The position numbers and the translations under genes are program-made. The notes beneath the pieces are model-generated. The model did not search any database. It saw nothing but the letters and a program-made list of their open reading frames with translations, and was not told the DNA's origin. From the IMG/VR virus record IMGVR_UViG_3300031364_000001, positions 1-64,000 of that record: a stretch of 64,000 nucleotides of DNA; one strand, written 5' to 3'. Shown piece after piece: positions 1 through 64,000 of the stretch; positions within the stretch are counted from its first letter, which is position 1; each line of letters begins with the position of its first letter. Origin of the DNA: a virus.

Positions 1-670
1 TATCATAAAAAAATTTACCATCAATCTTATTCTTTATAATAGCAAATCTTTCTTCCTGTGCTTCATAATAATCTTTATCAATCTCACAGCCAATAAAATC
101 AAAACCTAGTTCATAACAGGCAATACGGCTTGATCCACTTCCTAAATGACTGTCAAATATTTTATCGCCTTTCTTAGCATAGTTTTGTAATAGCCAGCGG
201 TATAATGCAAGTGGTTTTTGGGTCGGATGAATAATAAAATCTTTTTGCATATGAGCACTTCTCATCATAATTTTTTTTACTTTTGTTTTAAATGAAGTCC
301 AAGCAATTTCACAATCAGAAAATCTCATCCCATCCCCTAACATTTTATCCCAAACGACAACACATTGCATAGAATATAAATATTTTAAAAAATATTGCAT
401 TCCCCATATTATTTGGTTTTTACTGATTCTAAATAATTCATTAAAATATTTTTGTGTTGGCCTTTTACCAAATGTGTTTTTATTTCTACATTTATCTATT
501 TGAAATGATGCTTTGCAATTTTCTTGTTTACCAATAAAATTTTTTGATGTGCTTTGATAGCCATTACCTTGTAATATATAAGGGGGATCAACAATAGCAA
601 GCTCAAAATAATTATTTTCAACTGTTTTCATATATTCTAAACAATCAATATTATATACAATATTTTCCAT
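1..670 (-). CDS. DNA adenine/cytosine-N4 methyltransferase, beta class (partial, runs off left edge)
   Basis: Open from ATG at 670 (SD AAAGG upstream) to the window edge with no stop, so at least 223 codons. Seen: DPPY at residues 28-31, the catalytic motif IV of amino-methyltransferases; HPTQKP near residue 146; and an FxGxG-type SAM-binding motif (FDSHLGSGSS) near residue 171. The order DPPY first, SAM motif last is the beta class. It probably methylates phage DNA to resist host restriction, or serves regulation. The downstream neighbours are replication genes. The target sequence cannot be inferred. Identification as a methyltransferase is firm. Confidence 0.9.
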   Translation of the reverse strand, partial: MENIVYNIDCLEYMKTVENNYFELAIVDPPYILQGNGYQSTSKNFIGKQENCKASFQIDKCRNKNTFGKRPTQKYFNELFRISKNQIIWGMQYFLKYLYSMQCVVVWDKMLGDGMRFSDCEIAWTSFKTKVKKIMMRSAHMQKDFIIHPTQKPLALYRWLLQNYAKKGDKIFDSHLGSGSSRIACYELGFDFIGCEIDKDYYEAQEERFAIIKNKIDGKFFYD

Positions 671-2110
671 TTACCTTTCCTTTTTCTGATTATAATTAAC
701 TTTTGCTATATTTAAATTATCTAATAATACTTTTCCTATTGACCTACATTCTAAACATAGAAAAAATTCCTTCCGTGAAAAGTCTGAATCTCTATTATGC
801 ACAATGTTAATACGCATTAATTGTTTCTCCTTTTCTTCTGAAGTTTGATTTAATCCGATACTATGAGTAATATGAGCACCTTTTGTTCTAGTTTCAGTTT
901 CATCTCCGGCATCAATATTTTTATGAAAAGTTTTTTTGTTCGTATGGCTAACCGTTATTACTGCTATATGTTTTTCCTGTGCTAAACGTCTTGCAGATAA
1001 CCATTTTTCATCTATCCCATGTCTATATTCGTTTTTATTAAAACTTTTTAAATTATCTAAATAATCAATTAACACCACATCAACAACAAAACCATTTAAA
1101 GCATAATCATCTAATATTTTACTCATCATTTGAAATGTTAAAGTACCTGATGCAAAACTTCTAACACATATTTCTCCTTTTGTTTTTATCTTTTGTTTAT
1201 TAAATACACTTTTTATTTTCCTACTATTTAAACCAAACTTTCTTAAATCATTATATTTAATATCATATTTTCCATTTGGATTTTTATCAAAATACGGTAA
1301 TTTAACATTCACATAATCTTCTGGTTTATATTTAATTTCTTGGCTCATATTCTGATAAAAGTTTCTATTATACGTATCATGGGACATTTCTAAATTAAAT
1401 ACTAATACATTTAACTCATAATCAATAGAACATAAAATTGCAGTTTCCCGTACCATAAAACTTTTACCGATTTTTTCTGCTCCTAAAATTGACATAAAAT
1501 CTTCACGATAAATATATCCTAATCTATTTCCAAAATCTCCTTTAAATTTAAAAAGTCTATTACTCTCATTTACATTACTTATATTATCACATAGATTATA
1601 AGCATATTTTTCATCTTTAAATAAAAATGTTTCTTGTTTAATTTCTGTTTCTCTATCTAATTTTTCATATGTTAATATTTTATGTTCTGCTTCATCTATT
1701 TTATTTTCTTTTTTTAATTCTGATATTTCTTTTTGTAATATATTTAAATTTATTTCTCTTAAATATTTTAAACTTAAATCTAAGACATATTGTTCATTTA
1801 TATTTTCTTTTTCATATTTATTAGATAGATAAGATAGAAATTCAGATAATAATTCTTGATCTTCTATAGGAAGAGTTTGTTTATTATCGTTATAAATTTC
1901 TTGAATATGTTGACTCGGAGCTTTATGATATTTTTCAAAATATTCTAAACACCAATTTAAAACTATTCTATAATAATTATCAAAATTAGAATAGATTAAT
2001 TTTTTATGCTCTTTTAATATAGGATAAATTTCTTCTAAAAACTTATCTGATACTATTGCATAAGTTATTAATAATTTTTGTTTGTCGGTATTAATTTTGC
2101 GTATTTCCAT
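671..2110 (-). CDS. DnaB-like replicative helicase
   Basis: 479 aa. The N-terminal half is helical (DnaB N-domain-like). The C-terminal half is a RecA-fold ATPase: Walker A GAEKIGKS near residue 213, Walker B VVLIDYLDNL near 350, and an ITVSHTNKK segment like the H/sensor region of DnaB and Sak4-type ATPases. In the family this is the hexameric 5'-3' helicase that opens the fork. It sits directly after the initiator-like gene at 2342-3562 and a 60-aa gene. It ends one base before the methyltransferase start. A RecA-like recombination ATPase is the alternative, but a better recombinase candidate exists at 53335-54441. Confidence 0.8.
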   Translation of the reverse strand: MEIRKINTDKQKLLITYAIVSDKFLEEIYPILKEHKKLIYSNFDNYYRIVLNWCLEYFEKYHKAPSQHIQEIYNDNKQTLPIEDQELLSEFLSYLSNKYEKENINEQYVLDLSLKYLREINLNILQKEISELKKENKIDEAEHKILTYEKLDRETEIKQETFLFKDEKYAYNLCDNISNVNESNRLFKFKGDFGNRLGYIYREDFMSILGAEKIGKSFMVRETAILCSIDYELNVLVFNLEMSHDTYNRNFYQNMSQEIKYKPEDYVNVKLPYFDKNPNGKYDIKYNDLRKFGLNSRKIKSVFNKQKIKTKGEICVRSFASGTLTFQMMSKILDDYALNGFVVDVVLIDYLDNLKSFNKNEYRHGIDEKWLSARRLAQEKHIAVITVSHTNKKTFHKNIDAGDETETRTKGAHITHSIGLNQTSEEKEKQLMRINIVHNRDSDFSRKEFFLCLECRSIGKVLLDNLNIAKVNYNQKKER

Positions 2111-2117
2111 AAATTAC

Positions 2118-2300
2118 TTATTTATTCCAATAATCAAATTCTTCTTTATGTCCTGCTTTACTATGATTAAACTCATCAATATGTTTTGATATAAATTCAC
2201 TAACTTCTTTTTTAGTAGTTCCTTCACATCTTACATCTAATTCTTTTTCAATAGCCATTAAAAATTTTACTTGTTTATAAGTTGGTTTATCATTATTCAT
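2118..2300 (-). CDS. Small conserved-type phage protein, unknown function
   Basis: 60 aa, SD AGGAG seven bases upstream of ATG. It contains a KPTYKQVKFL...TKKEVSEFISKH pattern, familiar from short single-domain phage and plasmid proteins that look like a SAP- or DUF3072-type helical unit, but no function is established. It is the first gene after the promoter at 2319-2340, so it is co-transcribed with the helicase downstream. Confidence 0.6.
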   Translation of the reverse strand: MNNDKPTYKQVKFLMAIEKELDVRCEGTTKKEVSEFISKHIDEFNHSKAGHKEEFDYWNK

Positions 2301-2318
2301 TATTTAACTCCTCAATAT

Positions 2319-2340
2319 ACTATAATATTTTTTTATTTAA
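2319..2340 (-). promoter_or_regulatory. Class A promoter motif upstream of the helicase operon
   Basis: Minus strand reads an A-run followed by TATTATAGTATA (-10 TATAGT at 2324-2319), then AGGAG and the start at 2300. The motif recurs at seven other sites (5288, 6421, 7982, 11431, 40574, 44388, 56749) with consensus AAAAAAkTATTATAATATA. No clear -35 is visible, so the A-tract and extended -10 are probably what is recognised. Confidence 0.55.
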
Positions 2341-2341
2341 T

Positions 2342-3562
2342 TTATTTATTTTTTTGTAAATATTCATTTAATTTATCTTGCATAATTTCATTACTAATAA
2401 AAAAAACAGTACCGTCATGTCTATTATAAAACCATTTATTAAATTCTTTCATATAACTATCAAAAAATTTTTCATTCCATTTAAAATCTTCATAATCTGT
2501 TTTTTCATCTAACCATATTTCAAACTGATTCAAAAATCCATAAATATCTCTAATATAATCATTATAAATAGTATATAAACAACTTGTATCTTGTTCGGAA
2601 ATTGGGGTTAATTGATCTCTCGTATAACCATTTATTTTTTTATTTCTAATTTCCATATTAAAACTTGCTAATCTATTAACAAAACTTATAAGCTCGTCTG
2701 TTTCATCTATTCCTAAAATGTTGGCATAATCCCTAACATATAGAGGATATTTATTTTTTAGTTTGACAAGTAATTTAGGCGGTTTATTATAATAATGTAA
2801 AAAATTAGATGGTATATATTTATTTCTAGGGAAATGCAAAAAATGAGATAATATTTTTGGTATTTTATCTTTATTAGTATCATAATTATTATCAAAACAT
2901 AATAAAGATTGAATAAAAGCATCTTTAAATTTTTCTTCTGATTTAAATTCTTTAATATATTTTTCTATATATAAATTAGCATAACGTAAATTAGCTTCTT
3001 TCATAGAATCTTCTTTTTTATTAGATATATTATTTTTATCTAAAATAGAATGAAATATATTTATATATTTAATAGATATATTATTTTCTTTTATTTCTTT
3101 TTTAAATTGATTTTTAAAATAATTTGACTCTGTCATATTATTATTTTTATCTTTATTTATTATCTTATATTTATTATCTTTATAATCACTATTTAAATTT
3201 CCGTCATCGATCGGCGAATTTTCAGTTATCGAGTAAGTAATTTTACTTTGTCGTGAAGTTAGAAATTTAGAAGAAAAAGTATAATAATTAGTCCTATCCC
3301 ATTTATTTTTATCAAATTGTTTAGCAATAATTACATCTTTTTTTAATAAGTTATTTATAGCATATTTTATTTTTGACTCTGTTAAATAAGGAAAATATTT
3401 TAATAATTCTTCTGCTGTAAATTTTGTCCAATATTTATTTTCATATTTATTTTGTTCTTTAGCTTTATTTTTTTGCAACCAAAAATCAATAGTATTAATT
3501 ATTATTGCTTCCTCTATTCCATAAATAGTTGCAAATTCAACGTCAAAATGATGTTCACTCAT
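2342..3562 (-). CDS. Replisome organiser / replication initiation-like protein
   Basis: 406 aa. The N-terminal ~100 residues resemble phage replication-protein winged helices: a YWTKFTAEELLKYFP...ESKIKYAINNLLKKDVI helix-turn-helix-like stretch followed by WDRTNYYTF. A low-complexity Asn/Lys linker follows (~110-150), then a helical C-terminal region without a recognised motif. In comparable phages such a protein binds the origin and loads the helicase. Adjacency to the DnaB-like helicase supports this. The function is inferred. Confidence 0.6.
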   Translation of the reverse strand: MSEHHFDVEFATIYGIEEAIIINTIDFWLQKNKAKEQNKYENKYWTKFTAEELLKYFPYLTESKIKYAINNLLKKDVIIAKQFDKNKWDRTNYYTFSSKFLTSRQSKITYSITENSPIDDGNLNSDYKDNKYKIINKDKNNNMTESNYFKNQFKKEIKENNISIKYINIFHSILDKNNISNKKEDSMKEANLRYANLYIEKYIKEFKSEEKFKDAFIQSLLCFDNNYDTNKDKIPKILSHFLHFPRNKYIPSNFLHYYNKPPKLLVKLKNKYPLYVRDYANILGIDETDELISFVNRLASFNMEIRNKKINGYTRDQLTPISEQDTSCLYTIYNDYIRDIYGFLNQFEIWLDEKTDYEDFKWNEKFFDSYMKEFNKWFYNRHDGTVFFISNEIMQDKLNEYLQKNK

Positions 3563-3571
3563 ATTTATTCC

Positions 3572-4045
3572 TTATTTAAAAATTTTATTATGTTTTTTAA
3601 TAGAATCTTTATACCATTTTTTAATTTCAAAATCTTTATCTTTTTTTTCTGTTATTGTTTTTTCAAATTTATCTTCTGGAATATCTGCTATTTTTTGAAA
3701 CATACTACTTTCATTATGAGTTAAACCAATGTCTGAAAGTTTTTTAGAGGCTAACGAAGCATTAGTCTCTAAATTTTGATAACGATTCATTCCTTCATGT
3801 TTACCCGCTATCTCTCCATTTTGTTGACCTAATTTAATAAGTTGTCCTATTGTGCGTTGAGTTCTTATTTTTTGCTCAGCTACCATGTTTTGAAGTTCCG
3901 CATCTTTCTTTTCAGCTTTTACCCAAGTTTCAAGTGTTTTAACTTTATTCAGATAATTAATTCCAGTTTCTACACTTTTGATTTCTTCTAATTGCTTTTT
4001 TGCATTATCCCGTAAAACTAAACATTGTTCTTGTTCATTATTCAT
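3572..4045 (-). CDS. Phage protein of the IGQL/SSxFQxIADIP type, unknown function
   Basis: 157 aa, mostly helical. It carries TIGQLIKLGQQNGEIA in the middle and SSMFQKIADIPEDKFEKTI near the C terminus, a pattern common in phage and plasmid proteins encoded near replication or partition genes, without established biochemistry. SD GGAGG lies before ATG. It is the first gene after a 150-nt structured leader (4046-4203), so expression is probably controlled there. Confidence 0.55.
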   Translation of the reverse strand: MNNEQEQCLVLRDNAKKQLEEIKSVETGINYLNKVKTLETWVKAEKKDAELQNMVAEQKIRTQRTIGQLIKLGQQNGEIAGKHEGMNRYQNLETNASLASKKLSDIGLTHNESSMFQKIADIPEDKFEKTITEKKDKDFEIKKWYKDSIKKHNKIFK

Positions 4046-4197
4046 TTTCTTAACCTCCGTAAAATAAAAAGGACTATATTCCTATCAGTGACAATTTCAC
4101 TTATAACCCAACACAAACAATTATAAGTTACTTCTGACAGGAACATAGTCCCTAATATTTATGTGTTGTGATGTAAGGCTGTCAAACCTTTTAAAGT
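4046..4197 (-). promoter_or_regulatory. Structured 5' leader with pseudoknot-capable terminator hairpin
   Basis: On the minus strand a long hairpin forms between 4145-4151/4139-4143/4134-4137 and 4071-4077/4079-4083/4085-4088, one mismatch, with an inner stem 4121-4128/4099-4106. It is followed by TTTTTATTTT, as in an intrinsic terminator. The 14-nt apical loop contains TGTGTTG (4115-4109), complementary over 7 nt to CAACACA at 4168-4162 just upstream, so a pseudoknot is possible. The terminator sits between a promoter and the gene it would serve, so it is more likely an attenuator than an end-of-operon signal. Confidence 0.6.
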
Positions 4198-4226
4198 ATT
4201 ATAACTTATCCTTATATAAAAGTAAA
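4198..4226 (-). promoter_or_regulatory. Sigma70-like promoter for the 3572-4045 gene
   Basis: Minus strand: TTTACT at 4226-4221, 17-nt spacer, TATAAT at 4203-4198, inside the 3' end of the glycosylase gene. It would start an RNA near 4191 that begins with the structured leader. Confidence 0.5.
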
Positions 4227-4567
4227 CTATAATTTTTTAAAAGTTTTCTACATTCTGGACATCTATCAGATAAATCTTTAATATTATATTCTATATCTAT
4301 TTTAGCATTCAAATGTTCTTTTGGTAAATAACTAAGATCAGGCTGCTGATACGGAGATTGATGTTTATAACCACACTTTAACATTTCAATTACAAGTTCA
4401 TCATGGCTTTTTTTCATATTTTGCGGCTCAATTTGAACTATGGGATTTAACCGTCCATCTATATTATGATGTTTGAGAAAAATATGTCTATGTTTATGAA
4501 TTTCAGAATGACTTCTTAATAAATGTTTTCTACAAAGAAAGATTGGTGAAACTCCCCACATCCTCAT
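4199..4567 (-). CDS. Pyrimidine-dimer DNA glycosylase/AP lyase, endonuclease V-like
   Basis: Start set at ATG 4567 (MRMWGVSP), giving 122 aa; longer in-frame starts lie inside the HNH gene. The stop of the upstream gene overlaps as ATGA. The MRMWGVSPxxLCRKHLLRSHSEIHKH...HDELVIEMLKCGYKHQSP pattern matches the phage and bacterial T4-DenV-like family, which excises UV dimers. In T4 endonuclease V the N-terminal amine is the nucleophile, so the exact start matters. The C-terminal CPECRKLL gives a small possible zinc site. A second 5' fragment of the same gene lies at 5088-5186, on the far side of the HNH gene. Confidence 0.75.
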   Translation of the reverse strand: MRMWGVSPIFLCRKHLLRSHSEIHKHRHIFLKHHNIDGRLNPIVQIEPQNMKKSHDELVIEMLKCGYKHQSPYQQPDLSYLPKEHLNAKIDIEYNIKDLSDRCPECRKLLKNYSLLLYKDKL

Positions 4568-5049
4568 ATATGTTTCCATGATTGTCTTTTTAATATTTGT
4601 CTTATTTTTGTTTGACAAACATTATATTTTTTTGCTAATTTTCTTGTTGACCATATTTTTGGATTATAATTATCTCTTATCCATAAAACATCTTCTTTTT
4701 TCAGTTTAGATGATGGATTATCTTCTCCATATAAATGACCAGTAACCGTTCTGTTTTTTTTACCTCTATCTAAAATATTTTGTTTTTGTGTTCCTAACCA
4801 TAAATGATGTGGGTTTACACAAGAAGGATTATCACAACTATGACAGCAGATTAAATTTTTATCAATATGACCATTTTCAAAATAATAAGATGCTCTATGT
4901 GCTTTATATAATACGCTTTTTATACTATAAATTCCGTAACCATATACATCTTTTGTACCAATCCATTCCCAACAATCATTTTTTTCTTTTTTATTAACAT
5001 ATTTCCAAAATCTTTTTATTTGTTGCTCTGTTGGTTTATCTTTAAACAT
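4564..5049 (-). CDS. HNH homing endonuclease inserted at the glycosylase gene
   Basis: Start chosen at ATG 5049 (MFKDKPTEQQ) with SD AAGGAG, giving 161 aa; an in-frame ATG at 5088 lacks an SD. Motifs: CWEWIG...YGYG...AHRASYYFENG, then CHSCDNPSCVNPHHLWLGT, the zinc-coordinated HNH core. A C-terminal helix-turn-helix (STRKLAKKYNVCQTKIRQILK) is the DNA-binding part of such free-standing homing enzymes. It is flanked by two copies of the beginning of the glycosylase gene, so it looks like a mobile intruder that regenerated its target's 5' end. Confidence 0.85.
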   Translation of the reverse strand: MFKDKPTEQQIKRFWKYVNKKEKNDCWEWIGTKDVYGYGIYSIKSVLYKAHRASYYFENGHIDKNLICCHSCDNPSCVNPHHLWLGTQKQNILDRGKKNRTVTGHLYGEDNPSSKLKKEDVLWIRDNYNPKIWSTRKLAKKYNVCQTKIRQILKRQSWKHI

Positions 5050-5087
5050 TTTTAAATTCTCCTTATTAACATGAATGTTCATAAACA

Positions 5088-5186
5088 TTATAATAAATAA
5101 TGCTTTTTGTCAATAATTATTTCTCCATGTTCTCCTACTATATGTTTTATACACATAAATTTTGGGGATATCATCCACATTCGCAT
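5088..5186 (-). pseudogene. Truncated 5' fragment of the pyrimidine-dimer glycosylase gene
   Basis: 32 codons from ATG 5186 with a strong SD (AAAAGGAGTATAAT before ATG). The product begins MRMWMISPKFMCIKHIVGEHGEI and then diverges to a TAA. The beginning matches the start of the intact gene at 4567 (MRMWGVSPIFLCRKHLLRSHSEI), identity falling off near codon 23. This is the likely original gene start, cut off by the HNH insertion; the SD is better than that of the intact copy. Confidence 0.7.
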
Positions 5187-5280
5187 ATTATACTCCTTTT
5201 GAAATAAAAAAAGCGGATATACATAAATGTAATCCGCTTTGAATACCTTATGTAAGGTATTATTATTTTCCCTCTCAGAT
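5187..5280 (-). promoter_or_regulatory. Leader with double hairpin and terminator upstream of the glycosylase fragment
   Basis: On the minus strand: hairpin 1 AATACCTTACATAAGGTATT (5261-5242), then a terminator stem AAAGCGGAT/ATCCGCTTT (5240-5232 with 5218-5210) with an extra inner stem TACAT/ATGTA, followed by a T-run (5210-5204). It lies between the promoter at 5288 and the SD of the first ORF, so it would stop or regulate transcription into that ORF. Confidence 0.6.
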
Positions 5281-5287
5281 ATATTAT

Positions 5288-5306
5288 ATTATAATACTTT
5301 TTACTT
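5288..5306 (-). promoter_or_regulatory. Class A promoter motif
   Basis: Minus strand AAAAAGTATTATAATATA with -10 TATAAT at 5293-5288; it matches the class A consensus. The predicted RNA would start near 5281 and immediately contain the double-hairpin leader. Confidence 0.5.
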
Positions 5307-5340
5307 AAATAATATAATAAAATTTTAAATTAATTTTACC

Positions 5341-5369
5341 ATTTCTGAATAAAAAACTTTATCAGAAAT
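5341..5369. repeat. Inverted repeat hairpin
   Basis: ATTTCTG...CAGAAAT (5341-5347 with 5363-5369) continues as ATAAA/TTTAT around an AAAC loop, with one bulged A. There is no T-run on the minus strand. On the plus strand A/T-rich sequence follows. It may mark the 3' end of the RNA element at 5390-5514. Confidence 0.45.
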
Positions 5370-5389
5370 AAATATTTTTTTCCTTGATA

Positions 5390-5514
5390 TATATAAAATA
5401 AATTATCTGTTCCTCTTTGTATATTTCTACCTTGTTTTACAAGATTTAACAATACATGTACAGCATAGATATTGTGCTTCTATGCGTCTACTTATTCTGC
5501 CACATAGCAACTAT
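5390..5514 (-). ncRNA. tRNA-like RNA element, copy a (5' half only)
   Basis: Minus strand begins ATAGTTGCTATG (5514-5503), identical to the first 12 nt of the elements at 11460 and 54912. GTGGCAGAATAAGTAGACGC follows, which resembles a tRNA-Leu D-arm. Then comes a stem GCATAGA/TCTATGC with a 9-nt loop, in the anticodon-arm position. The T-arm-like and closing CATAGCA parts found in the other copies are missing, so this copy is truncated or has diverged. The 3' limit given is approximate. Confidence 0.45.
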
Positions 5515-5521
5515 TTTAAAA

Positions 5522-5731
5522 TTATTTTTTCATATCAATAGGAAAAAATGAAAAGATGTATTCTACATCTTCATCCCAATCGTTTACAATATGTGGTAAT
5601 ATTGCTTCTTGAATTTTAGTCCGGTCTTTTAATTCTGCTATTCCAATGTCTTTAAAATGATGTATACTGCCATTATAGAGTATCGTTTCTAATTCAGTAT
5701 TTATTGTTATTCTTACTTTTGTTTTTTCCAT
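5522..5731 (-). CDS. Hypothetical early protein
   Basis: 69 aa, good SD (AGGAGG). It overlaps the 3' end of the preceding gene by 19 nt. Acidic, with a two-part look (TKVRITINTELETILYNG then DRTKIQEAILPHIVNDWDEDVEYIFSFF). No family recognised. It is the last gene of a small early operon read from the promoter at 6308-6336. Confidence 0.55.
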   Translation of the reverse strand: MEKTKVRITINTELETILYNGSIHHFKDIGIAELKDRTKIQEAILPHIVNDWDEDVEYIFSFFPIDMKK

Positions 5732-5853
5732 AATTTTCCTCCTATGGTATTATTTATTTCATTTGCTAAATTTTTTATATTATTATTATATCTAGCAAAT
5801 AACTTTTTTCTATCTTGCTCTAGAGCAAAAATATCAACATAAATATTTTCCAT
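5713..5853 (-). CDS. Hypothetical early protein
   Basis: Start set at ATG 5853, preceded by AGAGGTCAGCG, giving 46 aa. The longer in-frame start at 5907 has no SD. The product is a short helical peptide beginning MENIYVDIFALEQDRKKL. Its initiation region is nearly identical to those of the genes at 6158 and 9657, implying shared translational control. Function unknown. Confidence 0.5.
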   Translation of the reverse strand: MENIYVDIFALEQDRKKLFARYNNNIKNLANEINNTIGGKLWKKQK

Positions 5854-5930
5854 CGCTGACCTCTTTAAAATTAAATCTTCAATTATGCCCTGCATATAGC
5901 AAGGCATCTTTAAAGACTCATCAGAGTGAG

Positions 5931-6158
5931 TTATTTAATCAAAGATTTTAAAAAAGTTAATGTTAATATTTTCTTATTATAATAAGATGGAAAATATTCT
6001 TTCCATAAATTGTCAGTTTCATTTAATGAAATATAAATAGTTTTTGCATCATTAAAATTATAAGAAATTGTAATATGTAAAATTTTTGATCCATCATTAT
6101 CAATATCTTCTTTAACTTTTAAATCTTTAATCATTTGTTCTTTATTGTATTTTGTCAT
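5931..6158 (-). CDS. Hypothetical early protein
   Basis: Start set at ATG 6158 (SD AAGGAGGTCAGCA), giving 75 aa; the upstream ATG at 6191 has no SD. Predicted alpha/beta, e.g. SKILHITISYNFNDAKTIYISL. No family recognised. It is the first gene after the GC-rich structured leader at 6196-6301. A short hairpin (ACTCA..TGAGT, about 5912-5927) separates it from the next gene. Confidence 0.55.
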   Translation of the reverse strand: MTKYNKEQMIKDLKVKEDIDNDGSKILHITISYNFNDAKTIYISLNETDNLWKEYFPSYYNKKILTLTFLKSLIK

Positions 6159-6195
6159 TGCTGACCTCCTTAAAATTTTCTTGCTCTGCATTTTT

Positions 6196-6279
6196 CATAA
6201 CGGCTTGTAACGTTCATCGGCTGCATTACAATAGACTAACCGTACTCCGTAGAGGCGTGCTAGTCAGTAAATAGTTATG
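6196..6279 (-). ncRNA. GC-rich structured leader RNA in the divergent control region
   Basis: An island of about 45% GC in surroundings of about 15-20%. Ends CATAAC (6196-6201) and GTTATG (6274-6279) pair. Inside, TGTAA/TTACA (6206-6210 with 6226-6230) and GACTA/TAGTC (6234-6238 with 6261-6265) form two further stems, a three-way-junction layout. RNA from the minus-strand promoter at 6308-6336 would carry it as a 5' leader ahead of the gene at 6158. A riboswitch, protein-binding site or small RNA are all possible; no known class was recognised. Confidence 0.5.
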
Positions 6280-6307
6280 TCAAAGATCATCTTAACTTTC
6301 TATATTA

Positions 6308-6336
6308 ATTATAATACATTTTACATTAAAAGTCAA
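6308..6336 (-). promoter_or_regulatory. Strong sigma70-type promoter for the leftward early operon
   Basis: Minus strand TTGACT (6336-6331), 17-nt spacer, TATAAT (6313-6308). The 55 nt from 6382 to 6328 recur at the plus-strand promoter near 9183, with one mismatch, including the region upstream of -35. Confidence 0.85.
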
Positions 6337-6382
6337 GTATTTTTAATAATTATTTTTAATATTTTACATTTAATTTACAATT
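6328..6382 (-). repeat. Duplicated promoter module, copy 1
   Basis: A 55-nt segment including the -35 box is repeated, inverted in the genome, at 9137-9191: 43 identical bases, one mismatch, then 11 identical bases. The AT-rich upstream part may be an UP element or an operator. Confidence 0.8.
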
Positions 6383-6407
6383 TAATTAAAATAATAATAT
6401 AAAATTA

Positions 6408-6430
6408 AATAAAAAAATATTATAATATAG
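6408..6430 (+). promoter_or_regulatory. Class A promoter motif directly before the SF2 helicase start
   Basis: AAAAAAATATTATAATATAG with -10 TATAAT at 6421-6426. The ATG is at 6432, only five bases past the -10, so a normal start site would fall on or next to the A of ATG and give a leaderless mRNA. Confidence 0.55.
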
Positions 6431-6431
6431 T

Positions 6432-7973
6432 ATGAAATTATATGAATTCGCCTTTGATAAAAAAACTAATCAAGAAAAAATAATAATTAACTTTCCTAAT
6501 AAAAAAGAATTTCCTTTTTTAAAATCCTTACAAGGTAGTTTATATTATTATAATACCAATACTTTTATAATGAAAAATTCTGCAGAAAACAAGAATCAAC
6601 TTATTAAATATGGGTATGTAAAATATCAAAAATCTTTATTACATTCTATTTCTTCTATTATAACAAAAAATAATTACTTATTAATTCATTGTAATAATAT
6701 AATGAAGTATTCTCTTATGAAAAAATATACATATACAGATATTTCTAATTGTTATCAGTATGGAAGGTTTGATGCTACTAAAATTAAAAAAGTTTATTTT
6801 TGGAAATTAGAAAATGATTATATTAAAATACCTATTGGATTTAAAAATGAATTTTCTGAATATAATATAGAAGATAAAAGATTAAAAAGAAAATTTAAAT
6901 TTACTGATGAAGAAATTAAAAATTGTTTAGGTTATTTAGAATTAAGAGATATACAAATAGATGCGATTAAAAGCTGTTTTGAAAATACTAATGGTATTAT
7001 TGATCTAGTTGGTGGACTTGGAAAAACAGAAATAGCGTTGGCTTTAATTAAACTTATGAAAGTAAAAACTTTATTTATTACAGAAAGTATCGATCTTGCA
7101 AAACAAACTATGAAACGTGGTATAAATGCTAATTTAGATTTTGGTATTGTACAAGGTAATAATATAGAAGAAAAAAATATTACAGTTTGCACTATTCAAA
7201 GTTCTCATAAATTACAAAATGATTATGAAATGGTAATAGTTGACGAAGTCCATAATTGCAGTCAATCATATATTCCTATATTAGAAAATGAAAATATTTT
7301 ATATCGTTTTGGTTTAAGTGCCACTCCTTTTAATTCTGATAAATTAAAAACTGCTTATATAAAATCTTTTATCGGGGATATAATTTTTAAAGCAGATAAT
7401 CAAGAACTTATAGACAATAAATTTATTGCGGAACCTATTATAAATATTATAGAAATTTCTGAACCTGATTTATCTAAAATTAATGATTGGTATTTAATTG
7501 AAAAATTAGGTATCATAGAAAATAGAAATAGAAATAATAAGATATTAGAAATATGTAAAAATAATAAAGGAATTTTAATTTTAGTAAAAAAAGTTAATCA
7601 TGGTAAAATATTAGAAAAGTTATTAAAAGAAAATAATATTGATTGTATTTATATTCATGGTAAATCTACAAAGCAAGAACGTCAAGAAGTATTAGAAAAA
7701 TTTGAAAAAGATAATAATTTTGTTTTGATCGGTAGTAATATTTTAAAAGAAGGTATTTCTATTAATTCTATTTTTAATTTAATTTTGGCCGGTGGTGGAC
7801 AATCTTATTTTGATAGTTTACAAAGTCTTTATAGAGGTACAAGAGTAAAATTAAAAGATCAATTTCAAGTATTTGATTTTATGGATAGTTTTAATAGAAT
7901 AACGTTAAGGCATTCAAAACAAAGAATTAAGGATTATTCAGATAAAGGATTTAATAAGATAAATTATATATAA
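6432..7973 (+). CDS. SF2 DNA helicase, UvsW-like
   Basis: 513 aa. Motif I GGLGKTEIA near residue 195, motif II DEVH near 272, motif III GLSATPF near 297, and in the second RecA domain GSNILKEGISI, LILAGGGQS and SLQSLYRGTR (motifs V/VI). The N-terminal ~150 residues resemble the accessory domain of phage UvsW-type helicases. Such enzymes unwind branched DNA and R-loops and resolve recombination intermediates. No SD precedes the ATG; see the promoter note. It is the first gene of the rightward operon. Confidence 0.85.
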   Translation: MKLYEFAFDKKTNQEKIIINFPNKKEFPFLKSLQGSLYYYNTNTFIMKNSAENKNQLIKYGYVKYQKSLLHSISSIITKNNYLLIHCNNIMKYSLMKKYTYTDISNCYQYGRFDATKIKKVYFWKLENDYIKIPIGFKNEFSEYNIEDKRLKRKFKFTDEEIKNCLGYLELRDIQIDAIKSCFENTNGIIDLVGGLGKTEIALALIKLMKVKTLFITESIDLAKQTMKRGINANLDFGIVQGNNIEEKNITVCTIQSSHKLQNDYEMVIVDEVHNCSQSYIPILENENILYRFGLSATPFNSDKLKTAYIKSFIGDIIFKADNQELIDNKFIAEPIINIIEISEPDLSKINDWYLIEKLGIIENRNRNNKILEICKNNKGILILVKKVNHGKILEKLLKENNIDCIYIHGKSTKQERQEVLEKFEKDNNFVLIGSNILKEGISINSIFNLILAGGGQSYFDSLQSLYRGTRVKLKDQFQVFDFMDSFNRITLRHSKQRIKDYSDKGFNKINYI

Positions 7974-7992
7974 AAAAATATTATAATATATA
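7970..7992 (+). promoter_or_regulatory. Class A promoter motif
   Basis: AAAAAAATATTATAATATA with -10 TATAAT at 7982-7987, followed by AAGGAG and ATG 8004. The leader would be about 10 nt. Confidence 0.55.
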
Positions 7993-8003
7993 AGGAGTTA
8001 AGA

Positions 8004-8225
8004 ATGTTACAAACTGATAAAAAATATACTAATTTTTTAATAAATAAAAAAAATTTTTATATAGAAGAAAGTTTAAAAAACTATTGCCAAAAAAATAGAA
8101 TATCAAAAAGAAATTTTAAAAAATATGGAAAACATGAAATTTTTCAAGGTACAAATATTGAAAATTTTTATTATAAAAATGATTTAATTCTTCAAATAAA
8201 TAATAAAGATTTTTATTGTGTTTAA
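8004..8225 (+). CDS. Small basic protein, paralogue of the 11625 gene
   Basis: 73 aa, SD AAGGAG. The second half (KKYGKHEIFQ...ENFYYKNDLILQIN) matches the C-terminal part of the product of 11625-11951 (KKYGKYEIYV...), including the part of that gene that lies in the -1 frame past its stop. It overlaps the next gene by 8 nt. Function unknown. Confidence 0.6.
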   Translation: MLQTDKKYTNFLINKKNFYIEESLKNYCQKNRISKRNFKKYGKHEIFQGTNIENFYYKNDLILQINNKDFYCV

Positions 8226-9090
8226 CACTACCCAATTCTTAAAAGATTTTAATATTCCTTTTGATCCAAATTCTAAAAATGCGAGTAAAGGGTTTATAAA
8301 TATTAAGTGTGTTTTTTGTGAGGATCATTCCGACCATTTAGGAATTTCAACTACTTTACCTGCAGTAAAATGTTGGAAGTGTGGAAAACATTCTTTATAT
8401 GATACTATACAAAAACTTTTACCTTTTGAAAATCCTAAACAAATATTAAAAGAATATGATACTAATTTTATAATTCACGATAAAATAGAAAAAAAATTAA
8501 ACTATAACAATACTGAAATTAAATTACCTGGAAGCAAATTAGAAAAATGTCATAAATTATATTTACAAAAAAGGGAATTCAATTCTGATTATATAGAAGA
8601 AAAATATAAATTACAAGGCACTCTATATGATTCTAAATTCCCTTATAGTATTATTATTCCTATATATTTTAATAATAAATTAGTTACTTATCAGACAAGA
8701 GGTATTGCAAAAGATACAAAATATATTAATTGCTTACCTGAAAATGAAATAATTCCTATTAAGAATACTCTTTATAATATAGATAACTGCAAAGAAGATT
8801 ATATAATTGTTACTGAGGGAGTTTTTAAGGTTATGAAATTAGGAGATAATAGTTGTGCTACTTTTGGTAAGAATTTTACTAATATGCAAATTAAATTATT
8901 ATCTAAATATCAAAAAATATTTATTTATTTTGATCCTGATGAAGCAGGTAAAGATGGGGCAGAAAAGTTACATAGTATATTAGATAGTATAGGAAAAGAA
9001 GTTTATATAATAGATAATGATATCCCGCCTGATAATTTAAATTCAAATCAAGTAAAAGAGGTATGGCAAAATATTTATAAATTTGTTTAA
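8218..9090 (+). CDS. DNA primase (zinc finger plus Toprim)
   Basis: 290 aa from GTG 8218, overlapping the preceding gene. The N-terminal zinc motif is CVFC...CWKCGKH (residues ~31-60), used for template recognition. A Toprim domain follows: VTEGVFKVMKL near 195 and YFDPDEAGKDGAEKL near 240, with the metal-binding E and DxD-like acids. It resembles the primase half of T7 gp4 without a fused helicase; the separate DnaB-like helicase at 671-2110 would be its partner. The start is not firm because the SD is poor. Confidence 0.85.
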   Translation: MFNTTQFLKDFNIPFDPNSKNASKGFINIKCVFCEDHSDHLGISTTLPAVKCWKCGKHSLYDTIQKLLPFENPKQILKEYDTNFIIHDKIEKKLNYNNTEIKLPGSKLEKCHKLYLQKREFNSDYIEEKYKLQGTLYDSKFPYSIIIPIYFNNKLVTYQTRGIAKDTKYINCLPENEIIPIKNTLYNIDNCKEDYIIVTEGVFKVMKLGDNSCATFGKNFTNMQIKLLSKYQKIFIYFDPDEAGKDGAEKLHSILDSIGKEVYIIDNDIPPDNLNSNQVKEVWQNIYKFV

Positions 9091-9136
9091 TTTTAGCTTA
9101 TTTTAACGTTTTTTAGTTATTTTTAGTATTATTTAT

Positions 9137-9191
9137 AATTGTAAATTAAATGTAAAATATTAAAAATAATTATTAAAAAGACTTGACTTTT
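9137..9191 (+). repeat. Duplicated promoter module, copy 2
   Basis: Plus-strand copy of the module at 6382-6328: 54 of 55 bases identical. It ends inside the sequence just after the -35 box. Confidence 0.8.
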
Positions 9192-9210
9192 TAATTAAAA
9201 GTACTATAAT
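9183..9210 (+). promoter_or_regulatory. Strong sigma70-type promoter
   Basis: TTGACT 9183-9188, 16-nt spacer, TATAAT 9205-9210. Followed by an SD (TAGGAG) and ATG 9233. Drives the two genes at 9233-10523. Confidence 0.85.
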
Positions 9211-9232
9211 TAATAATAGATAGGAGATAAAA

Positions 9233-9643
9233 ATGATTTTGATTGGTGGAAAAAAATTACAACAACTTGGATCAGACAGACATACAGATGATATTGATTT
9301 TATGATTTATGATAAAAATAATAAAGAATTATTTATCCAAAAAAAAGACATGGATATAATAAATACTGCTAATAATAATTTCTATTCTGAAATATGGTTT
9401 AATGAAATAATAGAAAATGAAATAACAATAAATGGCTTATTGTTAACTTGTTGTTATGCTTTTATTCAACATTGTCAAAATTTTAATTTTAAAAAGGCAG
9501 ATGCAAAAGAATATGATATTAGATTTCTTGTTAGATTAATGAATGAAAAAAAAGAAAATATTAATTTAACAATTTTAAAAAATAATGTGCATAGCGGAGA
9601 ATTTGAAGAAATTCAAAAAATTATAAACTCCGTTAAAATATAA
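9233..9643 (+). CDS. Nucleotidyltransferase-fold protein (AbiEii/MNT-like)
   Basis: 136 aa. The N terminus IGGKKLQQLGSDRHTDDIDFMIYD has the GG...RxTxDIDF layout of minimal nucleotidyltransferases, in which the two acids bind metal. KADAKEYDIRFLVRLM downstream fits the helical part of that fold. Relatives are toxins (AbiEii) or RNA/protein-modifying enzymes; many phages carry one of unknown target. It is expressed with the next gene from the early-type promoter at 9183. Fold assignment is probable, role unknown. Confidence 0.6.
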   Translation: MILIGGKKLQQLGSDRHTDDIDFMIYDKNNKELFIQKKDMDIINTANNNFYSEIWFNEIIENEITINGLLLTCCYAFIQHCQNFNFKKADAKEYDIRFLVRLMNEKKENINLTILKNNVHSGEFEEIQKIINSVKI

Positions 9644-9656
9644 AAGGAGGTCAGCG

Positions 9657-10523
9657 ATGACAAAATTAACAAAAGGGATGTATAATGCAACTCAAGAAAT
9701 TTGGGACATTAAAAAAAGTAAAAAAGAAGAATTCTTAAAATATTTTGATTATAAAGAATATTTTAAGAATCTTAATGAAACAAAAGATTTTTTATTAATT
9801 GAAAAATCAGAAATTAATGAAAAAAGAAAAGAACGAAGAGAAAGAAACTACCAATTTGAAAAAATTGATTATTCAAAAAAACTTATTGAAAAAAAAGAAA
9901 CACTTTTTACAGAACTTTTTGAAACTTATAACTGTTATAATAATGGACAAAAAATTTCTCATGCAGAAATTGAAGGAATCACAAAAAACGTCCATGAAAA
10001 TTATGATTATAATTATTATTCAAAATCATATGGACATCCAAAAAAATGGACATCTTCAACTATCATATTTGATGTTACAAAAATAAAATTATCAGAAAGA
10101 GAATTGATAAAAATTGATAATATTATTAATATCGAAATATTATCAAAAAAGAAATTTAGTAACATTACATTTCTTCATACACGATCCGCGAAATTAAACA
10201 AACATAAAAAATTTGATATTGTAAATTATTATATAGTTTATGATGGTTCTTATGCATATCATTCAGAAAAATCTATAAAACATGCTTTTGCAGGATATCA
10301 AAGAAAAATAAAAACTCTTGTAATTAAAGAAACGGGATTAACACTTGATACTGAAATAACAAGAACATTATATGCAAAACTTACAGGTGCATGTAAAGCG
10401 GGCATAAAAGAATTTTGTATAAAAAATGGTTTAGAAAATAAAAAGAAAATGAAACTTTCTGAATTATTACCTTTTATAAAAAATGAATATGGTTACGAAA
10501 AAATAATAGCTTTATTAAATTAA
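9657..10523 (+). CDS. Hypothetical protein paired with the nucleotidyltransferase
   Basis: 288 aa, start ATG 9657 with SD AAAGGAGGTCAGCG, the same initiation sequence as the genes at 5853 and 6158. Residues ~55-85 are highly charged. No transmembrane segment or catalytic motif is recognised; a mixed alpha/beta C-terminal domain (KLTGACKAGIKEFCIKNGL) is suggested. It could be a target, antitoxin or partner of the preceding protein, or unrelated. Confidence 0.55.
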   Translation: MTKLTKGMYNATQEIWDIKKSKKEEFLKYFDYKEYFKNLNETKDFLLIEKSEINEKRKERRERNYQFEKIDYSKKLIEKKETLFTELFETYNCYNNGQKISHAEIEGITKNVHENYDYNYYSKSYGHPKKWTSSTIIFDVTKIKLSERELIKIDNIINIEILSKKKFSNITFLHTRSAKLNKHKKFDIVNYYIVYDGSYAYHSEKSIKHAFAGYQRKIKTLVIKETGLTLDTEITRTLYAKLTGACKAGIKEFCIKNGLENKKKMKLSELLPFIKNEYGYEKIIALLN

Positions 10524-10528
10524 TTTAT

Positions 10529-10598
10529 GGGAGTTCAGATATAACGTTGTTTGTCTGATCTCCTTAATAAGCGAGGTTGAAACATACCTCGTTTTTAT
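10529..10598 (+). terminator. Double hairpin with intrinsic terminator
   Basis: Hairpin 1: GGAGTTCAGA/TCTGATCTCC (10530-10539 with 10554-10563, one mismatch). Hairpin 2: CGAGGT/ACCTCG (10572-10577 with 10586-10591), followed by TTTTTAT. It lies only 18 nt before the start of the next gene. It could end the 9233-10523 transcript or attenuate the gene at 10616. The same two-hairpin layout occurs at 5187, 36057 and 43550. Confidence 0.7.
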
Positions 10599-10615
10599 AT
10601 AAAAGGAGCTTATAT

Positions 10616-11257
10616 ATGTATAATAAATCTAATATATTTAAAAATGCTTGGTTTATTTACAATTATAGATTAAAAAAATTATCTCATTATTCTTTTGGTA
10701 GAGCATTAAAATTAGCATGGAGAAAAGAAAAAGAAAAAATATATAATAATGCATATAAAATAATAAATAAAGTTAGTTGGTATTATAGTATTAAATATAA
10801 AGTAGATTATGACGACATATATTCTTATTGTAATGAATTATTATTACAGATAATGAAAAAATATAAATCTTCTATTGGTACTTTTGAAGGATTTTTATTT
10901 AAACAATTAAATTTTTATGCCTCTAATTATTGTAAAAAGGAAAAATTAAGAAAAGAGCATGATTTTATTTTACAATTTAATTTACCTATTATTTATGAAA
11001 ATATATATAAAGAAAAAGAAAATATCAGCGAGTTAGCTGAACAAATTATAAATTATTGTATAGATAAAAATATTAATTCTAAAATGATTTATCAAAAAAT
11101 TAAATATAAAAATAAAATTTATAATTATGCTTTAAATTTAGAAAAAATAACTCAAAAAAATATTAAAGAATATTTTAAAAATTTAGGATATTCTTTAAAT
11201 GATATTTTAAATGCTTTTAGAGAAATTAAATTTTTATTAAAGGAGGGAATGATATGA
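10616..11257 (+). CDS. Possible sigma-factor-like protein
   Basis: Start ATG 10616 (SD AAAGGAG); 213 aa. YDDIYSYCNELLLQIMKKYKSSIGTFEGFLFKQL around residues 66-100 looks like sigma70 region 2 (the DDIxQE...F..YL pattern). ITQKNIKEYFKNLGYSLNDILNAFREIK near the C terminus resembles the helical end of small phage sigma-like proteins. It could direct RNA polymerase to the recurring phage promoters, but region 4 is not convincing. Alternative: a helical DNA-binding protein of other function. Confidence 0.45.
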   Translation: MYNKSNIFKNAWFIYNYRLKKLSHYSFGRALKLAWRKEKEKIYNNAYKIINKVSWYYSIKYKVDYDDIYSYCNELLLQIMKKYKSSIGTFEGFLFKQLNFYASNYCKKEKLRKEHDFILQFNLPIIYENIYKEKENISELAEQIINYCIDKNINSKMIYQKIKYKNKIYNYALNLEKITQKNIKEYFKNLGYSLNDILNAFREIKFLLKEGMI

Positions 11258-11403
11258 CGGAAAAAATAAATGATAGTAAAATTATAGATGAAGAAATTTA
11301 TGGAGAATTTAATCATTTAAAAAAACGTCTATTAAAAATAAATAAAGAAACAGAAAAAGCATTAAAAGAAATCGATTTTATTTGTAAAAATAATTTTAAA
11401 TAA
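11254..11403 (+). CDS. Small charged helical protein
   Basis: 49 aa. ATG 11254 overlaps the preceding stop (ATGA), with SD AAAGGAGGG. Heptad-like, rich in Lys/Glu. The tight coupling supports translation. Function unknown; possibly a partner of the sigma-like protein. Confidence 0.5.
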   Translation: MTEKINDSKIIDEEIYGEFNHLKKRLLKINKETEKALKEIDFICKNNFK

Positions 11404-11418
11404 ATTTATTTATTTTTA

Positions 11419-11440
11419 TATAAAAAATATTATAATATAG
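11419..11440 (+). promoter_or_regulatory. Class A promoter motif upstream of tRNA-like element b
   Basis: AAAAAATATTATAATATAG with -10 TATAAT at 11431-11436. Transcription would start about 15 nt before the tRNA-like element. Confidence 0.55.
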
Positions 11441-11459
11441 TATATTATGATTAATTATA

Positions 11460-11573
11460 ATAGTTGCTATGTGGCGGAATAGAGACGTTGTCGAAAAACA
11501 ATAATAGTAATTAGCTTGTTAAGAGATCAAGAATAAAAAATCTGTAAGAATCGAATCTTACCATAGCAACTAT
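11460..11573 (+). ncRNA. tRNA-like RNA element, copy b
   Basis: 114 nt closed by a perfect 12-bp inverted repeat, ATAGTTGCTATG (11460-11471) and CATAGCAACTAT (11562-11573). If TGCTATG/CATAGCA is read as an acceptor stem, GTGGCGGAATAGAGACG looks like a tRNA-Leu D-arm and GTAAGAATCGAATCTTAC (11544-11561) like a T-arm, although the T-loop is not standard and the D-loop lacks GG. A TTGT/ACAA stem lies in the anticodon-arm position. No ORF. Not a normal tRNA; a mimic or regulatory RNA is likely. Confidence 0.6.
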
Positions 11574-11624
11574 ATATTTATATGATGGATTTTTTCTACA
11601 AGCGGAAAGCAAGGGGGCGAAGTA

Positions 11625-11951
11625 ATGAAGATAGGTGATAAAGTAATAATTAAACAATTATCAAGAAAAAAATTTTCAACAATGCAGAATAAATTATGGT
11701 TTTGTTCTTATGAAGATTATTTAGAACGTAGAAAAAAGTTTTTTAATAAAATTGGAAAAATAATTTATATTTCTAGATTAGAACCAAATTTTAAGGTTAA
11801 AGTAAAAAGAGTAAAAGAATGCAAACATTTTTATAAAAAAGAATTGGTATTATTAAAAAATAAAATTACAGAAAAACAATTAAAAAAATATGGGAAATAT
11901 GAGATTTATGTTTTTCAAAATAAGGAATGTTTTTTTATAAAAAAGATTTGA
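11625..11951 (+). CDS. Small basic protein with possible -1 frameshift extension
   Basis: 108 aa, SD AAGGGGG. The N-terminal part begins MKIGDKVIIKQLSRK, an SH3/KOW-like beta start. The C-terminal KKYGKYEIYVFQ matches the paralogue at 8004-8225. Just before the stop, the frame reads TTT TTT ATA AAA AAG ATT TGA, with the slippery heptamer A AAA AAG in the correct phase (and a T-run). A -1 shift would add DLIIQIE... up to a TAA at 12014-12016, restoring similarity to the paralogue. Either programmed frameshifting or a recent indel. Confidence 0.55.
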   Translation: MKIGDKVIIKQLSRKKFSTMQNKLWFCSYEDYLERRKKFFNKIGKIIYISRLEPNFKVKVKRVKECKHFYKKELVLLKNKITEKQLKKYGKYEIYVFQNKECFFIKKI

Positions 11952-12018
11952 TTATACAAATAGAAATAATTTCAAAAAATAATGAAATTAGTATAGCTTA
12001 TTTTTATGGCGGGTAATA

Positions 12019-13098
12019 ATGATAAATTCAAAATTTGAAGTATCTGATAGACAAAAAACAGTAGAACAGCAAAGGGATGATATTCAAAAAGTTTATAATT
12101 TTTGTAAACATTATTTTAAACAATATCATAAATTTCCTAAATTAATAAAAATATCTAATGCTACTGAATTAAATAACGAGCAAATAAAACTTATTTTAAA
12201 ATTTCTTATAAGTAAAAATTATTTAAAAATATATGGTAATAATTATTATTTTCCTGAACAAAAAATAAGTAGAAAAAAGAAAATAATAAAAAAAGAAGAA
12301 TCTAAAAAAGAAATAAAAAAAATACATATAACTTTTGATAGATTTATTGAAATAATTCAAACTATATTTACAGGTATTATTTCTACTATTGGTAATTTGT
12401 TTACTGTAATTACAGGAGTTTTTTTATCTACTTATTTTACTTATATTTGGTTTATTGATTATTTTGATGGTTTAATTCCAATTATTTTAAGTATGTTTAT
12501 TGTATTTGGTAGTTTAATTTCTTATCAAAATTATAAAAAACAAAATAAAAAACGATATTTTGTATTTTGGATAATAATAATTTCCTTTAGTATTGTTACT
12601 GGAATTTCAGGACAACTAAATAAAGGGATAGAAAAAAAAATAATATTAGAGGAAACTAATGTTAATGCTAATAATAAAACTTTATTATTTAATGATTATA
12701 GTAATAGAATAAAAGATATTAAAATAGAAATAGAAAGTGTAAGAAAAGAAAGAGAAAAATTACAAGAATTTTTATCTAATACTTCTTTTGATAATACTGA
12801 TGATAAAAAAGAATATAAAGATATTAATTATAGAATTTATTTAAAAAATAATGATTTGAATAAATTAAGAGATGAATTAACTAAATTAGAAAAAGAAAAA
12901 GAAAATTTATTAAAAGAAGATGTTAAATTAAATATAACTGAAAAAATAGATTTTTTTACATGGTTAAATTCTTTTACTAATATAAATGCAGATTGGTTTA
13001 AATTACTTTTATATACTTTATTGGCTATATTTGCAGATATTTTACCACCAGTAAATTTAAGTAATTTATTAGTATATTATAAAAGGAAAATAAAATGA
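12019..13098 (+). CDS. Membrane protein with N-terminal winged-helix-like region and coiled coil
   Basis: 359 aa. Residues ~20-80 (RDDIQKVYNFCKHYFKQYHKFPK...) look like a helix-turn-helix; then a Lys-rich linker; hydrophobic segments near 120-145, 150-168 and 180-200; a long coiled coil about 205-305; and a final transmembrane segment about 325-348. Likely inner-membrane protein; a role in superinfection exclusion or in takeover of the host membrane is only a guess from its place before a lipoprotein gene. Confidence 0.5.
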   Translation: MINSKFEVSDRQKTVEQQRDDIQKVYNFCKHYFKQYHKFPKLIKISNATELNNEQIKLILKFLISKNYLKIYGNNYYFPEQKISRKKKIIKKEESKKEIKKIHITFDRFIEIIQTIFTGIISTIGNLFTVITGVFLSTYFTYIWFIDYFDGLIPIILSMFIVFGSLISYQNYKKQNKKRYFVFWIIIISFSIVTGISGQLNKGIEKKIILEETNVNANNKTLLFNDYSNRIKDIKIEIESVRKEREKLQEFLSNTSFDNTDDKKEYKDINYRIYLKNNDLNKLRDELTKLEKEKENLLKEDVKLNITEKIDFFTWLNSFTNINADWFKLLLYTLLAIFADILPPVNLSNLLVYYKRKIK

Positions 13099-13292
13099 AT
13101 ATATTATATTTTTTAATATTATACTTTATTTTTTCTATATTATTTATTATAATATTATGTAAAACTTTTTTTAATAAAAAAAATGAAATACATTCTTGTA
13201 AAGATTGTGATTTTTTAAAAAATAATTATTGTTTATATCTAAATAAAAAAATTAAAAATATAAATAAATTAAATTGTATAAAGGAGGAATAA
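13095..13292 (+). CDS. Small membrane protein with Cys cluster
   Basis: 65 aa, ATGA overlap with the preceding gene. One N-terminal transmembrane segment (residues 3-24), then a Cys-rich tail (CKDCDFLKNNYC...NC) that could bind zinc or form disulphides. Ends one base before the lipoprotein start, so co-translated with it. Confidence 0.5.
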   Translation: MNILYFLILYFIFSILFIIILCKTFFNKKNEIHSCKDCDFLKNNYCLYLNKKIKNINKLNCIKEE

Positions 13293-13982
13293 ATGAAAAA
13301 ATTATTACTTTTTATTTTATTTTTTATTTTATGTTGTTGTCAAAATCCTATTATTAACAAAACAGAAAAAGAAATTTTAATTAAAGAAATTACGAAAAAA
13401 GACAATATGACTATTGTTGATAAAAAATTTTATCCAATAGAAGAACCTTTAGTAATTAAATTTAAAAAATTTCTACCTAAAGGAAGCTTATACGCAGGTC
13501 AAGGTAATGGTTATAAAGATGTACCCTTAGAGCAAGTACAAACTGATAAGCAAAATGGTAAAAGATATTGGGAAAATTCTTATACTCTAACTTCTGATAT
13601 AGAAACTTTTGATTTAAGTTCTATTTTAGGGGGCAATCATAAAGCTTATAAAATTAGAGTATATTGTGTAATTACTGATTATGGATTAGTAGAAAATTAT
13701 TCTAATGCTATTGGGGGGATTGATACTCCTGCCGTAATACATTTTTCAACACCAGGAAGTAATCTAACACCAAGTACATTAACACAAAGATATAATGACA
13801 CTTATTATAATTGGGTAGATATAATAACAAATGAAGATCAAGAAATTAATGCCTGTATAGATATTACAGAGCCTTATGATGCTATTACCGATAATGCTAA
13901 TCCTGGAGTTCATGTATATAAATGGATAGAAATTGAATTAAGAGTATATGCAAAAGGTGAAGAAGTTACTTTTATAGAATAA
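13293..13982 (+). CDS. Putative lipoprotein
   Basis: 229 aa, SD AAAGGAGG. The signal peptide MKKLLLFILFFILCCCQN has a relaxed lipobox with three cysteines (residues 14-16). The exported part is rich in beta-forming and polar residues with no recognised domain. Lipoproteins at the end of early phage operons often block the receptor against superinfecting phage; this is inference. Last gene of the rightward operon, ending at the bidirectional terminator. Confidence 0.55.
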   Translation: MKKLLLFILFFILCCCQNPIINKTEKEILIKEITKKDNMTIVDKKFYPIEEPLVIKFKKFLPKGSLYAGQGNGYKDVPLEQVQTDKQNGKRYWENSYTLTSDIETFDLSSILGGNHKAYKIRVYCVITDYGLVENYSNAIGGIDTPAVIHFSTPGSNLTPSTLTQRYNDTYYNWVDIITNEDQEINACIDITEPYDAITDNANPGVHVYKWIEIELRVYAKGEEVTFIE

Positions 13983-13989
13983 AATAATA

Positions 13990-14017
13990 ATAGAGTAGAT
14001 ATATATATCTACTCTAT
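13990..14017. terminator. Bidirectional terminator, perfect 28-nt palindrome
   Basis: ATAGAGTAGATATA and its exact reverse complement (13990-14003/14004-14017), with TTTAAAAAAAG after it on plus and A/T-rich DNA on the other side. It separates two convergent transcription units; the stop codon of the 14014 gene lies inside the stem. Confidence 0.8.
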
Positions 14018-14253
14018 TTAAAAAAAGCTAAAAATACAGCTAATAAACCGTTGCCAATTGCAATTATTATAGTTATTATATGTGCTAATGATGTTCTTTT
14101 TTTATCTTTCTTATCTTTCTTATCTTGTTTACAATTATTAATAAATATTTCATGAGGTACTATATATTTTTCCATTGCTTTATCAAATTTTTCATCTAAT
14201 TTATCTATTTTTGTTTCCACTCTTTGTAATATTTCTGATTCTATTTTTGTCAT
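14014..14253 (-). CDS. XhlA/holin-like small membrane protein
   Basis: 79 aa. N-terminal helical coiled-coil part (RVETKIDKLDEKFDKAMEKY), a basic repeat (QDKKDKKDKK encoded by a 9-nt tandem repeat around 14104-14130), and one C-terminal transmembrane segment (HIITIIIAIGNGLLAVFLAF). This is the layout of haemolysin XhlA-like proteins that assist lysis, but the place after the tail fibre gene would also suit a small virion or regulator protein. Confidence 0.45.
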   Translation of the reverse strand: MTKIESEILQRVETKIDKLDEKFDKAMEKYIVPHEIFINNCKQDKKDKKDKKRTSLAHIITIIIAIGNGLLAVFLAFFK

Positions 14254-14256
14254 AAT

Positions 14257-14631
14257 TTATACCTCTATTAGATCAAGTTCTTCTTGTATCATTGCTTTTT
14301 CAATATCATCAAATATTTTTTTATAGTTATTTTTTGCTTCTTCTTTACCAAATACAAAATCCGGATCATTTTTAGATTTTAATAATAATTCATTTTTAAA
14401 TTTTTCTTTATTTTCTTTAAATATTATTTCTGTTGTTTTTTTAATTATTATTTTATTTTCAATATCATAAACTGCATTATATTTAATATTATCAATAATT
14501 TCTGGATAATTTTTTTTTGTTAAAATAAATGTATTATCATTTAATTCTAATTCTTCTCCTGAAATAGATAATATTTTTCTTAAATTAATATTATCTAAAT
14601 ATGGCTTATTATCAATTTTTATATATGTCAT
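14257..14631 (-). CDS. Hypothetical protein after tail fibre, possible fibre assembly factor
   Basis: 124 aa, SD GGAGAG. N-terminal beta-rich part (YIKIDNKPYLDNINLRKILSI), C-terminal acidic helices. Position directly downstream of the fibre gene is where tail-fibre assembly chaperones lie; no sequence motif confirms it. Confidence 0.45.
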   Translation of the reverse strand: MTYIKIDNKPYLDNINLRKILSISGEELELNDNTFILTKKNYPEIIDNIKYNAVYDIENKIIIKKTTEIIFKENKEKFKNELLLKSKNDPDFVFGKEEAKNNYKKIFDDIEKAMIQEELDLIEV

Positions 14632-14643
14632 TTTTTCTCTCCT

Positions 14644-16074
14644 TTATGCTTTAAATTGTAATTGCTGATTAATATACCAATCCTGTGTGGTAATATCTAT
14701 TGCAATTGCATTATCTTGCGTATATGTAATACCCCCGCCATTTGTTTGTCTTTTTATTGAATTTAAATCCACCTGAAATATGGTTTCTCCTCTTGACGCA
14801 GCTGTTGCTGACCCACAAAGCGGAATAAAAGAATTATTGTCTGTGCCGTCTGTAGAAATAGAATATTTATATTCTATATCAATAATATTTATTCCAAAAT
14901 TATGATAAAAATTATAATCAACGTTTTTTGATGCCCCTGTTCCTTCATCTACATCTGCTGTATCAGAATTTGCAGCCGTTAATGTTGCCCCGTCTGTGAA
15001 AACACCTGTTCCACCCGTAATATTATAAAAATATAATGTTCCTGCAGCGCCTGTGCCACCTGAATCATAAATACAAGTTACAGTAGTTGTACCATCAGAA
15101 AAGGTCATGCCCGACCAATCTACTGCTGCTGATTTATTATCATATGTTACACCATTTCCCATTTCTACACCTGTATAATCATTTCTGTTTTGATATCCTA
15201 TTGTTAATATTGTCATCCCCGACATTTTCCAATCAATCCCATTATTGAAATATCTGAATCCATCACCTTTTGAATAAATTGGATTTCCAGATATTTGCCG
15301 TCCTTTATATCTTACTTTTTCACTACCTTCGGCATCAACCCAAACAAGACCTTCATTTGTGGCTTCATGTTCTATATCATACCACTTTCCAATATTATCG
15401 GCTATTGTTGGAAGTGTAATTGTAATAACTCCATATTGTGCCGCTGTATTACATTTAACTAATATTTTTGTACCTGATATTATTGTATCTGCAATAACAT
15501 AATCAGCAGTAACTTCAATAATTCCTTGTGCTGGTTTTGCTAATCCAGTCCAATCTGCACTAGAAGCAGTTCCAGTAGCAATATAAATATTATTATTTGA
15601 ACTATCTATAAAAGTTTGTCCTAAAAATGTTGGGGTGATCGTAGGTGCTGCTGTTCCCGTTAGTGTATAAGTAGAAAAAGTTCGTTTCACCCATGAAGCA
15701 CCATTCCAAATAAATGTAATTTCTGATCCAGGATATAATATTTCTAAATTTGGTAATCCTATTACATTTGCACTTGATCCAGATTCATTTCTGATTATAA
15801 TTTCTTTTGCATCTCCAAAACTTCCAGGAAATGTCATTGTACAATTTCCAGCAATTGTACAAATTAATAATTGTTTTCTAATAGTTGTACTAATTACATG
15901 AGTTGCCCCTGTTATTGCTACTACAAGCGGAGAATAATCAGATAATGTTTGTACATATTCTGCAATTTTTGCTTGTGAAACTGATTTATCTGTTGTAGAT
16001 TGTCTACAATGTATAATATCTGCCGGTGCAACTACTGTGGTTATTGGTAGATCGGTAATTGTGCGGTTAGCCAT
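14644..16074 (-). CDS. Tail fibre / receptor-binding protein
   Basis: 476 aa. The N terminus MANRTITDLPITTVVAPADI resembles the virion-attachment start of many fibre proteins (ITDLP...PAD). The rest is Gly/Ser/Thr/Ala-rich, beta-structured and hydrophobic-poor, without a chaperone domain that I can recognise. It follows the last baseplate gene. The C-terminal part (~290-476) would carry receptor binding. GC and codon use are higher than in early genes, as for the other structural genes here. Confidence 0.75.
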   Translation of the reverse strand: MANRTITDLPITTVVAPADIIHCRQSTTDKSVSQAKIAEYVQTLSDYSPLVVAITGATHVISTTIRKQLLICTIAGNCTMTFPGSFGDAKEIIIRNESGSSANVIGLPNLEILYPGSEITFIWNGASWVKRTFSTYTLTGTAAPTITPTFLGQTFIDSSNNNIYIATGTASSADWTGLAKPAQGIIEVTADYVIADTIISGTKILVKCNTAAQYGVITITLPTIADNIGKWYDIEHEATNEGLVWVDAEGSEKVRYKGRQISGNPIYSKGDGFRYFNNGIDWKMSGMTILTIGYQNRNDYTGVEMGNGVTYDNKSAAVDWSGMTFSDGTTTVTCIYDSGGTGAAGTLYFYNITGGTGVFTDGATLTAANSDTADVDEGTGASKNVDYNFYHNFGINIIDIEYKYSISTDGTDNNSFIPLCGSATAASRGETIFQVDLNSIKRQTNGGGITYTQDNAIAIDITTQDWYINQQLQFKA

Positions 16075-16092
16075 TTTGTCCTCCTAAATTTT

Positions 16093-16707
16093 TTAAGTTA
16101 CTATCATAAATTCGCCATCATCTAATTCTACAAATCCGCCATCATCAAGAATTAAATTATAAGCGATTAAAAGCCCTACTCCTGCTGGCAATACTTGATA
16201 TAATAAATCTTCTGCAATATCATCAGGTAGCCATAATATCATTGTACCACCATCATCAAGTTCCATTAAAAATCCATCATCAAGTTCTAAATCATATTCA
16301 AGATATAATCCGATATCTCCATCTTGCCATAATTGTATTTTTGCAGGGTATACTCCAACTAATTGTACATCCGTAGCATTATAAAGACTTATTGCAGTTT
16401 TTATAATAGCTTCTGGAGTTCCAGAACTGAAATTAATTTCTGCTTTTATTTTTAATAATGTTCTGTATGCTTCATCCATCCTGCCCTGTCTTTCTAATCC
16501 TAATATTTTACCAATAATATCTAAGGTTATTCCTTCTCCGTTTTCAATATCAAATTCTGTTATAAGTTCAAATATGGCTTGTTCTATTTTATTACATTCA
16601 TTTGCAAAAGCTTCTTGCCATAGTACAAAATTTGGCTTTTCTTTATATTGCTGTAAGAGTAAAGTATTAAAATCTTTATAATCAATATTTTGCACTATTT
16701 CAATCAT
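16093..16707 (-). CDS. Baseplate protein, gpI / DUF2612-like
   Basis: 204 aa. Begins with IEIVQNIDYKDFNTLLLQQYKEKP, then EGITLDIIGKILGLERQG..DEAYR..LKIKAEINFSSGTPEAII, the typical P2 gpI/DUF2612 core. The C-terminal part has repeated LDDG units (at least four) in a beta-rich stretch. It connects the baseplate wedge to the fibre; located between the gpJ-like and fibre genes as expected. Confidence 0.75.
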   Translation of the reverse strand: MIEIVQNIDYKDFNTLLLQQYKEKPNFVLWQEAFANECNKIEQAIFELITEFDIENGEGITLDIIGKILGLERQGRMDEAYRTLLKIKAEINFSSGTPEAIIKTAISLYNATDVQLVGVYPAKIQLWQDGDIGLYLEYDLELDDGFLMELDDGGTMILWLPDDIAEDLLYQVLPAGVGLLIAYNLILDDGGFVELDDGEFMIVT

Positions 16708-16719
16708 TTATATTTCTCC

Positions 16720-18180
16720 TTATGGTTTTAATGTTACATCAATTCTGTCAGTAGAAAAAATTGCAATTTGCCTGTCTGATATTGTTACATTTGTTGCTGA
16801 TGGAGTATACGGAGTAAATGGTAACGCGGTATCACTATCTAATAATATTTCAACTTCATCTATTCCAGGAATTTCATATACTGGTACTATTAATCTTTGT
16901 CTAATTACATCTACTCCTACTGTTATATTAGTTGTGAGCAGACTCCAAGCAATTATTGCTTCTTTAATTAATTCATCACCATTTGCAGGATAATTTTCTT
17001 CCGTATTAAAATTTCTTTGAACTTCTACATAAATATATACGTCTTCAGGTCTCGAAAATTCAATAACTTGGTCATGTCCTAAACTATCTTGGATTGTAAT
17101 TCCTGCTCCCCCATTTACATTACCAAAAGTTTCAATTCCTGCTGGCATTCTAGTCCATATCTCTTGTGCTACATCTGCATCAGTGCCACCAGAAACTACT
17201 ACTTCAAAACTATGTTCTGGTCTACCTTCTCCATCAACTGCATCTGTTCTATTTGAAAAGACATTACAAGTTATTACACTAGCAACGTTATTAAGTATTG
17301 CTGATCTAATACTTTCATCTGTTGCATTACCCGAAATGATTGCTTGCTCTCTTCTAATTCTAAATTCTTCATCCGTTTCAACTTCACGTCCGGTAGTACC
17401 AGCTGATAAATTTTCTACACTATCCCAACCACTTACAGGAGTTACTATTTCAGTTAATGAATTTGCAGGAAGTATTTGAGTTCCGATAGTATCACAAGTA
17501 AAATTTCCACCTGAAGCTAATGTTACAATTTCCAAATCTCCTGTAACATCAAAATTAAAATCCAAATCAGCATCTAATAATGTTAATTGTTCGGAAGCTA
17601 CTGAGGCAGTTCCTAACCAAGTACCTGCTGTTATAAGAGTTTCAATTTCATCTAATACATCTGTTATAGAATCTCCACCATTTGCAACATAATCATAATT
17701 AGTAGAATCTATTGTTACTCTATAAGTATTTCCAGGAGTTAATGTAGTGATTTCTATTACTCCTTTTCTTGCAGCAACTTTCGAGATTGTTATAGTTTCA
17801 TTGAGTTCAAAATTAACAATAGCAGAAGATTTTTTAGCTTTTTTGCTCGCTAAAATTATAGTTCCTTCATCTCCATATAATAGAACATTAGTAACTGCTG
17901 TATATGTGGCAGGAAGTCTAGTAATAGCATTTTCAATAGCAATATTATCTAAACTAACACCGGTTGCTTGATCTGGATTTCTACAATTATATGTTTCTTC
18001 CAATGCATCCCAAAGTTCAGAAAGCATTTTGGATTTTAATCCAATATCTTGTCCAAATGCTCCAGATTCATCAAGATCAATATCATTACCCCAAATTTGT
18101 TTATAAGAAGTTTCCAAATTAGTTTTTATTTCTGCTAATGTTGGTTTTACAAAACCTGCATTGGTTATATATGCCCCCAT
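16720..18180 (-). CDS. Baseplate J-like wedge protein
   Basis: 486 aa. N terminus GAYITNAGFVKPTLAEIKTNLE...IWGNDIDLDESGAFGQDIGLKSKMLSELWDALEE is the gpJ/Mu gp47 pattern. Later ETDEEFRIRREQAII and the VTxCxVFxN region are typical of the baseplate J core. The insertion about residues 120-215 (repeat of short beta units) looks like an extra domain. Forms the wedge that clamps the hub before contraction. Confidence 0.9.
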   Translation of the reverse strand: MGAYITNAGFVKPTLAEIKTNLETSYKQIWGNDIDLDESGAFGQDIGLKSKMLSELWDALEETYNCRNPDQATGVSLDNIAIENAITRLPATYTAVTNVLLYGDEGTIILASKKAKKSSAIVNFELNETITISKVAARKGVIEITTLTPGNTYRVTIDSTNYDYVANGGDSITDVLDEIETLITAGTWLGTASVASEQLTLLDADLDFNFDVTGDLEIVTLASGGNFTCDTIGTQILPANSLTEIVTPVSGWDSVENLSAGTTGREVETDEEFRIRREQAIISGNATDESIRSAILNNVASVITCNVFSNRTDAVDGEGRPEHSFEVVVSGGTDADVAQEIWTRMPAGIETFGNVNGGAGITIQDSLGHDQVIEFSRPEDVYIYVEVQRNFNTEENYPANGDELIKEAIIAWSLLTTNITVGVDVIRQRLIVPVYEIPGIDEVEILLDSDTALPFTPYTPSATNVTISDRQIAIFSTDRIDVTLKP

Positions 18181-18192
18181 AATATCTCCTTA

Positions 18193-18561
18193 TTATATTG
18201 AATAAGTTCCTTCTACTGTTTCTCCATCATTTGCTTTTACATTAAATTCTACAGAAAAAGTTCTTAATGCAGAATCATAAACAGTTTCAAATTTTATAAT
18301 TTCTATAATTTCATCTATCAATTTTATTTGCCTTAATAATATTGTATTTATTAAATTTAAATCTGGATTTTTAGTAAATATTTTTTCAAAATATGGAATA
18401 CCACCTTCAAAATTTAAAAACCATTCTCCATAAAAATAAGACAATAAGTTTTCTATTTTCTGACTTACAAATTCAGTTAATGTACTTGTAAGTCTTAAAT
18501 TTTTATCTGTTGTAAGAGTTAAATCTTTAGTTGTTTCATCTAAATATAAATTTTTACTCAT
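18193..18561 (-). CDS. Baseplate wedge protein, gp25/gpW-like
   Basis: 122 aa. LYLDETTKDLTLTTDKNLRLTSTLTEFVSQKIENLLSYFYGEWFLNFEGGIPYFEKIF..., then a short beta end, as in T4 gp25 and P2 gpW, or the related DUF2634 group. The conserved E-W-x-x-x-x-x-x-G-I-P region is present. Sits next to the gpJ-like gene. Confidence 0.8.
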   Translation of the reverse strand: MSKNLYLDETTKDLTLTTDKNLRLTSTLTEFVSQKIENLLSYFYGEWFLNFEGGIPYFEKIFTKNPDLNLINTILLRQIKLIDEIIEIIKFETVYDSALRTFSVEFNVKANDGETVEGTYSI

Positions 18562-18930
18562 TTAATTGCCTTTTACCTTAGTTTGTCCCGCAGAGGTAAT
18601 TTGTACAGATGCAGTAAAAGATGTGCTATCAAATGGAAATACACTATTCTGCATAGGTATTGAAATTCCTGTTGCTAAATCATTTTCTAATAATACTAAA
18701 TCATTTTCTACTTTTACTTTTGCTGCTGTATTTGTAAACGTCCCTGTTGCTGTACTTGTTTGTTGATATGTACCAGAACTACATCCTGTTAATTGCACAT
18801 TAACTGTTCCCTTATATACATAACTTCCACCTGCTTTTACTTTTGTGCTAGGAGAAGATGTTATAATCGCAGTTCCGGGAGTTACTCCAGAAATTGTTAA
18901 TGTGCAACCTTGTACAGCAATATATTGCAT
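18562..18930 (-). CDS. Possible PAAR-like spike-tip or small baseplate protein
   Basis: 122 aa, beta-rich, GC-higher, rich in Gly/Thr/Ser: QYIAVQGCTLTISGVTPGTAIITS...GGSYVYKGTVNVQLTGCSSG. Lies between the spike and the wedge, the place where PAAR/gp5.4-like tips are found. The family fit is tentative. Two Cys residues could hold metal. Confidence 0.45.
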   Translation of the reverse strand: MQYIAVQGCTLTISGVTPGTAIITSSPSTKVKAGGSYVYKGTVNVQLTGCSSGTYQQTSTATGTFTNTAAKVKVENDLVLLENDLATGISIPMQNSVFPFDSTSFTASVQITSAGQTKVKGN

Positions 18931-19607
18931 TATTGACTAACCTCCAAATTACTATTAATTGTCACTACGGTAGTAGACATATCTATTTCATTATTATTAG
19001 CATCTGTTATATTTATTCCAGTAGCTGTCATTTCTACTATATTTCCATTAGCATCTTCAATAGTAATTCCGTTTGTACCATCTAAACTTATTTTATTTCC
19101 TGATTTATCTTCTATATATATTTCATTTGTATCTTTTACTATATTAATTTTTGAATCTTGAAAAATTAACCAAAAATCGTCATCATTATCTGGTGCATCG
19201 GGCAAATTTTTAAAACTCCAAAGTCCAGGAATACAAATACAATCAGATAAATCAAATTTATTCAAATCATCTGCATCTTTTGCATTATTAGTATCATTTA
19301 ATAAAAAGTTACCAATAGAACTTTCTGCAAATAATAATAAGCATCCATCATTTTTATTTAATGGAAATAAAAAATTAAAATTTTTTGTGCTAGGAAATAT
19401 TACAGGTACATTTTTAATTGGATCAATTTCTATAATTTGATTATGTACATTTCTTAATTTTATCATCGGCTTTACTTCTGCTTTTCGAGTATCATGTCCA
19501 TCATAACTTACAAATTGTCCTGGAAGTATAGTATGAACACCATCCATTTTATTTGAAAAAAATAAATTTAAAACTTCTGATAAATCAAGTTTTTCGTCTA
19601 TATTCAT
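18930..19607 (-). CDS. Baseplate spike protein, gpV/Gp138-like
   Basis: 225 aa. N-terminal OB-fold-like part (GQFVSYDGHDTRKAEVKPMIKL..., PVIFPSTKNFNFLFPLNKNDGCLLLF) matches the Gp138/gpV type. The C terminus has short repeated beta units (SGNKISLDGTNGITI, ANGNIVEMTATGINI, ANNNEIDMSTTVVTI), a trimeric beta-helix needle. Pierces the outer membrane, consistent with a Gram-negative host. Confidence 0.8.
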   Translation of the reverse strand: MNIDEKLDLSEVLNLFFSNKMDGVHTILPGQFVSYDGHDTRKAEVKPMIKLRNVHNQIIEIDPIKNVPVIFPSTKNFNFLFPLNKNDGCLLLFAESSIGNFLLNDTNNAKDADDLNKFDLSDCICIPGLWSFKNLPDAPDNDDDFWLIFQDSKINIVKDTNEIYIEDKSGNKISLDGTNGITIEDANGNIVEMTATGINITDANNNEIDMSTTVVTINSNLEVSQ

Positions 19608-20473
19608 TCTATTACCTCTATTCTACAACCAAAATCAGAACCGCCAAAATTATCACCAATAAAATTAACTTTTTCTACTATAAATAATCCATTAACATTT
19701 GAACTTTTTAATTTTATTAACGTATTAGGTTTAATTTTAGCATTCATTAAACTCACGGCAGCATATCTTTTTTTTACTTTATCATTATTACTACTATTTG
19801 TAGTATCCTCTTTACTATTATCTGTTATTTCTTCTACTTCTCCAATTAATCCATTTTGAGGAGTTAGATTAACTATTCCAAAAGTAGAAGTTTGCTCTCC
19901 TAATTTATAGATAACCATTTCATTACTGTCAAAATAAATTCCTACTCCATTCACTTTTAATATATTACTTATATTTTTCATTACATCTTTTATTAAACCA
20001 CTAAAAACTTTTGCATTATTCATATAAATATCAGAACAATTTTGTAATCCATTTACAGTAATCCCTAATATTCCTATAATGTCATTAATTACCATACTAA
20101 TCGGAATGCCTTCTTTATAAGCATTATTAATAGTTAATTTATATATATTTTTTTTATTTGTTCCATAATCATTTGCTATTATTTCAGTTACCCATTCTGT
20201 TTTAGTTTTTTTACTATGCACATCAAAAATAACCCCATTAAAAATTATCCCCGTTTCTTCATCTTCATAACCAGCTTTTAATATTATATTATTATCAACT
20301 TTTAATATTTTATCCCTAGTTTCTTTACTTGTATTATAAATTTTAAAATGTGCAGTATTACTTTCTATTTTATAACTTCTATCAATATCAAATTCTACAT
20401 TTAGATTTGATATTTCTAATCCGAGTCCATTATTTTTACCTACTATTAAATTTACTATTCTACCTGATGCCAT
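19604..20473 (-). CDS. Baseplate hub protein, gp44/gpP-like
   Basis: ATG at 20473 is preferred (GGTGGG upstream); a TTG at 20479 in the same frame is possible. 289 aa. NVEFDIDRSYKIESNTAHFKIYNTSKETRDKI and later INDIIGILGI..., NISNILKVNGVGIYFDSN fit the hub fold that surrounds the spike, seen in Mu gp44 and P2 gpD. It overlaps both neighbours, as is usual in this operon. Confidence 0.75.
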   Translation of the reverse strand: MASGRIVNLIVGKNNGLGLEISNLNVEFDIDRSYKIESNTAHFKIYNTSKETRDKILKVDNNIILKAGYEDEETGIIFNGVIFDVHSKKTKTEWVTEIIANDYGTNKKNIYKLTINNAYKEGIPISMVINDIIGILGITVNGLQNCSDIYMNNAKVFSGLIKDVMKNISNILKVNGVGIYFDSNEMVIYKLGEQTSTFGIVNLTPQNGLIGEVEEITDNSKEDTTNSSNNDKVKKRYAAVSLMNAKIKPNTLIKLKSSNVNGLFIVEKVNFIGDNFGGSDFGCRIEVIE

Positions 20474-20822
20474 TCGCAACCCACCATTCTAAAAGTTCAG
20501 CTTGTGTAATATAAAATAAGTCATAGTATACACCTAAATTATCATAATTTAATTCATTTATATTTATATCATCACTAATTTTTAATATTATTAAATCTCC
20601 TAATACTTCTGGAAATAATGCTTTATGTCTCCATAATAACGGATAATTTTTTATTAATTTTATTCCATTTAATTCATAATTTGCAGTTTTTAATCTTAAC
20701 ATCCAACTTTCAGCACGTGTATTATATACTAATCTTATTTCTGTGTTTACATTTTCAAGGTCAATATTCATAGTAAAATCTGCGGATAAATCTTTGAAAT
20801 TAGAAGGTATTTGTATTGCCAT
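20460..20822 (-). CDS. Small baseplate protein, plug-like
   Basis: 120 aa, SD GGAGGTC. NTEIRLVYNTRAESWMLRLKTANYELNGIKLIKNYPLLWRHK...GDLIILKISDD..INELNYDNLGVYYDLFYITQ has the layout of the small baseplate plug domain known from cyanophage Pam3-like particles. Partner of the hub. Family identity from memory only. Confidence 0.55.
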   Translation of the reverse strand: MAIQIPSNFKDLSADFTMNIDLENVNTEIRLVYNTRAESWMLRLKTANYELNGIKLIKNYPLLWRHKALFPEVLGDLIILKISDDININELNYDNLGVYYDLFYITQAELLEWWVANGIR

Positions 20823-21397
20823 TAAAATTGACCTCCATAAGTAAATGATGATATATTTGCATTATTCCCTTGTTGTTTTCCTACATTTTTATTTGGTGAA
20901 GATTGTTTATTTTGTGTTGTTTTTGTATTTTGTAAATTAACAGTAGCTCCAATACTAACTTCAGACAATTTTACCTTATTAAATTCTTGAAATGCAATAT
21001 CACAAACCAAACTTTCTCCAGAGCTCGCATCTCTATTTATATTTATGCTTGTAATTGCAACACCTTCGTACACTTTTAATATTGTATATATATCAACAAG
21101 TTCTTTTTTTTTCCATAAATCTCTTAAAGTATCATAAGCAAGTTGTGCTTTATTTTCAAAGATTACGCCATCAAAAATATTAAAATTAGTAATAAATCCT
21201 GTAACCGTACCTGATTCTAATTCGTTTTGTATATGATCTGAAACATCAGCACCATCTTCTACATTATATTTAGTTACTGAATTTTGCATAGAATGTCCTT
21301 CTGCTAATTCAAGATCAAAAGTTAATATCCCTACTCCAGTTTCATTATTATTAATTCCATAAGTTCTATTTTTATAAAATAAAAAACTATTACCCAT
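20822..21397 (-). CDS. Dit-like baseplate/tail adaptor protein
   Basis: 191 aa. N-terminal beta-rich part (SFLFYKNRTYGINN...GVGILTFDLELAEGHSMQNSVTKYNVEDGADVSDHI...GTVTGFITNF) matches the Dit-like N-terminal fold, which forms the ring at the end of the tube. The Gln/Asn-rich tail (residues ~155-191) is disordered. Sits between the tape measure and hub genes. Confidence 0.65.
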   Translation of the reverse strand: MGNSFLFYKNRTYGINNNETGVGILTFDLELAEGHSMQNSVTKYNVEDGADVSDHIQNELESGTVTGFITNFNIFDGVIFENKAQLAYDTLRDLWKKKELVDIYTILKVYEGVAITSININRDASSGESLVCDIAFQEFNKVKLSEVSIGATVNLQNTKTTQNKQSSPNKNVGKQQGNNANISSFTYGGQF

Positions 21398-23118
21398 TAT
21401 AAGCCCCCATTTTCAATTAGAACTTTTTTTAATTGAAGATTAAATAATGTTCCGGCTGCGTTTGCTATTTGTCTATTACTATTTTGACTTCCTGGAGTTC
21501 CACCTTGTAGATTTATATTAGTGTCCATATTTATATTTTGTGTTTTTTGATTATTATTTGTAGTTGAGACTATTTCTTTTACTACATCTTTTTGTGTTTT
21601 TTTTCCTTTATCTCCTGTAAAAAAACCAACTACATTATTATATAAGTCAATAGCTTCTTGCAAAAACCCTGTAAAAAGACCTTTGAAAAAGTCTACTAAA
21701 TTAAACCATAATTGTTTTATAGCTTCTATAGGATGTGTAAATAGATAAATAATCCATTCACTAATACCAGAAAAAATTGACTTTATATTTTCTTTAAAAT
21801 TTTTAAAAAAGTCTATAATTTTTTTCCAGTTCTTTATGATTGTTAAAGGCAACCATAAAAAAGGCATAAATATAGAAATTACATTTTTAAATACCATTAT
21901 TCCTTGCCATAGAAGTTTAAAAAATTCTACTATCTTTTTTCTAAATTTTACTATAATTACAGTTATTGCAATGATAACAGCAATTAATGCAGCAACCCCC
22001 ATTATTATTACTCCGATCGGATTTGCCGTTAAAGCAAAATTTAAAGCCCATTGTGCAGCAGTCCATATTCCTTTTGCTTTTGCAATCATAAAAATAATTT
22101 TAATAAATTGTAAAAACTTTCCAAGTACCATAGCAGCCATTAATACTTTCTGTGCTATTATTACTGCATAAGTTGCAACTTCCCAAACAACCATAGCGGC
22201 TGCAATTGCAAGAATTACTTTTCCTAAAGGAGAAGAAATAATCCAAAACATTGCCTTACCAAGAACAGCTAATATATTTACTATACCAAATAAAACTTCA
22301 CCTAATTTAGTAAATGTTTCAATTAGTTTTTCTTTATTAGCTTCTGCCCATTTTTCTCCTTGTTCGATCATCTCTCTTACTTTATTCACTAATTTTGTCA
22401 TTATTGGTAAGAAAAAAGCACCGACTGTAGTAAAAAAATCCTCAATTCTAGCTTTCATTATTTTCATAGAATTTGCATAACCATCGGAAGTTCTTATAAA
22501 ATCCCCCATTGCATCAGCAGAATCTAATTGAACTTTTTCTAAAATTAACATTGCTCTGCTCTGTCTATCTAATACCCCATTAACAAGTTTTATTCCTCTT
22601 GCTTCAGCCATTGCTTTTAGAGTTGTATCAGAAATATCAACTCCGTATTTTCTCATTGGGAGAGCCATTCCTGCTATACCTGATTTTAGCGCTTCTAAAA
22701 CTTCTGCCGTAGGTGCATCATTGAATGACCCCAAATCAACACCTAATTTATTAAAAGCTGCTGATAATCCCAGAGCTTCTTTTCTTCCTATACCCATTGG
22801 TACAAGAAAATCTTGAAATGCACTTAATGCTTCTGTTGCCTCTAATCTTGACATTCCATACATTTTATTTAATTCATCCCGCATTTTCATAGCTTCATCT
22901 ACAACACCTTGAAAAACAACTTTAAATTTACTCATTGATTCTTCCATGTGACTAGCTGTTGCTACTGAAAGAGCTGCCATTGCTCCAGCAGCAACCCCAG
23001 CTATTACACCAATACGCTTGATATTTTGTTTTAACTTATCAAATTTTTTATCGGCATCTTTAATATCACTATCTTTAACTTTGAAACCGATAAGATTTAT
23101 TAATTCTCTTATAACCAT
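21397..23118 (-). CDS. Tail tape measure protein
   Basis: 573 aa. N-terminal helical part (IRELINLIGFKVKDSDIKDADKKFDKLKQNIKRIG...), a glycine/alanine-rich middle with the MEESMSKFKVVF and GIGRKEALGLSAAFNKLGVD segments typical of tape measures, and several hydrophobic segments (roughly 285-380 and 410-430). At about 0.15 nm per residue this predicts a tail near 85 nm, short for a myovirus. The tail assembly chaperone genes lie just upstream. Confidence 0.85.
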   Translation of the reverse strand: MVIRELINLIGFKVKDSDIKDADKKFDKLKQNIKRIGVIAGVAAGAMAALSVATASHMEESMSKFKVVFQGVVDEAMKMRDELNKMYGMSRLEATEALSAFQDFLVPMGIGRKEALGLSAAFNKLGVDLGSFNDAPTAEVLEALKSGIAGMALPMRKYGVDISDTTLKAMAEARGIKLVNGVLDRQSRAMLILEKVQLDSADAMGDFIRTSDGYANSMKIMKARIEDFFTTVGAFFLPIMTKLVNKVREMIEQGEKWAEANKEKLIETFTKLGEVLFGIVNILAVLGKAMFWIISSPLGKVILAIAAAMVVWEVATYAVIIAQKVLMAAMVLGKFLQFIKIIFMIAKAKGIWTAAQWALNFALTANPIGVIIMGVAALIAVIIAITVIIVKFRKKIVEFFKLLWQGIMVFKNVISIFMPFLWLPLTIIKNWKKIIDFFKNFKENIKSIFSGISEWIIYLFTHPIEAIKQLWFNLVDFFKGLFTGFLQEAIDLYNNVVGFFTGDKGKKTQKDVVKEIVSTTNNNQKTQNINMDTNINLQGGTPGSQNSNRQIANAAGTLFNLQLKKVLIENGGL

Positions 23119-23307
23119 TTATTTTGTCCTATCAAGTTCTTGTCTATGAAATTCATTAATTGCATTTTCATAATCATCTTCCATATCTATAACTGCGTTA
23201 TAAATTTGCAAATCCTTAAAACTTAAATTATTCTCAAAAATAAGGAAATTAGAATTCTTTTTAACTGCCTTCCAGAATTCCCATTCATTTAAAATTTCCT
23301 CATTCAA
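23119..23307 (-). CDS. Tail assembly chaperone, C-terminal part (frame -1 or TTG start)
   Basis: 62 codons from TTG 23307, but the frame is open upstream and is the -1 frame of the 23331 gene. Preferred reading: ribosomes on the 23331-23801 gene shift back within TCC AAA ATG ATA CCA AAA G (about 23348-23362) to make a longer G-T-type fusion. The -1 product would continue SEGVLNRIGEVGQL into this segment. The slippery site is not canonical. Two-product chaperones are the rule upstream of tape measure genes. Confidence 0.5.
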   Translation of the reverse strand: MNEEILNEWEFWKAVKKNSNFLIFENNLSFKDLQIYNAVIDMEDDYENAINEFHRQELDRTK

Positions 23308-23330
23308 TTGTCCTACTTCACCTATACGGT

Positions 23331-23801
23331 TTAGGACTCCTTCACTTTTGGTATCATTTTGGACAAGATACCAGTTTCTAACCCGCCTCCACCCATCAAC
23401 TCGAAAAACAGGAAATTGTTAGCCCTCATTACTTCTATTAGTAATTTGTAAACTGCTAATGTTTTTCCTCTAAAAACAAAATCAAAGTCATCGTTTTTGT
23501 TTAATATAAAATTTGTTAATTTTCCATTAAGATTAATTTCTACTGTAGTTAATTCAAACATATCATTAATAAAAGACTCCAATGCTATCTCATCAATATT
23601 CGATAACGTTTTTTGAACCCCATTTATAATCTTACTAAAATCTATTTCAGTATCCAGACTTTTCATTCCTTCCAAAATAGATAACATTGGAGCAAGATAT
23701 GTTATTGTTCTTTTTTCTAATCTTAATGCTTTTCGTGCAGGGAATTGGTTTATAAAAAACTTCATTCCGTCAATCTCTTTTGTTATAGTTTTTAAATCCA
23801 C
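23331..23801 (-). CDS. Tail assembly chaperone (G-like)
   Basis: 156 aa. KTITKEIDGMKFFINQFPARKALRLEKRTITYLAPML and GKTLAVYKLLIEVMRANNFLFFELMGG look like the helical TAC family (RNAP-subunit-like annotations). It binds the tape measure during tail assembly. It ends beside the -1-frame ORF at 23119-23307, see that entry. Confidence 0.7.
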   Translation of the reverse strand: MDLKTITKEIDGMKFFINQFPARKALRLEKRTITYLAPMLSILEGMKSLDTEIDFSKIINGVQKTLSNIDEIALESFINDMFELTTVEINLNGKLTNFILNKNDDFDFVFRGKTLAVYKLLIEVMRANNFLFFELMGGGGLETGILSKMIPKVKES

Positions 23802-23834
23802 TATAATCCTCCTTTTTTAGGTTTTATTTTTTAA

Positions 23835-24272
23835 TTATAAATTACCACCTACATTAACATCTGCTTGTGGACATCTTATTTTCCAAGTCCTTGTACTTAA
23901 AGAATTTCCATCATTCATATCTGCATAACCTACAATGTATGCTTGCCCACTCCCTACTCTGGAAGTTCCATTAATATCTTTAAACAAAAATGCCCCTTTT
24001 CCGGCATTTGTTAATTTATCTATTGCATGTTTTACCGAAAATAAATTATTTGTAGATGAAGTTTGACTTATTATAATATTAACATCGCAACCTGTTATAT
24101 TTTTATTATTTCTATTTTCCGAACCGTCTGCACCTTGTACAAATTCAAAATTATCTGACATTCCAGAAACTTGAATAAATTCACCATCTGCAAAATCCAT
24201 TACTATAATACCGTCTAATGTGATAACACACCCTTTTGCATCATAGGTTTTTAATATTCCATCACTAGCCAT
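23835..24272 (-). CDS. Tail tube protein (DUF3277-like)
   Basis: 145 aa, strong SD. LKTYDAKGCVITLDGIIVMDFADGEFIQVSGMSDNFEFVQGADGSENRNNKN...GCDVNIIISQTSSTN has the T4/phiKMV-like DUF3277 tube pattern. It polymerises inside the sheath encoded next door. Confidence 0.85.
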   Translation of the reverse strand: MASDGILKTYDAKGCVITLDGIIVMDFADGEFIQVSGMSDNFEFVQGADGSENRNNKNITGCDVNIIISQTSSTNNLFSVKHAIDKLTNAGKGAFLFKDINGTSRVGSGQAYIVGYADMNDGNSLSTRTWKIRCPQADVNVGGNL

Positions 24273-24291
24273 AATTATTTCCTCCTTTTAT

Positions 24292-25635
24292 TTATACTGT
24301 TACTGTTCCAGCTATTTCTATTTTATGAATTGCACCTGCAAGAATTCCAGTAAATTCTATATCAGGTAAAATCCTATCAATTTTATCCTGATCTGAAATA
24401 TCTGCTATTAACGGGACAGTTACTTCATAGCTTGCTAATACCCCTGCTCTTACTGCTTCATCTAATGCTTTTTTTAATAAACCTTCTACTATTCCTATAC
24501 CTTCATTCGTATAAGGAATTTTATCTGTATTTATTAGTTCTGAATATATGGTTTCTTGTATAGTTGCTTCTAACCAATCTATACCTCTTATAATATCAAT
24601 ATATTCCCCTGAAACGACTTGACCTCTTCCAGTTATATTTACTCCTGCTGTTGTTGTATAAATATTACAATTTTTATTTAAAGTGTATGTTCTTTGCGCA
24701 GAAGTCATTCCAACTGCGGTAATTCCTGAAAGATTTTTAAACATCCAAGTTGCTGAACCTGGGTCTTTTGGTAACATTTTTCCCATCCATGCTTCCATTA
24801 AAAATTGATCTGCACTTACTAATCCAGAATGATAAGCAATTGCTGTTCTATCATAATTTAATGCTTTTAGTTGATAAGCTAAATCAGAAGTCCCAGAAGT
24901 TGGTATAACTGCATCATTATCAGTATGAAAAAATATCTTCTTTTGTGTTTCTGCCCATGCAGCTACCTCTAAAATATCATCTTGTTCTGTATAACTTATA
25001 GTTGCAATAGGTTGACTAATACCTCCAGTTGTTACAACGCTTACAGAAGTTACATCTCCTGATTCTAATTCAATTGTCATTGTTAAGAATGGGGTTGCGC
25101 CAATTGTTACTATTGTATCCGTTAATCCCACTTGTCCTTCTATTTCTGTTTTTAATAATCCCATTGTAGTCTCTTGATCTCCGGAAAATACTACTGCATC
25201 ACAAGCCACTTCATTCACTGTTACTACTATACTATTACTTCCTACAAATGCTTCATTTAAAGTTATTGTTGCTTTTCCTGTTGGATTAATAGTAAATGCA
25301 TACCAATCCTGAGTTGCTACTTGAATTGCTGTTAATGCTTCTGTCCAAGTTTCTGAAGTTTCTGTTTCTGGTTTTTTTCTACCTATTACAACTTTATCTG
25401 GTTTTGGATTTTGACTGAAAATTTTACCTGCTCTTAAATATTCCTTATCTATACTCGCCCAGCCTTCTGCTAACATTTCCGCTAAACTTGCATATTCTAC
25501 ATACCTATCAAAAACAGGCGAAGTTTTATCAGTTGCAAATTCTGAAATTATTGCAGGAGTTCCAAAACTTGCTCTTGCAATAGATTGTGTTTCTCTGCTA
25601 ATTGTTAATTGTATAATATCTGATAATGCTGACAT
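24292..25635 (-). CDS. Tail sheath protein (DUF3383-like)
   Basis: 447 aa. N terminus SALSDIIQLTISRETQSIARASFGTPAIISEF and the ALNYDRTAIAYHS... and NITGRGQVVSGEYIDIIRGIDWLEATIQ segments fit the DUF3383 contractile sheath. Contains an inserted variable beta domain (~130-215). Together with the tube this fixes the morphotype as contractile. Confidence 0.9.
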   Translation of the reverse strand: MSALSDIIQLTISRETQSIARASFGTPAIISEFATDKTSPVFDRYVEYASLAEMLAEGWASIDKEYLRAGKIFSQNPKPDKVVIGRKKPETETSETWTEALTAIQVATQDWYAFTINPTGKATITLNEAFVGSNSIVVTVNEVACDAVVFSGDQETTMGLLKTEIEGQVGLTDTIVTIGATPFLTMTIELESGDVTSVSVVTTGGISQPIATISYTEQDDILEVAAWAETQKKIFFHTDNDAVIPTSGTSDLAYQLKALNYDRTAIAYHSGLVSADQFLMEAWMGKMLPKDPGSATWMFKNLSGITAVGMTSAQRTYTLNKNCNIYTTTAGVNITGRGQVVSGEYIDIIRGIDWLEATIQETIYSELINTDKIPYTNEGIGIVEGLLKKALDEAVRAGVLASYEVTVPLIADISDQDKIDRILPDIEFTGILAGAIHKIEIAGTVTV

Positions 25636-25656
25636 AATTTATTCCTCCTATTATTT

Positions 25657-26205
25657 TTAATTATCATAAACTCCTTCAAATTCCACAGTTTCAATAAATC
25701 CTGGATCATAAGTACCTTCATCTGGAAATAGTATTATTAAATCCATTGTACTTCTTAATTCCCATATATTTTCTATTATTTGTGGAATTGGAGTTATAGT
25801 TTCCGTTCTTAATATACTAACTTTTGAACTTCTAAAATAATCTTTTATATCTTGCATCCTTAAACTATTTTTTAAAGTTCTTAAATTATCCCCATTATCT
25901 GTAAAACCTACTTCTTCCAAACTAATAGTAGCTTGGTAATGTTTTGCAAAATCTATATAACCATGAATTACTTCATCTTCTGTACCTTCATCATCTATTA
26001 CTTTTCTTGCTTTACTTTCATTACCGCTTGCATATTCTTGTACTGTCATTGGTTGATGAATAACTATATATTCTTTTTTAGGTTTTGGGGCTGATTGTTC
26101 TCCTCTTATAATTGGAATAGTGGGAGTATCATCTATTCCCAAAGAAGGCTCTAATACATTACGAATCCATGTTAATAATATTGTATAAATTTGTGTAGTT
26201 GTCAT
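25657..26205 (-). CDS. Neck/tail terminator-like protein
   Basis: 182 aa, SD GGAG. Begins with a helix (TQIYTILLTWIRNVLE), then IIRGEQSAPKPKKEYIVIHQPMTVQEYASG, fitting the gp12-like neck/tail terminator group found beside sheath genes. C-terminal acidic beta-rich end. Caps the tail tube before head joining. Confidence 0.6.
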   Translation of the reverse strand: MTTTQIYTILLTWIRNVLEPSLGIDDTPTIPIIRGEQSAPKPKKEYIVIHQPMTVQEYASGNESKARKVIDDEGTEDEVIHGYIDFAKHYQATISLEEVGFTDNGDNLRTLKNSLRMQDIKDYFRSSKVSILRTETITPIPQIIENIWELRSTMDLIILFPDEGTYDPGFIETVEFEGVYDN

Positions 26206-26261
26206 ACTTTACTCCAAATAAAACCATCATATTCTGATATATCTTTAAAAATTTCTTTCAT
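26202..26261 (-). CDS. 19-aa ORF with SD and translational coupling
   Basis: ATG 26261 has a good SD (AGAGAGG) and the stop overlaps the next start as ATGA. The peptide begins MKEIFKDISEYDGF. It may be a real microprotein or a leader for the downstream gene. Confidence 0.35.
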   Translation of the reverse strand: MKEIFKDISEYDGFIWSKV

Positions 26262-26265
26262 ATAA

Positions 26266-26622
26266 TTAAACCTCTCTAAATTCAGCAATGTACTCGAAAT
26301 GTGGTATCAAATTACCAAATTTTAATCTTTGTATAATTTCATATTCCTCTGTTAAATAAACTATTCTATCACCGTTTTGTAATTCAGTTCCATCCGTTCC
26401 TGAAATTGCTATTATTAATTCTGTATCACAAAATACTTTTATTTTTCCTAAATTATCTCTTCCTATATTTAAACTTTCTAATTCTTTTGCGGTTAATGCT
26501 TGACAATCTGCTGTTACTATAAAATCATCAGCTAAACTTCCAGTAACATAATTTCCAGAATTATCATAATAACCTTCTGCTACTCGTCTTTTTATAGTAT
26601 GACTACTTCCAAACAATACCAT
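26266..26622 (-). CDS. Head-tail connector/head-closure-like protein
   Basis: 118 aa. GSSHTIKRRVAEGYYDNSGNYVTGSLADDFIVTADCQALTAKELESL fits the small adaptor fold of neck proteins (SPP1 gp16-like). Start overlaps the preceding stop. Placement between neck proteins supports the role; no direct motif. Confidence 0.55.
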   Translation of the reverse strand: MVLFGSSHTIKRRVAEGYYDNSGNYVTGSLADDFIVTADCQALTAKELESLNIGRDNLGKIKVFCDTELIIAISGTDGTELQNGDRIVYLTEEYEIIQRLKFGNLIPHFEYIAEFREV

Positions 26623-27077
26623 TATTTACTTACCACCTTATATTTAATACTATTTCTCATTACTGCACTTGCAATTAAAGGTCTTGAACTTCCCTTCTTT
26701 TGTATTGTTGCTGGTTTATTTGCAATATAATCAAACTGTGTAAAAGATTTTTTCATATCACCTTCGTGTTTTGCTCCAATCCTATCAATCATTTTTTTTA
26801 AATTTTGCTTATTATCAATTACTTTTCTATATTCATTATCAATAAAACCTTTTATATTAGATTCATTCTTATCAAATGCATTACTCATAAAAGGTCTTCG
26901 GGGCATTTTTGAACTAGATGAAGGTTCTTGATGTATTAATCCCCTATAAGCAACATTATTTTCTGGACTATCTCCTTCACCAAATAAACCTACTTTTATA
27001 TTTAATTTTTTTATATTTTTATGATTTTCTACTATTTTTTTCCAACCTCTATCAATATCTTTTTGTGTTAAGCTCAT
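26622..27077 (-). CDS. Neck/tail completion protein (gp10/gpS-like)
   Basis: 151 aa. NIKVGLFGEGDSPENNVAYRGLIHQEPSSSSKMPRRPFMSNAFD and RIGAKHEGDMKKSFTQ are features of HK97 gp10-like and virion morphogenesis proteins: GLFG, P-R-P-F, and the terminal helix. Attaches tail to head. Confidence 0.65.
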   Translation of the reverse strand: MSLTQKDIDRGWKKIVENHKNIKKLNIKVGLFGEGDSPENNVAYRGLIHQEPSSSSKMPRRPFMSNAFDKNESNIKGFIDNEYRKVIDNKQNLKKMIDRIGAKHEGDMKKSFTQFDYIANKPATIQKKGSSRPLIASAVMRNSIKYKVVSK

Positions 27078-27619
27078 ACTAATTCCAAATTACTGCCGTT
27101 TAATAATTTATATTCTAAAAATAATTTTAATGTCAAATCCAAAGTAGTATTTGTCGTAAAGTTTAATCGTAAATAATTAGTAACGCCGTTTTTTGCTGTA
27201 ATCAGAACAGTTTGTGCACTCTTTTTTGCTGTCGGCTCTGTTACTCTATTTTCTGAGGCAATATGTAATAATAATTTATTATCTATTGTTTCAGATTTTA
27301 TAAAAAAACTACCTACTGTTAATCCTGAAAAATCAGCACCTGTTTTAGATAATACTTTTGAATTAGTACCATCCCAGATATCAATATATACATTTGTCAT
27401 ATTCGTACATGCTATAACTGCTGTAACTTCTGCCCAAAAATTTAATATTTCAATTGTTCCCTCAAAACTAAATAAATTTAAATTAATAGTTTCTGTATCT
27501 GCCATAATATGTATATCACTTTCAGAATTTAAACCTGAAACTCTTTGAGTCATACCAAATAAGGAATTTTTATTTATTAATTTTGTATATATTCTATCAA
27601 TTTCACCGATTAAAATCAT
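27074..27619 (-). CDS. Hypothetical structural protein
   Basis: 181 aa, beta-rich: ADTETINLNLFSFEGTIEILNFWAEVTAVI and IDIWDGTNSKVLSKTGADFSGLTVGSFF suggest a jelly-roll or carbohydrate-binding-like fold. First of a run of unknown proteins (27074-30926) between neck and capsid genes. Confidence 0.55.
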   Translation of the reverse strand: MILIGEIDRIYTKLINKNSLFGMTQRVSGLNSESDIHIMADTETINLNLFSFEGTIEILNFWAEVTAVIACTNMTNVYIDIWDGTNSKVLSKTGADFSGLTVGSFFIKSETIDNKLLLHIASENRVTEPTAKKSAQTVLITAKNGVTNYLRLNFTTNTTLDLTLKLFLEYKLLNGSNLELV

Positions 27620-27970
27620 TTAGTCCTCCAGTACATAATTATAAAAAATTATTCTATCATCACCTTCATCACTATCTTCTACATAAGTTATTTTAAAATC
27701 ATTATTAATTGGAATTTTTAAACTAATTAAAAGTCCTTTACTATCAGTCAAAAATGTAAACCCGTAAATTGCAATTTCTCTATAGTTAATGCCATCAATT
27801 TTAGAATACAATTTTATTTCTCCGTCTTTTGTAATATTATTTACATCTAACATTATTTGACTAATATATGTTTTATTAGAATTTGTTATTTCAAATATAG
27901 TTTGTTCACCGCCTGCATCAAGATATGTAAAATTTGAATTTATCACTAATTTATTTTTTTGCCATGCCAT
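27620..27970 (-). CDS. Hypothetical structural protein
   Basis: 116 aa, beta-rich with aromatic spacing, e.g. NKLVINSNFTYLDAGGEQTIFEITNSNKTYI. No family recognised. Abuts neighbours (1-9 nt gaps), so the same transcript and probably the same particle. Confidence 0.5.
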   Translation of the reverse strand: MAWQKNKLVINSNFTYLDAGGEQTIFEITNSNKTYISQIMLDVNNITKDGEIKLYSKIDGINYREIAIYGFTFLTDSKGLLISLKIPINNDFKITYVEDSDEGDDRIIFYNYVLED

Positions 27971-27979
27971 ATATTACTC

Positions 27980-28453
27980 CTATATATTTGACTCTTGAAT
28001 TCCAAAATAAAAACTTATATTTTTCGCACTTTGATCTATACAACAAGCTCTTGCCCATACTTTTGTGCCTGATACAATTTTAGGTCTTTTTAATTCTACT
28101 ACCCCGCCATCATTTCCAACAGAAGTTGAAATAAAAACAAATTCATCAAAAGTTTCTGCTTGAAGTTTTGCTTCTATTCCAGCCGATTCTCCTGTAACTA
28201 TTTGTATAACATAAGGACTTGTACTATCTACTACTGTTATCAAAAACTGATTTAAATCAAATAATGTTTTATCCGCAATTAAAGGAGTATCTGTACTTCC
28301 TATTATTTGAACCCAATTACCAAATTCTTTACTTCCTGTTACTAATGCAAAAGGAGCAATTTCATCTGCCATTCGATCTGCTCTATGAATTTCTGCATCT
28401 GGAGTTGCTGCTAATCCATACCATTTATTATTTGTAATTCTAAAATTTCGCAT
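27980..28453 (-). CDS. Hypothetical structural protein
   Basis: 157 aa. FRITNNKWYGLAATPDAEIHRADRMADEIAPFALVTGSKEFGNWVQI then a beta-rich C-terminal part. No family recognised; the composition and position suit a virion decoration or neck protein. Confidence 0.5.
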   Translation of the reverse strand: MRNFRITNNKWYGLAATPDAEIHRADRMADEIAPFALVTGSKEFGNWVQIIGSTDTPLIADKTLFDLNQFLITVVDSTSPYVIQIVTGESAGIEAKLQAETFDEFVFISTSVGNDGGVVELKRPKIVSGTKVWARACCIDQSAKNISFYFGIQESNI

Positions 28454-28705
28454 TTATACCGCCTTATATTTTAATGCAATATCCAAACTATAATAACCAT
28501 CACTACATGCTATTTTTGCATATACGGGATATTCTTTTGGAATTTCCAATGTATCTATTGGCACAGTAATTCCACCAACAAAACCTCCAACCATAGGATT
28601 AATATTTAATGAAGCTCTTGTTCTTCCTAATTCTATTGTACATCCTGCATCGCCATATAATACTATTTCAAACGCTAAACCATAAAAATCTTCAGGTAAT
28701 ATCAT
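28454..28705 (-). CDS. Hypothetical structural protein
   Basis: 83 aa, rich in Gly and hydrophobic beta strands (GGFVGGITVPIDTLEIP). Coupled to the preceding gene by a TAATG overlap. No family recognised. Confidence 0.5.
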   Translation of the reverse strand: MILPEDFYGLAFEIVLYGDAGCTIELGRTRASLNINPMVGGFVGGITVPIDTLEIPKEYPVYAKIACSDGYYSLDIALKYKAV

Positions 28706-28911
28706 TAAAAATCTCCAATAAATCCATCAAAAATATCGCAATATTCTATTGATATAGAATTAATTATAAAATCTTTATCAGAAGTATTCGCATCCATTAT
28801 TTTTACTGCATTTCCTAATACCCATAAACCATCCGCTGCAGTAATTCTTTTCGCATTATCTAATGTTGGAGCAATTTTACTAGGCGATTTTATTTCTTCT
28901 TGCCAACTCAT
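28705..28911 (-). CDS. Hypothetical structural protein
   Basis: 68 aa, SD AAGGAAT. SWQEEIKSPSKIAPTLDNAKRITAADGLWVLGNAVK... A helical end and an acidic tail. No family recognised. Confidence 0.45.
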   Translation of the reverse strand: MSWQEEIKSPSKIAPTLDNAKRITAADGLWVLGNAVKIMDANTSDKDFIINSISIEYCDIFDGFIGDF

Positions 28912-28921
28912 ATTTTATTCC

Positions 28922-29269
28922 TTATGCATTTAATAACATTCTTGTAGTTCCACTTATATTTACCATTCTAATTGCTGTTACTCTTCCTGTATGTTCATCT
29001 TCTGCTGTTGCTATAACAGAACCTAATTTCCAATCAATCGCTACAATATCAGTACCTGCAATTACATCAGCTATTTTATTTTTAGTAGTTTGTAGTTTAC
29101 CTTCTCCTGCTGTTATTTCTAATACAGCATTTACTGATCTAATGTTATCGGGAATTATTATCCAATTTCCATTACCTGCGGCTGCTACATCTCCAGAATC
29201 ATATTCATACCCTATTATATCTTTTTGAGTATTATAAGGATCAACCGCTGTCATATATTCTACTGCCAT
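28922..29269 (-). CDS. Hypothetical structural protein
   Basis: 115 aa, SD AAAGGAG. EYMTAVDPYNTQKDIIGYEYDSGDVAAAGNGNWIIIPDNIRSVNAVLEITAGEGKLQTTKNKI suggests a small beta-barrel surface protein. The terminator at 29296-29325 lies just upstream, so it may need readthrough or its own start site. Confidence 0.5.
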   Translation of the reverse strand: MAVEYMTAVDPYNTQKDIIGYEYDSGDVAAAGNGNWIIIPDNIRSVNAVLEITAGEGKLQTTKNKIADVIAGTDIVAIDWKLGSVIATAEDEHTGRVTAIRMVNISGTTRMLLNA

Positions 29270-29295
29270 TTTATATTCTCCTTTTTAATTAACTT

Positions 29296-29325
29296 AATAA
29301 AAGGCTCTTAACTTAATAAGAGCCT
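29296..29325 (-). terminator. Intrinsic terminator between structural genes
   Basis: Minus strand AGGCTCTTA/TAAGAGCCT (29325-29317 with 29310-29302), 6-nt loop, then TTTTATT. It would cut transcription after the 29335-29655 gene and reduce expression of the genes at 28922 and below relative to the upstream genes. Confidence 0.75.
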
Positions 29326-29334
29326 AAAATAAAA

Positions 29335-29655
29335 TTAACTTTCTTTTTTTATTTCAAAATTTTCTGCTTCTGTTATTCTCTTAACAAACTCATAATCATT
29401 TTCTGTATAACCTTTAAAAGCATCAATACTTTTTCTTATAATTTTATATTCTGCTTCTTCTAAAATAACTATTTCTTTTTCATCTTTAATTTTCTTCCAA
29501 ATATCCATTACTTCAAATAATTGAACAGCAGATAATTGTTGTCTTATATCAAATAAGATATTCTTAATTGAGCCTTTTACATCATAGTCAACAGAAACTT
29601 GACCATCTTTTGTGTTTACATTAACTCTGTAATTATCTAAGTTAATTTTTTTCAT
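29335..29655 (-). CDS. Hypothetical protein
   Basis: 106 aa. KINLDNYRVNVNTKDGQVSVDYDVKGSIKNILFDIRQQLSAVQLFEVMDIWKKIKDEKEIVILEEAEYKIIRKSID: a beta-rich start followed by charged helices. Its size, the single ASP/GLU-rich helix and location resemble small assembly chaperones. Not recognised. Confidence 0.45.
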   Translation of the reverse strand: MKKINLDNYRVNVNTKDGQVSVDYDVKGSIKNILFDIRQQLSAVQLFEVMDIWKKIKDEKEIVILEEAEYKIIRKSIDAFKGYTENDYEFVKRITEAENFEIKKES

Positions 29656-29675
29656 TTTTTATTTCTCCTTTAATT

Positions 29676-30542
29676 TTATGAAATTGTTACTGCATTATAT
29701 AAAGGAATTAAAAGTGTTTTTGCTCCAATTATTACTACTAAACTACCATCACATGTAGCTGTTTGATTAGGAGTTGCTCTGGTTGCTCCTACACAACCTC
29801 CTTCGACATCTGCATCAATCAAATTAGTATGATTGTCATCTGCTAATTGAATTATGTTTGTCCAACTTCCAGCAGTAGAACTTACATGTAATACACTTGT
29901 TCTTGTAATTGCATAATTTCCAGTAGTTACCTTAATTCCATATAAAGCACTTGCAGTAGAACTTTGAGTAATATCATTTATATTCAATGCTACTACCTCA
30001 CAAGTACCGGTTGCATTATGGTTAGTTTCTGCTCTTAATGCAGTCATACTACCACTATCATTCATTGTCGTGCCACTTCTATTTTTTACTGCAAAAACTC
30101 CACCTTCAAGATAAAAACTTCCTGCTCCCGTATCCCTACATTCAGCAGTAACTTCAATACCTCTTGTTCTACAATAATCTTCACTTGCCGATCTATTATA
30201 TATTTGAACTTTTATAGCACAATCAGGATTCCCATCTGATGTTGTCATTATTGAAGTTGCAGGACGATTTCTATTTATGTAAATAGCTCCCTGTCTTGCT
30301 CCTTTTGTCAAATCTGTTACTGTTTCATTAATATCTATTGCTTTTACATTTTCAGTTGTAGTATCACTACCTACAGAAATTGATTCAAACACATCTGATG
30401 TTCCTGATTCATCTGAAATATGAGCTGTTCCATGAAAACTTAATACTCCAGCATTACTTATTTCAATATAATCATCTCCGTATATATTACCAATTTTAGC
30501 ACCGTTCAAATATGCTACTTTATTTTCTATTCCATCTGGCAT
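29676..30542 (-). CDS. Hypothetical structural protein (fibre- or decoration-like)
   Basis: 288 aa, Ser/Thr/Gly-rich and beta-structured, e.g. NKVAYLNGAKIGNIYGDDYIEISNAGVLSFHGTAHISDESGTSDVF. This composition is that of fibrous head or tail-surface proteins. No catalytic motif. Position between neck/connector and capsid genes suggests a head fibre, but this is inference. Confidence 0.5.
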   Translation of the reverse strand: MPDGIENKVAYLNGAKIGNIYGDDYIEISNAGVLSFHGTAHISDESGTSDVFESISVGSDTTTENVKAIDINETVTDLTKGARQGAIYINRNRPATSIMTTSDGNPDCAIKVQIYNRSASEDYCRTRGIEVTAECRDTGAGSFYLEGGVFAVKNRSGTTMNDSGSMTALRAETNHNATGTCEVVALNINDITQSSTASALYGIKVTTGNYAITRTSVLHVSSTAGSWTNIIQLADDNHTNLIDADVEGGCVGATRATPNQTATCDGSLVVIIGAKTLLIPLYNAVTIS

Positions 30543-30560
30543 TTTTATTCCTCCTTTATT

Positions 30561-30926
30561 TTAATTTATATTAATCATAATTTTAATTTGAATTGTTACT
30601 GTTTTTATGGCTGCTGGCCAACCATAATCAGAATACCATTGTAAAACACCATCATCATCAGTCCAACATTCTACAACCCCTATTTCTTCACCATAACTAA
30701 AACCAACTTGTTGTGGTTTTACATTTTCGCCTTTTGGACGAAATTTTAAATTAACTATTTCAGATGGTTCTGCTTCATCTCCACTTAATATTTCGCAATA
30801 TAATAAACATTTTCCTAATTTATTACTTGTATACGCTGATAAATCTAAATCTTGCCATGTTTGATAATTTGTATCTGCATCAAGCTCAAATGTGCCAATA
30901 ATAGCATTATTTTTATTAATTCCCAT
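30561..30926 (-). CDS. Hypothetical structural protein
   Basis: 121 aa, SD GAGGAGG. Beta-rich (NNAIIGTFELDADTNYQTWQDLDLSAYTSNKLGKCLLYCEI). Not recognised; probably a virion surface protein because of its position. Confidence 0.45.
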   Translation of the reverse strand: MGINKNNAIIGTFELDADTNYQTWQDLDLSAYTSNKLGKCLLYCEILSGDEAEPSEIVNLKFRPKGENVKPQQVGFSYGEEIGVVECWTDDDGVLQWYSDYGWPAAIKTVTIQIKIMININ

Positions 30927-31355
30927 TTATTCCTCCTCTTCATTATTTATATTTATTTCTACATTATTGTAATTAGCCACGCTAAAACCAACAATGTTTC
31001 CTGTTATTAATCCTAATAATTCTAAACCGTATCTTGTCAATGCTAAATCTCCAGCTTTTTTCCCTGTAGTACCTGTTAAGGAGGATAAATTCCCAAAACT
31101 TATAGAAGTGTTACCCTCACTTTTTTGTGTTATTGCTCCTACTGCTCCACCTAATCCAGAAGTTACACCACCGGAGTTCATATCTGCTAAAGTTAACATG
31201 TGTGCAGTTCTTAATGCCACAGCATATGAAAAATTTACTCCAAATGCTTCTTCAGAAGTTCTTTGAGTAGCAATTGTTATCATATTTGTTAATCTGCTAT
31301 CTACTGAATATTGAGGACTTATTATATCTATAATTTGTTTTACTGTTAATGACAT
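30927..31355 (-). CDS. Head-tail connector (DUF4054-like)
   Basis: Start set at ATG 31355 (MSLTVKQIIDII), with GGGG 8 nt upstream; an ATG at 31367 is in frame but inside the HNH gene. 142 aa. ISPQYSVDSRLTNMITIATQRTSEEAFGVNFSYAVALRTAHMLTLAD...GLGGAVGAITQKSEGNTSISFGN is the DUF4054 pattern of head-tail adaptor proteins. The HNH ORF upstream starts with a similar short sequence (MSLSVAEI), see findings. Confidence 0.8.
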   Translation of the reverse strand: MSLTVKQIIDIISPQYSVDSRLTNMITIATQRTSEEAFGVNFSYAVALRTAHMLTLADMNSGGVTSGLGGAVGAITQKSEGNTSISFGNLSSLTGTTGKKAGDLALTRYGLELLGLITGNIVGFSVANYNNVEININNEEEE

Positions 31356-31792
31356 ATAAATCCCCATCTTATGAAATTTAGTTTTTGTGCTTGTATTTTT
31401 GATTGTCTTCTTACATTTTCACACAATCCATTATCCCAAGCATGTTTCATATTTTCTTTTCGAGTACAATATTCAAGATTCTCTAATCTATTATCTGTTT
31501 TTATACCATTAATATGATTAACATCTAATTTAGAATATCCTTTAAAAGTCGATAAAATTAATCTATGCAAATTCCAATTTTTACGTTTGTTATTTTTATA
31601 TAGATCAACTTGTACATATCCCGTCTTGTTATTTTGTTTAGTAGTTTTAAAATATTCTGGAATTAATTGTAAAGAATTTTTTCCATTTTTTTTATATCTC
31701 TCTAAACTTTTAACTCTACCTAAATTAGATACTTGATATAGTCCCTCATATCCAAAAGCATCTTTCCAAATTTCAGCAACACTTAAACTCAT
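31346..31792 (-). CDS. HNH homing endonuclease with NUMOD4 start
   Basis: 148 aa, SD AAGGAA. EIWKDAFGYEGLYQVSNLGRVKSL is NUMOD4, a DNA-binding unit; NWNLHRLILSTFKGYSKLDVNHINGIKTDNRLENLEYCT is the HNH core (H-x-x-x..VNHINGIKTDNRLENL). Free-standing homing enzyme. Its C terminus runs into the DUF4054 gene start. The N-terminal MSLSVAE is not part of NUMOD4 and looks borrowed from the target gene. Confidence 0.85.
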   Translation of the reverse strand: MSLSVAEIWKDAFGYEGLYQVSNLGRVKSLERYKKNGKNSLQLIPEYFKTTKQNNKTGYVQVDLYKNNKRKNWNLHRLILSTFKGYSKLDVNHINGIKTDNRLENLEYCTRKENMKHAWDNGLCENVRRQSKIQAQKLNFIRWGFICH

Positions 31793-31802
31793 TTATTTTT
31801 CC

Positions 31803-32210
31803 TTATACATGACCATTAGGTTTGCCGTATGTTTTAACATCCGTTATTTCATTTTTCTTTATTCCGTCAATTCTTTTTTCCATAATATACTTCAAAGAAT
31901 TTTCCGGCTCTTCCATTATCCATTTTTCTAAAGTTTTAATATTATACGTATTATCTATAATATTCCTTCTTTCTTTTTCAGGAAGTTCTGCAAATTCAAA
32001 AAGTTCCTTATCATCTTTTTTAATTGATATTACTTGAATACCTTTTGGTAATTTATCAATATCATATAATTTAACTTTTACTTCACTATCATTCACTTTT
32101 CTCAATTTGAATAAATTCTCCCATTCTTTTTGATCTACATCATTACACCCTGGTAATAATCGAAAGTCTTCTATTACTATTAATCTTTCATCGTTGTTTT
32201 TAATAATCAT
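31803..32210 (-). CDS. Hypothetical head-associated protein
   Basis: 135 aa. NDERLIVIEDFRLLPGCNDVDQKEWENLFKLRKVNDSEVKVKLYDIDKLPKGIQVISIKKDDKELFEFAELPEKERRNII. The F-R-L-L-P-G-x-N-x-V pattern recurs in small proteins beside DUF2184/major capsid genes. Probably assembly or head surface; function unknown. Confidence 0.5.
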   Translation of the reverse strand: MIIKNNDERLIVIEDFRLLPGCNDVDQKEWENLFKLRKVNDSEVKVKLYDIDKLPKGIQVISIKKDDKELFEFAELPEKERRNIIDNTYNIKTLEKWIMEEPENSLKYIMEKRIDGIKKNEITDVKTYGKPNGHV

Positions 32211-32233
32211 TACGCTTCTCCTATTTTTTATTT

Positions 32234-32266
32234 AATAGCGGATAAATAAATTATTACCCGCTTATT
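32234..32266 (-). terminator. Intrinsic terminator after the major capsid gene
   Basis: Minus strand AGCGG(G)...CCGCT with inner TAAT..ATTA pairing (32262-32258 with 32241-32237), then ATTAAATAAAAAA... T-poor but AT-rich. It lies just past the capsid stop at 32279, so capsid mRNA is probably made in excess of downstream genes. Confidence 0.55.
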
Positions 32267-32278
32267 ATTTATTTTAAA

Positions 32279-33259
32279 TTAAATTCCATAAGAATATGAA
32301 ATTGAGAGTGGGAAGTACACGATAATTCCTCCAATTCTTGCTTCGGTCATTATATCAAATCCCAATCCTTTTATTTGAGGTGGTAATTGAGTATACATCA
32401 TAGGAATTTCTAATGTTAATGAATCTGGATTTTTAGAATACATTATCATTTTTGCTGTTGCGCCTACGCCTGCTGTATTTAACTCTGTTAACCACTCAAT
32501 AGTTTTAATCATTGGGAAGTTATCCTTAATATAAGATAATACTGTTTTAGAATCACCATCAGTTACACGTCTTGTTGCTATATCCATATATTGTGAATGA
32601 GGCAATAGCAATGTATCAGGCTCTTCTATACCGTTAGTAGTATCTGTTATTGCTAATAACATTCCTTTTACATCTTTGATTATTTCGTCTGGAGTTTTTG
32701 TTACCCATGTTTGACTTCCTGCTGCTCCATTTGGTACTACATACTGAGTAGTACCTGGATAATCAATAAAACCATCAATGCTATGAGCTGCATCCCCTGA
32801 AAGTGCTATACTATTAACTTTTTCTTCATATCCTCTTTTTGCTGTATTTGCTTTTCTAACTTCTAAATTTTTACCTGACATTCTTGATCTTCTAATTTCT
32901 TGTCTTGAATAACCAAAAGAATCAGAAACAGTATAAACTTTTGATGAAAATTCCTCCCCGTATATATCAACTCTAGGAGAATTCTGAGCATAGTCAGAAA
33001 CTATTGCTGCAGTACCCACTTGTGTATATCTTCTATAAGTAATTGTTTCTGCACCTGGATCAGCTTCAGAACTTATAGGAAACAAAGTGGCATATTTTAA
33101 TGTTCTTTGTTTTGTATCATAACTTTTAGCTTTAATATATTCCAACTCTCTTACAAAAAATGCGGATTCACCAGCATCTTGTAATATACCAGAATTATTA
33201 ACTCTATCAAAAGTCATTTTATCGACTTCTATTCCATCTATAATTATTTTATCACTCAT
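32279..33259 (-). CDS. Major capsid protein (DUF2184/encapsulin-like)
   Basis: 326 aa, SD AAGGAGG. RELEYIKAKSYDTKQRTLKYATLFPISSEADPGAETITYRRYTQVGTAAIVSDYAQN...GYSRQEIRRSRMSGKNLEVRKANTAKRGYEEKVNSIALSGD then PMIKTIEWLTEL and EIPMMYTQLPPQIKGLGFDIMTEARIGGIIVYFPLSI: the DUF2184 HK97-fold capsid pattern. Encoded downstream of the decoration and scaffold genes. Confidence 0.9.
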   Translation of the reverse strand: MSDKIIIDGIEVDKMTFDRVNNSGILQDAGESAFFVRELEYIKAKSYDTKQRTLKYATLFPISSEADPGAETITYRRYTQVGTAAIVSDYAQNSPRVDIYGEEFSSKVYTVSDSFGYSRQEIRRSRMSGKNLEVRKANTAKRGYEEKVNSIALSGDAAHSIDGFIDYPGTTQYVVPNGAAGSQTWVTKTPDEIIKDVKGMLLAITDTTNGIEEPDTLLLPHSQYMDIATRRVTDGDSKTVLSYIKDNFPMIKTIEWLTELNTAGVGATAKMIMYSKNPDSLTLEIPMMYTQLPPQIKGLGFDIMTEARIGGIIVYFPLSISYSYGI

Positions 33260-33272
33260 CTATTTTTCCTCC

Positions 33273-34064
33273 TTATGCCCAAGTCTTTTCTGAATATGGT
33301 TTGTATCTACCATTAACTTCTATCTTTGTAATTGTAGTAGAAGTTTGTACAGTAATATTATTACTTCTTGCTTTTGTTGCTACTGTTTTTCCTGCTGTTG
33401 CAGTTTGTCTTCCAAGAGTAACACCAGAAGTAACAGACATATACAATGCCTGTAAATCTGAAATTGTACCTGTACTTAATGCCCAAATAACACCCTTACT
33501 TACTATATTCGGATTTTCGTATTGTTCGTATTTTGCCGAACCTGCTGTACTTAGATTTTTCTGACTAAAAGCAGCTATTCCCAAAAATACTTGATCTGTT
33601 TCATAAGTAATAGCAGCATTTGGAATTGTAGCAACTTTTTCAGTTACACTTACTGTAATAGTAGAAGCCTTTGTTCTAATATATAACGTTCTATTATCAG
33701 AATCTTCTGTCGCATCTGCTTCATATACATCTACATCTGTTAATGCTCCAATTGCTGCAATTAACAAATTCATTGTATTTGCATGACTTGAAGCATATGT
33801 AACTGTTGCTGTTTCTACCCCATTAACTGTTATTGATAATGCATCCGTGCCATCAAAATCTGCATCAAATACTATTTTTGCAGTATCTAATATAATTGGA
33901 TAACACTCTTCATCATCTCCTATATAACCCATTACTGGAGCCCCAAATGCTATACCGTTAGAATCTTGACAAGCTCTATCACCGTCAATTTTCAAATCTT
34001 CCTGTATACCTTCTGCAATAAGACCTGCTACTGCAGCTTCAATTGTATCATATTGTCCTGCCAT
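33273..34064 (-). CDS. Capsid decoration / structural cement protein (DUF2190-like)
   Basis: 263 aa, SD GAGGAGG. GQYDTIEAAVAGLIAEGIQEDLKIDGDRACQDSNGIAFGAPVMGYIGDDEECYPI resembles the phage structural cement fold; the middle repeats a fibronectin-like beta pattern and the end is basic. Located between scaffold and capsid genes. Stabilises the expanded head. Confidence 0.7.
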   Translation of the reverse strand: MAGQYDTIEAAVAGLIAEGIQEDLKIDGDRACQDSNGIAFGAPVMGYIGDDEECYPIILDTAKIVFDADFDGTDALSITVNGVETATVTYASSHANTMNLLIAAIGALTDVDVYEADATEDSDNRTLYIRTKASTITVSVTEKVATIPNAAITYETDQVFLGIAAFSQKNLSTAGSAKYEQYENPNIVSKGVIWALSTGTISDLQALYMSVTSGVTLGRQTATAGKTVATKARSNNITVQTSTTITKIEVNGRYKPYSEKTWA

Positions 34065-34065
34065 A

Positions 34066-34677
34066 TTATTTTACCTCCTCATCTAAAATTTTTTTCATAT
34101 CTTCATCAATTATACCTTCACGATATTTTTTTCCTTGTTCTGAATCAAGTTTCCAAGCGTTCTTTATACGTCTATTTCTTAATTCATCTGCATCAACTTT
34201 ATCTGTTTTAGAAGGTTGAATATTTAATATTTTTTCTTTATTATCTGCAACTACACTTTTATTTAAAGTGATTATTGCCGCATCAAATACAGAACTAATA
34301 TAATTTTCATCTTTATCTTCTAAATTCATATCTGCGTATGCTTTTTTAATAACTTCTTTTTTAATTTCTAAATTATTCATATCTTCTTTGATTTCAAGTC
34401 CGAATTTTACTGCCGTATCTACAATAGTAATTCTATCTTTTACAGCGTTGTCAATTTTTATAGGAATTTCTTTTTCAAGTTTTTCTTTGTCTTCTTTTAG
34501 TTTTGCATTATCAGCAACCAAAGAATCATATTTGCCTTGAAGTGTAGATAATTCTTGATTTTTTGATTTCAATGATTTATCCAAATCTTCATTTGTCTTT
34601 TTGATAATATTAAATTCGTCTTCAACTCTTTTGTCTACTTCAAATTCAACATTATCATTCAATCTAATTTTTGCCAT
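34066..34677 (-). CDS. Nested scaffold protein from an internal start
   Basis: In the same frame as the fused gene, ATG 34677 (MAKIRLNDNVEFEVDKRVED) is preceded by a strong SD (AAAAAGGAG, 8 nt). 203 aa, acidic coiled coil, typical scaffold. This mirrors the nested scaffold of phage lambda (Nu3 inside C). The internal SD is better than that of many whole genes here, which supports real use. Confidence 0.6.
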   Translation of the reverse strand: MAKIRLNDNVEFEVDKRVEDEFNIIKKTNEDLDKSLKSKNQELSTLQGKYDSLVADNAKLKEDKEKLEKEIPIKIDNAVKDRITIVDTAVKFGLEIKEDMNNLEIKKEVIKKAYADMNLEDKDENYISSVFDAAIITLNKSVVADNKEKILNIQPSKTDKVDADELRNRRIKNAWKLDSEQGKKYREGIIDEDMKKILDEEVK

Positions 34678-35841
34678 TGTTTTATTCTCCTTTTTAGGCT
34701 GAGTGTTATTGTCCCCGACTACATCGGAATTTATATAAACAGCATCATTGCTATCCATTCTTAATTTAAGTTTTGCTAAATCTCCTGCTCTACCCCTATC
34801 AACTATTGCTATATGATTATATTTTATATTTTTTTGAACTGCATCATATTGATTATTACCATAAGCAAAACCTGATCGCATTTCAAGATCAGCAGCATAA
34901 CCGCAACTTAATGCAATTTTGCCTTCTTTCTCAATTTTCTCTATTGTCTTTCCATCTGTAATAGTAATTGGAATAGAAGTTGTCATGCCATCAAATCTTA
35001 CATTCTCCCCTGTAAAACCTACCTGTAATTCTTTAGCATTATCTGCATTTACAGAACCATTTGGAGCAATATCTCCTTTTGGATGATTATCTGTCATTAC
35101 TTGCATTATAAGACTATCTAAAGTTTCTTGATTCCCTATATCTTCTGGAGTTCTTAATTCTCTTAATATAGAACCATCTGATTGGATGTAATTAAAAATA
35201 CCTGTATTAGTTACTATTGCTCTACCTTTAAGATATCCTTCTGGAGTTTTTCTAAAAGGCTCTACCATATTGTCTTCTGTTAATTCAAATACATCAAATC
35301 TATTAACAGAATCTATTTTATCAACTTTATTTTTTATAATAGCTTCATGTTCCCAATTAGAATCAATTTTTATAAAATCTTTACTCCATTTACCTTCTTT
35401 ATTTTTTTTATATCCTGCTTCTTTTACTGCATTCCAAGCAATGGAAGCAGCTTTAATTTTATTTTCTTTATTTTCCGGATCATTAGGATGTTCTTTTACC
35501 CATTGTTTTCTAATATTTGCGTATGTATGTATTAATATTGTGACTGCTTCTTTTGGCATATTGGCAGGATAAGGAGGAGGGATAAACCCTATTACTTTTT
35601 TTTCTGAATCATAAATTATATCAGATTCATCTTTTTTATTTTTACAAACATCTTCATGTTCTTTTTCTAATTCTTCTACTATATCTTTTATACTATCATC
35701 TATATCTTCTGGGAATTTACCTTTACCAATTGCTATTGCTTGTTTAATTGCTTCTTTTTTTGCATTCTTACCAATAAAGCATTTACCATTTCCCCAAGAC
35801 CATCCCTCTTGACCATTTTCTGTACATTTTTTAATAGGCAT
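34066..35841 (-). CDS. Fused prohead protease (DUF2213-like) and scaffold
   Basis: 591 aa. Order: a short cysteine-containing start (MPIKKCTENGQEGWSWGNGKCFIG...), a ChaB-like unit (PPYPANMPKEAVTILIHTYANIRKQWVKEHP..., ~80-145), a DUF2213 protease-like domain (~180-365, ending RSGFAYGNNQYDAVQKNIKYNHIAIVDRGRAG), and a scaffold-like C-terminal coiled coil (~390-591). It is the known head-assembly layout in one chain. An internal start at 34677 can give the scaffold alone, see next entry. An active-site set for the protease is not assigned. Confidence 0.75.
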   Translation of the reverse strand: MPIKKCTENGQEGWSWGNGKCFIGKNAKKEAIKQAIAIGKGKFPEDIDDSIKDIVEELEKEHEDVCKNKKDESDIIYDSEKKVIGFIPPPYPANMPKEAVTILIHTYANIRKQWVKEHPNDPENKENKIKAASIAWNAVKEAGYKKNKEGKWSKDFIKIDSNWEHEAIIKNKVDKIDSVNRFDVFELTEDNMVEPFRKTPEGYLKGRAIVTNTGIFNYIQSDGSILRELRTPEDIGNQETLDSLIMQVMTDNHPKGDIAPNGSVNADNAKELQVGFTGENVRFDGMTTSIPITITDGKTIEKIEKEGKIALSCGYAADLEMRSGFAYGNNQYDAVQKNIKYNHIAIVDRGRAGDLAKLKLRMDSNDAVYINSDVVGDNNTQPKKENKTMAKIRLNDNVEFEVDKRVEDEFNIIKKTNEDLDKSLKSKNQELSTLQGKYDSLVADNAKLKEDKEKLEKEIPIKIDNAVKDRITIVDTAVKFGLEIKEDMNNLEIKKEVIKKAYADMNLEDKDENYISSVFDAAIITLNKSVVADNKEKILNIQPSKTDKVDADELRNRRIKNAWKLDSEQGKKYREGIIDEDMKKILDEEVK

Positions 35842-35843
35842 AA

Positions 35844-36056
35844 TTATTTACTCCATGTATAAGTTTTAAATTTTTGAGGATAATAAGAAAACCACCAACC
35901 AGTCAATGGTAAAACAAAATATAAAATTCCTATTATTTGATATTTTTCATTTCTTAAAAAACGAATAAAAAACCATTGTATTAAAAAGAAATTTAAAAAT
36001 CCTATCCATGTTTTAACTGGTATAATTTTATATAAAATATTTTTTATAATTTCCAA
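35844..36056 (-). CDS. Small membrane protein
   Basis: 70 aa, TTG start 36056, SD AAGGAAG. Two hydrophobic segments (about 12-30 and 38-56) rich in Trp/Phe/Tyr. Encoded directly after the leader with double hairpin at 36057-36228. Could be a holin-like or structural membrane protein; unknown. Confidence 0.5.
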   Translation of the reverse strand: MEIIKNILYKIIPVKTWIGFLNFFLIQWFFIRFLRNEKYQIIGILYFVLPLTGWWFSYYPQKFKTYTWSK

Positions 36057-36222
36057 TTTTCTACTTCCTTAAATAAATAAAAAAGCCGGCATCAAACCTA
36101 CAATTTTTTATGTAGATTCAATGTCGGCTCAATTAATTATGAAACACCTGACATCATTATTAACAATCTTATTTGTTGTTAATAATTTTTAAAAAATATA
36201 TATTAAAAGGAGCTTATTATTT
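36057..36222 (-). promoter_or_regulatory. Leader with double hairpin and terminator
   Basis: Minus strand, 5' to 3': perfect 11-bp hairpin ATTATTAACAA/TTGTTAATAAT (36186-36176 with 36166-36156); spacer; then AGCCGACAT/ATGCCGGCT (36129-36121 with 36092-36084, one mismatch) with an inner CTACA/TGTAG, followed by TTTTTT. This lies between the promoter at 36223-36252 and the gene at 35844-36056. Attenuator or antitermination site likely. Confidence 0.6.
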
Positions 36223-36252
36223 ATTATAATATATATTTTAAAATAAATAAAG
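36223..36252 (-). promoter_or_regulatory. Class B promoter
   Basis: Minus strand TACTTTAT...TATAAT: CTTTAT at 36252-36247, 18-nt spacer, TATAAT at 36228-36223. Same spacing as at 43615 and 47873. Confidence 0.65.
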
Positions 36253-36259
36253 TAAAATA

Positions 36260-36376
36260 TTAATTTTCTTTTAATAAATTTATATAATTTTCTATATTTG
36301 TTCTTTTCATTTCTCTTAATATTTCTATATCTATTCCCATTTCATAAGCAACAATTTCTTCTAATAATCTATTCAT
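36260..36376 (-). CDS. 38-aa ORF
   Basis: ATG 36376 with strong SD (AAGGAGG). MNRLLEEIVAYEMGIDIEIL... an amphipathic helix. The product is too short to classify. It lies just before the class B promoter. Confidence 0.4.
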   Translation of the reverse strand: MNRLLEEIVAYEMGIDIEILREMKRTNIENYINLLKEN

Positions 36377-36395
36377 TTTTACCTCCTTATTATTT

Positions 36396-36974
36396 TTAAA
36401 ATAAAAACTTTATTTGTAAAATAATACCCCCACCATCAAACATAATTGAGTTATTATTTCTAATAGTCATTATTTTAGTATATCCACCAATACCTAATCC
36501 TAAAGTTAATAATTTTAAATTAAAATATTTATTTATAGTAGCACCTGCATATATTTCTGGACAAAATTCAGAATTTATTCCTCCGAATGCTAATAAATCT
36601 ATTCCCCATTTAATTTCATTGCTTGCTAATTTAATTGCTTCTTCATACTGCTTTTTATATTTTTCAGATTGATCTTTATATTTTTCTGCTAATTTAATTA
36701 CATCATCTTTTTGTTTTAATACTTTTTCATATTCTTTTATTTTTTTATTATCTTTTAAATATATAAATTCTTTTACTGTTTTTGATTTTATTTTTTTTAA
36801 TTCTTCTAATTCTTTATTTAATTCTATTTGTTTATCATTTAATATTTTTTGTTTACTATTTAATTCTTGTATTTTTTTATTTTTATATATTCTATAACAA
36901 AAAATAAAAGCTATTGAACATAATATTAAAATAATTAACGCTATTATGCTTATATTCTTAATCTTTTGTATCAT
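36396..36974 (-). CDS. Membrane-anchored coiled-coil protein, spanin-like
   Basis: 192 aa, SD GGAGG. N-terminal transmembrane anchor (residues 8-29), a long coiled coil (~34-120), then a C-terminal part of beta strands (INSEFCPEIYAGATINKYFNLKLLTLGLGIGGY) like a small outer-membrane-type barrel. This could bridge the envelope as a spanin does. Overlaps the next gene start. Confidence 0.5.
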   Translation of the reverse strand: MIQKIKNISIIALIILILCSIAFIFCYRIYKNKKIQELNSKQKILNDKQIELNKELEELKKIKSKTVKEFIYLKDNKKIKEYEKVLKQKDDVIKLAEKYKDQSEKYKKQYEEAIKLASNEIKWGIDLLAFGGINSEFCPEIYAGATINKYFNLKLLTLGLGIGGYTKIMTIRNNNSIMFDGGGIILQIKFLF

Positions 36975-37191
36975 TTATTCCTCCTTTATATTTTTTTATT
37001 GCTCCTGATCCAAATACAGCACCCCATACAATACTAAACACTCCAAATATAATCAAATCTAATTTATACAAAAATTCAATGTTTATTTCAGGTTTAAAAA
37101 TAATTATAAATCTATCAATAGAAAGAGAAATTAATAAATAAAATAATATAATTAATCCTAACCATTTTCCCAGAGTATTTTTTTTCTTCAT
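36958..37191 (-). CDS. Small membrane protein, holin candidate
   Basis: 77 aa, SD AAGGAAT. Two transmembrane segments (residues ~8-28 and ~42-66) separated by a short acidic stretch, with a basic/polar end. Size and place beside envelope genes fit a holin; not proven. Confidence 0.45.
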   Translation of the reverse strand: MKKKNTLGKWLGLIILFYLLISLSIDRFIIIFKPEINIEFLYKLDLIIFGVFSIVWGAVFGSGAIKKYKGGINDTKD

Positions 37192-37201
37192 TTTTTATTC
37201 C

Positions 37202-37483
37202 TTATACCAATTTAGAATTCTTATCATTATCAGTAGCAATAAAATCCCCTATCATTTCTTTAAATTCAAACATTAAAAAATTTGCTGCATCAACTAAATA
37301 TTCTGCGTTACCTGTTTTTTTATATAAACTAATTCTATATTCTGCATTTTTTAATTCATCACGACTATTAGTTAATACATTGCTTTTAGTCTTTTTTAAA
37401 TCCCCATATTTACTATTAGAAGTCATTATCCTGTTTTTCATTTTTTGAATAAAATCCCAACTCCAAGCATTCTCCCATGCCAT
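37202..37483 (-). CDS. Hypothetical phage protein
   Basis: 93 aa. NRIMTSNSKYGDLKKTKSNVLTNSRDELKNAEYRISLYKKTGNAEYLVDAANFLMFEFKEM resembles a short helical family carried by many phages next to DUF4406 genes. No function known. Confidence 0.5.
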   Translation of the reverse strand: MAWENAWSWDFIQKMKNRIMTSNSKYGDLKKTKSNVLTNSRDELKNAEYRISLYKKTGNAEYLVDAANFLMFEFKEMIGDFIATDNDKNSKLV

Positions 37484-37486
37484 ATT

Positions 37487-37840
37487 TTACTCCTTTATTT
37501 CCTCTATATTTAAATAAACTGGTATATCTAATTCCCATGCTAAATTTTTTTCTTTTATTGCACCACGTGAATCTCTCCAATTCTCCATCATTAAAATACC
37601 ATCACATCTTTTTAACATTTCTGCAGTACCTTCTAACCAATAATTATAATTAATTCCATCTAAACAAGCCTCATAAATTTCAAAATGAGCTGTGTTTAAA
37701 TGTGGCGTTACTGGATAAAATCCTTGTTTGCCTCTCTTTGCTACTAATTCAATTGCAACTGCTTCTGCTTTTTTAATATTATCATCAATTTCACTAAAAG
37801 TTTTGCCAGTATATTTACCGGCAATATAAATTAATTTCAT
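37487..37840 (-). CDS. DUF4406 / nucleoside deoxyribosyltransferase-like protein
   Basis: 117 aa. MKLIYIAGKYTGKTFSEIDDNIKKAEAVAIEL...GFYPVTPHLNTAHFEIY...DGINYNYWLEGTAEMLKRCDGILMMENWRDSRGAIKE. The beta-alpha start and the RCDGIL..NWRDSRGA are the DUF4406 and 2-deoxyribosyltransferase (SLOG-like) motif. May bind or convert nucleotides. Confidence 0.75.
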   Translation of the reverse strand: MKLIYIAGKYTGKTFSEIDDNIKKAEAVAIELVAKRGKQGFYPVTPHLNTAHFEIYEACLDGINYNYWLEGTAEMLKRCDGILMMENWRDSRGAIKEKNLAWELDIPVYLNIEEIKE

Positions 37841-37850
37841 AAATTTTTCC

Positions 37851-38015
37851 TTATATAAAATCTATTAAAAAAATACCACATTTTGGACATCTAAAATTAT
37901 TTATATATTCAATTATACGTACTAATTGTAAACAATCACAATTTGAACATTGAAATAATACATAATCATCATCCCCTGCTGTATTTTTCATGCTGCATTT
38001 CCTTTTATTATTCAT
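37851..38015 (-). CDS. 54-aa zinc-ribbon protein
   Basis: ATG 38015, SD AAGGA. CSNCDC...CPKC gives two CxxC knuckles, a zinc ribbon. Unknown partner; small zinc proteins of this type often regulate transcription. Confidence 0.5.
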   Translation of the reverse strand: MNNKRKCSMKNTAGDDDYVLFQCSNCDCLQLVRIIEYINNFRCPKCGIFLIDFI

Positions 38016-38018
38016 ATT

Positions 38019-38210
38019 TTATCCTTCATGATTTATATTTAATTTATCATGTTCAAATTTTATAAAAGGCCTTTCTGTTATAATTCTTTTATTTTTTTCT
38101 GTTTTAATATCTACATAAGATTTTTTTCTATTAATCTTAATAGTAATTTCTCCAAAACTAACTTTTCTAATTTCTTTTAGTATTTCTTCTTCTGTATTTT
38201 TATCAATCAT
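38019..38210 (-). CDS. Hypothetical protein
   Basis: 63 aa, SD AAGGAGAG. DKNTEEEILKEIRKVSFGEITIKINRKKSYVDIKTEKNKRI. Basic, beta-rich, DNA-binding-like. No family recognised. Confidence 0.5.
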   Translation of the reverse strand: MIDKNTEEEILKEIRKVSFGEITIKINRKKSYVDIKTEKNKRIITERPFIKFEHDKLNINHEG

Positions 38211-38956
38211 TTAATACTCTCCTTATAGTTATTTATTATAATATCTGAATAAATTTTTCTATTATTATCTAAATAAACCACTTTTTTTAGATACTCTATA
38301 TTATTATTAAAAGCTTCTATAATAGATTCCCCACAATTATAACAAAGTAATGCTTTATCCATATCACCTTTGTAAAATTCTAAATAAGTAGTCATTAAAT
38401 AAAAATAATAATCAGTTTGAAATTCTAAACTTTTAGTAAATTGATCTTCTGTTAATTTATATAACCTACATGCTTCTTTTACTTTTAACGGATGAAATTG
38501 ATATAATCCTTTTTCTCCTACTTTTCCTAATGCTTCTTCATCAAAATTACTTTCTTGTTTTATATGATATAAAGTAAAATCCGGTTTTAAATAAAATTTA
38601 TCTCTATACTCTAAACTTTTTGAAAATATTAAACCTAAAAATTGTATTTTTCTTTCGTCTGTCATTTTAGAATTTTTTAACATTTTTATATTATTAGATA
38701 TAAAATCTCTAATTTCTACTTGCAATAAGTTAGATTTTTTTAATATTTGTATTTGCTTTTCTAAATTATTATAATTATTTAAATTTATTTTAATAAATAT
38801 TAAAACAAATATTAAAATGCATAAAATAATAAAAGCACTAATACCAAAAGGTATTAAATAATTTAATTTTAATTTAAATTTTCTTTTTTTATAATTTCTT
38901 TTAGATATAACTTTATTTTTTGTATTTAATATTTTTGATATTTCTTTTTTTTGCAA
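38207..38956 (-). CDS. Lytic transglycosylase (SLT) with membrane anchor
   Basis: 249 aa, TTG start 38956, SD GGAGG. Basic start, transmembrane segment (~33-57), then an SLT domain: LYHIKQESNFDEEALG (catalytic-type Glu135), GLYQFHP, and MDKALLCYNCGE. Cleaves peptidoglycan glycan strands; anchored so it could act at the inner membrane for DNA entry or lysis. A second muralytic enzyme (M23) is at 43656. Confidence 0.85.
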   Translation of the reverse strand: MQKKEISKILNTKNKVISKRNYKKRKFKLKLNYLIPFGISAFIILCILIFVLIFIKINLNNYNNLEKQIQILKKSNLLQVEIRDFISNNIKMLKNSKMTDERKIQFLGLIFSKSLEYRDKFYLKPDFTLYHIKQESNFDEEALGKVGEKGLYQFHPLKVKEACRLYKLTEDQFTKSLEFQTDYYFYLMTTYLEFYKGDMDKALLCYNCGESIIEAFNNNIEYLKKVVYLDNNRKIYSDIIINNYKESIK

Positions 38957-39073
38957 TTAATACCTCCAATTATCAAAATTTGTTAATATATCAATTATTT
39001 CTTTTATTTTTTTTATTTCTATCCATATCATTTTAAAAAATTTTTTTATTATTTTAATTAAATTTTTCATTTT

Positions 39074-39316
39074 TTACTCCTTAATTAAATCATAAATTAA
39101 TCTTATTGCCATAGCAGCAACTTGAATTGCTTCTATCCGAATTTTATTTTTACTTTGTTTTTTATTTTTTATTTCCTCCCATAATTCATCAACTTCTTCT
39201 TTTAATATTGCATAACCTTCATGAAAACTATTAAAAGTATCAAACTTTACTATAGCTTCAGTTAATTCAATGTGAACGTCTGATAATATGCTTAATGCTT
39301 TATCTGTTATTTTCAT
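39074..39316 (-). CDS. MazG-like nucleotide pyrophosphohydrolase domain protein
   Basis: 80 aa. FNSFHEGYAILKEEVDELWEEIKN...IRIEAIQVAAMAIRLIYDL has the E-x-x-E-x-x-x-E/-ExxxAAmA pattern of phage MazG-like proteins, which hydrolyse NTPs or (p)ppGpp. Region 38957-39073 before it holds only an aborted 5-codon ORF. Confidence 0.65.
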   Translation of the reverse strand: MKITDKALSILSDVHIELTEAIVKFDTFNSFHEGYAILKEEVDELWEEIKNKKQSKNKIRIEAIQVAAMAIRLIYDLIKE

Positions 39317-39319
39317 CTA

Positions 39320-39586
39320 TTACTCCTTTATTTTCTTAAATAAATTTTTAAAATCTTTTTTAGGATAAACCATTTTAAAAACTCTTTTTTCATTTTCTTT
39401 TGTAACTATCATATCATTCTTATTTACTTGAATCCAATCTAAAATAGGGTAAGTAATTAATACTATATATTTTTTAAGTTTAAAACCTAAAAATTTTCTA
39501 ACTTCTATCCTATCTTCCATTCCTTTTTTAAACTTTTCTGCTGATACTATTAAATCACATTTTTTATGTTTATATTTTTTTATCAT
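39320..39586 (-). CDS. Hypothetical protein
   Basis: 88 aa, basic, KKYKHKKCDLIVSAEKFKKGMEDRIEVRKFLGFKLKKYIVLI. No family recognised. In a run of short co-directional genes with gaps of 0-3 nt. Confidence 0.4.
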   Translation of the reverse strand: MIKKYKHKKCDLIVSAEKFKKGMEDRIEVRKFLGFKLKKYIVLITYPILDWIQVNKNDMIVTKENEKRVFKMVYPKKDFKNLFKKIKE

Positions 39587-39832
39587 TTAACTTTCCAATT
39601 TTTGAAAACTAAGTAATAATAAAGCAGTAACTTTTTGAGTTTCTATTACTTCTTTATTTAATAAATCATACAAATATTTTTCTGCTCTTTGAACATCTTC
39701 TAAACTTTTAATTTCAAAATCTAAATTTAAAGCATCTGAACTATAACTATCCCATTGCTTTACAACCTTTTCATTTTTCTCATTAAATGTTTCTTCTATT
39801 CTGTGGTATTTATAAGCTATAAAATATTTCAT
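39587..39832 (-). CDS. Hypothetical protein
   Basis: 81 aa, SD via overlap. KYFIAYKYHRIEETFNEKNEKVVKQWDSYSSDALNLDFEIKSLEDVQRAEKYLYDLL. Looks like a small single-domain protein, no recognised family. Confidence 0.45.
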   Translation of the reverse strand: MKYFIAYKYHRIEETFNEKNEKVVKQWDSYSSDALNLDFEIKSLEDVQRAEKYLYDLLNKEVIETQKVTALLLLSFQKLES

Positions 39833-40050
39833 TTTATTATTTTCCTTATTTCTATACCATTATTTACTTCAATTACCTGTAAATCATTCTTTTCACATTC
39901 AATTTTTATATAATTTATTATTTCAGAAATTTTAATTTTATAAATAGGTTCTACTATTGTGTTTTCTTTTTTTGCAAATATAGGTAAAATTATTTCTTGA
40001 TTATTAGGTAACCTTTTGATTTCAGGTAATTGATTAATTGTTAATTTCAT
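39829..40050 (-). CDS. Hypothetical protein
   Basis: 73 aa, ATGA-coupled to the zinc-ribbon gene upstream and overlapping the next. KLTINQLPEIKRLPNNQEIILPIFAKKENTIVEPIYKIKISEIINYIKIEC. No family recognised. Confidence 0.45.
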   Translation of the reverse strand: MKLTINQLPEIKRLPNNQEIILPIFAKKENTIVEPIYKIKISEIINYIKIECEKNDLQVIEVNNGIEIRKIIK

Positions 40051-40226
40051 TGCTTAATCCCCCTTAAACTTCCATCTTCCATTCTTTTATATCCAGAAGC
40101 CATTTTAAATACTTCATATTTCATATTACATTTAGGACATCTAATAAATCTTTTTCTTTTTTTATATTCTACTTTTTGCTCTTCTAAAATAATTTCTATT
40201 TTGCATTTAGAACAATTAAATTTCAT
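40047..40226 (-). CDS. 59-aa zinc-ribbon protein
   Basis: ATG 40226. CSKCKIEI...CPKCNMKYEV gives a four-cysteine zinc ribbon. Stop overlaps the next start (ATGA). Function unknown; another of the small zinc proteins here. Confidence 0.5.
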   Translation of the reverse strand: MKFNCSKCKIEIILEEQKVEYKKRKRFIRCPKCNMKYEVFKMASGYKRMEDGSLRGIKQ

Positions 40227-40236
40227 ATTATATTCC

Positions 40237-40554
40237 TTATATTAATTTTAAATTTATTTCACTTCTAAAATTTATTATTCTTTTTTTCCAATCAAAAATT
40301 GCTCCATACCATTCTAATTCAGGATAACGCATCCGAAAAATAACTTTAAAAATATGTATAAATTCAGAAAAACAAATTAAAGTTTTATCATAATAAAATA
40401 AACTTAAAATATATAATAAAAATAAATCTTTAATAAATAATTTTTCTAATTCTTTTCTTTGTATTCCAACAATGCAATCTTTTCTACATATTTTATAAAT
40501 TTTTTTTATTTTCTCATAAGCTATAAAAATATCTTTATCAATTTTCATTTTCAT
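40237..40554 (-). CDS. Hypothetical protein
   Basis: 105 aa, SD AAGGAG following the class A promoter. Contains an RMRYPELEWYGAIFDWKKR segment near the C terminus. No family recognised. Confidence 0.45.
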   Translation of the reverse strand: MKMKIDKDIFIAYEKIKKIYKICRKDCIVGIQRKELEKLFIKDLFLLYILSLFYYDKTLICFSEFIHIFKVIFRMRYPELEWYGAIFDWKKRIINFRSEINLKLI

Positions 40555-40569
40555 TTTTTTAACTCCTTA

Positions 40570-40590
40570 CTTTATTATAATACTTTTTTA
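40570..40590 (-). promoter_or_regulatory. Class A promoter motif
   Basis: Minus strand AAAAAAGTATTATAATAAA with -10 TATAAT at 40579-40574, next to the SD of the gene ending at 40237. Confidence 0.5.
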
Positions 40591-41598
40591 TCCTAAAATA
40601 TTTTCAGAAGTTTTATTTATTTCATTTACTAACGATTCAAAATTAGCATAAGAAGTACACCTACAATTAATATCTTCCCCAGGAGGTAATTGAACTCCAC
40701 CTATCGAACTTCTACTTTTCCAAGTTCTACCATTATCATCTGAATATAAAGAAGGATCATCTAATCTACATAATTTATTTTCCATAACTGCATGAGAAGG
40801 CCGTACTCTTTCATCTTTACTTGTAATCCATATATAAGTTTCTATGCCGGCATCTCTCATTCTTTGTTCTGCTAATTGATTATTTATTTTATTTATCTGA
40901 TCTTTTGCAATTAGATTTGTTCTATAATCTGAAAATGTTTTATTTATACTTTTTAATTTAGTCTGTAATTCTGATACTGATAAACCTTTTGCATTTTCTG
41001 ATAATATAGTATCAACTATTTTTTTTCTATATTCATCTGTTAATCCTTTTATTAGATTAACATTTCTATTTACCCAAAAATTTAAAATAGAATTTTCCCA
41101 TTTTTCATAAATAAAAGGTTCAAAATTAAATTGCTGATTTACTATTTTTGTCCATTGATTTCTATTAAATAGAGAAATTAAAACTCCCATACTCAATAAA
41201 GTTCTTTTTAAACTATCTTTTTCTTCTTCAAATACTTTTTCATATTCATTTACATTTATATTTTCTAATTCTTCTTCCCAAGCATCATTTTGTAAATATT
41301 TCCAAGCCTCATCCTCTTCTTTTGTATTCCAGATTCTATCCAAACTTGACATAGGCATCATATAAACATCATTCTTTATACTTTTAACTTCTTTATTCCA
41401 ATTTTCTAACAATGGAAATATACTTTCTGTAATTGCTATATATTTATTAAGAATAATTAATATTATTTTTCGATATTGTCTATAATAAGCAGTAGGAATT
41501 ATCCAATTAGATAATTTTTTAACTTTTAATTTTCTTTTTGATTTTAATTTTTCATTTAAAATTTGCTGTTTAAAAATCTCTTTTGTTTCTAAACTCAA
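40588..41598 (-). CDS. Phage head morphogenesis protein (gp7/Mu gpF-like)
   Basis: 336 aa, TTG start 41598. Helical N terminus; C-terminal RMRDAGIETYIWITSKDERVRPSHAVMENKLC...GRTWKSRSSIGGVQLPPGEDINCRCTSY is the SPP1 gp7-like minor head domain. Downstream of the portal gene as usual. Confidence 0.85.
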   Translation of the reverse strand: MSLETKEIFKQQILNEKLKSKRKLKVKKLSNWIIPTAYYRQYRKIILIILNKYIAITESIFPLLENWNKEVKSIKNDVYMMPMSSLDRIWNTKEEDEAWKYLQNDAWEEELENINVNEYEKVFEEEKDSLKRTLLSMGVLISLFNRNQWTKIVNQQFNFEPFIYEKWENSILNFWVNRNVNLIKGLTDEYRKKIVDTILSENAKGLSVSELQTKLKSINKTFSDYRTNLIAKDQINKINNQLAEQRMRDAGIETYIWITSKDERVRPSHAVMENKLCRLDDPSLYSDDNGRTWKSRSSIGGVQLPPGEDINCRCTSYANFESLVNEINKTSENILG

Positions 41599-41611
41599 TT
41601 AGATTTCCTTT

Positions 41612-41911
41612 TTATTCATTCCAATATTTTTTAGCAAAACTTTTTGCAAATTTTTCAACCCATTCTTGACAGCAAGCATTTCCTAAATCATATCCAGCTT
41701 CTTCACTTTTACACCATTTATATTTTTCAATTTCATCAATTTGTAAACGCATAAATCTTTTAAAATTTATTTCATCGTTTTTTATAATTTTATTTTCTAA
41801 ATATTTTATATAATTTTGGGATTGTCTATCTCCACATAAATTATCATATTTATCAATATTATTTAAATTACAATTATAATCTTCCCTTAATTTCTCTATT
41901 TTCGATCGCAT
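41612..41911 (-). CDS. Conserved-type hypothetical protein
   Basis: Start ATG 41911 preferred (AGGA upstream; MRSKIEKLRED), giving 99 aa; a start at 41965 is inside the zinc ORF. C terminus EIEKYKWCKSEEAGYDLGNACCQEWVEKFAKSFAKKYW is a pattern I associate with small phage proteins carrying SEKAGxDLG...EWI.KYA. No function known. Confidence 0.5.
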   Translation of the reverse strand: MRSKIEKLREDYNCNLNNIDKYDNLCGDRQSQNYIKYLENKIIKNDEINFKRFMRLQIDEIEKYKWCKSEEAGYDLGNACCQEWVEKFAKSFAKKYWNE

Positions 41912-42017
41912 TTTTATCATCCTGCTTATCGTATAGCTTATAGATTTCATCTTCACATTGTTCACATATCATTTTATTTTTTTGTGCTATTCTTATATTG
42001 CAAATTACACAATTCAT
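41874..42017 (-). CDS. 47-aa zinc-knuckle protein
   Basis: ATG 42017. CVIC...CEQCED gives two Cys pairs. It overlaps the 41612 gene and begins soon after the portal gene's end. SD weak (GAAG). Confidence 0.4.
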   Translation of the reverse strand: MNCVICNIRIAQKNKMICEQCEDEIYKLYDKQDDKNAIENREIKGRL

Positions 42018-42058
42018 TTTTCTATTTCTTCTAAATTATTATTTTGATTATTATTTAA

Positions 42059-43525
42059 TTATTGCATTTTTAACTCTTCCATTTGTCTTTTTAATTCTTC
42101 ATTTTCCATTTGCATTTCTGATTCCCTATTTAATAAATCAATAGTAGTATCATAAGAATAAGAATCTCCACCGAAACGAGCTTCTGCAACTTCATCAGGA
42201 GTTAATACACCAGTATTAATATATATTTGATCTTGTTCTGCCTGTAATTTTTTACATTCCAATTCTTCTTTTTGAGTTAATTGAAATAACGAATTATAAA
42301 TTATATTAGGTTCTTGTATTTTATTTTTTAATGCTATATTAACATAATTTATTAATTTCATTAAATTTTTAGACATCAAATTTTCTTGATAACTTTTTAC
42401 ACTATCATAGTAATTTTTTAAATCACCTTCACCTGTAGCATTTTCTCCTGCTGCTGATCTTCCAAATAACTTAGTTACAGCATAATCATAAACGCCGGCT
42501 ACCATCATCATATACCTATCTAATAAATCAGATAATCCTGATACATTAGCAGAATCCCTTTGATAATCATCCTGAGAATCTAATAGAACGCCTTGAATTG
42601 TGCTTTTTGCTAATTCTATAATACCTAATATTTCGTCTACTTGTTGTTTTTTCCCTTCTGAAATTAAAGTTTGTAAACCATCTATTTTATATTTTCCAAT
42701 AATAAACTCATAAAGTATTTTTACTATATGATTAAAACTAGCACATAAATTTTTTAATTCATTCCAACCATGTTGTAATTCAGACATCCCCCAAAAATAG
42801 AAATTGCCTGATTCTATTCTTTTTGGTACTGGTATTCCTTTCCAAATTAAACATCTTGAAACATGAGCATTAAAAGGGGTTCCATAAGGTGGTTGGATTG
42901 TTATATATTCTAGCTCCCCAAAATTAGCAGAGCCTTTATCTTTATTATAATGAAATTCTGTAATTGAACAATCTGTTCTATCATAAGTTTCTAGCCAGTC
43001 TATACTTTTTATTTTATTTATATTTACTTCTTCTTCTAATTTTCCACCATCATTTATTCCTAATACATTTATACCACCGCCAAAATGACTCCTCCATTTT
43101 AAACCTAAATTAATATGATATTTTGTATCAATATTTTTCATATAATTTATAATATCATTATCAGGATCATTTTCTATTCTAATCCATTGCCTTGTCATAT
43201 CATCACAACGTACTGCTGTAATTTTATGAGCAAAACCTCCAGAAACCCATAATTCTGATAGCATTTGATCGTCTAGTATTTCATAACCTGAAAAAGTGGT
43301 ATATCTGGATTTATCAAATCTTTGGCCTAGTCCAGTCATTATATTAGACCAGTTATCTGCTCGATTGCTTTTATTTTCTGGTTTTGGATTTTCTCTAAAA
43401 GGAGTTAAATTTATAATATCTTTTTTTTCTATTGCTTTTATAACTTTTGTTGCATCATTTTTTAATTGGTTATATTTTTTCATATCCTGAGGAATGTTAG
43501 AATCAAACTTTTTATATATCGGCAT
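42059..43525 (-). CDS. Portal protein (DUF1073-like)
   Basis: 488 aa, SD GGAG. GLQTLISEGKKQQVDEILGIIELAKSTIQGVLLDSQDDYQRDSANVSGLSDLLDRYMMMVAGVYDYAVTKLFGRSAAGENATGEGDLKNYYDSVKSYQEN is the DUF1073 portal motif. Forms the dodecamer at the head vertex. A second start in the leader is unlikely. Confidence 0.9.
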   Translation of the reverse strand: MPIYKKFDSNIPQDMKKYNQLKNDATKVIKAIEKKDIINLTPFRENPKPENKSNRADNWSNIMTGLGQRFDKSRYTTFSGYEILDDQMLSELWVSGGFAHKITAVRCDDMTRQWIRIENDPDNDIINYMKNIDTKYHINLGLKWRSHFGGGINVLGINDGGKLEEEVNINKIKSIDWLETYDRTDCSITEFHYNKDKGSANFGELEYITIQPPYGTPFNAHVSRCLIWKGIPVPKRIESGNFYFWGMSELQHGWNELKNLCASFNHIVKILYEFIIGKYKIDGLQTLISEGKKQQVDEILGIIELAKSTIQGVLLDSQDDYQRDSANVSGLSDLLDRYMMMVAGVYDYAVTKLFGRSAAGENATGEGDLKNYYDSVKSYQENLMSKNLMKLINYVNIALKNKIQEPNIIYNSLFQLTQKEELECKKLQAEQDQIYINTGVLTPDEVAEARFGGDSYSYDTTIDLLNRESEMQMENEELKRQMEELKMQ

Positions 43526-43608
43526 TTGTACTCCAAAATAAATTATCTAAATAAAATCCCGAATACCGAAATATTCGGGGATATATCCATATAGGATATA
43601 CGATAATA
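43526..43608 (-). promoter_or_regulatory. Leader with double hairpin and terminator before the portal gene
   Basis: Minus strand: hairpin 1 TATATCC/GGATATA (43600-43594 with 43588-43582); hairpin 2 CCCGAATA/TATTCGGG (43579-43572 with 43565-43558) followed by ATTTTATTT, an intrinsic-terminator form. Everything sits within 60 nt of the class B promoter and 30 nt before the SD of the portal gene. Confidence 0.65.
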
Positions 43609-43614
43609 TTCATT

Positions 43615-43648
43615 ATTATAATAAATTTTTATAAAAAAATAAAGTAAA
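43615..43648 (-). promoter_or_regulatory. Class B promoter for the portal operon
   Basis: Minus strand CTTTAT at 43644-43639, 18-nt spacer, TATAAT at 43620-43615; upstream bases TTTACTTTATTT shared with 36223 and 47873. Confidence 0.65.
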
Positions 43649-43655
43649 ATTATTT

Positions 43656-44090
43656 TTATTTTAAAGGATCAAGCCATTTCTTTACATCATCTTCTTTTTT
43701 AACATAACCCCATTTTGTTTTTGGTAATCCTTCACCTTCATATTTTCCAAAATGTAAATGAGGCAATAAAAAATTCTGATTTCTAAACTCTGCAACCTCC
43801 CCTATTTTATCACCTTTTTTAACTTTACTATCTTTTTTTAAATCTCTCTTTATATGTCCATATAAAGTACAATAATTTTCATGTTGTATTATTATTACGC
43901 CTCCAGGACTATGCGGATTCATAGAACCAAAACCATTTACTTGCCCTGAAAATATTATTATTCCATCATCAACTGCAAATACTTCTGTTCCTATAGGACA
44001 ATCAAAATCATGCCCTACATGCCAACCTGCATCTTTATAATATCTTCCAAACTTTCTGAACCTTCCTTTATCAATGTTTACTGGATTCAT
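43656..44090 (-). CDS. M23 family peptidase (endolysin-like)
   Basis: Start ATG 44090 (SD AAAGGAG), 144 aa; the longer start at 44138 lacks an SD. WHVGHDFDCPIGTEVFAVDDGIIIFSG (HxxxD metal ligands) and LYGHI...LPHLHFG (HxH) are the full M23 metal-binding set. Cleaves peptide crosslinks. It has no signal peptide, so a holin or virion association is needed. Confidence 0.85.
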   Translation of the reverse strand: MNPVNIDKGRFRKFGRYYKDAGWHVGHDFDCPIGTEVFAVDDGIIIFSGQVNGFGSMNPHSPGGVIIIQHENYCTLYGHIKRDLKKDSKVKKGDKIGEVAEFRNQNFLLPHLHFGKYEGEGLPKTKWGYVKKEDDVKKWLDPLK

Positions 44091-44134
44091 CTTTTTTCTC
44101 CTTTCTATAATTAAAAAAATATTATTAATATTTA

Positions 44135-44368
44135 TCAAATATCTAATGAAAAAAATACTTCCATTAAATCTGCATCAATTTGATCGCGACTATTAATTTG
44201 TAAAGATTCAGAATATCCACAGCATTTAAATTTATTATTATTTTTTGACCAAAATCCAGCAGCTATTATTTCACCCATCTTTTTAAAAGAATTATGTTTT
44301 ATAGCATTGGGAAATAATATAGGTTGTTCCCCATATTCAAATTTAACAATTATATATTTACCTTTCAT
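44135..44368 (-). CDS. Hypothetical protein
   Basis: 77 aa. KGKYIIVKFEYGEQPILFPNAIKHNSFKKMGEIIAAGFWSKNNNKFKCCGYSESLQINSRDQIDADLME: a small beta-rich protein of the kind found in many phages; looks like an SH3/OB-like unit. Ends at the class A promoter/M23 gene junction. Confidence 0.45.
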   Translation of the reverse strand: MKGKYIIVKFEYGEQPILFPNAIKHNSFKKMGEIIAAGFWSKNNNKFKCCGYSESLQINSRDQIDADLMEVFFSLDI

Positions 44369-44383
44369 TTTTTTAACTCCTTA

Positions 44384-44404
44384 CTATATTATAATACTTT
44401 TTTA
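44384..44404 (-). promoter_or_regulatory. Class A promoter motif
   Basis: Minus strand AAAAAAGTATTATAATATAG with -10 TATAAT at 44393-44388, then AAGGAG. Located between terminase large gene and the 44135 gene. Confidence 0.55.
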
Positions 44405-44424
44405 TATAAAAAATATAATATTTT

Positions 44425-46878
44425 TTACCACGCCCATCTACTCATATCTACATGAGGTTTATCAAATTTCTGTCTACATAAACTGGAAAAATTATCTGCA
44501 CAATCATCTGGCTCTTGTCCTTCCTGATAATCTAAAATTTGACTAATATATTCAGGATCGGTATCTATATCCCAGTCTATATTTTTCCAATGTTTATATC
44601 CATAAGTTTCTATTTTAATACCTTTATTCATACTTTCATGATATGTCTCTACTTTTACACCTTTTTTCGCTAACTCTTTTGCTAAATAACCTTTATCGGC
44701 ATTATCTTCTAAATATAGAGTACCACAAAAATATTTTTTCCATTTCTCATATACAAAATCTAATTTATCGTCTATATGTTCGTGAAAGCAAAATCCTATT
44801 GCTTGAATCCTGCCATCTTTTTTCTTAGCCATAAAACATAAACCATTTGTATGATTACCTGAATACTTTGCATCTAAATGTCCATATACTCCAACCTTAA
44901 TAAACACATCCCATTTTGCCCAACTTGCCTCTTGAAACATTTGACTATCTGATGCTATATGTCTTAATTCATGATTAGCTGCATAACTTACTGGCGTTAA
45001 TTCTCTTTTTTTTTCTTCTTTTTCTTTTTCTGTTAATATATCTAACATATTAATATCAAATTTTAAAGTAGATGGACATATTATCCATGCATCTTCTCTA
45101 TGCCAAGGCGTTCCAGATAATCCAATTTGTTTCCCTGGATCTAAAATATTATTCATTATATCTTCTAATCTTAATTTAGTTTTTTCTCTCTCTGCTTTTG
45201 ATACCTTATCATCCAAAGTTACAAAATCATCAGCTTGTATAAAATCAAAGTGCTTACCTGTCATATCTTGTATAACCCCATAAGCATTTATATTGCCTTC
45301 TGGGGTATAAGTTTTTTTAAAATTAAATGTTAATATATTATCTCTTTTTGTAACCGGTTTAGGATAAAATCCATGTGCTATTTTAAATAATTCTTGTACT
45401 TCCGGTACTAACATTGCCTGTCTAATAGTTTGTAATAGTAAGCTAGCCTTTGTAAAGTTTTTTTGTACTAAACAAATTCTAATATTAGGTTCAAATAATA
45501 ATCTCTCTATTGACCCTATCGGAGATAAAGCGGTTGTATTGTGTGTTACTGTCAATTCATTCCCAACTAAATAAAGGCCATCTTCACTATTTACTTTTAT
45601 ACAATTTGTTGGTATAGTGAGGGTTTTATCTACAGATATAATATATTTATCTTTAAATGTTCGAGAACCATCTAAACATTTATCTAATTTTCTTTTTAAT
45701 CTAAAAGGTTTATCTTTTTTATAAGCCCTAAATGCTACATTATAATATGTATAATCTCTTCCCAACGATTTATAAAAATATGTGTATTTATTAAATCTAG
45801 GGGCTAATCCCAAACTATAAGATAAACGTAAAACATCTTTTGCTAATTTTTCATATTTTGTATTAAATATAGCATTTCCACCTTTATTACAAGACCCATC
45901 TGTATCCATTAATCCTTGTAATAATAAAGAACGTTGATCGATACTTGATATATGATATAATTCAGGAATATGTTTATTTTTAAGTAAATTCAATTTATGT
46001 AATTCTGTTGTTAAATTTTTTATTCTATATGTAGCAACATTTTTATTTCTTTTATCATAAAACATAGAACTAACCACATTTCCATCTTTTTCTATATCTT
46101 GTATAATTTGGTAATCTTCCCTATGTCCAGTAAGCCTCCCTCCTTCGGAATGCCCGTCACCTAACCATACACCTAATAAATAAGGATTTATAGGTAAATC
46201 TTTATTAGAAAATTCTACAGCTTTATTTAATTTAACAGATAATCTATTATCTGGCTTATGAATATGTCCACTAAGTTCTTTAGTAGATGTAATTATATAT
46301 TTTCTTTTTCTAGTTCTTATTTCTTTTCCATTTTCCTTTCTTGATGTCCATTTTAATACACCAACTTCCCATAAATGCCCTTCACCACATATAATACTAT
46401 GACTATCACTAAAAACAATATTATAACAATTATTATAAAATATTTCAGAAACACCAACTATTTCTATAGGCTTACCAGTAGGAGAAAAAACTTTATCTCC
46501 AACTTTTAAATCACCATGTTTTTTAAATCCAGTGGTCGTTAATACAGGCTCATTAATATCTATATCTTTATAACTTCCACGATGAGCTTGTAATGATCTT
46601 TTTGGATTTTTTAATAATTCTAATAATATTTCTTCTGTTAAATAATGTCTTTCTAGTTTATTCCTATCATTTTTTATTTCATAACATTTACCTAAACTAT
46701 TAAAAAAGTTTAGCATATCTTTTAGATTTTCATTATCATTTTTAGTAAAGTATTCTACCGGATACCATAAATATTTTATCCAATAACTATGAATTTTAGT
46801 TAATTTATTTTTATTTATTAATCTTCCCAACTTATGAGGATTGTCTATTATATCTTTTAATATTTCTTCATTTGTCAT
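44425..46878 (-). CDS. terL: Terminase large subunit interrupted by an intein
   Basis: 817 aa precursor; mature extein about 474 aa. N-extein ends AHRGSYK (104), C-extein begins TTALSPIG (448): the intein lies inside the Walker A motif (HRGSYKTT). C-extein has Walker B FDFIQADDFVTL near 560 and a nuclease-like end (YLEDNADKGYLAKELAKKG). Packages DNA with the small subunit at 46978. The upstream start lacks a good SD. The unspliced product would have a broken P-loop, so splicing is needed for packaging. Confidence 0.9.
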   Translation of the reverse strand: MTNEEILKDIIDNPHKLGRLINKNKLTKIHSYWIKYLWYPVEYFTKNDNENLKDMLNFFNSLGKCYEIKNDRNKLERHYLTEEILLELLKNPKRSLQAHRGSYKDIDINEPVLTTTGFKKHGDLKVGDKVFSPTGKPIEIVGVSEIFYNNCYNIVFSDSHSIICGEGHLWEVGVLKWTSRKENGKEIRTRKRKYIITSTKELSGHIHKPDNRLSVKLNKAVEFSNKDLPINPYLLGVWLGDGHSEGGRLTGHREDYQIIQDIEKDGNVVSSMFYDKRNKNVATYRIKNLTTELHKLNLLKNKHIPELYHISSIDQRSLLLQGLMDTDGSCNKGGNAIFNTKYEKLAKDVLRLSYSLGLAPRFNKYTYFYKSLGRDYTYYNVAFRAYKKDKPFRLKRKLDKCLDGSRTFKDKYIISVDKTLTIPTNCIKVNSEDGLYLVGNELTVTHNTTALSPIGSIERLLFEPNIRICLVQKNFTKASLLLQTIRQAMLVPEVQELFKIAHGFYPKPVTKRDNILTFNFKKTYTPEGNINAYGVIQDMTGKHFDFIQADDFVTLDDKVSKAEREKTKLRLEDIMNNILDPGKQIGLSGTPWHREDAWIICPSTLKFDINMLDILTEKEKEEKKRELTPVSYAANHELRHIASDSQMFQEASWAKWDVFIKVGVYGHLDAKYSGNHTNGLCFMAKKKDGRIQAIGFCFHEHIDDKLDFVYEKWKKYFCGTLYLEDNADKGYLAKELAKKGVKVETYHESMNKGIKIETYGYKHWKNIDWDIDTDPEYISQILDYQEGQEPDDCADNFSSLCRQKFDKPHVDMSRWAW
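45538..46566 (-). mobile_element. Intein with LAGLIDADG endonuclease in the terminase P-loop
   Basis: Residues 105-447 (343 aa) of the precursor. Block A-like start DIDINEPVLTTTGFKKHGDLKVGDKVF; B-block with HLWEV; LAGLIDADG blocks LLGVWLGDG and LLLQGLMDTDG; F/G-block NCIKVNSEDGLYLVGNELTVTHN followed by Thr. First residue appears to be Asp, not Cys/Ser; a Trp (HLW), a Cys at the F-block (NCIKV) and Thr before HN are present, the WCT set of class 3 inteins. Confidence 0.8.
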
Positions 46879-46977
46879 TTATGCTTTCTAGTAATAAATC
46901 TTCAATTTGATATAATTTTACTACTTTCATATCTAATTTATCTTTTTTTACATTTAGTACAAATTTTATATTCCAAA

Positions 46978-47586
46978 CTATTCTCCGCGAAGTTTATTTA
47001 ATAAAGATTTTAATGTTTCATCAGTTAAAGTATTCTCATTATTCTTATCTTCTTTAACCATATTTATATACTTCATTAATGTTTGCATAGCAAATTCCTT
47101 ACCCATTAACTCTACTGTTAATACTCTAACCCCTGCATCTTTTCCATAATATTTAGGTTCTATCTTTTTTATACATTGTCTCAAATATTTTGGTATATCT
47201 GATAATCTCTTTTTTAAATTTCCCTGCTCATCTACATAATCTAAAATATCAGATTCAAGTATTGCTTTTAACTTTTTAAATATGTTATATTCTAATTTTT
47301 CTTTTTCTTTTCCTAACTCATTTTCTATCACAATTTTAATTGCTTCTCTAATTTTAATACTCGATAATAATAAACTGCACCTTACATCTATTCCTTTTTC
47401 AGAATATCCCGCCATTTTAGCTGCTTTTGTATGATTTTCATTAGTCATTATATAATAAAATGCAAATTTTCTTTGTTTTAAAGTTAATTCTAAATCTTTT
47501 TTATCTAAATAGTAAGTCCTTTCTTTAAATTTAGTATTATTAAATTCTACTGTATTTTCTAACTCTTTTTCTATATTATTTTTCAT
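46978..47586 (-). CDS. terS: Terminase small subunit
   Basis: 202 aa, SD AAGGATAAG. TLKQRKFAFYYIMTNENHTKAAKMAGYSEKGIDVRCSLLLSSIKIREAIKIVI is the Terminase_2 helix-turn-helix for DNA recognition, followed by a helical oligomerisation region. Precedes the large subunit with about 100 nt between that contain no supported ORF. Confidence 0.85.
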   Translation of the reverse strand: MKNNIEKELENTVEFNNTKFKERTYYLDKKDLELTLKQRKFAFYYIMTNENHTKAAKMAGYSEKGIDVRCSLLLSSIKIREAIKIVIENELGKEKEKLEYNIFKKLKAILESDILDYVDEQGNLKKRLSDIPKYLRQCIKKIEPKYYGKDAGVRVLTVELMGKEFAMQTLMKYINMVKEDKNNENTLTDETLKSLLNKLRGE

Positions 47587-47854
47587 ATATCTTATCCTTA
47601 TTATCTAACATTTCTATTAATTCTTTTAATTGAGTTATATAATTTAAAATATGTCCTGAATAATTTTGATATGGTTTAGAACATTCTATATTTTTTATAT
47701 TTTCCCTTATTTCTTCTTCTCTTGATTGTTTTATATAACCTTTTTCTTTCCATTCTTTAATAATTTCACGTTTTGCCCAAGTTTCTATTAAATTATATAC
47801 TGACGTATTATCTAATAATAGATTAGCAAAATTTTCAGTTATTTGTTCTTTCAT
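47576..47854 (-). CDS. Hypothetical protein before terminase genes
   Basis: 92 aa, SD GAGG. ITENFANLLLDNTSVYNLIETWAKREIIKEWKEKGYIKQSREEEI... helical, acidic/basic mix. First gene after a class B promoter. No family recognised. Confidence 0.5.
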   Translation of the reverse strand: MKEQITENFANLLLDNTSVYNLIETWAKREIIKEWKEKGYIKQSREEEIRENIKNIECSKPYQNYSGHILNYITQLKELIEMLDNKDKIYEK

Positions 47855-47872
47855 ATTAACCTCATAATTTTA

Positions 47873-47902
47873 ATTATATTATTTTTATTTAAAAAAATAA
47901 AG
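47873..47902 (-). promoter_or_regulatory. Class B promoter for the terminase-portal late region
   Basis: Minus strand CTTTAT at 47902-47897, 18-nt spacer, TATAAT at 47878-47873. Follows the terminator at 47916-47943. Confidence 0.65.
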
Positions 47903-47915
47903 TACTTTCTTAAAT

Positions 47916-47943
47916 AAAAAGACAGAGCTTTTATACTCTGTCT
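47916..47943 (-). terminator. Intrinsic terminator
   Basis: Minus strand AGACAGAG/CTCTGTCT (47943-47936 with 47927-47920), 8-nt loop, then TTTTTATTT. Ends the recombination/replication operon after the 47953 gene and insulates the terminase promoter. Confidence 0.85.
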
Positions 47944-47952
47944 AATTTCCTC

Positions 47953-48396
47953 TTAATTTAATTTTATTTCTTTTTCTTCTTTTTCAATAAATGGGATAAT
48001 AGCTTTTTGAGCATTTCCCTGCATTCTATTATCTAACCATTCTTCTTTAATTTCCCATCCTTCAATTTCAATTTCTTCTTTTAAATAATTTTCTTTTTCT
48101 TCTGTTAATAATTTTATTTCTTTTTCAAATTCTTCATTCCCTTTTAATCCTTCATAAGAATTATTTTTAATAATAGGTTTATTATTCTCATCTTTTTCAC
48201 AATACTTTTCACAAACAGCAATTCTTTTTTTATCTAATACTTCTAATTCTGTTTGAAATTCTTTTGCTAAATTAGAATATACTTCTTCAATTTTAATTAC
48301 TGCATAATTCAATTTAACAATATTTTCTTTTTGCAATAAACTTCTAATACCTCCTAAATTATTAATAATTTTTTCTCTTGATAATTTTACTTTCAT
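47953..48396 (-). CDS. Coiled-coil hypothetical protein
   Basis: 147 aa, SD AAAGGAGG. NYAVIKIEEVYSNLAKEFQTELEVLDKKRIAVCEKYCEK...GWEIKEEWLDNRMQ. Charged helical protein; resembles DUF1617-like phage proteins but unproven. Last gene before the terminator. Confidence 0.5.
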   Translation of the reverse strand: MKVKLSREKIINNLGGIRSLLQKENIVKLNYAVIKIEEVYSNLAKEFQTELEVLDKKRIAVCEKYCEKDENNKPIIKNNSYEGLKGNEEFEKEIKLLTEEKENYLKEEIEIEGWEIKEEWLDNRMQGNAQKAIIPFIEKEEKEIKLN

Positions 48397-48406
48397 TTAA
48401 CCTCCT

Positions 48407-48475
48407 TTAAATTTTTATTTTATTTATAACAAATAAAATTATTATAGTAATACATATAATAATTGTTATTTCCAT
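48407..48475 (-). CDS. 22-aa membrane microprotein
   Basis: ATG 48475, preceded by GAGGAGG at good spacing (this SD also codes the EEEK end of the preceding gene). MEITIIICITIIILFVINKI is one hydrophobic helix. Could be a membrane-active peptide; real expression uncertain. Confidence 0.4.
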   Translation of the reverse strand: MEITIIICITIIILFVINKIKI

Positions 48476-48834
48476 GATTTTTCCTCCTCATACTCTTCAT
48501 TTGTTATTATCTGACAATCAAATAATTCAATATCTAAATTTTTAACATTAAATCTTTCGCAAAATATTCTTATAGCTTCATTTTTATTTTTTGCTTTTAT
48601 TACATCTTTTTTTCTTGATATTTCATTATGACTTATTCTATAATTTAACATAGTTATTCTCCAATTATATATTCTATTATTCCAATTTTCTATTAATTTA
48701 TTATCTGTTTTATAATAACCAAATTTTCTAATAAAACAACATTCTATATAATAAAAACCTTTTCTAATTTTTATTGATGGATATCTACCACAAAATGGGC
48801 ATGTTTTTATTATAATATTTTTAGTTATTGGCAT
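48466..48834 (-). CDS. Lar-like restriction-alleviation zinc protein
   Basis: 122 aa. CPFCGRYPSIKIRKGFYYIECC...LIENWNNR is the Lar/zinc-ribbon pattern used to counter type I restriction; the C-terminal YRISHNEISRKKDVIKAKNKNEAIRIFCERF adds a small beta-alpha unit. A role in host-restriction defence is probable from the family. Confidence 0.6.
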   Translation of the reverse strand: MPITKNIIIKTCPFCGRYPSIKIRKGFYYIECCFIRKFGYYKTDNKLIENWNNRIYNWRITMLNYRISHNEISRKKDVIKAKNKNEAIRIFCERFNVKNLDIELFDCQIITNEEYEEEKSWK

Positions 48835-49445
48835 ATACTTATACCATTTTTAATTTTCATCTTAAATAATTTATCTGCAATTTCATCAAAATTATCATTA
48901 TCGCCTATTATTATCAATTGCAGTTTTAATAATTTTGATACTTTTTTTATCATCTCATTTATATAGAATTTTAAATTTAATTGTTTCTCAGGATCATTTA
49001 CATTTTTAAAAGGCTCATCAAATATTATACAATTATTTTTCTTATCTTGTAAACTCCAACAAGATAGCAATAAAGCAAAACTTGTAACATCCAAAACTCC
49101 ACCGCCTTGTCCTAATAAAACATTGCTTATTTTATAACCATTCTGTATATAGAATAAATCACACTCGATTTGTGAACGTCTCTGTACAAATTCCATCTCA
49201 AAACTATCAGGGGGATTTTCAAAAGGTATAGAAGATAATGCTAAATTAACTATGTCTGTAATAAAAAACTTAATTTCATTTTGAGTTTGTTGTGCTACAA
49301 TTTGAATTATATCCTGAGCTTTTAATAAATTCTCAAATTGTTTTTTATATTCTAATAATTGAGAATTTTTACTTTTTAAATCTTTTTTGATTATATCTTT
49401 TTCATATTTTAATTTGTTTATTTTTTCTCTATATTGTTTAATCAT
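48825..49445 (-). CDS. SbcC/Rad50-like protein, C-terminal half
   Basis: 206 aa. Coiled coil (~1-75), then the C-terminal ATPase part: NVLLGQGGGVLDVTSFALLLSCWSLQDKKNNCIIFDEPFKNVND, with signature-like GGGVLDV and the Walker B/D-loop IIFDEPF. The N-terminal half is a separate gene at 51497-52534. Together with SbcD they would form one recombination nuclease complex. Confidence 0.75.
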   Translation of the reverse strand: MIKQYREKINKLKYEKDIIKKDLKSKNSQLLEYKKQFENLLKAQDIIQIVAQQTQNEIKFFITDIVNLALSSIPFENPPDSFEMEFVQRRSQIECDLFYIQNGYKISNVLLGQGGGVLDVTSFALLLSCWSLQDKKNNCIIFDEPFKNVNDPEKQLNLKFYINEMIKKVSKLLKLQLIIIGDNDNFDEIADKLFKMKIKNGISICQ

Positions 49446-50029
49446 TATTTTAATCCTATTTTATTATATTTAGGTTTATGTTTTTTTATTAAAAACATTT
49501 CTAAATCATCTAAACGATCTTTTGGAAAAAACATGAATTCGACATAATTAAATTTTTTATCCCTATCTAATATATGCGTTTGTATTCTATTAAATATAAA
49601 TCTACTTTGACCTACATATACAACCTCTTCATCTTGATATAAAATATACACCCCAGAAAAACCATTCTCAAAAAAATCAATATCAATTTTTTTATTAGAT
49701 TCAATATTTTCAATAATAACTTGCTTATATTTAATCAGTTCTGCTATAATTTTCTTTAAGTCTTCTATTTCTTGTTTATATAAATCTTCTTGTCTTTTAA
49801 ATTCAGATTCCATACGATTTTTCCATACATCATTTTGTTCATTATGCAACATATCATACTTTTCGTTTATATATTGTTTTATATATATAAGATTATCACT
49901 TATAAAATCTTCTATTAAATTATTAATATTTTTATTTAATTTTTTTAAATCTTTTTCATAATCCTCAACCAAAGGATTATCAAATCCCATTCTATGATAT
50001 GGTAAATTACTATATAGATTCTCATTCAT
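49445..50029 (-). CDS. GIY-YIG nuclease with coiled coil
   Basis: 194 aa. Coiled coil (~20-100), then GVYILYQDEEVVYVGQSRFIFNRIQTHI...KFNYVEFMFFPKDRLDDLEMFLIKKHKPKYNKIG: G-V-Y..Y-V-G, R, E and N as in GIY-YIG nucleases. Coupled (shared base) to the SbcC half. Could process branched DNA or be an old homing enzyme. Confidence 0.75.
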   Translation of the reverse strand: MNENLYSNLPYHRMGFDNPLVEDYEKDLKKLNKNINNLIEDFISDNLIYIKQYINEKYDMLHNEQNDVWKNRMESEFKRQEDLYKQEIEDLKKIIAELIKYKQVIIENIESNKKIDIDFFENGFSGVYILYQDEEVVYVGQSRFIFNRIQTHILDRDKKFNYVEFMFFPKDRLDDLEMFLIKKHKPKYNKIGLK

Positions 50030-50032
50030 TTT

Positions 50033-50278
50033 CTACTCCATTTCATATTTTTCTAATTCTGATAAATTATTATTTATTTCTGATTCTAATTTTTCTAATT
50101 TTAATTTATCTTTTTCTATTACTTCATCAATTTCATCTACATTATTTATTTGAAATTCTGTTTTTAACTTTTCTAATAAACTTTCCTGCTTACCTTCAAT
50201 TTGATTTTTTCTCTTTTCTGCTTCATTAATCTCATTTTCATAATTTTCAAGTTTACCTTGTAATTCATTTAGATTCAT
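50033..50278 (-). CDS. Coiled-coil protein
   Basis: 81 aa, SD AAGGAG. Entirely charged heptads (NELQGKLENYENEINEAEKRKNQIEGKQESLLEKLK). Possibly the missing coiled-coil arm of the split SbcC, since it lies between the halves; no motif. Confidence 0.45.
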   Translation of the reverse strand: MNLNELQGKLENYENEINEAEKRKNQIEGKQESLLEKLKTEFQINNVDEIDEVIEKDKLKLEKLESEINNNLSELEKYEME

Positions 50279-50459
50279 TATTTAACTCCTTATTTAATTT
50301 TTTAATACGATTCCTCAATTCTTTATCTGATTCCTCATAAAAACCTTCAAAACGATCCGATAAAGCCCTATTATATTTTTTATTTTGTTTTTTATATAAT
50401 TTTCTATACACACAACTCATTTCTGTATTTCTTTTTATTATTTCATCTAATACACTCAT
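50265..50459 (-). CDS. Hypothetical helical protein
   Basis: 64 aa, SD GGAGG. MSVLDEIIKRNTEMSCVYRKLYKKQNKKYNRALSDRFEGFYEESDKELR. Co-transcribed with the recombination genes; function unknown. Confidence 0.4.
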   Translation of the reverse strand: MSVLDEIIKRNTEMSCVYRKLYKKQNKKYNRALSDRFEGFYEESDKELRNRIKKLNKELNNESK

Positions 50460-51355
50460 TATAAAACCTCCTCAATTTCATTTATAATATCTTCACTAAT
50501 ATTATTTTCTTTACAATAATTTTTTAAATTCGATTCAAAACTAAAAGATACTTTTTTACCTTTACCTACCATATCTATGAAACTATCAATTCTACTTTCC
50601 CTTTTAATTTGCTCTGTTAAATTTTCCTCTTTAAAAACGTTTTTATTTTGATCTGGTAATAATATTTTTTCATATTTTTTAGTTTCTGTATCAAATAGAA
50701 TAATGGAAGGTTGATAATCCTTTTCATTTAAATTCTGTCTTGAAATACAACCCGTGTTAAATACAAATCTATTATCTTTTTTATATTCAAATGCTTTATG
50801 ATTATCCCCTACTACAAATATATCATAATCATATTTTTCTAATAATAATTTTGCAGTTATCCCATCATTAATATATTCTGGTAAATCATCTTTTTCACAA
50901 TATTTATGAAATACACAAATATTAAACTTATTCTTATCTCGTATATCTTTTATTTCTTCATTGTAATCAAACATACTTAATACAATATTATCTTGTATCT
51001 CAAAATAACTATTATACGGATTATAATTCCAATTAGGGAATTTTGATAAAACTGCGATACTATTTTCTTCAAATTTATCATAATTCCCATATAATAAATC
51101 ATGATTATTATTACCTCTTATAAAATAAATAATATTTTCTTTAAAAATATTATAATAAGTATTTTCTAAAAATATACTATTTACTGGTTTTGGTTTATAA
51201 AATAAATCCGCAGCAATTATAATAGGACATTTATTTTGTGTTGCTACTTTTGATATAAATTTTAAAGTGTTTATTTGTACTTCTAAAAAGTCATCCATAC
51301 GGTTGATTGGTAAATCATATCTAAAATGTAAATCTGAACAAAACAATAATTTCAT
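50459..51355 (-). CDS. sbcD: SbcD/Mre11-like nuclease
   Basis: 298 aa. Metallophosphatase ligands: SDLH (D8, H10), AADLFYKP, RGNNNHD (GNHD-like), VVGDNHK, FNTGC. Cuts DNA ends with the SbcC partner to make 3' ends for the RecA-like recombinase. Overlaps its upstream neighbour by ATGA. Confidence 0.85.
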   Translation of the reverse strand: MKLLFCSDLHFRYDLPINRMDDFLEVQINTLKFISKVATQNKCPIIIAADLFYKPKPVNSIFLENTYYNIFKENIIYFIRGNNNHDLLYGNYDKFEENSIAVLSKFPNWNYNPYNSYFEIQDNIVLSMFDYNEEIKDIRDKNKFNICVFHKYCEKDDLPEYINDGITAKLLLEKYDYDIFVVGDNHKAFEYKKDNRFVFNTGCISRQNLNEKDYQPSIILFDTETKKYEKILLPDQNKNVFKEENLTEQIKRESRIDSFIDMVGKGKKVSFSFESNLKNYCKENNISEDIINEIEEVL

Positions 51356-51486
51356 TTTAATTTACTCCAAAAATATAAAAATATAAAACATAATATAAAA
51401 AATATTACCCATATATACCAATATTTTATAAAAAAATCCCATCTTAATATAAAAATTTTCCAACCTTCAATAAAAAATTTACTCAT
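51352..51486 (-). CDS. 44-aa single-pass membrane protein
   Basis: ATG 51486, SD AAGGA. MSKFFIEGWKIFILRWDFF... then IWVIFFILCFIFLYFW, rich in Trp/Phe. Stop overlaps sbcD (ATGA). No family; membrane role unknown. Confidence 0.5.
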   Translation of the reverse strand: MSKFFIEGWKIFILRWDFFIKYWYIWVIFFILCFIFLYFWSKLK

Positions 51487-51496
51487 TTATTTATCC

Positions 51497-52534
51497 TTAT
51501 AAAATTCTTTTACATACTGGACATTTAGAACCTTTGGGCAATAAATTACTTTTTAATTGTTCTATATTAAAAATTTTATTATTCAATTCTTTTACCTTAA
51601 CTTTATTATCCTTATAACTTTCTAAAGTATCTATTTTATCTGCTAAATTATTATAAGCACTTATTTTAACTTTTAGCTTTTTAATCAATTCTAATTTAAT
51701 TTTATTATCTTTATAACTTTCCAATTCCTGTATATTAATATTATAATTATTTTTTATACTATTTAACTGTATTATTTTATTATTTATTTCTTCAAAATTT
51801 AATTTTAATACTTTTAATTTCTTTAATATTACTTTTTGCTTTTCTATATTTTTATATAATTTTAATTGGTTTCTACAATTTTCAAGATCAGTAAAATATA
51901 ATTTTAATTGATTTATTTTATGATAAATATCTTCTTTTTCATCTTCTAATTTTTCACATTTAATTATTATAGCTTCTATTTCTTCTAAATTATTATATTT
52001 GTCTAATTTAGTTTTTATATTATTTATATCTACTTCTAAATAATCAATATCATTTTTCTTTTTATTTACTTTACTTTTTATTTTTTTTACTGATTCATCA
52101 ATAACTTCTAAATTTATTATTCTGTTTAATTTTCGTGCAACTTCTCCTGGACTATCTTGTAATAGAAAAAATTTATCAAACTGCATCTGTAAATTAAGTT
52201 CATTAAAATTTAAATTATTTATTTCTTCTGGAATAGATTGTCCGATTGATTTTAATTCTACATTATTTATTTCATAAGAATTTATTTTTCCATCAGCTGT
52301 TTTAACTTTTTCAATTATATTATCATCTATTTCTAATTTTACTCTACATTCTTTTTCGTTATAAGTTATTATATCAATACCTTTTGGCTCATTATTAATA
52401 ACAAAATTTATCGCCTTTACAATACTTGACTTACCATTATTGGAACTTCCTGATATTATATTTATTCCATTAGTAAATTCTAATATAGAATTTTTATGGC
52501 TTTGAAAATTTTTTAACTCAATTTTTCGGATCAT
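51497..52534 (-). CDS. SbcC/Rad50-like protein, N-terminal half with zinc hook
   Basis: Start ATG 52534 (ATGA overlap; a TTG at 52540 is in frame); 345 aa. IRKIELKNFQSHKNSILEF, Walker A SGSSNNGKSS near 31-40, Q-loop region LQMQFDKFFLLQDSPGEVARKLN, long coiled coil, and ends with the hook CPVC. It stops at the hook, so the other half (48825-49445) must supply the ATPase C-terminal part. Confidence 0.8.
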   Translation of the reverse strand: MIRKIELKNFQSHKNSILEFTNGINIISGSSNNGKSSIVKAINFVINNEPKGIDIITYNEKECRVKLEIDDNIIEKVKTADGKINSYEINNVELKSIGQSIPEEINNLNFNELNLQMQFDKFFLLQDSPGEVARKLNRIINLEVIDESVKKIKSKVNKKKNDIDYLEVDINNIKTKLDKYNNLEEIEAIIIKCEKLEDEKEDIYHKINQLKLYFTDLENCRNQLKLYKNIEKQKVILKKLKVLKLNFEEINNKIIQLNSIKNNYNINIQELESYKDNKIKLELIKKLKVKISAYNNLADKIDTLESYKDNKVKVKELNNKIFNIEQLKSNLLPKGSKCPVCKRIL

Positions 52535-52698
52535 TTGCAAACTCTTTTATATATAAAAAATAAAAATTGAAATTCAATCATAACTACATCATTATAGTAA
52601 TAAAATAATGATTTATTATTTATACTAATAAAATCAATTAAAAAATATTTTCCCTTTATAGTAAAATCAATAGTAAATATTTTTAAAACAAACCTCAT
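52531..52698 (-). CDS. 55-aa hypothetical protein
   Basis: ATG 52698, SD AAGGA, ends ATGA-coupled to the SbcC half. Aromatic, hydrophobic (FVLKIFTIDFTIKGKYFLIDFI). Unknown. Confidence 0.45.
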   Translation of the reverse strand: MRFVLKIFTIDFTIKGKYFLIDFISINNKSLFYYYNDVVMIEFQFLFFIYKRVCK

Positions 52699-52700
52699 TT

Positions 52701-52928
52701 TTATCCTTCTCCTTCTAATAAACTAATAAATTCTTCTTTACATAAATTTTCATTAACTAATTCATAAATAAAATTTTCAGCCTCTCTTTCATTATCAAAC
52801 TCAATTTTAATATCTTTACCTAATTTATTATACTTTATATTATTTATTTCTATTTTTTTAAATTCTCTATTTGGGTAATTAAAACATTCATAATTTTCTT
52901 TTTTAACATTATCAATTGTTATTTTCAT
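52701..52928 (-). CDS. Hypothetical protein
   Basis: 75 aa, SD GAGAGG. KITIDNVKKENYECFNYPNREFKKIEINNIKYNKLGKDIKIEFDNEREAENFIYELVNENLC. Small mixed alpha/beta protein, no family recognised. Confidence 0.45.
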   Translation of the reverse strand: MKITIDNVKKENYECFNYPNREFKKIEINNIKYNKLGKDIKIEFDNEREAENFIYELVNENLCKEEFISLLEGEG

Positions 52929-52953
52929 TTTTTAACCTCTCACTATATAATAA

Positions 52954-53334
52954 TTATTTTTTATATAACTTTTCTAATAAATTAAAAAAAACTTCGCTAT
53001 CTAAAATTACTACTGGTTTTTTAAAATCTTTACATTTCCAGAATAATAGAAAATTACGATTTTCTTTTGTGTTTGTTTTTGCTTGCTTTATCCAATTTTT
53101 AATACTAGGTTTTTCAACTGATTTACATTCGCAATCAAAAGGAAATATTTTATAAATTTCGCCTGTTAATATTATATCTGTTCCACTCAATCCGCAAGTT
53201 CTTGATCTTACTTGACAATTATCATCCTGATTGTTAAATTCTATATCAAACAAATCACAAATTCTTTTTGCAATAAGTTTTTGTAAATATATACCTTTGT
53301 TTTTAGCTGATCTGATAGTTATTCTTTTTAACAT
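52954..53334 (-). CDS. PD-(D/E)XK-type nuclease / Holliday-junction resolvase-like
   Basis: 126 aa. CGLSGTDIILTGEIYKIFPFDCECKSVEKPSIKNWIKQA has the GxxxD...E-x-K spacing of small phage nucleases and resolvases (T7 gp3-like). Location among recombination genes supports resolution of junctions. Confidence 0.65.
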   Translation of the reverse strand: MLKRITIRSAKNKGIYLQKLIAKRICDLFDIEFNNQDDNCQVRSRTCGLSGTDIILTGEIYKIFPFDCECKSVEKPSIKNWIKQAKTNTKENRNFLLFWKCKDFKKPVVILDSEVFFNLLEKLYKK

Positions 53335-54441
53335 TTAATATTTTCTCATCCTATTTTTTGTAGAAATTGTATCTCTTATTTTTAAAAATTTTTCTTCAAC
53401 TTGATTTTCTAATAATTCTTTTAAATTATTTTGTTCAATATAAAAAACTAATTCTTCAACTGAAGAAAATTTTTCATTATTAAATTCTAATTTAGGTTTT
53501 TTATCTTCTTTTTTTTCTATTTCATCCTCATTTTCTCCATCTTCTTTTTTTTGCTTTTTAACTTTTTTCAATTTGCCTTGTGCATCTAATAAATCAAATA
53601 AATAATAAATATTTGAAGTAATATTATCAATACCATAATCAAAAAGAATATCAATAAAACATTCAGTAAAAGGATAACCAACTTTATTTTTTTTAACCTG
53701 AACTTTAATACGAACTCCAATAACTATACCATTTTTAATTATTTTTTCACAAACTGCTAACCATATAATTTGAGCAGCATAAAAATCAAGAGCCTTGCCT
53801 CCCGATCTTCTATATTTTTCTCCGAACATTACCCTTATATTTTCTCTTACCTGACTAATTATAAATAATGAAACATCTTTATTTCGCATTTCTTTTATAA
53901 AATCTTTAAAAAATTCACCTGACTTTTTTTGTTTAATCATTCCATAATCGCCTTTTTCTTTTTCGCCTTTTAATCTTAATTTCCTATTTGAATTTCTTTT
54001 TTCAACTTCATCTAAACTTCCTATTGCATCAAAACTATCTAAAACATAAATTGCTTCTTGATTTTCTTTTACTTTTTTTATTTCTCTTTGAAAATTTAAA
54101 TCAAAATCTTCAATCGTAGAAGAATGAGAATAATTTTCATTATAAATTTCAATTCCATAAATAGCTTTTGTATTAAAATTAAATCCCGCCTCTGCATCAT
54201 CATAAATTATTTTTAAATCTTTATTTTTAATTTTATTACAAACTAAACTTTCAACTGTTAATAAAGTTTTTCCTGTAGATTTATCTCCTACTATATTAAC
54301 CATTCTACCTTTTGCATAACCACCACCTAAATTTAAATCTAAAATTTTACAACCAGAAGAAAAATAATCAATTATAGTTTTTTCTTTTTTCTTTTTAGGT
54401 TCATTTATAGCATCATTTATAACTTCATCAACTTTGCTCAT
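53335..54441 (-). CDS. RecA/UvsX-like recombinase
   Basis: 368 aa. Walker A VGDKSTGKTLLTVE near 52-65, Walker B YVLDSFDAI near 131-139, then KKSGEFFKDFIKEMRNKDVSLFIISQVRENIRVMFGEKYRRSGGKALDFYAA (loop1/loop2-like). C-terminal tail is acidic and Lys/Glu-rich. Promotes strand invasion with SSB and SbcCD. Confidence 0.8.
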   Translation of the reverse strand: MSKVDEVINDAINEPKKKKEKTIIDYFSSGCKILDLNLGGGYAKGRMVNIVGDKSTGKTLLTVESLVCNKIKNKDLKIIYDDAEAGFNFNTKAIYGIEIYNENYSHSSTIEDFDLNFQREIKKVKENQEAIYVLDSFDAIGSLDEVEKRNSNRKLRLKGEKEKGDYGMIKQKKSGEFFKDFIKEMRNKDVSLFIISQVRENIRVMFGEKYRRSGGKALDFYAAQIIWLAVCEKIIKNGIVIGVRIKVQVKKNKVGYPFTECFIDILFDYGIDNITSNIYYLFDLLDAQGKLKKVKKQKKEDGENEDEIEKKEDKKPKLEFNNEKFSSVEELVFYIEQNNLKELLENQVEEKFLKIRDTISTKNRMRKY

Positions 54442-54747
54442 TTATTTCTCCTTTTCTTTTAATATTTTATATAAAGGAATTAACATCAACTTAAATATAT
54501 TTTCATAACTTATTTTTAATTTCCAATTTTTTTGCTTCTTGTCTTCTTCTATCAACAAATTATATTTTCTTGCATATCTTATAAACTTATCATAAAAAAC
54601 AAAATCCACTTCAAAAACATCTCTTATAAATTGCATAGCTTTTTTAATAGATATTTGTTCATCTTTATTTTTAATTTGGTATTTATCAATTATATCTTCT
54701 TTAAAACCTTGTTGATTATAAATAGCTAATATATCTTTTATTTTCAT
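54442..54747 (-). CDS. Hypothetical protein
   Basis: 101 aa. KIKDILAIYNQQGFKEDIIDKYQIKNKDEQISIKKAMQFIRDVFEVDFVFYDKFIRYARKYNLLIEEDKKQKNWKL: helical, HTH-like. First gene after tRNA-like element c. No family recognised. Confidence 0.45.
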   Translation of the reverse strand: MKIKDILAIYNQQGFKEDIIDKYQIKNKDEQISIKKAMQFIRDVFEVDFVFYDKFIRYARKYNLLIEEDKKQKNWKLKISYENIFKLMLIPLYKILKEKEK

Positions 54748-54770
54748 TATTTAACCCCTTAAATAAAATA

Positions 54771-54912
54771 ATAGCTGCTATGGTAAGATTCGATTCTTAC
54801 ACGGCTAGCCCATTATAGCCTTCACTCGGCGAAGCCGTACTTGTCAAATGCCTTCAACTTTCCCTCGCCACTTCAAGTCATTGGCGTCTCTATTCCGCCA
54901 CATAGCAACTAT
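54771..54912 (-). ncRNA. tRNA-like RNA element, copy c
   Basis: 142 nt closed by ATAGTTGCTATG (54912-54901) and CATAGCAGCTAT (54782-54771). D-arm-like GTGGCGGAATAGAGACGC and T-arm-like GTAAGAATCGAATCTTAC (54800-54783) match copy b. The middle is GC-rich with CGGCTTCGCCG and GGCTA/TAGCC hairpins and a CGCCA/TGGCG stem. No ORF. It lies between SSB and recombination genes; transcription from the SSB side or a weak own promoter (TATAAT at 54916-54911). Confidence 0.6.
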
Positions 54913-54921
54913 TATAATTAA

Positions 54922-55914
54922 TTATTTATTATTTTTATACATAGCTTTACAAGTCTCATAAACTTCTGGATGTTCATTTACACATTTATCACAATGCTCA
55001 TATTCGTCCCAATCTTTTCCAAATTGAGTTCCGTAAGGACATTCATTTTCTACTGATTTTTTCTTCTTTTTAGCAGGTTCTTGAATTTCTTCTTTTAATT
55101 CTTCTTTTTCTACTACTTCTTTATAATAATCATTTTCTTTTACAAATTCTTTTAAATTACTAACAGATTCTGCATCCTCATTTTCATCATTATAAGTAAT
55201 TCCTAATAATGAATCTCTTATAGTTTCTTCATTTGGTATAATTAATAATTTCTCTAATGATACTAAATCTTTTACATTTTCTGGATTATACTTTTCAATA
55301 GCAGGAAAATCAAAGTTAATTAAATCAAAAAAGTTTTGCCCTTTTGGCACATAAGTAAATTCCAAACTTGTGCACCCTTCCTCATTTAAATAAACTGGAA
55401 ATACATCAACTCCCCTTGCTTCTTTTCTTTCTACTGCACTTTTCCAATTTTTTTCAAAAGACTTATAAGCAGAATCAAAAATATATTTTTTACCTTTATA
55501 TAAAATATAATATAAAATTCTTTGCTTATATGCTAAATCTTTAATCTGTTCCCATACTTCATTATTTGCAAAACCCTTATTTTCTAATTCTTCTTTTTTT
55601 CTTCTAAACTCTTCACAAATAGGGCAAACCTCTCCATACATTTTTTCCATGCATAAATAACTACCTTTGTTTATTCCAACATAAGAATGAATAAAAATTT
55701 CTAAATGATATGTTTTTTCTTGCTTACCAAAATCAGGATGTCTTTCAGTTTCAATAGTATAAGGCAAAATATCAAATAGATAATCCTTTTCTTCTTTTTC
55801 AAATTTAAATTTCTCTAAATTATACTTTTGCAAATCTAAATAATAATCATAATTTGAATTACTCTTATTATGCAAATTATTTGCTTCTTTTTTAAATTTT
55901 GATTTAAAACTCAT
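54922..55914 (-). CDS. Single-stranded DNA-binding protein, gp32-like
   Basis: 330 aa, SD AAGGAG. MSFKSKFKKEANNLHNK start; CPICEEFRRKKEE zinc-type cluster; KRILYYILYKGKKYIFDSAYKSF; acidic region ~250-290 then KKKKS and a C-terminal CPYGTQFGKDWDEYEHCDKCVNEHPEVYETCKAM Cys-rich end. Layout matches T4 gp32-like SSBs (zinc in the core, acidic protein-interaction tail), but the Cys-rich C terminus is unusual. Confidence 0.8.
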   Translation of the reverse strand: MSFKSKFKKEANNLHNKSNSNYDYYLDLQKYNLEKFKFEKEEKDYLFDILPYTIETERHPDFGKQEKTYHLEIFIHSYVGINKGSYLCMEKMYGEVCPICEEFRRKKEELENKGFANNEVWEQIKDLAYKQRILYYILYKGKKYIFDSAYKSFEKNWKSAVERKEARGVDVFPVYLNEEGCTSLEFTYVPKGQNFFDLINFDFPAIEKYNPENVKDLVSLEKLLIIPNEETIRDSLLGITYNDENEDAESVSNLKEFVKENDYYKEVVEKEELKEEIQEPAKKKKKSVENECPYGTQFGKDWDEYEHCDKCVNEHPEVYETCKAMYKNNK

Positions 55915-56069
55915 TTTTTACTCCTTTTATTTAAATCTTTAAATTTTATATTACTAATTTCTTCAAAATATCCTTTATACCATGCTTTACTAATTATCCT
56001 AATTAAAGGGTAAGTTAAAACGAATATTAAAATACTTATAAATGCTATATTTATTATTTTATCTATCAT
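55911..56069 (-). CDS. 52-aa membrane protein
   Basis: ATG 56069, SD GAGG; stop overlaps the SSB start (ATGA). IDKIINIAFISILIFVLTYPLIRIISKAW is one transmembrane segment. Unknown role; tight coupling to SSB is notable. Confidence 0.5.
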   Translation of the reverse strand: MIDKIINIAFISILIFVLTYPLIRIISKAWYKGYFEEISNIKFKDLNKRSKK

Positions 56070-56070
56070 T

Positions 56071-56253
56071 TTATAATTCCTCTATATCATCAATTTCAAT
56101 TTCTAAACCTTGAGTATCAAATGGATCTTCATTCACATTCATAAAAGGATCATCATCAAAAACTTCTTCTGCTTCCTCTCTGGTTTCTGCTTCTACTATT
56201 GTTTCATACCATTCTTCAACGGTATGTTTAAAAGTAATTTTAAATTTTTTCAT
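56071..56253 (-). CDS. Small acidic protein
   Basis: 60 aa, SD AAGGAG. KKFKITFKHTVEEWYETIVEAETREEAEEVFDDDPFMNVNEDPFDTQGLEIEIDD: one beta-alpha unit, then a strongly acidic tail, a DNA-mimic-like composition. Function unknown. Confidence 0.5.
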   Translation of the reverse strand: MKKFKITFKHTVEEWYETIVEAETREEAEEVFDDDPFMNVNEDPFDTQGLEIEIDDIEEL

Positions 56254-56254
56254 T

Positions 56255-56731
56255 TTATTCTCCTTTATTTAATTTATTATGTAATTTATCAGATGTTTTA
56301 TTTTGTTTTATGCTAGATAAACCCATTTGAATTAATACTATTTTACTCTCGATCATATTTTTTCTTGCTTGCATATTTTTAATAACACCTTCCATAACAT
56401 TATAATCTTTATCTAAACTATTTTGTTCTTTAAGTTCTGCAAAATATTTTTCTTGTATTTTTTTATATTCAGGATTAGTCAATATCAAACTTTCATTTTC
56501 TTTTTCTGTTATTTTTTCCCCTGACTTTTTATTCTGAATATAAATTTTAGCATATTCTTCTTTTAATTCTGCTTCTGTAATTTTCACTTTTCTTTTTTGC
56601 TCATTTAATTGTTCTAATTTTTCAGCATATAATTCGTGATACCTCATACTTGTAACTGCATGAGTATCAACTATATTATCAATATTATTGCCGTCAATTT
56701 CTAAATCTTGTAAATAATTTAAATCATTCAT
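56255..56731 (-). CDS. Hypothetical helical protein
   Basis: 158 aa. LYAEKLEQLNEQKRKVKITEAELKEEYAKIYIQNKKSGEKITEKENESLILTNPEYKKIQEKYFAELKEQNSLDKDYNVMEGVIKNMQARKNMIES: long coiled coil. Often found beside gp32-like SSB genes in such phages. Unknown. Confidence 0.5.
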   Translation of the reverse strand: MNDLNYLQDLEIDGNNIDNIVDTHAVTSMRYHELYAEKLEQLNEQKRKVKITEAELKEEYAKIYIQNKKSGEKITEKENESLILTNPEYKKIQEKYFAELKEQNSLDKDYNVMEGVIKNMQARKNMIESKIVLIQMGLSSIKQNKTSDKLHNKLNKGE

Positions 56732-56744
56732 TTATTTCTCCTTA

Positions 56745-56764
56745 CTATATTATAATATTTTTTT
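56745..56764 (-). promoter_or_regulatory. Class A promoter motif
   Basis: Minus strand AAAAAAATATTATAATATAG with -10 TATAAT at 56754-56749, then AAGGAG. Serves the SSB operon. Confidence 0.55.
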
Positions 56765-56770
56765 ATATAA

Positions 56771-58597
56771 TTAATTTCTAAAAACTGAAAATAATTGCAT
56801 TATTAATACTGGCATGTCATAAATTGGATTCTGCAATGCTTCTATTATCATTGCTGATTTTATATCCGGTTTATCTAACAACACCTTCCCAAAATAACTT
56901 ATTACTACTTTCCTAATTGATTCGGGATTTTGATTTTGTAATTGTTTTAAAATATTACTTACTTCATTCCAACTATTTGATTTTAATAATAACCTACATA
57001 AATCTATTATAGTTTTATCTTCTTCAATACCTTTTCCAATTATTTCTAACTGTTTGCTTTCATCTTTAAATTGCAAAACAACTTCTAATAATGATAAACT
57101 ATCTCTAATATGACCATCAACAGCATCACATATATTTCGTGCCACTGTCTTACTAATTTCATTATTTTCTTTTATTGAAATATCTATTAAATATGGGTAA
57201 AGATATCTATTACTTATTTTCTCAAAAATTAACCTTTTACTACGTGAAATTATTGTTTTTACAATTTTGGATTCTTCAGTTGTAGTGAAAAAAAAGTAAG
57301 TATTTTTTGGAGGTTTTTGAAGGCAAGTCAAAAAGCCTTCCTGACTTAAAGTTGGCAATTGATGAGCTTCCTCTATTATATAACTTTTTGGATTATTATC
57401 TAAAGTTCTATATTGACAATTATCTATTATTTTTCTTATATTATCAATCCCCCTATCTGTTATACAATCTAATACTTGTATATTATCTTGACAGTTTAAT
57501 TGTTTTGATATTAATTTTGCAGTTAATGACTTTCCACAATTTCCAGTAATAAAAATTCTAAAATTTCTACGTAAAATTAAATATGATGACGATACAGTAA
57601 AGCAATATTCAAAACCATCTTTTGTATTATATTCTAATATTTTTACATTTTTTGTAATACCCACAAAAGAATTATTAGAAATAATTAATATATAATTTAT
57701 ATTTTTATTCCTTTTATCTTGCCTAACTGTAGTTCGATAACCACAAACAGCATAAGCATATTGTAAAAAATCTATATCTTCTTTATTATTAGAAGAAAAT
57801 TTTTTACCATTAAATTCAAAATCCCAATATTTTAACTCATCTAAAATAATATCTAATTGTATTTTAGAACATTTAAAATATTTTTTATCAAAGATTTTAG
57901 TTCTAAAAAACGGCACAAAAAAGAAAGCTGTATAACCATTATATTTTTTTTCATATTTTCTATATTTTAATCCTGATTGTTTTAATAATAATTCAGCTCT
58001 TTCTATTTTTCTTTTCTTTTTTAAATTTATACAAACTTGCTGCCCTCTTTTTATAAAATATCCATCAACATTAACCATAACTTGTATTCTTAATAAGATA
58101 TCTGATATTTCTAATTTACTTTTAATTTGATAATCAAAAGTTGTTTGAAATTTTCCAGTAAAACCCATAACTAATGATTCATGTTTATTTTTTATATTTT
58201 CAAATAAAGAAGTTTCATATCTTTGTGTTTTTTTATTTTTATATAAAACATTATGATTTAATGATAAACATTGATCTACTCCATATTTAGATTTTATATA
58301 AAATAATTTATTTTGTTTATTTTTAATATAATTTAAAGGATAAACTAATTCAGCTTCTTTTTTTTGTAAATTATATTGCATTACCAAATCTGCTTTATCA
58401 TATTCAGATATCTTTTTCCATTCAAAACCATTAAAAAATTCAGTATCACAATCTACACAACCTCTATCTCCTACAAATAAATAAGATTGCGGGATTTCTT
58501 TTTGATTTAAAAAACCATTTAAAATAATTTTATTATTCTCATTTGCTAAAAGGTCATTTAAATTATTAGGTTCGTATTTGTTAAATAATGAACTCAA
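56771..58597 (-). CDS. Clamp loader subunit (DnaX-like) interrupted by an intein
   Basis: 608 aa precursor, TTG start with SD AAAGGAG; extein 301 aa. N-extein MSSLFNKYEPNNLNDLLANE...LFVGDRG; C-extein CGKSLTAKL...IIEEAHQLPTLSQEGFLTCLQKPPKNTYFFFTTTEESKIVKTIISRSK (Walker B-like EEAH, sensor-1 FFFTTT, SRS arginine finger). The intein sits in the P-loop GDRG-CGKS. Loads the clamp at 63080. Confidence 0.85.
   Translation of the reverse strand: MSSLFNKYEPNNLNDLLANENNKIILNGFLNQKEIPQSYLFVGDRGCVDCDTEFFNGFEWKKISEYDKADLVMQYNLQKKEAELVYPLNYIKNKQNKLFYIKSKYGVDQCLSLNHNVLYKNKKTQRYETSLFENIKNKHESLVMGFTGKFQTTFDYQIKSKLEISDILLRIQVMVNVDGYFIKRGQQVCINLKKKRKIERAELLLKQSGLKYRKYEKKYNGYTAFFFVPFFRTKIFDKKYFKCSKIQLDIILDELKYWDFEFNGKKFSSNNKEDIDFLQYAYAVCGYRTTVRQDKRNKNINYILIISNNSFVGITKNVKILEYNTKDGFEYCFTVSSSYLILRRNFRIFITGNCGKSLTAKLISKQLNCQDNIQVLDCITDRGIDNIRKIIDNCQYRTLDNNPKSYIIEEAHQLPTLSQEGFLTCLQKPPKNTYFFFTTTEESKIVKTIISRSKRLIFEKISNRYLYPYLIDISIKENNEISKTVARNICDAVDGHIRDSLSLLEVVLQFKDESKQLEIIGKGIEEDKTIIDLCRLLLKSNSWNEVSNILKQLQNQNPESIRKVVISYFGKVLLDKPDIKSAMIIEALQNPIYDMPVLIMQLFSVFRN
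57539..58459 (-). mobile_element. Intein in the clamp-loader P-loop
   Basis: Residues 47-353 (307 aa). Starts CVDCDTEFFNGFEWKKISEYD, ends CFTVSSSYLILRRNFRIFITGN followed by Cys+1; penultimate residue is Gly, not His. A degenerate LAGLIDADG pair (ILLRIQVMVNVDGYF; YAYAVCGYRT) suggests a decayed endonuclease. Cys1 and Asn/Cys+1 are in place, so splicing may still work. Confidence 0.8.
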
Positions 58598-58949
58598 TTT
58601 TTAACTCCTTTAATTTTAATTCTTTTTCATACCAAAATACTTGTTCAATAGATAGCCTTATATATTTTGGCATATAAGGAATAATATATTTTTTATAAAA
58701 TAATTCTTTTGCTTCTTCCCTTGAAAATCCTTGTTTTATACAAAAATTAATATATTTCTCTTTTTTTCGTATTCTATATATTTCTTCTTCATCATAACCA
58801 TTTATTGATAAGTAAGTACCAATTTTATCTGTTAATTTACTTTTTACACAAACTCCATAACTATAAACTTTTGAATAATTTATTATAATTTCCATAGCAT
58901 CTTTTAATTTATTCTCTTTAATATAATCTTTTAAATCTTTTATATTCAT
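58581..58949 (-). CDS. Hypothetical protein
   Basis: Start ATG 58949, SD GAGGAGG; 122 aa. The upstream in-frame start at 59012 is inside the polymerase gene. Helical: KDAMEIIINYSKVYSYGVCVKSKLTDKIGTYLSINGYDEEEIYRIRKKEKYINFCIKQGFSREEAKELF. Unknown, perhaps a small polymerase accessory protein. Confidence 0.5.
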   Translation of the reverse strand: MNIKDLKDYIKENKLKDAMEIIINYSKVYSYGVCVKSKLTDKIGTYLSINGYDEEEIYRIRKKEKYINFCIKQGFSREEAKELFYKKYIIPYMPKYIRLSIEQVFWYEKELKLKELKIEFII

Positions 58950-58950
58950 T

Positions 58951-61446
58951 TTATAAATCCTCCTCTTTAATTTCGTCTGCCCAATTCTTTCCATAATAAG
59001 TAACTTTTGCATTTAATGGAATTATTATCCATTCAAAATTTTTCCTAATTTCATTTAACATTATATTTTTTATATAAAGTAATAATTCTTCCCATTCACT
59101 TTCACAAACATCAAACACTATACAATCATATATTTGATTTATAATTTTAGTTTTATAATTATTTTCTTTTAAATATTTATTTATTTTACATAAACTCCAT
59201 AACAATAAATGAAACGCTTGTCCTTGAAATGCCAAATTATTAACTTGATTCCTTCTCATATATCCCGTTGCTCTAAATCCTGTTTTAAATTCTATATATC
59301 CATTTTCTAAATAAAAATTATAATTAGCTTTTTTCCATTCATTGTATTCTTTAAATCTTTCATTCCAAAATATATATTCTACCTGTTTAATATGGTTTTC
59401 AAATTCTTGTTTACTACTTATAAAAGAATATAATATTTTTTTCTGATCTTCTGTACAATATTCCCAAATATTATTAGCACAATTAACGTAATAATCTCCG
59501 TAAAATTGAGGAAATACAAATTTATTTTTTGCAATATATCGTAAATCTTTTGTTACTTTTTCTTTATCTATATAAAAAATATCTGCTGCTGTATCTCTGT
59601 GCATATCCGTATCTTCATCATTTATATAATTAATTAAATTACTATCTTTTGTCATACAAGCTGCTACCATAACTTCAATACCTGAGTAATCGATTTCTAC
59701 TAAATAATCATTTTTAGCAATTATAGTTTCCCTTATCATATCTTTTGCAACTTCATTTCTTTTCGGGATATTTGCCATATTAGGAAATGAAGTGGATGGA
59801 CGATAACTTGAAACTGTATGTAAATTAAAAATAGGATATAAAAAATCATTTATTTCTTCCCTATCAAATTGGCTTAAATAAGTATCTCTCATTTTTGTTA
59901 ATGATCTTTTTTCTAATATATTATTAGTTAATCTTTTATCGTATAATTTTAAACTATTAGCATCAACGCTTTGTAAACCTGTTTTTGTTTCTCCTTTTAT
60001 TTCCCATTTACAAATATCAAATAATAATACTCTTAATTGTTTACTACTATCGTAATTAAAATTATCTTCCTTCCATAATTTTACTTCTTTACTATTCATT
60101 ATTTCATTATGCAATAAATTTATTTTATCAGTTAAAATATTATAATTTTTTTGATATGCTTCTTTATCAAATTTTATTCCATTTAAATGAACATCAAATA
60201 AATTCCTTAATCCTTCCATAAAAAATTCAAAACCTTTTTTTAAATGAATGTCATTATCTAATTTTTGTTTTTGCTTTTCATATAGTAAATATGTAAAATA
60301 ACTATCTAATGCACAATAATATAATAATTGTTCTTGATTAGCTTTTTCTATATTATTATAATTACTACTTGATTTTAAAAATTTACTTATACTATCATCA
60401 TATCCTTTTATTCCGAAATTTAAATATGTTTGTCTTTTTAATCCAGTTATTCCTTGCCTATTATCTAATATATGAGAACAAATCATCGTGTCCCAATACC
60501 AATTTTTTATATCACATTTAAAAATATTTTTAGTCCAGGAATTTTCAAAATTAGCATTCTGACATATTTTATATATTTTTTCATTTTCAAATATCTGTTT
60601 TAATTCTAATATTATTTCTTCATCATTATTTATCATAAATGCATAACTTTTTCTATTTATACAAATTGATATACAAACTATTTTACTATTTTTATATTGA
60701 GGCCTTAATGAATTTGTTTCATAATCAAAAGTTATTATATCATTATCTTTTATATATTGTAAAAATTCAATTATTCTATTTTTATTTCTTATAATACAGA
60801 TATTATTTTTATAATCTAATATTTTAAATTTTCTATTATCATTAATAGCATTATATAAATTATCTCTAAATATTTTTTGTAAAATAACTTCTTTTTCATT
60901 ATGCAAAATATAACTAGGAGAATAAATAGGATAAATAAAGCATTTATATTCTTGATCTGGAATATTAAAACCTATCCATTGTTCATATGTAGTTACTGAC
61001 TCTTTATGCCCGATTAAACTTTCTAATGCTATTTTACCAAAAGTTATTATTTTTTTAGGTAATAAAATTTCTATCTCTCTTAATAAATTACCTTTACATA
61101 ATTTAATATCTGAATTTGTAGGAATACCCTTACTTTTACATCTTATTGCAGGAATAATATAACAATCTTCAAATAAATTTATATCTAGTTCTTTTAAAGT
61201 TTCTTGTAAATATTTACCCGCTTTATTATTTAAAAACCCTTGTTCATCTTCTTCTTTTGTTATAAACTCTGTAATTATTAGTATTTGTTTTTTGCCTTTA
61301 CCTTTTGGTTTTATTTTTGGAGATAAACAAGTTTTATATTTTTGACATTTTTCACAAAGTTCTTCTTGTGTATATTCCTTTTTTGTTTTTTCTTTTGATT
61401 TTATTTCATTACCAAATAGATCAGTTTGAAAAAATGGTTTATTCAT
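58951..61446 (-). CDS. Uracil-DNA glycosylase (family 4) fused to PolA-type DNA polymerase
   Basis: 831 aa. N-terminal QTDLF (residues 7-11) matches a beta-clamp-binding motif. Family-4 UDG-like domain ~28-205: Cys31, 34, 40, 103 and 117 as FeS ligands candidates, EEDEQGFLNNKAG and YSPSYI. 3'-5' exonuclease ~235-400 (TFDYETNS; LDSYFTYLLYE). Polymerase ~420-831: motif A EIDYSGIEVMVA, motif B RDLRYIAKNKFVFPQFYG-type, motif C QIYDCIVFDV (the usual HDE is YDC, Asp kept). Note the GEAPG loop of UDG is not conserved (TEFIT), so glycosylase activity is unproven. Confidence 0.8.
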   Translation of the reverse strand: MNKPFFQTDLFGNEIKSKEKTKKEYTQEELCEKCQKYKTCLSPKIKPKGKGKKQILIITEFITKEEDEQGFLNNKAGKYLQETLKELDINLFEDCYIIPAIRCKSKGIPTNSDIKLCKGNLLREIEILLPKKIITFGKIALESLIGHKESVTTYEQWIGFNIPDQEYKCFIYPIYSPSYILHNEKEVILQKIFRDNLYNAINDNRKFKILDYKNNICIIRNKNRIIEFLQYIKDNDIITFDYETNSLRPQYKNSKIVCISICINRKSYAFMINNDEEIILELKQIFENEKIYKICQNANFENSWTKNIFKCDIKNWYWDTMICSHILDNRQGITGLKRQTYLNFGIKGYDDSISKFLKSSSNYNNIEKANQEQLLYYCALDSYFTYLLYEKQKQKLDNDIHLKKGFEFFMEGLRNLFDVHLNGIKFDKEAYQKNYNILTDKINLLHNEIMNSKEVKLWKEDNFNYDSSKQLRVLLFDICKWEIKGETKTGLQSVDANSLKLYDKRLTNNILEKRSLTKMRDTYLSQFDREEINDFLYPIFNLHTVSSYRPSTSFPNMANIPKRNEVAKDMIRETIIAKNDYLVEIDYSGIEVMVAACMTKDSNLINYINDEDTDMHRDTAADIFYIDKEKVTKDLRYIAKNKFVFPQFYGDYYVNCANNIWEYCTEDQKKILYSFISSKQEFENHIKQVEYIFWNERFKEYNEWKKANYNFYLENGYIEFKTGFRATGYMRRNQVNNLAFQGQAFHLLLWSLCKINKYLKENNYKTKIINQIYDCIVFDVCESEWEELLLYIKNIMLNEIRKNFEWIIIPLNAKVTYYGKNWADEIKEEDL

Positions 61447-63079
61447 TATTACAACCTAACAATTTAACTTCACTTCTTAATAACTTTCTATTACTTCCAA
61501 AATATTTATGTACTTCTTTAATATCAATTTCAAGCTCATTCGCACAATTAGTTTCATCCTTAACCCATTTATTTAATCTTGCCATTTCTATATTCAATTT
61601 CATCATAAATTCTTGATTTATTTTACAATGTATATTTCCATTTTTATACGCACGAATTCTCATGAATTCTTTTCCATTCGTGTAAGTAAATATATTTTCC
61701 TTTCCTGCTTGCCAATTAAAATTAAAACTACTATCTATATTTTCAAACCCTAAATTATTTGCAATAGTAGAAATATCGTTTATAAAATCATGTATATCTC
61801 TATACAATCCTTTTGGATATTGATAACTACTATAACCTGTATTATCAAAGCAATTCCATCTTACAAATACTAACCTATAGTCTAATTTAAAATGCGTATG
61901 ATCTTTTACTGAATATCTCCAACCATCTTCAATAAACTTTTTATTTGACTTATAGTTTTTTATATTATCAGGACTTGCCATCTCAAAATAAACTTCTTTT
62001 AATTGTTCGTCAATATAGATATTAGCATTTTTCAAAACCCATATTACTAATGAATAAGCATTACCAGCCGTAAAATCAATATTTGTTTGTTTATTCAATT
62101 TATCTAATATTTTTTTTCGGCTTTCAGATGTTAATTTATTTGTTATCTTATCTAAATTATCAAATAACTCATTCCAATATAATATTTTTAAATTACTTAT
62201 TTTTTCTTTTAATGCAGTTTTTAGATTATCAAAATTAACGCCCATCTCTTTAAATAAATCATAATCAATATTTTCTAATTGTTTATAAGTATTCAATAAC
62301 TTTTCCATATCTTTTTGATATAGCTCTTCTAAAGATTCGATTATATTTTTACCTTTTATCAATTCTTTTATTTCTTCACTTTTACTTTTTTTATCATTTG
62401 GATTAAAATATTGTTTTTCTTTTTCTGCATTTATTTTGAAATTTTCTTCAAACCAAATATCAAAAGGATCATTATCACATTTTCCGTATTTAGTAACCCC
62501 AAAATCAAAACGTATTATATTTATTTTAGCCCTTGCTTGCCTATATTCAGAGTCTAAAAAATCACCTTCAAATATTACTTCATATTTAATTTTACGTTTT
62601 TCTATTATTGATTTAATTTCTTCATTGTCGTCCCATCTTTCAGGAATTATTAAGTAAGCTATATTACAATTTGATTCTTTTAATATTTTTAAAGTCCATT
62701 CTTTAAACCTACTATAAGGTGGGTTGCAAAATATCATATCTACTTTTTTATCAATTAATGTTTGTTTTTCAAAATCAGTACCAATTATTATAATATCATC
62801 GGGCATTGCGGTTATAAGCATTTCTGATTTTTCAATTGCGAATTTATCAATATGTGTTTTATAACGTTCATCTTTTGGCAATGGTAATAATTCATCGAAT
62901 ACTTTAAATACATTACTGTTGCCAGCTCCGATATCTAACATTGAAAAATTTTCAATTTCATTACTATAATTTTTTTTATCTTTTGTATAATTATTAAATA
63001 CTACTTTTATCATTTCATTTGTTGAAGGATAAAATTCATAATCCTGGTTATTTTCTTTTAACTTATTTATTAATTGCAT
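61439..63079 (-). CDS. SAM-dependent DNA methyltransferase with DUF4942-like C terminus
   Basis: 546 aa, SD GGGTGA. Motif I LDIGAGNS (48-55), motif IV NPPYS (119-123); C-terminal ~280-546 with GNAYSLVIWVLKNANIY...FEMASPDNIKNYKSNKKFIEDGWRYSV...FVRWNCFDNTG, which I associate with DUF4942. Gamma-class-like order. A second methyltransferase is at 1-670. Confidence 0.75.
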   Translation of the reverse strand: MQLINKLKENNQDYEFYPSTNEMIKVVFNNYTKDKKNYSNEIENFSMLDIGAGNSNVFKVFDELLPLPKDERYKTHIDKFAIEKSEMLITAMPDDIIIIGTDFEKQTLIDKKVDMIFCNPPYSRFKEWTLKILKESNCNIAYLIIPERWDDNEEIKSIIEKRKIKYEVIFEGDFLDSEYRQARAKINIIRFDFGVTKYGKCDNDPFDIWFEENFKINAEKEKQYFNPNDKKSKSEEIKELIKGKNIIESLEELYQKDMEKLLNTYKQLENIDYDLFKEMGVNFDNLKTALKEKISNLKILYWNELFDNLDKITNKLTSESRKKILDKLNKQTNIDFTAGNAYSLVIWVLKNANIYIDEQLKEVYFEMASPDNIKNYKSNKKFIEDGWRYSVKDHTHFKLDYRLVFVRWNCFDNTGYSSYQYPKGLYRDIHDFINDISTIANNLGFENIDSSFNFNWQAGKENIFTYTNGKEFMRIRAYKNGNIHCKINQEFMMKLNIEMARLNKWVKDETNCANELEIDIKEVHKYFGSNRKLLRSEVKLLGCNNE

Positions 63080-64000
63080 TTATTCACCCATTAACATAGT
63101 TATATATTTAATATCATCATTTTGAAAAACTATCATAGTATCTGAAATAAAAGTTTTAAACTCATTACTAAAATCTGATTTTAAAAAATCTAATAAATAA
63201 GTATGATTTATTCCGAACTTAATATTTTCTACTTCATTTTCTTTATCTAATTTTGTTTTTACATTTATTCCTACATAATTACTACTTGTAATTTTAATAT
63301 CATTCTTTTCAATTTCAATTATTAATGTCACATTTTCATTACTATCTAAAATTGAAGTATTAATGTTTATATCTTCAATATTCAACTTATCTAAAAAATG
63401 TATCTCTTTTCCATTCTGTATTTCTATTCGTTGATAATCTGGGAATTTACTTTCAGTTATAAAAGTAAAATAAATAATAGTATTATCTGCTAAGAAATAA
63501 ATTGTATTTTCTTTTATACAATACTTTTGAATATCATATTTTAATAATAAACTTATTTGTAATTGCTTTAAAAAGAACTTTAAAAAATCTTTTTGCAAAT
63601 TATAAATTATTAAACACTCCCCGTCTGTTGATACTATTTTATCATTGTCAATAAAAATAATAGGATTAAAACGTCTATTATTCTTATCTAATATAGCACT
63701 TGTAAACTTTATGCCTTTGATAAAATTATCAGGTAAATCTTGCCATTCAAAAGTATTATTAAAATCAAACTCAGATTTAATCTCTTGTTTAGGTAATTCA
63801 ATTTCTGTTTTTGCAGTTATAATTTTTATAGTTTCTTCAATTTGTAATTCAATTTCATTATCTTTTAATTTTGATAATAAAAGAATTAACTCATTTAAAG
63901 GTAAACTAAAATTTTCTTTTAAACTTTTTTCAAAAAATTCTGAATAAATCATTATATCATTATTAGTTTGATAAATGATATTATTCTTAAAATTTACTTG
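63080..64000 (-). CDS. DNA polymerase sliding clamp, beta-like (partial at 5' end)
   Basis: The frame stays open to the window edge; codons before the ATG at 63952 continue in frame with no SD there, so the start probably lies beyond 64000. Seen: PIIFIDNDKIVSTDGECLIIYNL, KFPDYQRIEI, and the C-terminal DTMIVFQNDDIKYITMLMG, all patterns of beta-clamp domains 2-3. Ring clamp that tethers the polymerase. Confidence 0.75.
   Translation of the reverse strand, partial: QVNFKNNIIYQTNNDIMIYSEFFEKSLKENFSLPLNELILLLSKLKDNEIELQIEETIKIITAKTEIELPKQEIKSEFDFNNTFEWQDLPDNFIKGIKFTSAILDKNNRRFNPIIFIDNDKIVSTDGECLIIYNLQKDFLKFFLKQLQISLLLKYDIQKYCIKENTIYFLADNTIIYFTFITESKFPDYQRIEIQNGKEIHFLDKLNIEDININTSILDSNENVTLIIEIEKNDIKITSSNYVGINVKTKLDKENEVENIKFGINHTYLLDFLKSDFSNEFKTFISDTMIVFQNDDIKYITMLMGE

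What the first reader, a model, noticed from the sequence alone, without database searches (positions are those of the whole stretch)
11460..11573. Family of tRNA-like RNAs with shared 12-nt ends (three copies)
Copies b (11460-11573, +) and c (54771-54912, -) begin ATAGTTGCTATG and end with its complement, with D-arm-like GTGGCGGAATAGAGACG and T-arm-like GTAAGAATCGAATCTTAC; copy a (5390-5514, -) keeps only the 5' part. Middles differ entirely in sequence and length (114 vs 142 nt). A conserved frame with variable interior suggests a modular RNA: tRNA mimic, tmRNA-like, or guide-like.
Basis: partly seen in the sequence, partly recalled or inferred. Interest (0 to 1): 0.75.

Follow-up and report, generated by a model that had tools for sequence, protein, structure and literature searches.

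The report
Phage tRNA mimics with variable inserts
The phage carries two complete copies (and one broken copy) of a small RNA gene that folds like a transfer RNA but has no anticodon and holds a different insert in each copy; the same RNA turns out to sit unannotated in many phages, including the tRNA gene clusters of well-known E. coli phages, and its job is unknown.

Summary
Copies b and c have a tRNA-like frame: 7-bp acceptor stem (here lengthened to 12 bp), U8-G9, D-arm, variable insert in place of the anticodon arm, and T-arm with an 8-nt loop. Copy a keeps only the 5' half. ARAGORN and Rfam do not recognise them. The same frame occurs in more than 100 viral contigs with unrelated acceptor stems that stay paired (90 distinct elements and 63 acceptors examined). 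A covariance model built without the window's lineage finds exactly b and c in the window (E 1.6e-10 each). Members lie unannotated in the tRNA clusters of phAPEC8-type E. coli phages, Synechococcus phage S-CAM9 and Levilactobacillus phage ENFP1. The insert runs from almost none (53-nt element) to about 195 nt and differs even between close relatives at the same site, while the frame is kept. None was found in 398 Pseudomonadota genomes. Best reading: a phage-specific, non-decoding tRNA mimic cut from longer transcripts, probably a decoy or competitor for a tRNA-binding host factor. The family and its architecture are well supported (about 0.9); the decoy mechanism is inferred (about 0.35). 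No earlier description was found in the library searched.

The parts
11460..11573 (+). copy b, complete element: outer 5-bp extension 11460-11464 / 11569-11573; acceptor 11465-11471 (TGCTATG) / 11562-11568 (CATAGCA); U8 G9 11472-11473; D-arm 11474-11488 (GCG GAATAGAGA CGT); insert 11489-11543; T-arm 11544-11561 (GTAAG AATCGAAT CTTAC)
   Evidence: sequence; held-out covariance model hit 11465-11568, 44.1 bits, E 1.6e-10; fold z -3.1
54771..54912 (-). copy c, complete element: outer extension 54912-54908 / 54775-54771; acceptor 54907-54901 / 54782-54776; U8 G9 54900-54899; D-arm 54898-54884 (GCG GAATAGAGA CGC); insert 54883-54801; T-arm 54800-54783
   Evidence: sequence; held-out covariance model hit 54776-54907, 44.1 bits, E 1.6e-10; fold z -4.2; same site in close relative G002 holds another insert
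5484..5514 (-). copy a, 5' half only (ATAGTTGCTATG + D-arm-like GTGGCAGAATAAGTAGACGC); no T-arm or 3' acceptor; probably a truncated relic
   Evidence: sequence; no 3' complement within 1.4 kb; no model hit with filters off
11489..11543 (+). variable insert of copy b (55 nt)
   Evidence: identical in close relative G002, unrelated to the insert of copy c
54801..54883 (-). variable insert of copy c (83 nt); a similar module lies in another frame in relative G001 (23149-23262)

Best explanation
These are members of a large phage RNA family that mimics the body of a tRNA without being able to decode. SHOWN: a tRNA-like frame under structural selection (7-bp acceptor of any sequence, U8, A14-A15, 3-bp D-stem, D-loop usually without G18-G19, U48, 5-bp T-stem, 8-nt T-loop WAUCRAAY), an anticodon arm replaced by a short capped hairpin or an unrelated insert, no copies in 398 Pseudomonadota genomes, and frequent placement directly beside phage tRNA genes. 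INFERRED: the RNA is cut out of longer transcripts by the tRNA processing enzymes (in the window no promoter or terminator of its own was found; 10 of 90 members encode NCCA at the tRNA position). INFERRED and least certain: the product is a non-decoding decoy or competitor for a host protein that grips the acceptor/T-arm side of tRNA, for example a tRNA-directed defence nuclease or a tRNA surveillance or processing factor. The insert is a tolerated, fast-changing module that is exchanged between copies by recombination in the conserved frame.
For: Family and structure: a T-arm-only search gave 99 distinct loci; a fully paired 7-nt acceptor lies within 260 nt upstream in 82 (shuffled mean 18.4, max 29), followed by T in 79 (shuffled 6.1, max 13). 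A D-arm-only search gave 14 further contigs, 13 with paired acceptor and T-stem. Covariation: 12 of 15 pairs change on both sides, score 0.677 against 0.146 shuffled, far above all slid controls (acceptor and D-stem pairing were partly selected for in this set). Held-out model: only b and c in 64 kb, E 1.6e-10 each; phAPEC8, S-CAM9 and ENFP1 also hit. Not tRNA genes. tRNA core kept: U48 in 90/90, AA at 14-15 in 85/90. The frame can stand alone: 53-nt member L160, 64-68-nt members with small capped hairpins, which argues that the frame rather than the insert is the working part. Setting: in tRNA arrays of phAPEC8, S-CAM9, ENFP1; 17 of 81 within 21 nt of an ARAGORN tRNA. Insert exchange: window c against G002, flanks 90%/100% identical over 300 nt, element 64%; L107 against L140, flanks 92%/99%, element 63%; G004 against G007, upstream 95%, element 47%. 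Phage tRNA loci are known anti-defence loci and a decoy role for a phage tRNA has been proposed (PMC13096335, PMC11555353).
Against: No expression data; no partner protein identified, and neighbouring genes share no common family. Most members encode no CCA, even in phages whose tRNAs do (phAPEC8). Loss of G18-G19 and the 8-nt T-loop change the elbow that RNase P and many tRNA-binding proteins read, so processing and binding cannot be taken for granted. Inserts are mildly more structured than shuffles (mean z -0.54), which fits a functional insert too.
Confidence: 0.4

Rival explanations
1. tRNA-like frame as scaffold: the frame serves for processing and stability only, and the variable insert is the working cargo (antisense RNA, aptamer or decoy for a fast-evolving host target).
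For: Inserts differ at the same site between close relatives while the frame is kept; inserts are slightly more folded than shuffles (mean z -0.54 over 66); insert modules recur in other frames (window c and G001); L135 carries a tRNA-like insert.
Against: Members with almost no insert keep the full frame (L160 53 nt, S-CAM9 about 65 nt, L195 68 nt). Conserved D- and T-loop sequences go beyond what a generic scaffold needs. No matches of window-lineage inserts to their own genome beyond chance.
Confidence: 0.3
2. Processing or spacer element: a tRNA-like structure that recruits RNase P, RNase Z or RNase E to cut polycistronic phage transcripts and tRNA arrays; the excised RNA itself has no further role.
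For: Elements sit between genes or between tRNAs, and the window copies have no own promoter or terminator.
Against: A cutting signal would not need a specially conserved non-canonical D-loop and T-loop; several relatives have good sigma-70 sites just upstream (G003, G001), implying stand-alone genes.
Confidence: 0.15
3. Decaying tRNA genes: remnants of phage tRNA-Leu-type genes that lost the anticodon arm and picked up random inserts.
For: The D-arm resembles class II tRNA (Leu); L192 keeps the GAATTGGTAGA loop and truncated forms such as copy a exist.
Against: Decay would not keep 63 different acceptors paired, U48 in 90/90, and the same altered T-loop in phages of E. coli, Synechococcus and Levilactobacillus.
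Confidence: 0.04
4. DNA element: terminal inverted repeats of a small transposon or an attC-like recombination site rather than an RNA.
For: 12-bp inverted ends and exchange of interiors at the same site.
Against: G-U wobbles kept in the stem (c; G001), full change of the end sequence between phages with pairing kept, tRNA-type internal arms in a fixed order. The ends do not fit the attC core consensus (own knowledge).
Confidence: 0.03

Closest known systems
Bacterial and phage tRNA, class II (tRNA-Leu type)
   Same: 7-bp acceptor, U8, A14, 3-bp D-stem (GCG/CGC), A15-U48 possible, 5-bp T-stem, UCRA in the T-loop, location in phage tRNA clusters
   Different: no anticodon arm, D-loop usually lacks G18-G19, T-loop has 8 nt, mostly no encoded CCA; not recognised by ARAGORN (2 of 90) or Rfam RF00005
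tmRNA, including permuted tmRNA (RF04321)
   Same: tRNA-like ends with an insert in place of the anticodon arm; permuted tmRNA genes lie near two members (L108, L109)
   Different: no Rfam tmRNA hit to the elements, G3-U70 pair in only 1 of 52, true D-stem present, no reading frame seen in common between inserts
Phage T4 stable RNAs species 1 and 2 (rnaC, rnaD)
   Same: small stable RNAs of unknown function in a phage tRNA cluster; rnaC ends in a T-arm-like hairpin
   Different: 7-nt T-loop, no TGGCGGAA D-arm, not found by the model
GOLLD and ROOL RNAs
   Same: phage RNAs of unknown function near tRNA islands; GOLLD has a variable region that can hold tRNAs (PMC12286853)
   Different: several hundred nt, different fold; no Rfam hit in the loci scanned
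Bacterial Y RNA YrlA (RF02553)
   Same: non-decoding RNA with a tRNA-like module (own knowledge)
   Different: no match in the window; here the RNA ends themselves form the acceptor stem

Membership tests
ordinary tRNA gene | called by tRNA finder or Rfam tRNA model | tested here: not met
   ARAGORN 0 in window, 2 of 90 elements (one nested in an insert); no RF00005 hit for b or L195
ordinary tRNA gene | anticodon stem with 7-nt loop | tested here: not met
   region replaced by hairpins with small loops or by unrelated inserts
ordinary tRNA gene | G18-G19 in D-loop and 7-nt T-loop | tested here: not met
   usual D-loops GAATAGAGA, GAAGATAGA etc.; 8-nt T-loop in b, c and in 11 of 13 members found by D-arm alone (7 nt in L106, L108; also L099)
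tmRNA | Rfam tmRNA match to the element | tested here: not met
tmRNA | G3-U70 alanine identity pair | tested here: not met
   pair 3-70: GC 22, CG 13, AU 9, UA 7, GU 1 of 52
tmRNA | tag reading frame with resume codon | not tested
   inserts looked at by eye only; many are too short
T4 species 1 RNA (rnaC) | match to the family model | tested here: not met
   T4 tRNA cluster scanned, only tRNA-Ser reached 24.5 bits
GOLLD / ROOL / YrlA | Rfam model match | tested here: not met
   no match in the window or in the scanned loci
the phage tRNA-mimic family described here | frame recognised by covariance model trained without the window's lineage | tested here: met
   b and c, 44.1 bits, E 1.6e-10 each, nothing else in 64 kb
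the phage tRNA-mimic family described here | expressed, processed small RNA | not testable with these tools
   needs RNA sequencing of infected cells

The most novel reading that the evidence does not exclude
A widespread, previously undescribed class of phage RNAs: anticodon-less tRNA mimics with a re-built elbow that bind a tRNA-directed host defence or surveillance protein, and whose exchangeable inserts are a second, fast-evolving anti-defence module, so that phage tRNA clusters carry RNA decoys besides working tRNAs.
Probability: 0.25. Interest if true: 0.9.

Novelty: new variant of a known kind. Interest (0 to 1): 0.72.

Why it matters
Phage tRNA clusters are an active subject because host defences cut tRNAs and phages answer with tRNAs of their own. 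If these clusters also carry a conserved non-decoding tRNA mimic that annotation software passes over, it is a new player in that contest and a new natural example of tRNA mimicry. It is testable at once, because members sit in culturable E. coli phages (Phapecoctavirus).

Tried and rejected
Terminal inverted repeat transposon or attC-like DNA site: rejected on wobble pairs, changing stem sequence with pairing kept, and internal arms. Group I intron or other known RNA: no Rfam hit. tmRNA: see membership test. Guide RNA against own genome: longest identical or complementary stretch 9-12 nt, not above shuffles. T4 rnaC/rnaD: T-arm only, not the same family by the model. Bacterial host gene: the genome contigs pattern scan gave only two chance hits in Oceanisphaera coding sequence, 0 of 398 Pseudomonadota genomes have the T-arm, plasmids none. 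Conserved partner gene: none among 1908 neighbouring ORFs. Literature searches found no description, but the library lacks most subscription journals and preprints. Blastn with short queries finds only exact T-arm variants, so counts in named phages are lower bounds; searches with the window element and with the exact D-arm found no named phage. Scan totals in viral contigs are capped, so abundance is a minimum.

Full report
OBSERVATION. Copies b and c are exactly as described, apart from one G-U wobble at the 3' end of c; copy a has only the 5' half. The repeats are far beyond chance and b and c fold better than shuffled sequence. ARAGORN and Rfam find nothing in the window at these places.

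FROM THREE COPIES TO A FAMILY. The record is an IMG/VR virus of 65,006 bases; its capsid-region protein matches prohead proteases and capsid proteins of tailed phages. Exact patterns from the frame found the same frame with other interiors in other viral contigs. Whole-record searches found more copies per phage, up to three in tandem in G001, one with the compensatory outer stem ATAATTGCTATG/CATAGCAATTAT, and one in G003 whose acceptor is GGCAGGG/CCCTGCC around the same D- and T-arms.

The D-arm alone (GTGGCGGAATAGAGACGC) then found 14 more contigs, mostly with different acceptors. In 13 of them the acceptor pairs (6-7 of 7) with a strand that directly follows a T-arm (4-5 of 5 pairs).

SIGNIFICANCE. 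Of 99 distinct T-arm loci, 82 have a fully paired acceptor upstream against 18.4 (max 29) when acceptors are shuffled among loci; 79 against 6.1 when the U8 that follows is also required. I collected 90 distinct elements with 63 acceptors, 53 to 246 nt long; position 48 is U in all 90 and positions 14-15 are AA in 85. In an alignment of 52, all seven acceptor pairs, all three D-stem pairs and two T-stem pairs change on both sides. Acceptor and D-stem pairing were selection criteria for that set, so the unbiased evidence is. A covariance model from this set, which excludes the window's lineage, finds b and c and nothing else in the window, each at E 1.6e-10, and also phAPEC8, S-CAM9 and ENFP1. 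T4 rnaC and rnaD are not hit.

WHAT IT IS. The frame is that of a class II tRNA: acceptor, U8-G9, 3-bp D-stem, T-stem, with the partners for U8-A14 and A15-U48 in place. It lacks the anticodon arm, nearly always lacks G18-G19, and has an 8-nt T-loop WAUCRAAY. Small members replace the anticodon arm by next to nothing (L160, 53 nt) or by capped hairpins (S-CAM9 CTCT-TCGG-AGAG; phAPEC8 CCAG..CTGG; L195); large ones hold 50-195 nt. Even a 68-nt member is not seen by the Rfam tRNA model, while the adjacent real tRNA is. Ten of 90 encode NCCA directly after the acceptor, about 1.4 expected.

SETTING. In Phapecoctavirus (E. coli), S-CAM9 and ENFP1 the element lies unannotated between tRNA genes. Among 81 elements 17 lie within 21 nt of an ARAGORN tRNA (two of these are calls overlapping the element itself). 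Others have sigma-70 sites whose -10 box ends a few bases before the element (G003 33733, G001 37729 and 26318) or a boxA-like TTCTTTGAAAAT upstream (naming from own knowledge). In the window neither complete copy has a recognisable promoter or terminator of its own, so they are probably cut from longer transcripts. The T-arm is absent from 398 Pseudomonadota genomes and from the plasmid collection.

INSERTS. Inserts turn over faster than anything around them. Window c and its relative G002 share 90% and 100% of the flanking 300 nt but have different interiors; the same holds for L107/L140 and, on the upstream side, G004/G007; conversely G002 and the window share copy b exactly but differ in the next gene, and L122/L140 share the element at 99% with different downstream sequence. 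The junctions fall in the conserved frame, which suggests recombination between copies. Inserts are mildly more structured than shuffles (mean z -0.54, n 66) and show no excess match to their own genome. L135 holds a tRNA-Val-like fold inside its insert.

MECHANISM. Members without an insert suggest that the frame can function alone; an arbitrary acceptor stem argues against a fixed amino-acid identity, and the missing anticodon argues against decoding. What remains conserved is the D-loop/T-loop side, so I infer that a protein is bound there. The best-supported guess is a decoy or competitor for a tRNA-directed host factor, in line with known anti-defence roles of phage tRNA loci (PMC13096335, PMC11555353). 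The chief rival is that the frame is a stabilising scaffold and the insert is the cargo. Neither can be settled without RNA data and deletions.

NOVELTY. No matching description was found in Rfam 15 or in the searched literature. I file it as a new variant of a known kind (tRNA-like RNA) rather than categorically new, because the fold is tRNA-derived.

Noticed in passing
window 6178-6232 (-): Weak match to type-P1 twister ribozyme (32 bits, E 0.0055, cut-off 67.2), between genes.
   Followed up: no
L087 2708-2757 (+) (record G008): Hammerhead type I ribozyme just above the Rfam cut-off in a relative of the window's phage.
   Followed up: no
L108 1923-2170 (-), L109 2-249 (-): Permuted tmRNA (RF04321, 60-62 bits) downstream of the tRNA-like element; ARAGORN predicts tag GNVLQMNRPQVRLAA in L108.
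   Followed up: partly
L074 4045-4253 (record G003): Element with the same outer ends whose interior holds a T-arm TTAGG-TTCGAGT-CCTAA followed by GTCTGGGG and later CCCCAGAC, i.e. tRNA halves in permuted order.
   Followed up: no
window 4564-5088 (-); L007 after the element at 8539: Homing-endonuclease-like genes (HNH by PHROGs/Pfam; GIY-YIG by eye) lie next to the elements, as SegB does in the T4 tRNA cluster.
   Followed up: no
L067 7998-8391 (record G001 22997-23390, -): Three elements in tandem, the middle one with an insert module like that of window copy c, the last only 68 nt long with an 11-bp outer stem.
   Followed up: partly
L238 1412-1450: In S-CAM9 a further short inverted repeat GTCCCGA...TCGGGAC sits between tRNA-Leu and the element; a similar one precedes the element in L134.
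   Followed up: no

Follow-up and report, generated by a model that had tools for sequence, protein, structure and literature searches.

How often do transcripts of this uncultured bacterial virus start at a promoter that is followed by a transcription stop signal before the first gene, and what could such an order mean? An earlier note on the same DNA had read four minus-strand leaders in this way (43526-43650 at the portal gene, 36057-36252, 5187-5306 and 4046-4226), most of them with a second hairpin 5' of the terminator, as at a plus-strand site (10529-10598), and had proposed a coordinated control layer of attenuation or of RNA-based antitermination as in HK022 put. Our analysis indicates that a stop signal, which polymerase must pass to reach structural genes, directly follows one late-gene promoter at least and a second one probably.

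The stretch analysed, in the following called the window, comprises positions 1-64000 of a virus record of 65,006 bases and is very AT-rich (24.7% G+C). It encodes a replication module (DNA-polymerase-A, helicase, primase and clamp-loader genes) as well as terminase, portal and capsid genes. Its closest relative, IMGVR_UViG_3300031552_000005 (G001), is about 98% identical across large parts, and two contigs from one metagenome, L003 and L038, are 85% identical to the window in the portal and 84% in the capsid, respectively. Faecalibacterium phage FP_Brigit was too distant for a comparison of leaders (capsid 37.5-40%). A scan of genome contigs with the capsid protein yielded no relatives, a second portal scan with alignment zero further ones, and a search with gene 2342-3562 none. 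Residues of about 53-551 of the terminase large subunit (44425-46878) match primase/helicase families, coliphage terminases or DnaB, as would be expected from a shared intein. The clamp loader (56771-58597), possibly also with an intein, matches a LAGLIDADG-like domain and a PhoH-like family, and DNA polymerase A (58951-61446) carries a uracil-DNA-glycosylase domain at its N-terminus.

Promoter classes and intrinsic terminators in the window

A generic sigma-70 consensus scan of the portal and 36-kb surroundings gave 69 promoters where 82 +/- 9 were expected; because there is no excess over shuffles, the "readable promoters" of the earlier note could not be accepted there on the sigma-70 consensus. 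In the 1-12 kb region the same scan was above shuffles. Analysis of repeats yielded three classes of phage promoter that exceed chance by far. Class A (AAAAAAnTATTATAATATAGT) occurs in nine intergenic copies with 23-32 bits (threshold 18.6; mean maximum of shuffled genomes 10.8). Class B consists of an TACTTTATTT box at fixed spacing to TATAAT (22 nt from the end of TACT), with minus-strand copies at 47904, 43646 and 36254, the latter two scoring 27-28 bits versus a shuffle maximum of 22; it was also found in G001 and at the L003 portal. Class C combines TTGACT and TATAAT at sigma-70 spacing and has two copies (minus 6336, plus 9183). Class B heads the portal and 36-kb leaders and class A the 5.2-kb leader, which makes three of the four promoters in question credible (class B at 43646-43615 and 36254-36223, class A at 5306-5281), while the one at 4226-4198 does not rise above the null. 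For AT-rich phages, repeat analysis can hence recover promoters that consensus scans miss.

Strict single-hairpin terminators number 8 in the intergenic gaps of the window, compared to 0.9 +/- 0.8 in dinucleotide shuffles, and all five sites are more stably folded than shuffled sequence (leader MFE z of -2.2 at the portal, -5.2 at 36 kb, -3.6 at 5.2 kb, -5.0 at 4.1 kb and -4.1 at 10.5 kb). Terminator-like hairpins are indeed present at every place named by the earlier note, the portal one failing the strict criterion, and a further hairpin lies 5' of the terminator at the portal, 36 kb, 5.2 kb and plus 10529. Among the 14 intergenic promoters of classes A, B and C, three are followed by a terminator in the leader (minus 5281, minus 36223 and, weakly, minus 43615). 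Most others have no leader or leaders of roughly 10-30 nt without hairpins; exceptions are 6303 (minus), with a 145-nt structured leader, and 11443 (plus), with a tRNA-like RNA downstream. The ordinary order, terminator then promoter, is found at 47.9 kb:

47873-47904, minus strand: class B promoter from the promoter-class scan, with a short leader and without a downstream terminator (contrast case)
47920-47943, minus strand: terminator 5' of this promoter (strict terminator scan)

Since only three of 14 promoters show it, the promoter-then-terminator order is a trait of particular operons and not a genome-wide layer. The coordinated control layer is therefore not borne out, given also the L003 portal, which has no terminator, and neither is the comparison with put (see below), whereas the order promoter, terminator, gene itself is supported. 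Of the underlying observations, the terminator-like hairpins and three promoters are confirmed; the promoter at 4226-4198 is not, nor does the portal hairpin pass as a strict terminator.

The individual leaders

The leader at 36057-36252, upstream of the late structural operon, is the best case of the order. Its elements and those of the operon are:

36223-36254, minus strand: class B (late) promoter with TACTTTATTT box and TATAAT (27.4 bits, shuffle maximum 22.4; identical in G001)
36199-36225, minus strand: promoter-proximal 5' box AATAAATAATAAGCTCCTTTTAATATA (identical in L038 except for a 2-nt insertion)
36156-36186, minus strand: AT-rich hairpin 1 of the leader (predicted fold; L038 has a 4-bp hairpin instead)
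36084-36129, minus strand: intrinsic terminator that separates the late promoter from the first gene, with a T-rich tract behind it (-24.2 kcal/mol, tail score 4.48)
14014-36056, minus strand: late structural operon of ~22 kb (34066-35841, capsid 32279-33259, tail genes)
32237-32262, minus strand: hairpin right after the capsid gene, without a U-tract on this strand (retained in L038 with compensatory changes)
29302-29325, minus strand: terminator-like hairpin within the operon (-12.9 kcal/mol; retained in L038 at 6407)

The terminator at 36084-36129 is the strongest of the eight strict ones. The minus strand from 36083 to the 3' end of the operon at 14014 showed no promoter of class A, B or C, and capsid transcripts from recognised promoters must therefore cross this terminator.

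Promoter class, terminator and their order can be read from the sequence, as can their retention in L038, the one diverged relative that informs on this leader. L038 starts within the late-operon leader and retains the first ~27 nt past the -10 region (apart from the 2-nt insertion) and the U-tract, while the leader beyond the 5' box cannot be aligned to the window. Its counterpart of the terminator, located at 77-117, has compensatory pairs and the same U-tract TTTTTTATTT; stem stability is nearly equal (-22.5 kcal/mol in L038, -22.9 in the window) despite largely different sequence. A structural alignment of the stems, begun at the base, gives about 14 corresponding pairs, of which roughly six are changed on both sides and none is broken, a count made by hand from the pair lists that assumes homologous stems. 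The leader folds are also similar (z -4.9 in L038, -5.2 in the window), but hairpin 1 has no recognisable counterpart. In this relative, position and structure of the terminator are thus kept, which agrees with the order proposed for 36 kb. A search of viral contigs for the 5' box gave true matches only in G001 and L038, the other eight looking like chance. That the box (CUCCUU) pairs with the Shine-Dalgarno sequence ahead of the first gene was considered and discarded, the pairing being no better than for shuffled 5' elements. As regards leader-peptide attenuation, inspection by eye showed a 6-codon ATG frame without Shine-Dalgarno in the leader, the sequence of which is absent from L038. L038 additionally carries the same ~57-bp segment of a hairpin plus Shine-Dalgarno sequence twice, after the capsid gene (3914-3970) and in a second gap (11752-11808); its hairpin is not present in the window or in G001.

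The second class B leader precedes the portal gene:

42059-43525, minus strand: portal protein gene (phrog_146, E 1.3e-86)
43615-43646, minus strand: class B promoter 5' of the portal gene (28.5 bits; conserved in L003 and G001)
43583-43599, minus strand: portal-leader hairpin 1 (one C-to-U change in G001, pairing kept)
43558-43579, minus strand: terminator-like hairpin with interrupted T-tract (conserved in G001, absent from L003)

The tail of the terminator-like hairpin (ATTTTATTT) is interrupted, it fails in the strict scan, and L003 keeps the class B promoter but lacks the terminator. This terminator is probably weak and the leader a weaker version of the 36-kb layout.

The remaining sites lie near the start of the window:

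5281-5306, minus strand: class A promoter of the 5.2-kb leader (22.8 bits, shuffle maximum 18.3)
5242-5261, minus strand: hairpin 1 of the 5.2-kb leader (predicted fold)
5211-5239, minus strand: intrinsic terminator of the 5.2-kb leader (-13.2 kcal/mol, tail 4.06)
4198-4226, minus strand: promoter-like candidate sequence (consensus 10/12; 13.4 bits as class B, null median 13.8)
4071-4152, minus strand: long, branched hairpin resembling a terminator, ahead of gene 3572-4045 (-35 kcal/mol; leader z -5.0)
10529-10563, plus strand: hairpin 1 of an intercistronic pair (predicted fold, leader z)
10571-10592, plus strand: intercistronic terminator (strict terminator scan)

At 5.2 kb, as at the portal, the order promoter, terminator, gene is supported by the sequence itself, with the reservation given above for the portal terminator. 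At 4046-4226 the hairpin is very strong and the promoter is unproven; upstream of the relatives of gene 3572-4045 in L004-L006 nothing similar to the hairpin was seen by eye. Both the 4.1-kb and the 5.2-kb leader are described from the window only. The hairpin pair at plus 10529-10598 has no recognised class A, B or C promoter. An HNH endonuclease gene (4199-5185) is flanked by a fuller copy of a pyrimidine-dimer glycosylase gene and by a short fragment that looks like the beginning of such a gene.

Readings of the promoter-terminator order

In lambda, late transcription starts at pR', meets the terminator tR' and proceeds to the late genes under the antiterminator Q. The late-gene arrangement described here resembles lambda pR'-tR' or Pseudomonas alpB-tB (AlpA) in sequence layout: an intrinsic terminator between the promoter and the first gene of the operon is found at 36 kb, and as in lambda a long operon would be reached by passing a promoter-proximal terminator downstream of a late promoter. 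In both systems, polymerase passes with the help of an antiterminator that is loaded at the promoter (PMC7969949). In AlpA of Pseudomonas aeruginosa, which has no sequence similarity to Q, tB starts 54 nt from the start site, and the terminator of the second target 26 nt from it (PMC7969949). Unlike in lambda, no Q-like protein was recognised, the promoter class is phage-specific, and a Q binding element or pause is putative at most. The element used by AlpA is found between -35 and -10; the class B box, in contrast, is located further upstream of -10 and is also present at promoters without a terminator; a relative of AlpA was not recognised either. Terminators within a long operon driven by one upstream promoter are also known from the conjugation operons of pLS20, where conAn processive antitermination overcomes operon-internal terminators (PMC8955417), but counterparts of ConAn1 or conAn2 were not recognised here.

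We consider the chances about even that the late leader acts as a promoter-proximal gate, at which polymerase halts unless it is allowed through, i.e. that control is regulated. Transcription of the late structural operon would begin at the phage-specific class B promoter, the strong intrinsic terminator about 90-135 nt downstream would stop polymerase, and read-through would be regulated by a phage factor or the promoter-proximal box and not simply be partial. That the promoter fires, the hairpin terminates and read-through is regulated we infer from the above-shuffle promoter motifs and terminators and from the 5' box, U-tract and terminator retained in L038; the conserved hairpin at 29302-29325 inside the operon fits a requirement for read-through. 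Against a gate count the class B box shared by promoters with and without terminator, the L003 portal without terminator, and the single diverged relative for the late leader. PHROGs and Pfam scans of part of the proteome recognised no sigma or anti-sigma protein and, as the earlier note had stated, no antiterminator, nor was an RNA polymerase seen among the scanned proteins. In DNA this AT-rich, a host-type promoter may also lie 3' of the late terminator. A more specific version, rather unlikely in our estimate, is an undescribed phage-encoded processive antitermination acting on class B late promoters and passing both the gate and the conserved intra-operon hairpin, with an unrecognised protein or the box AAGCTCCTTTTAATATA, as RNA or DNA, as its agent. 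If gating is true, an uncultured AT-rich phage lineage joins those that control late genes by termination and not by initiation alone, and a short leader of about 140 nt, in which a promoter-proximal box is conserved, offers a route to a new antiterminator.

Constitutively leaky terminators, which would end upstream middle-gene transcripts and pass a fixed fraction of polymerases, tuning dose without a dedicated antiterminator, are conceivable though somewhat unlikely. They would account for the terminators in gaps without a recognised promoter (29302-29325, 10571-10592), for the absence of a recognised antiterminator and for the class A promoters upstream at 40567 and 44381 that are directed into the terminator site; however, a terminator as strong as that of the late operon, with its long U-tract, would be costly ahead of capsid genes, and insulation needs no reversed order, because the same phage has terminator then promoter at 47.9 kb. 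That the hairpins are 5' stability or processing elements of late mRNAs we regard as distinctly unlikely: the U-tract-less, conserved hairpin after the capsid gene and the poor U-tract at the portal would fit, but the 36-kb U-tract is retained in L038 despite a mostly altered stem. Production of a 50-150 nt small non-coding RNA, with downstream genes served by read-through, is very unlikely. Promoter, structured RNA and terminator are the anatomy of such a unit, the class A promoter at 11443 precedes a tRNA-like RNA instead of a short leader, and the 4.1-kb unit is highly structured; yet the region between 5' box and terminator is not conserved between the window and L038, and the Rfam matches to the 36-kb leader and to 4000-5306 were weak and at chance level. 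In the entire window, Rfam 15 had zero matches at the gathering threshold, including the known leader families (riboswitches, EAR, JUMPstart). Cis-acting antitermination like that of HK022 put, in which two adjacent hairpins modify polymerase, is extremely improbable. In put, a pair of stem-loops of about 70 nt precedes the terminators that are defeated (PMC9378689). Like put, the portal, 36-kb and 5.2-kb leaders have adjacent hairpins close to the 5' end of the transcript, but the second hairpin here is the terminator itself, and with one hairpin preceding each terminator the comparison fails on the defining anatomy; the one at 36 kb is, moreover, not recognisably kept in L038.

Further structured RNAs

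RNAs resembling tRNAs are located at plus 11463-11570, minus 54909-54774 and minus 5511 (5' end only), and in G001 at minus 46071-45949. They share constant ends (GTTGCTATGTGGC... and ...AATCGAATCTTACCATAGCARC), whereas the interiors, of about 60-90 nt, are unrelated. ARAGORN detected no tRNA anywhere in the window, and the sites scanned with Rfam gave no match to tRNA. At minus 6232-6178, a below-threshold Rfam match to the type-P1 twister ribozyme (32 bits, cut-off 67.2; E 0.0002 for a search of 2.4 kb) sits in the structured leader behind the host-type promoter at 6303. The gene starts at minus 6158, plus 9657 and minus about 5862 share a common start context, AGGTCAGCRATG.
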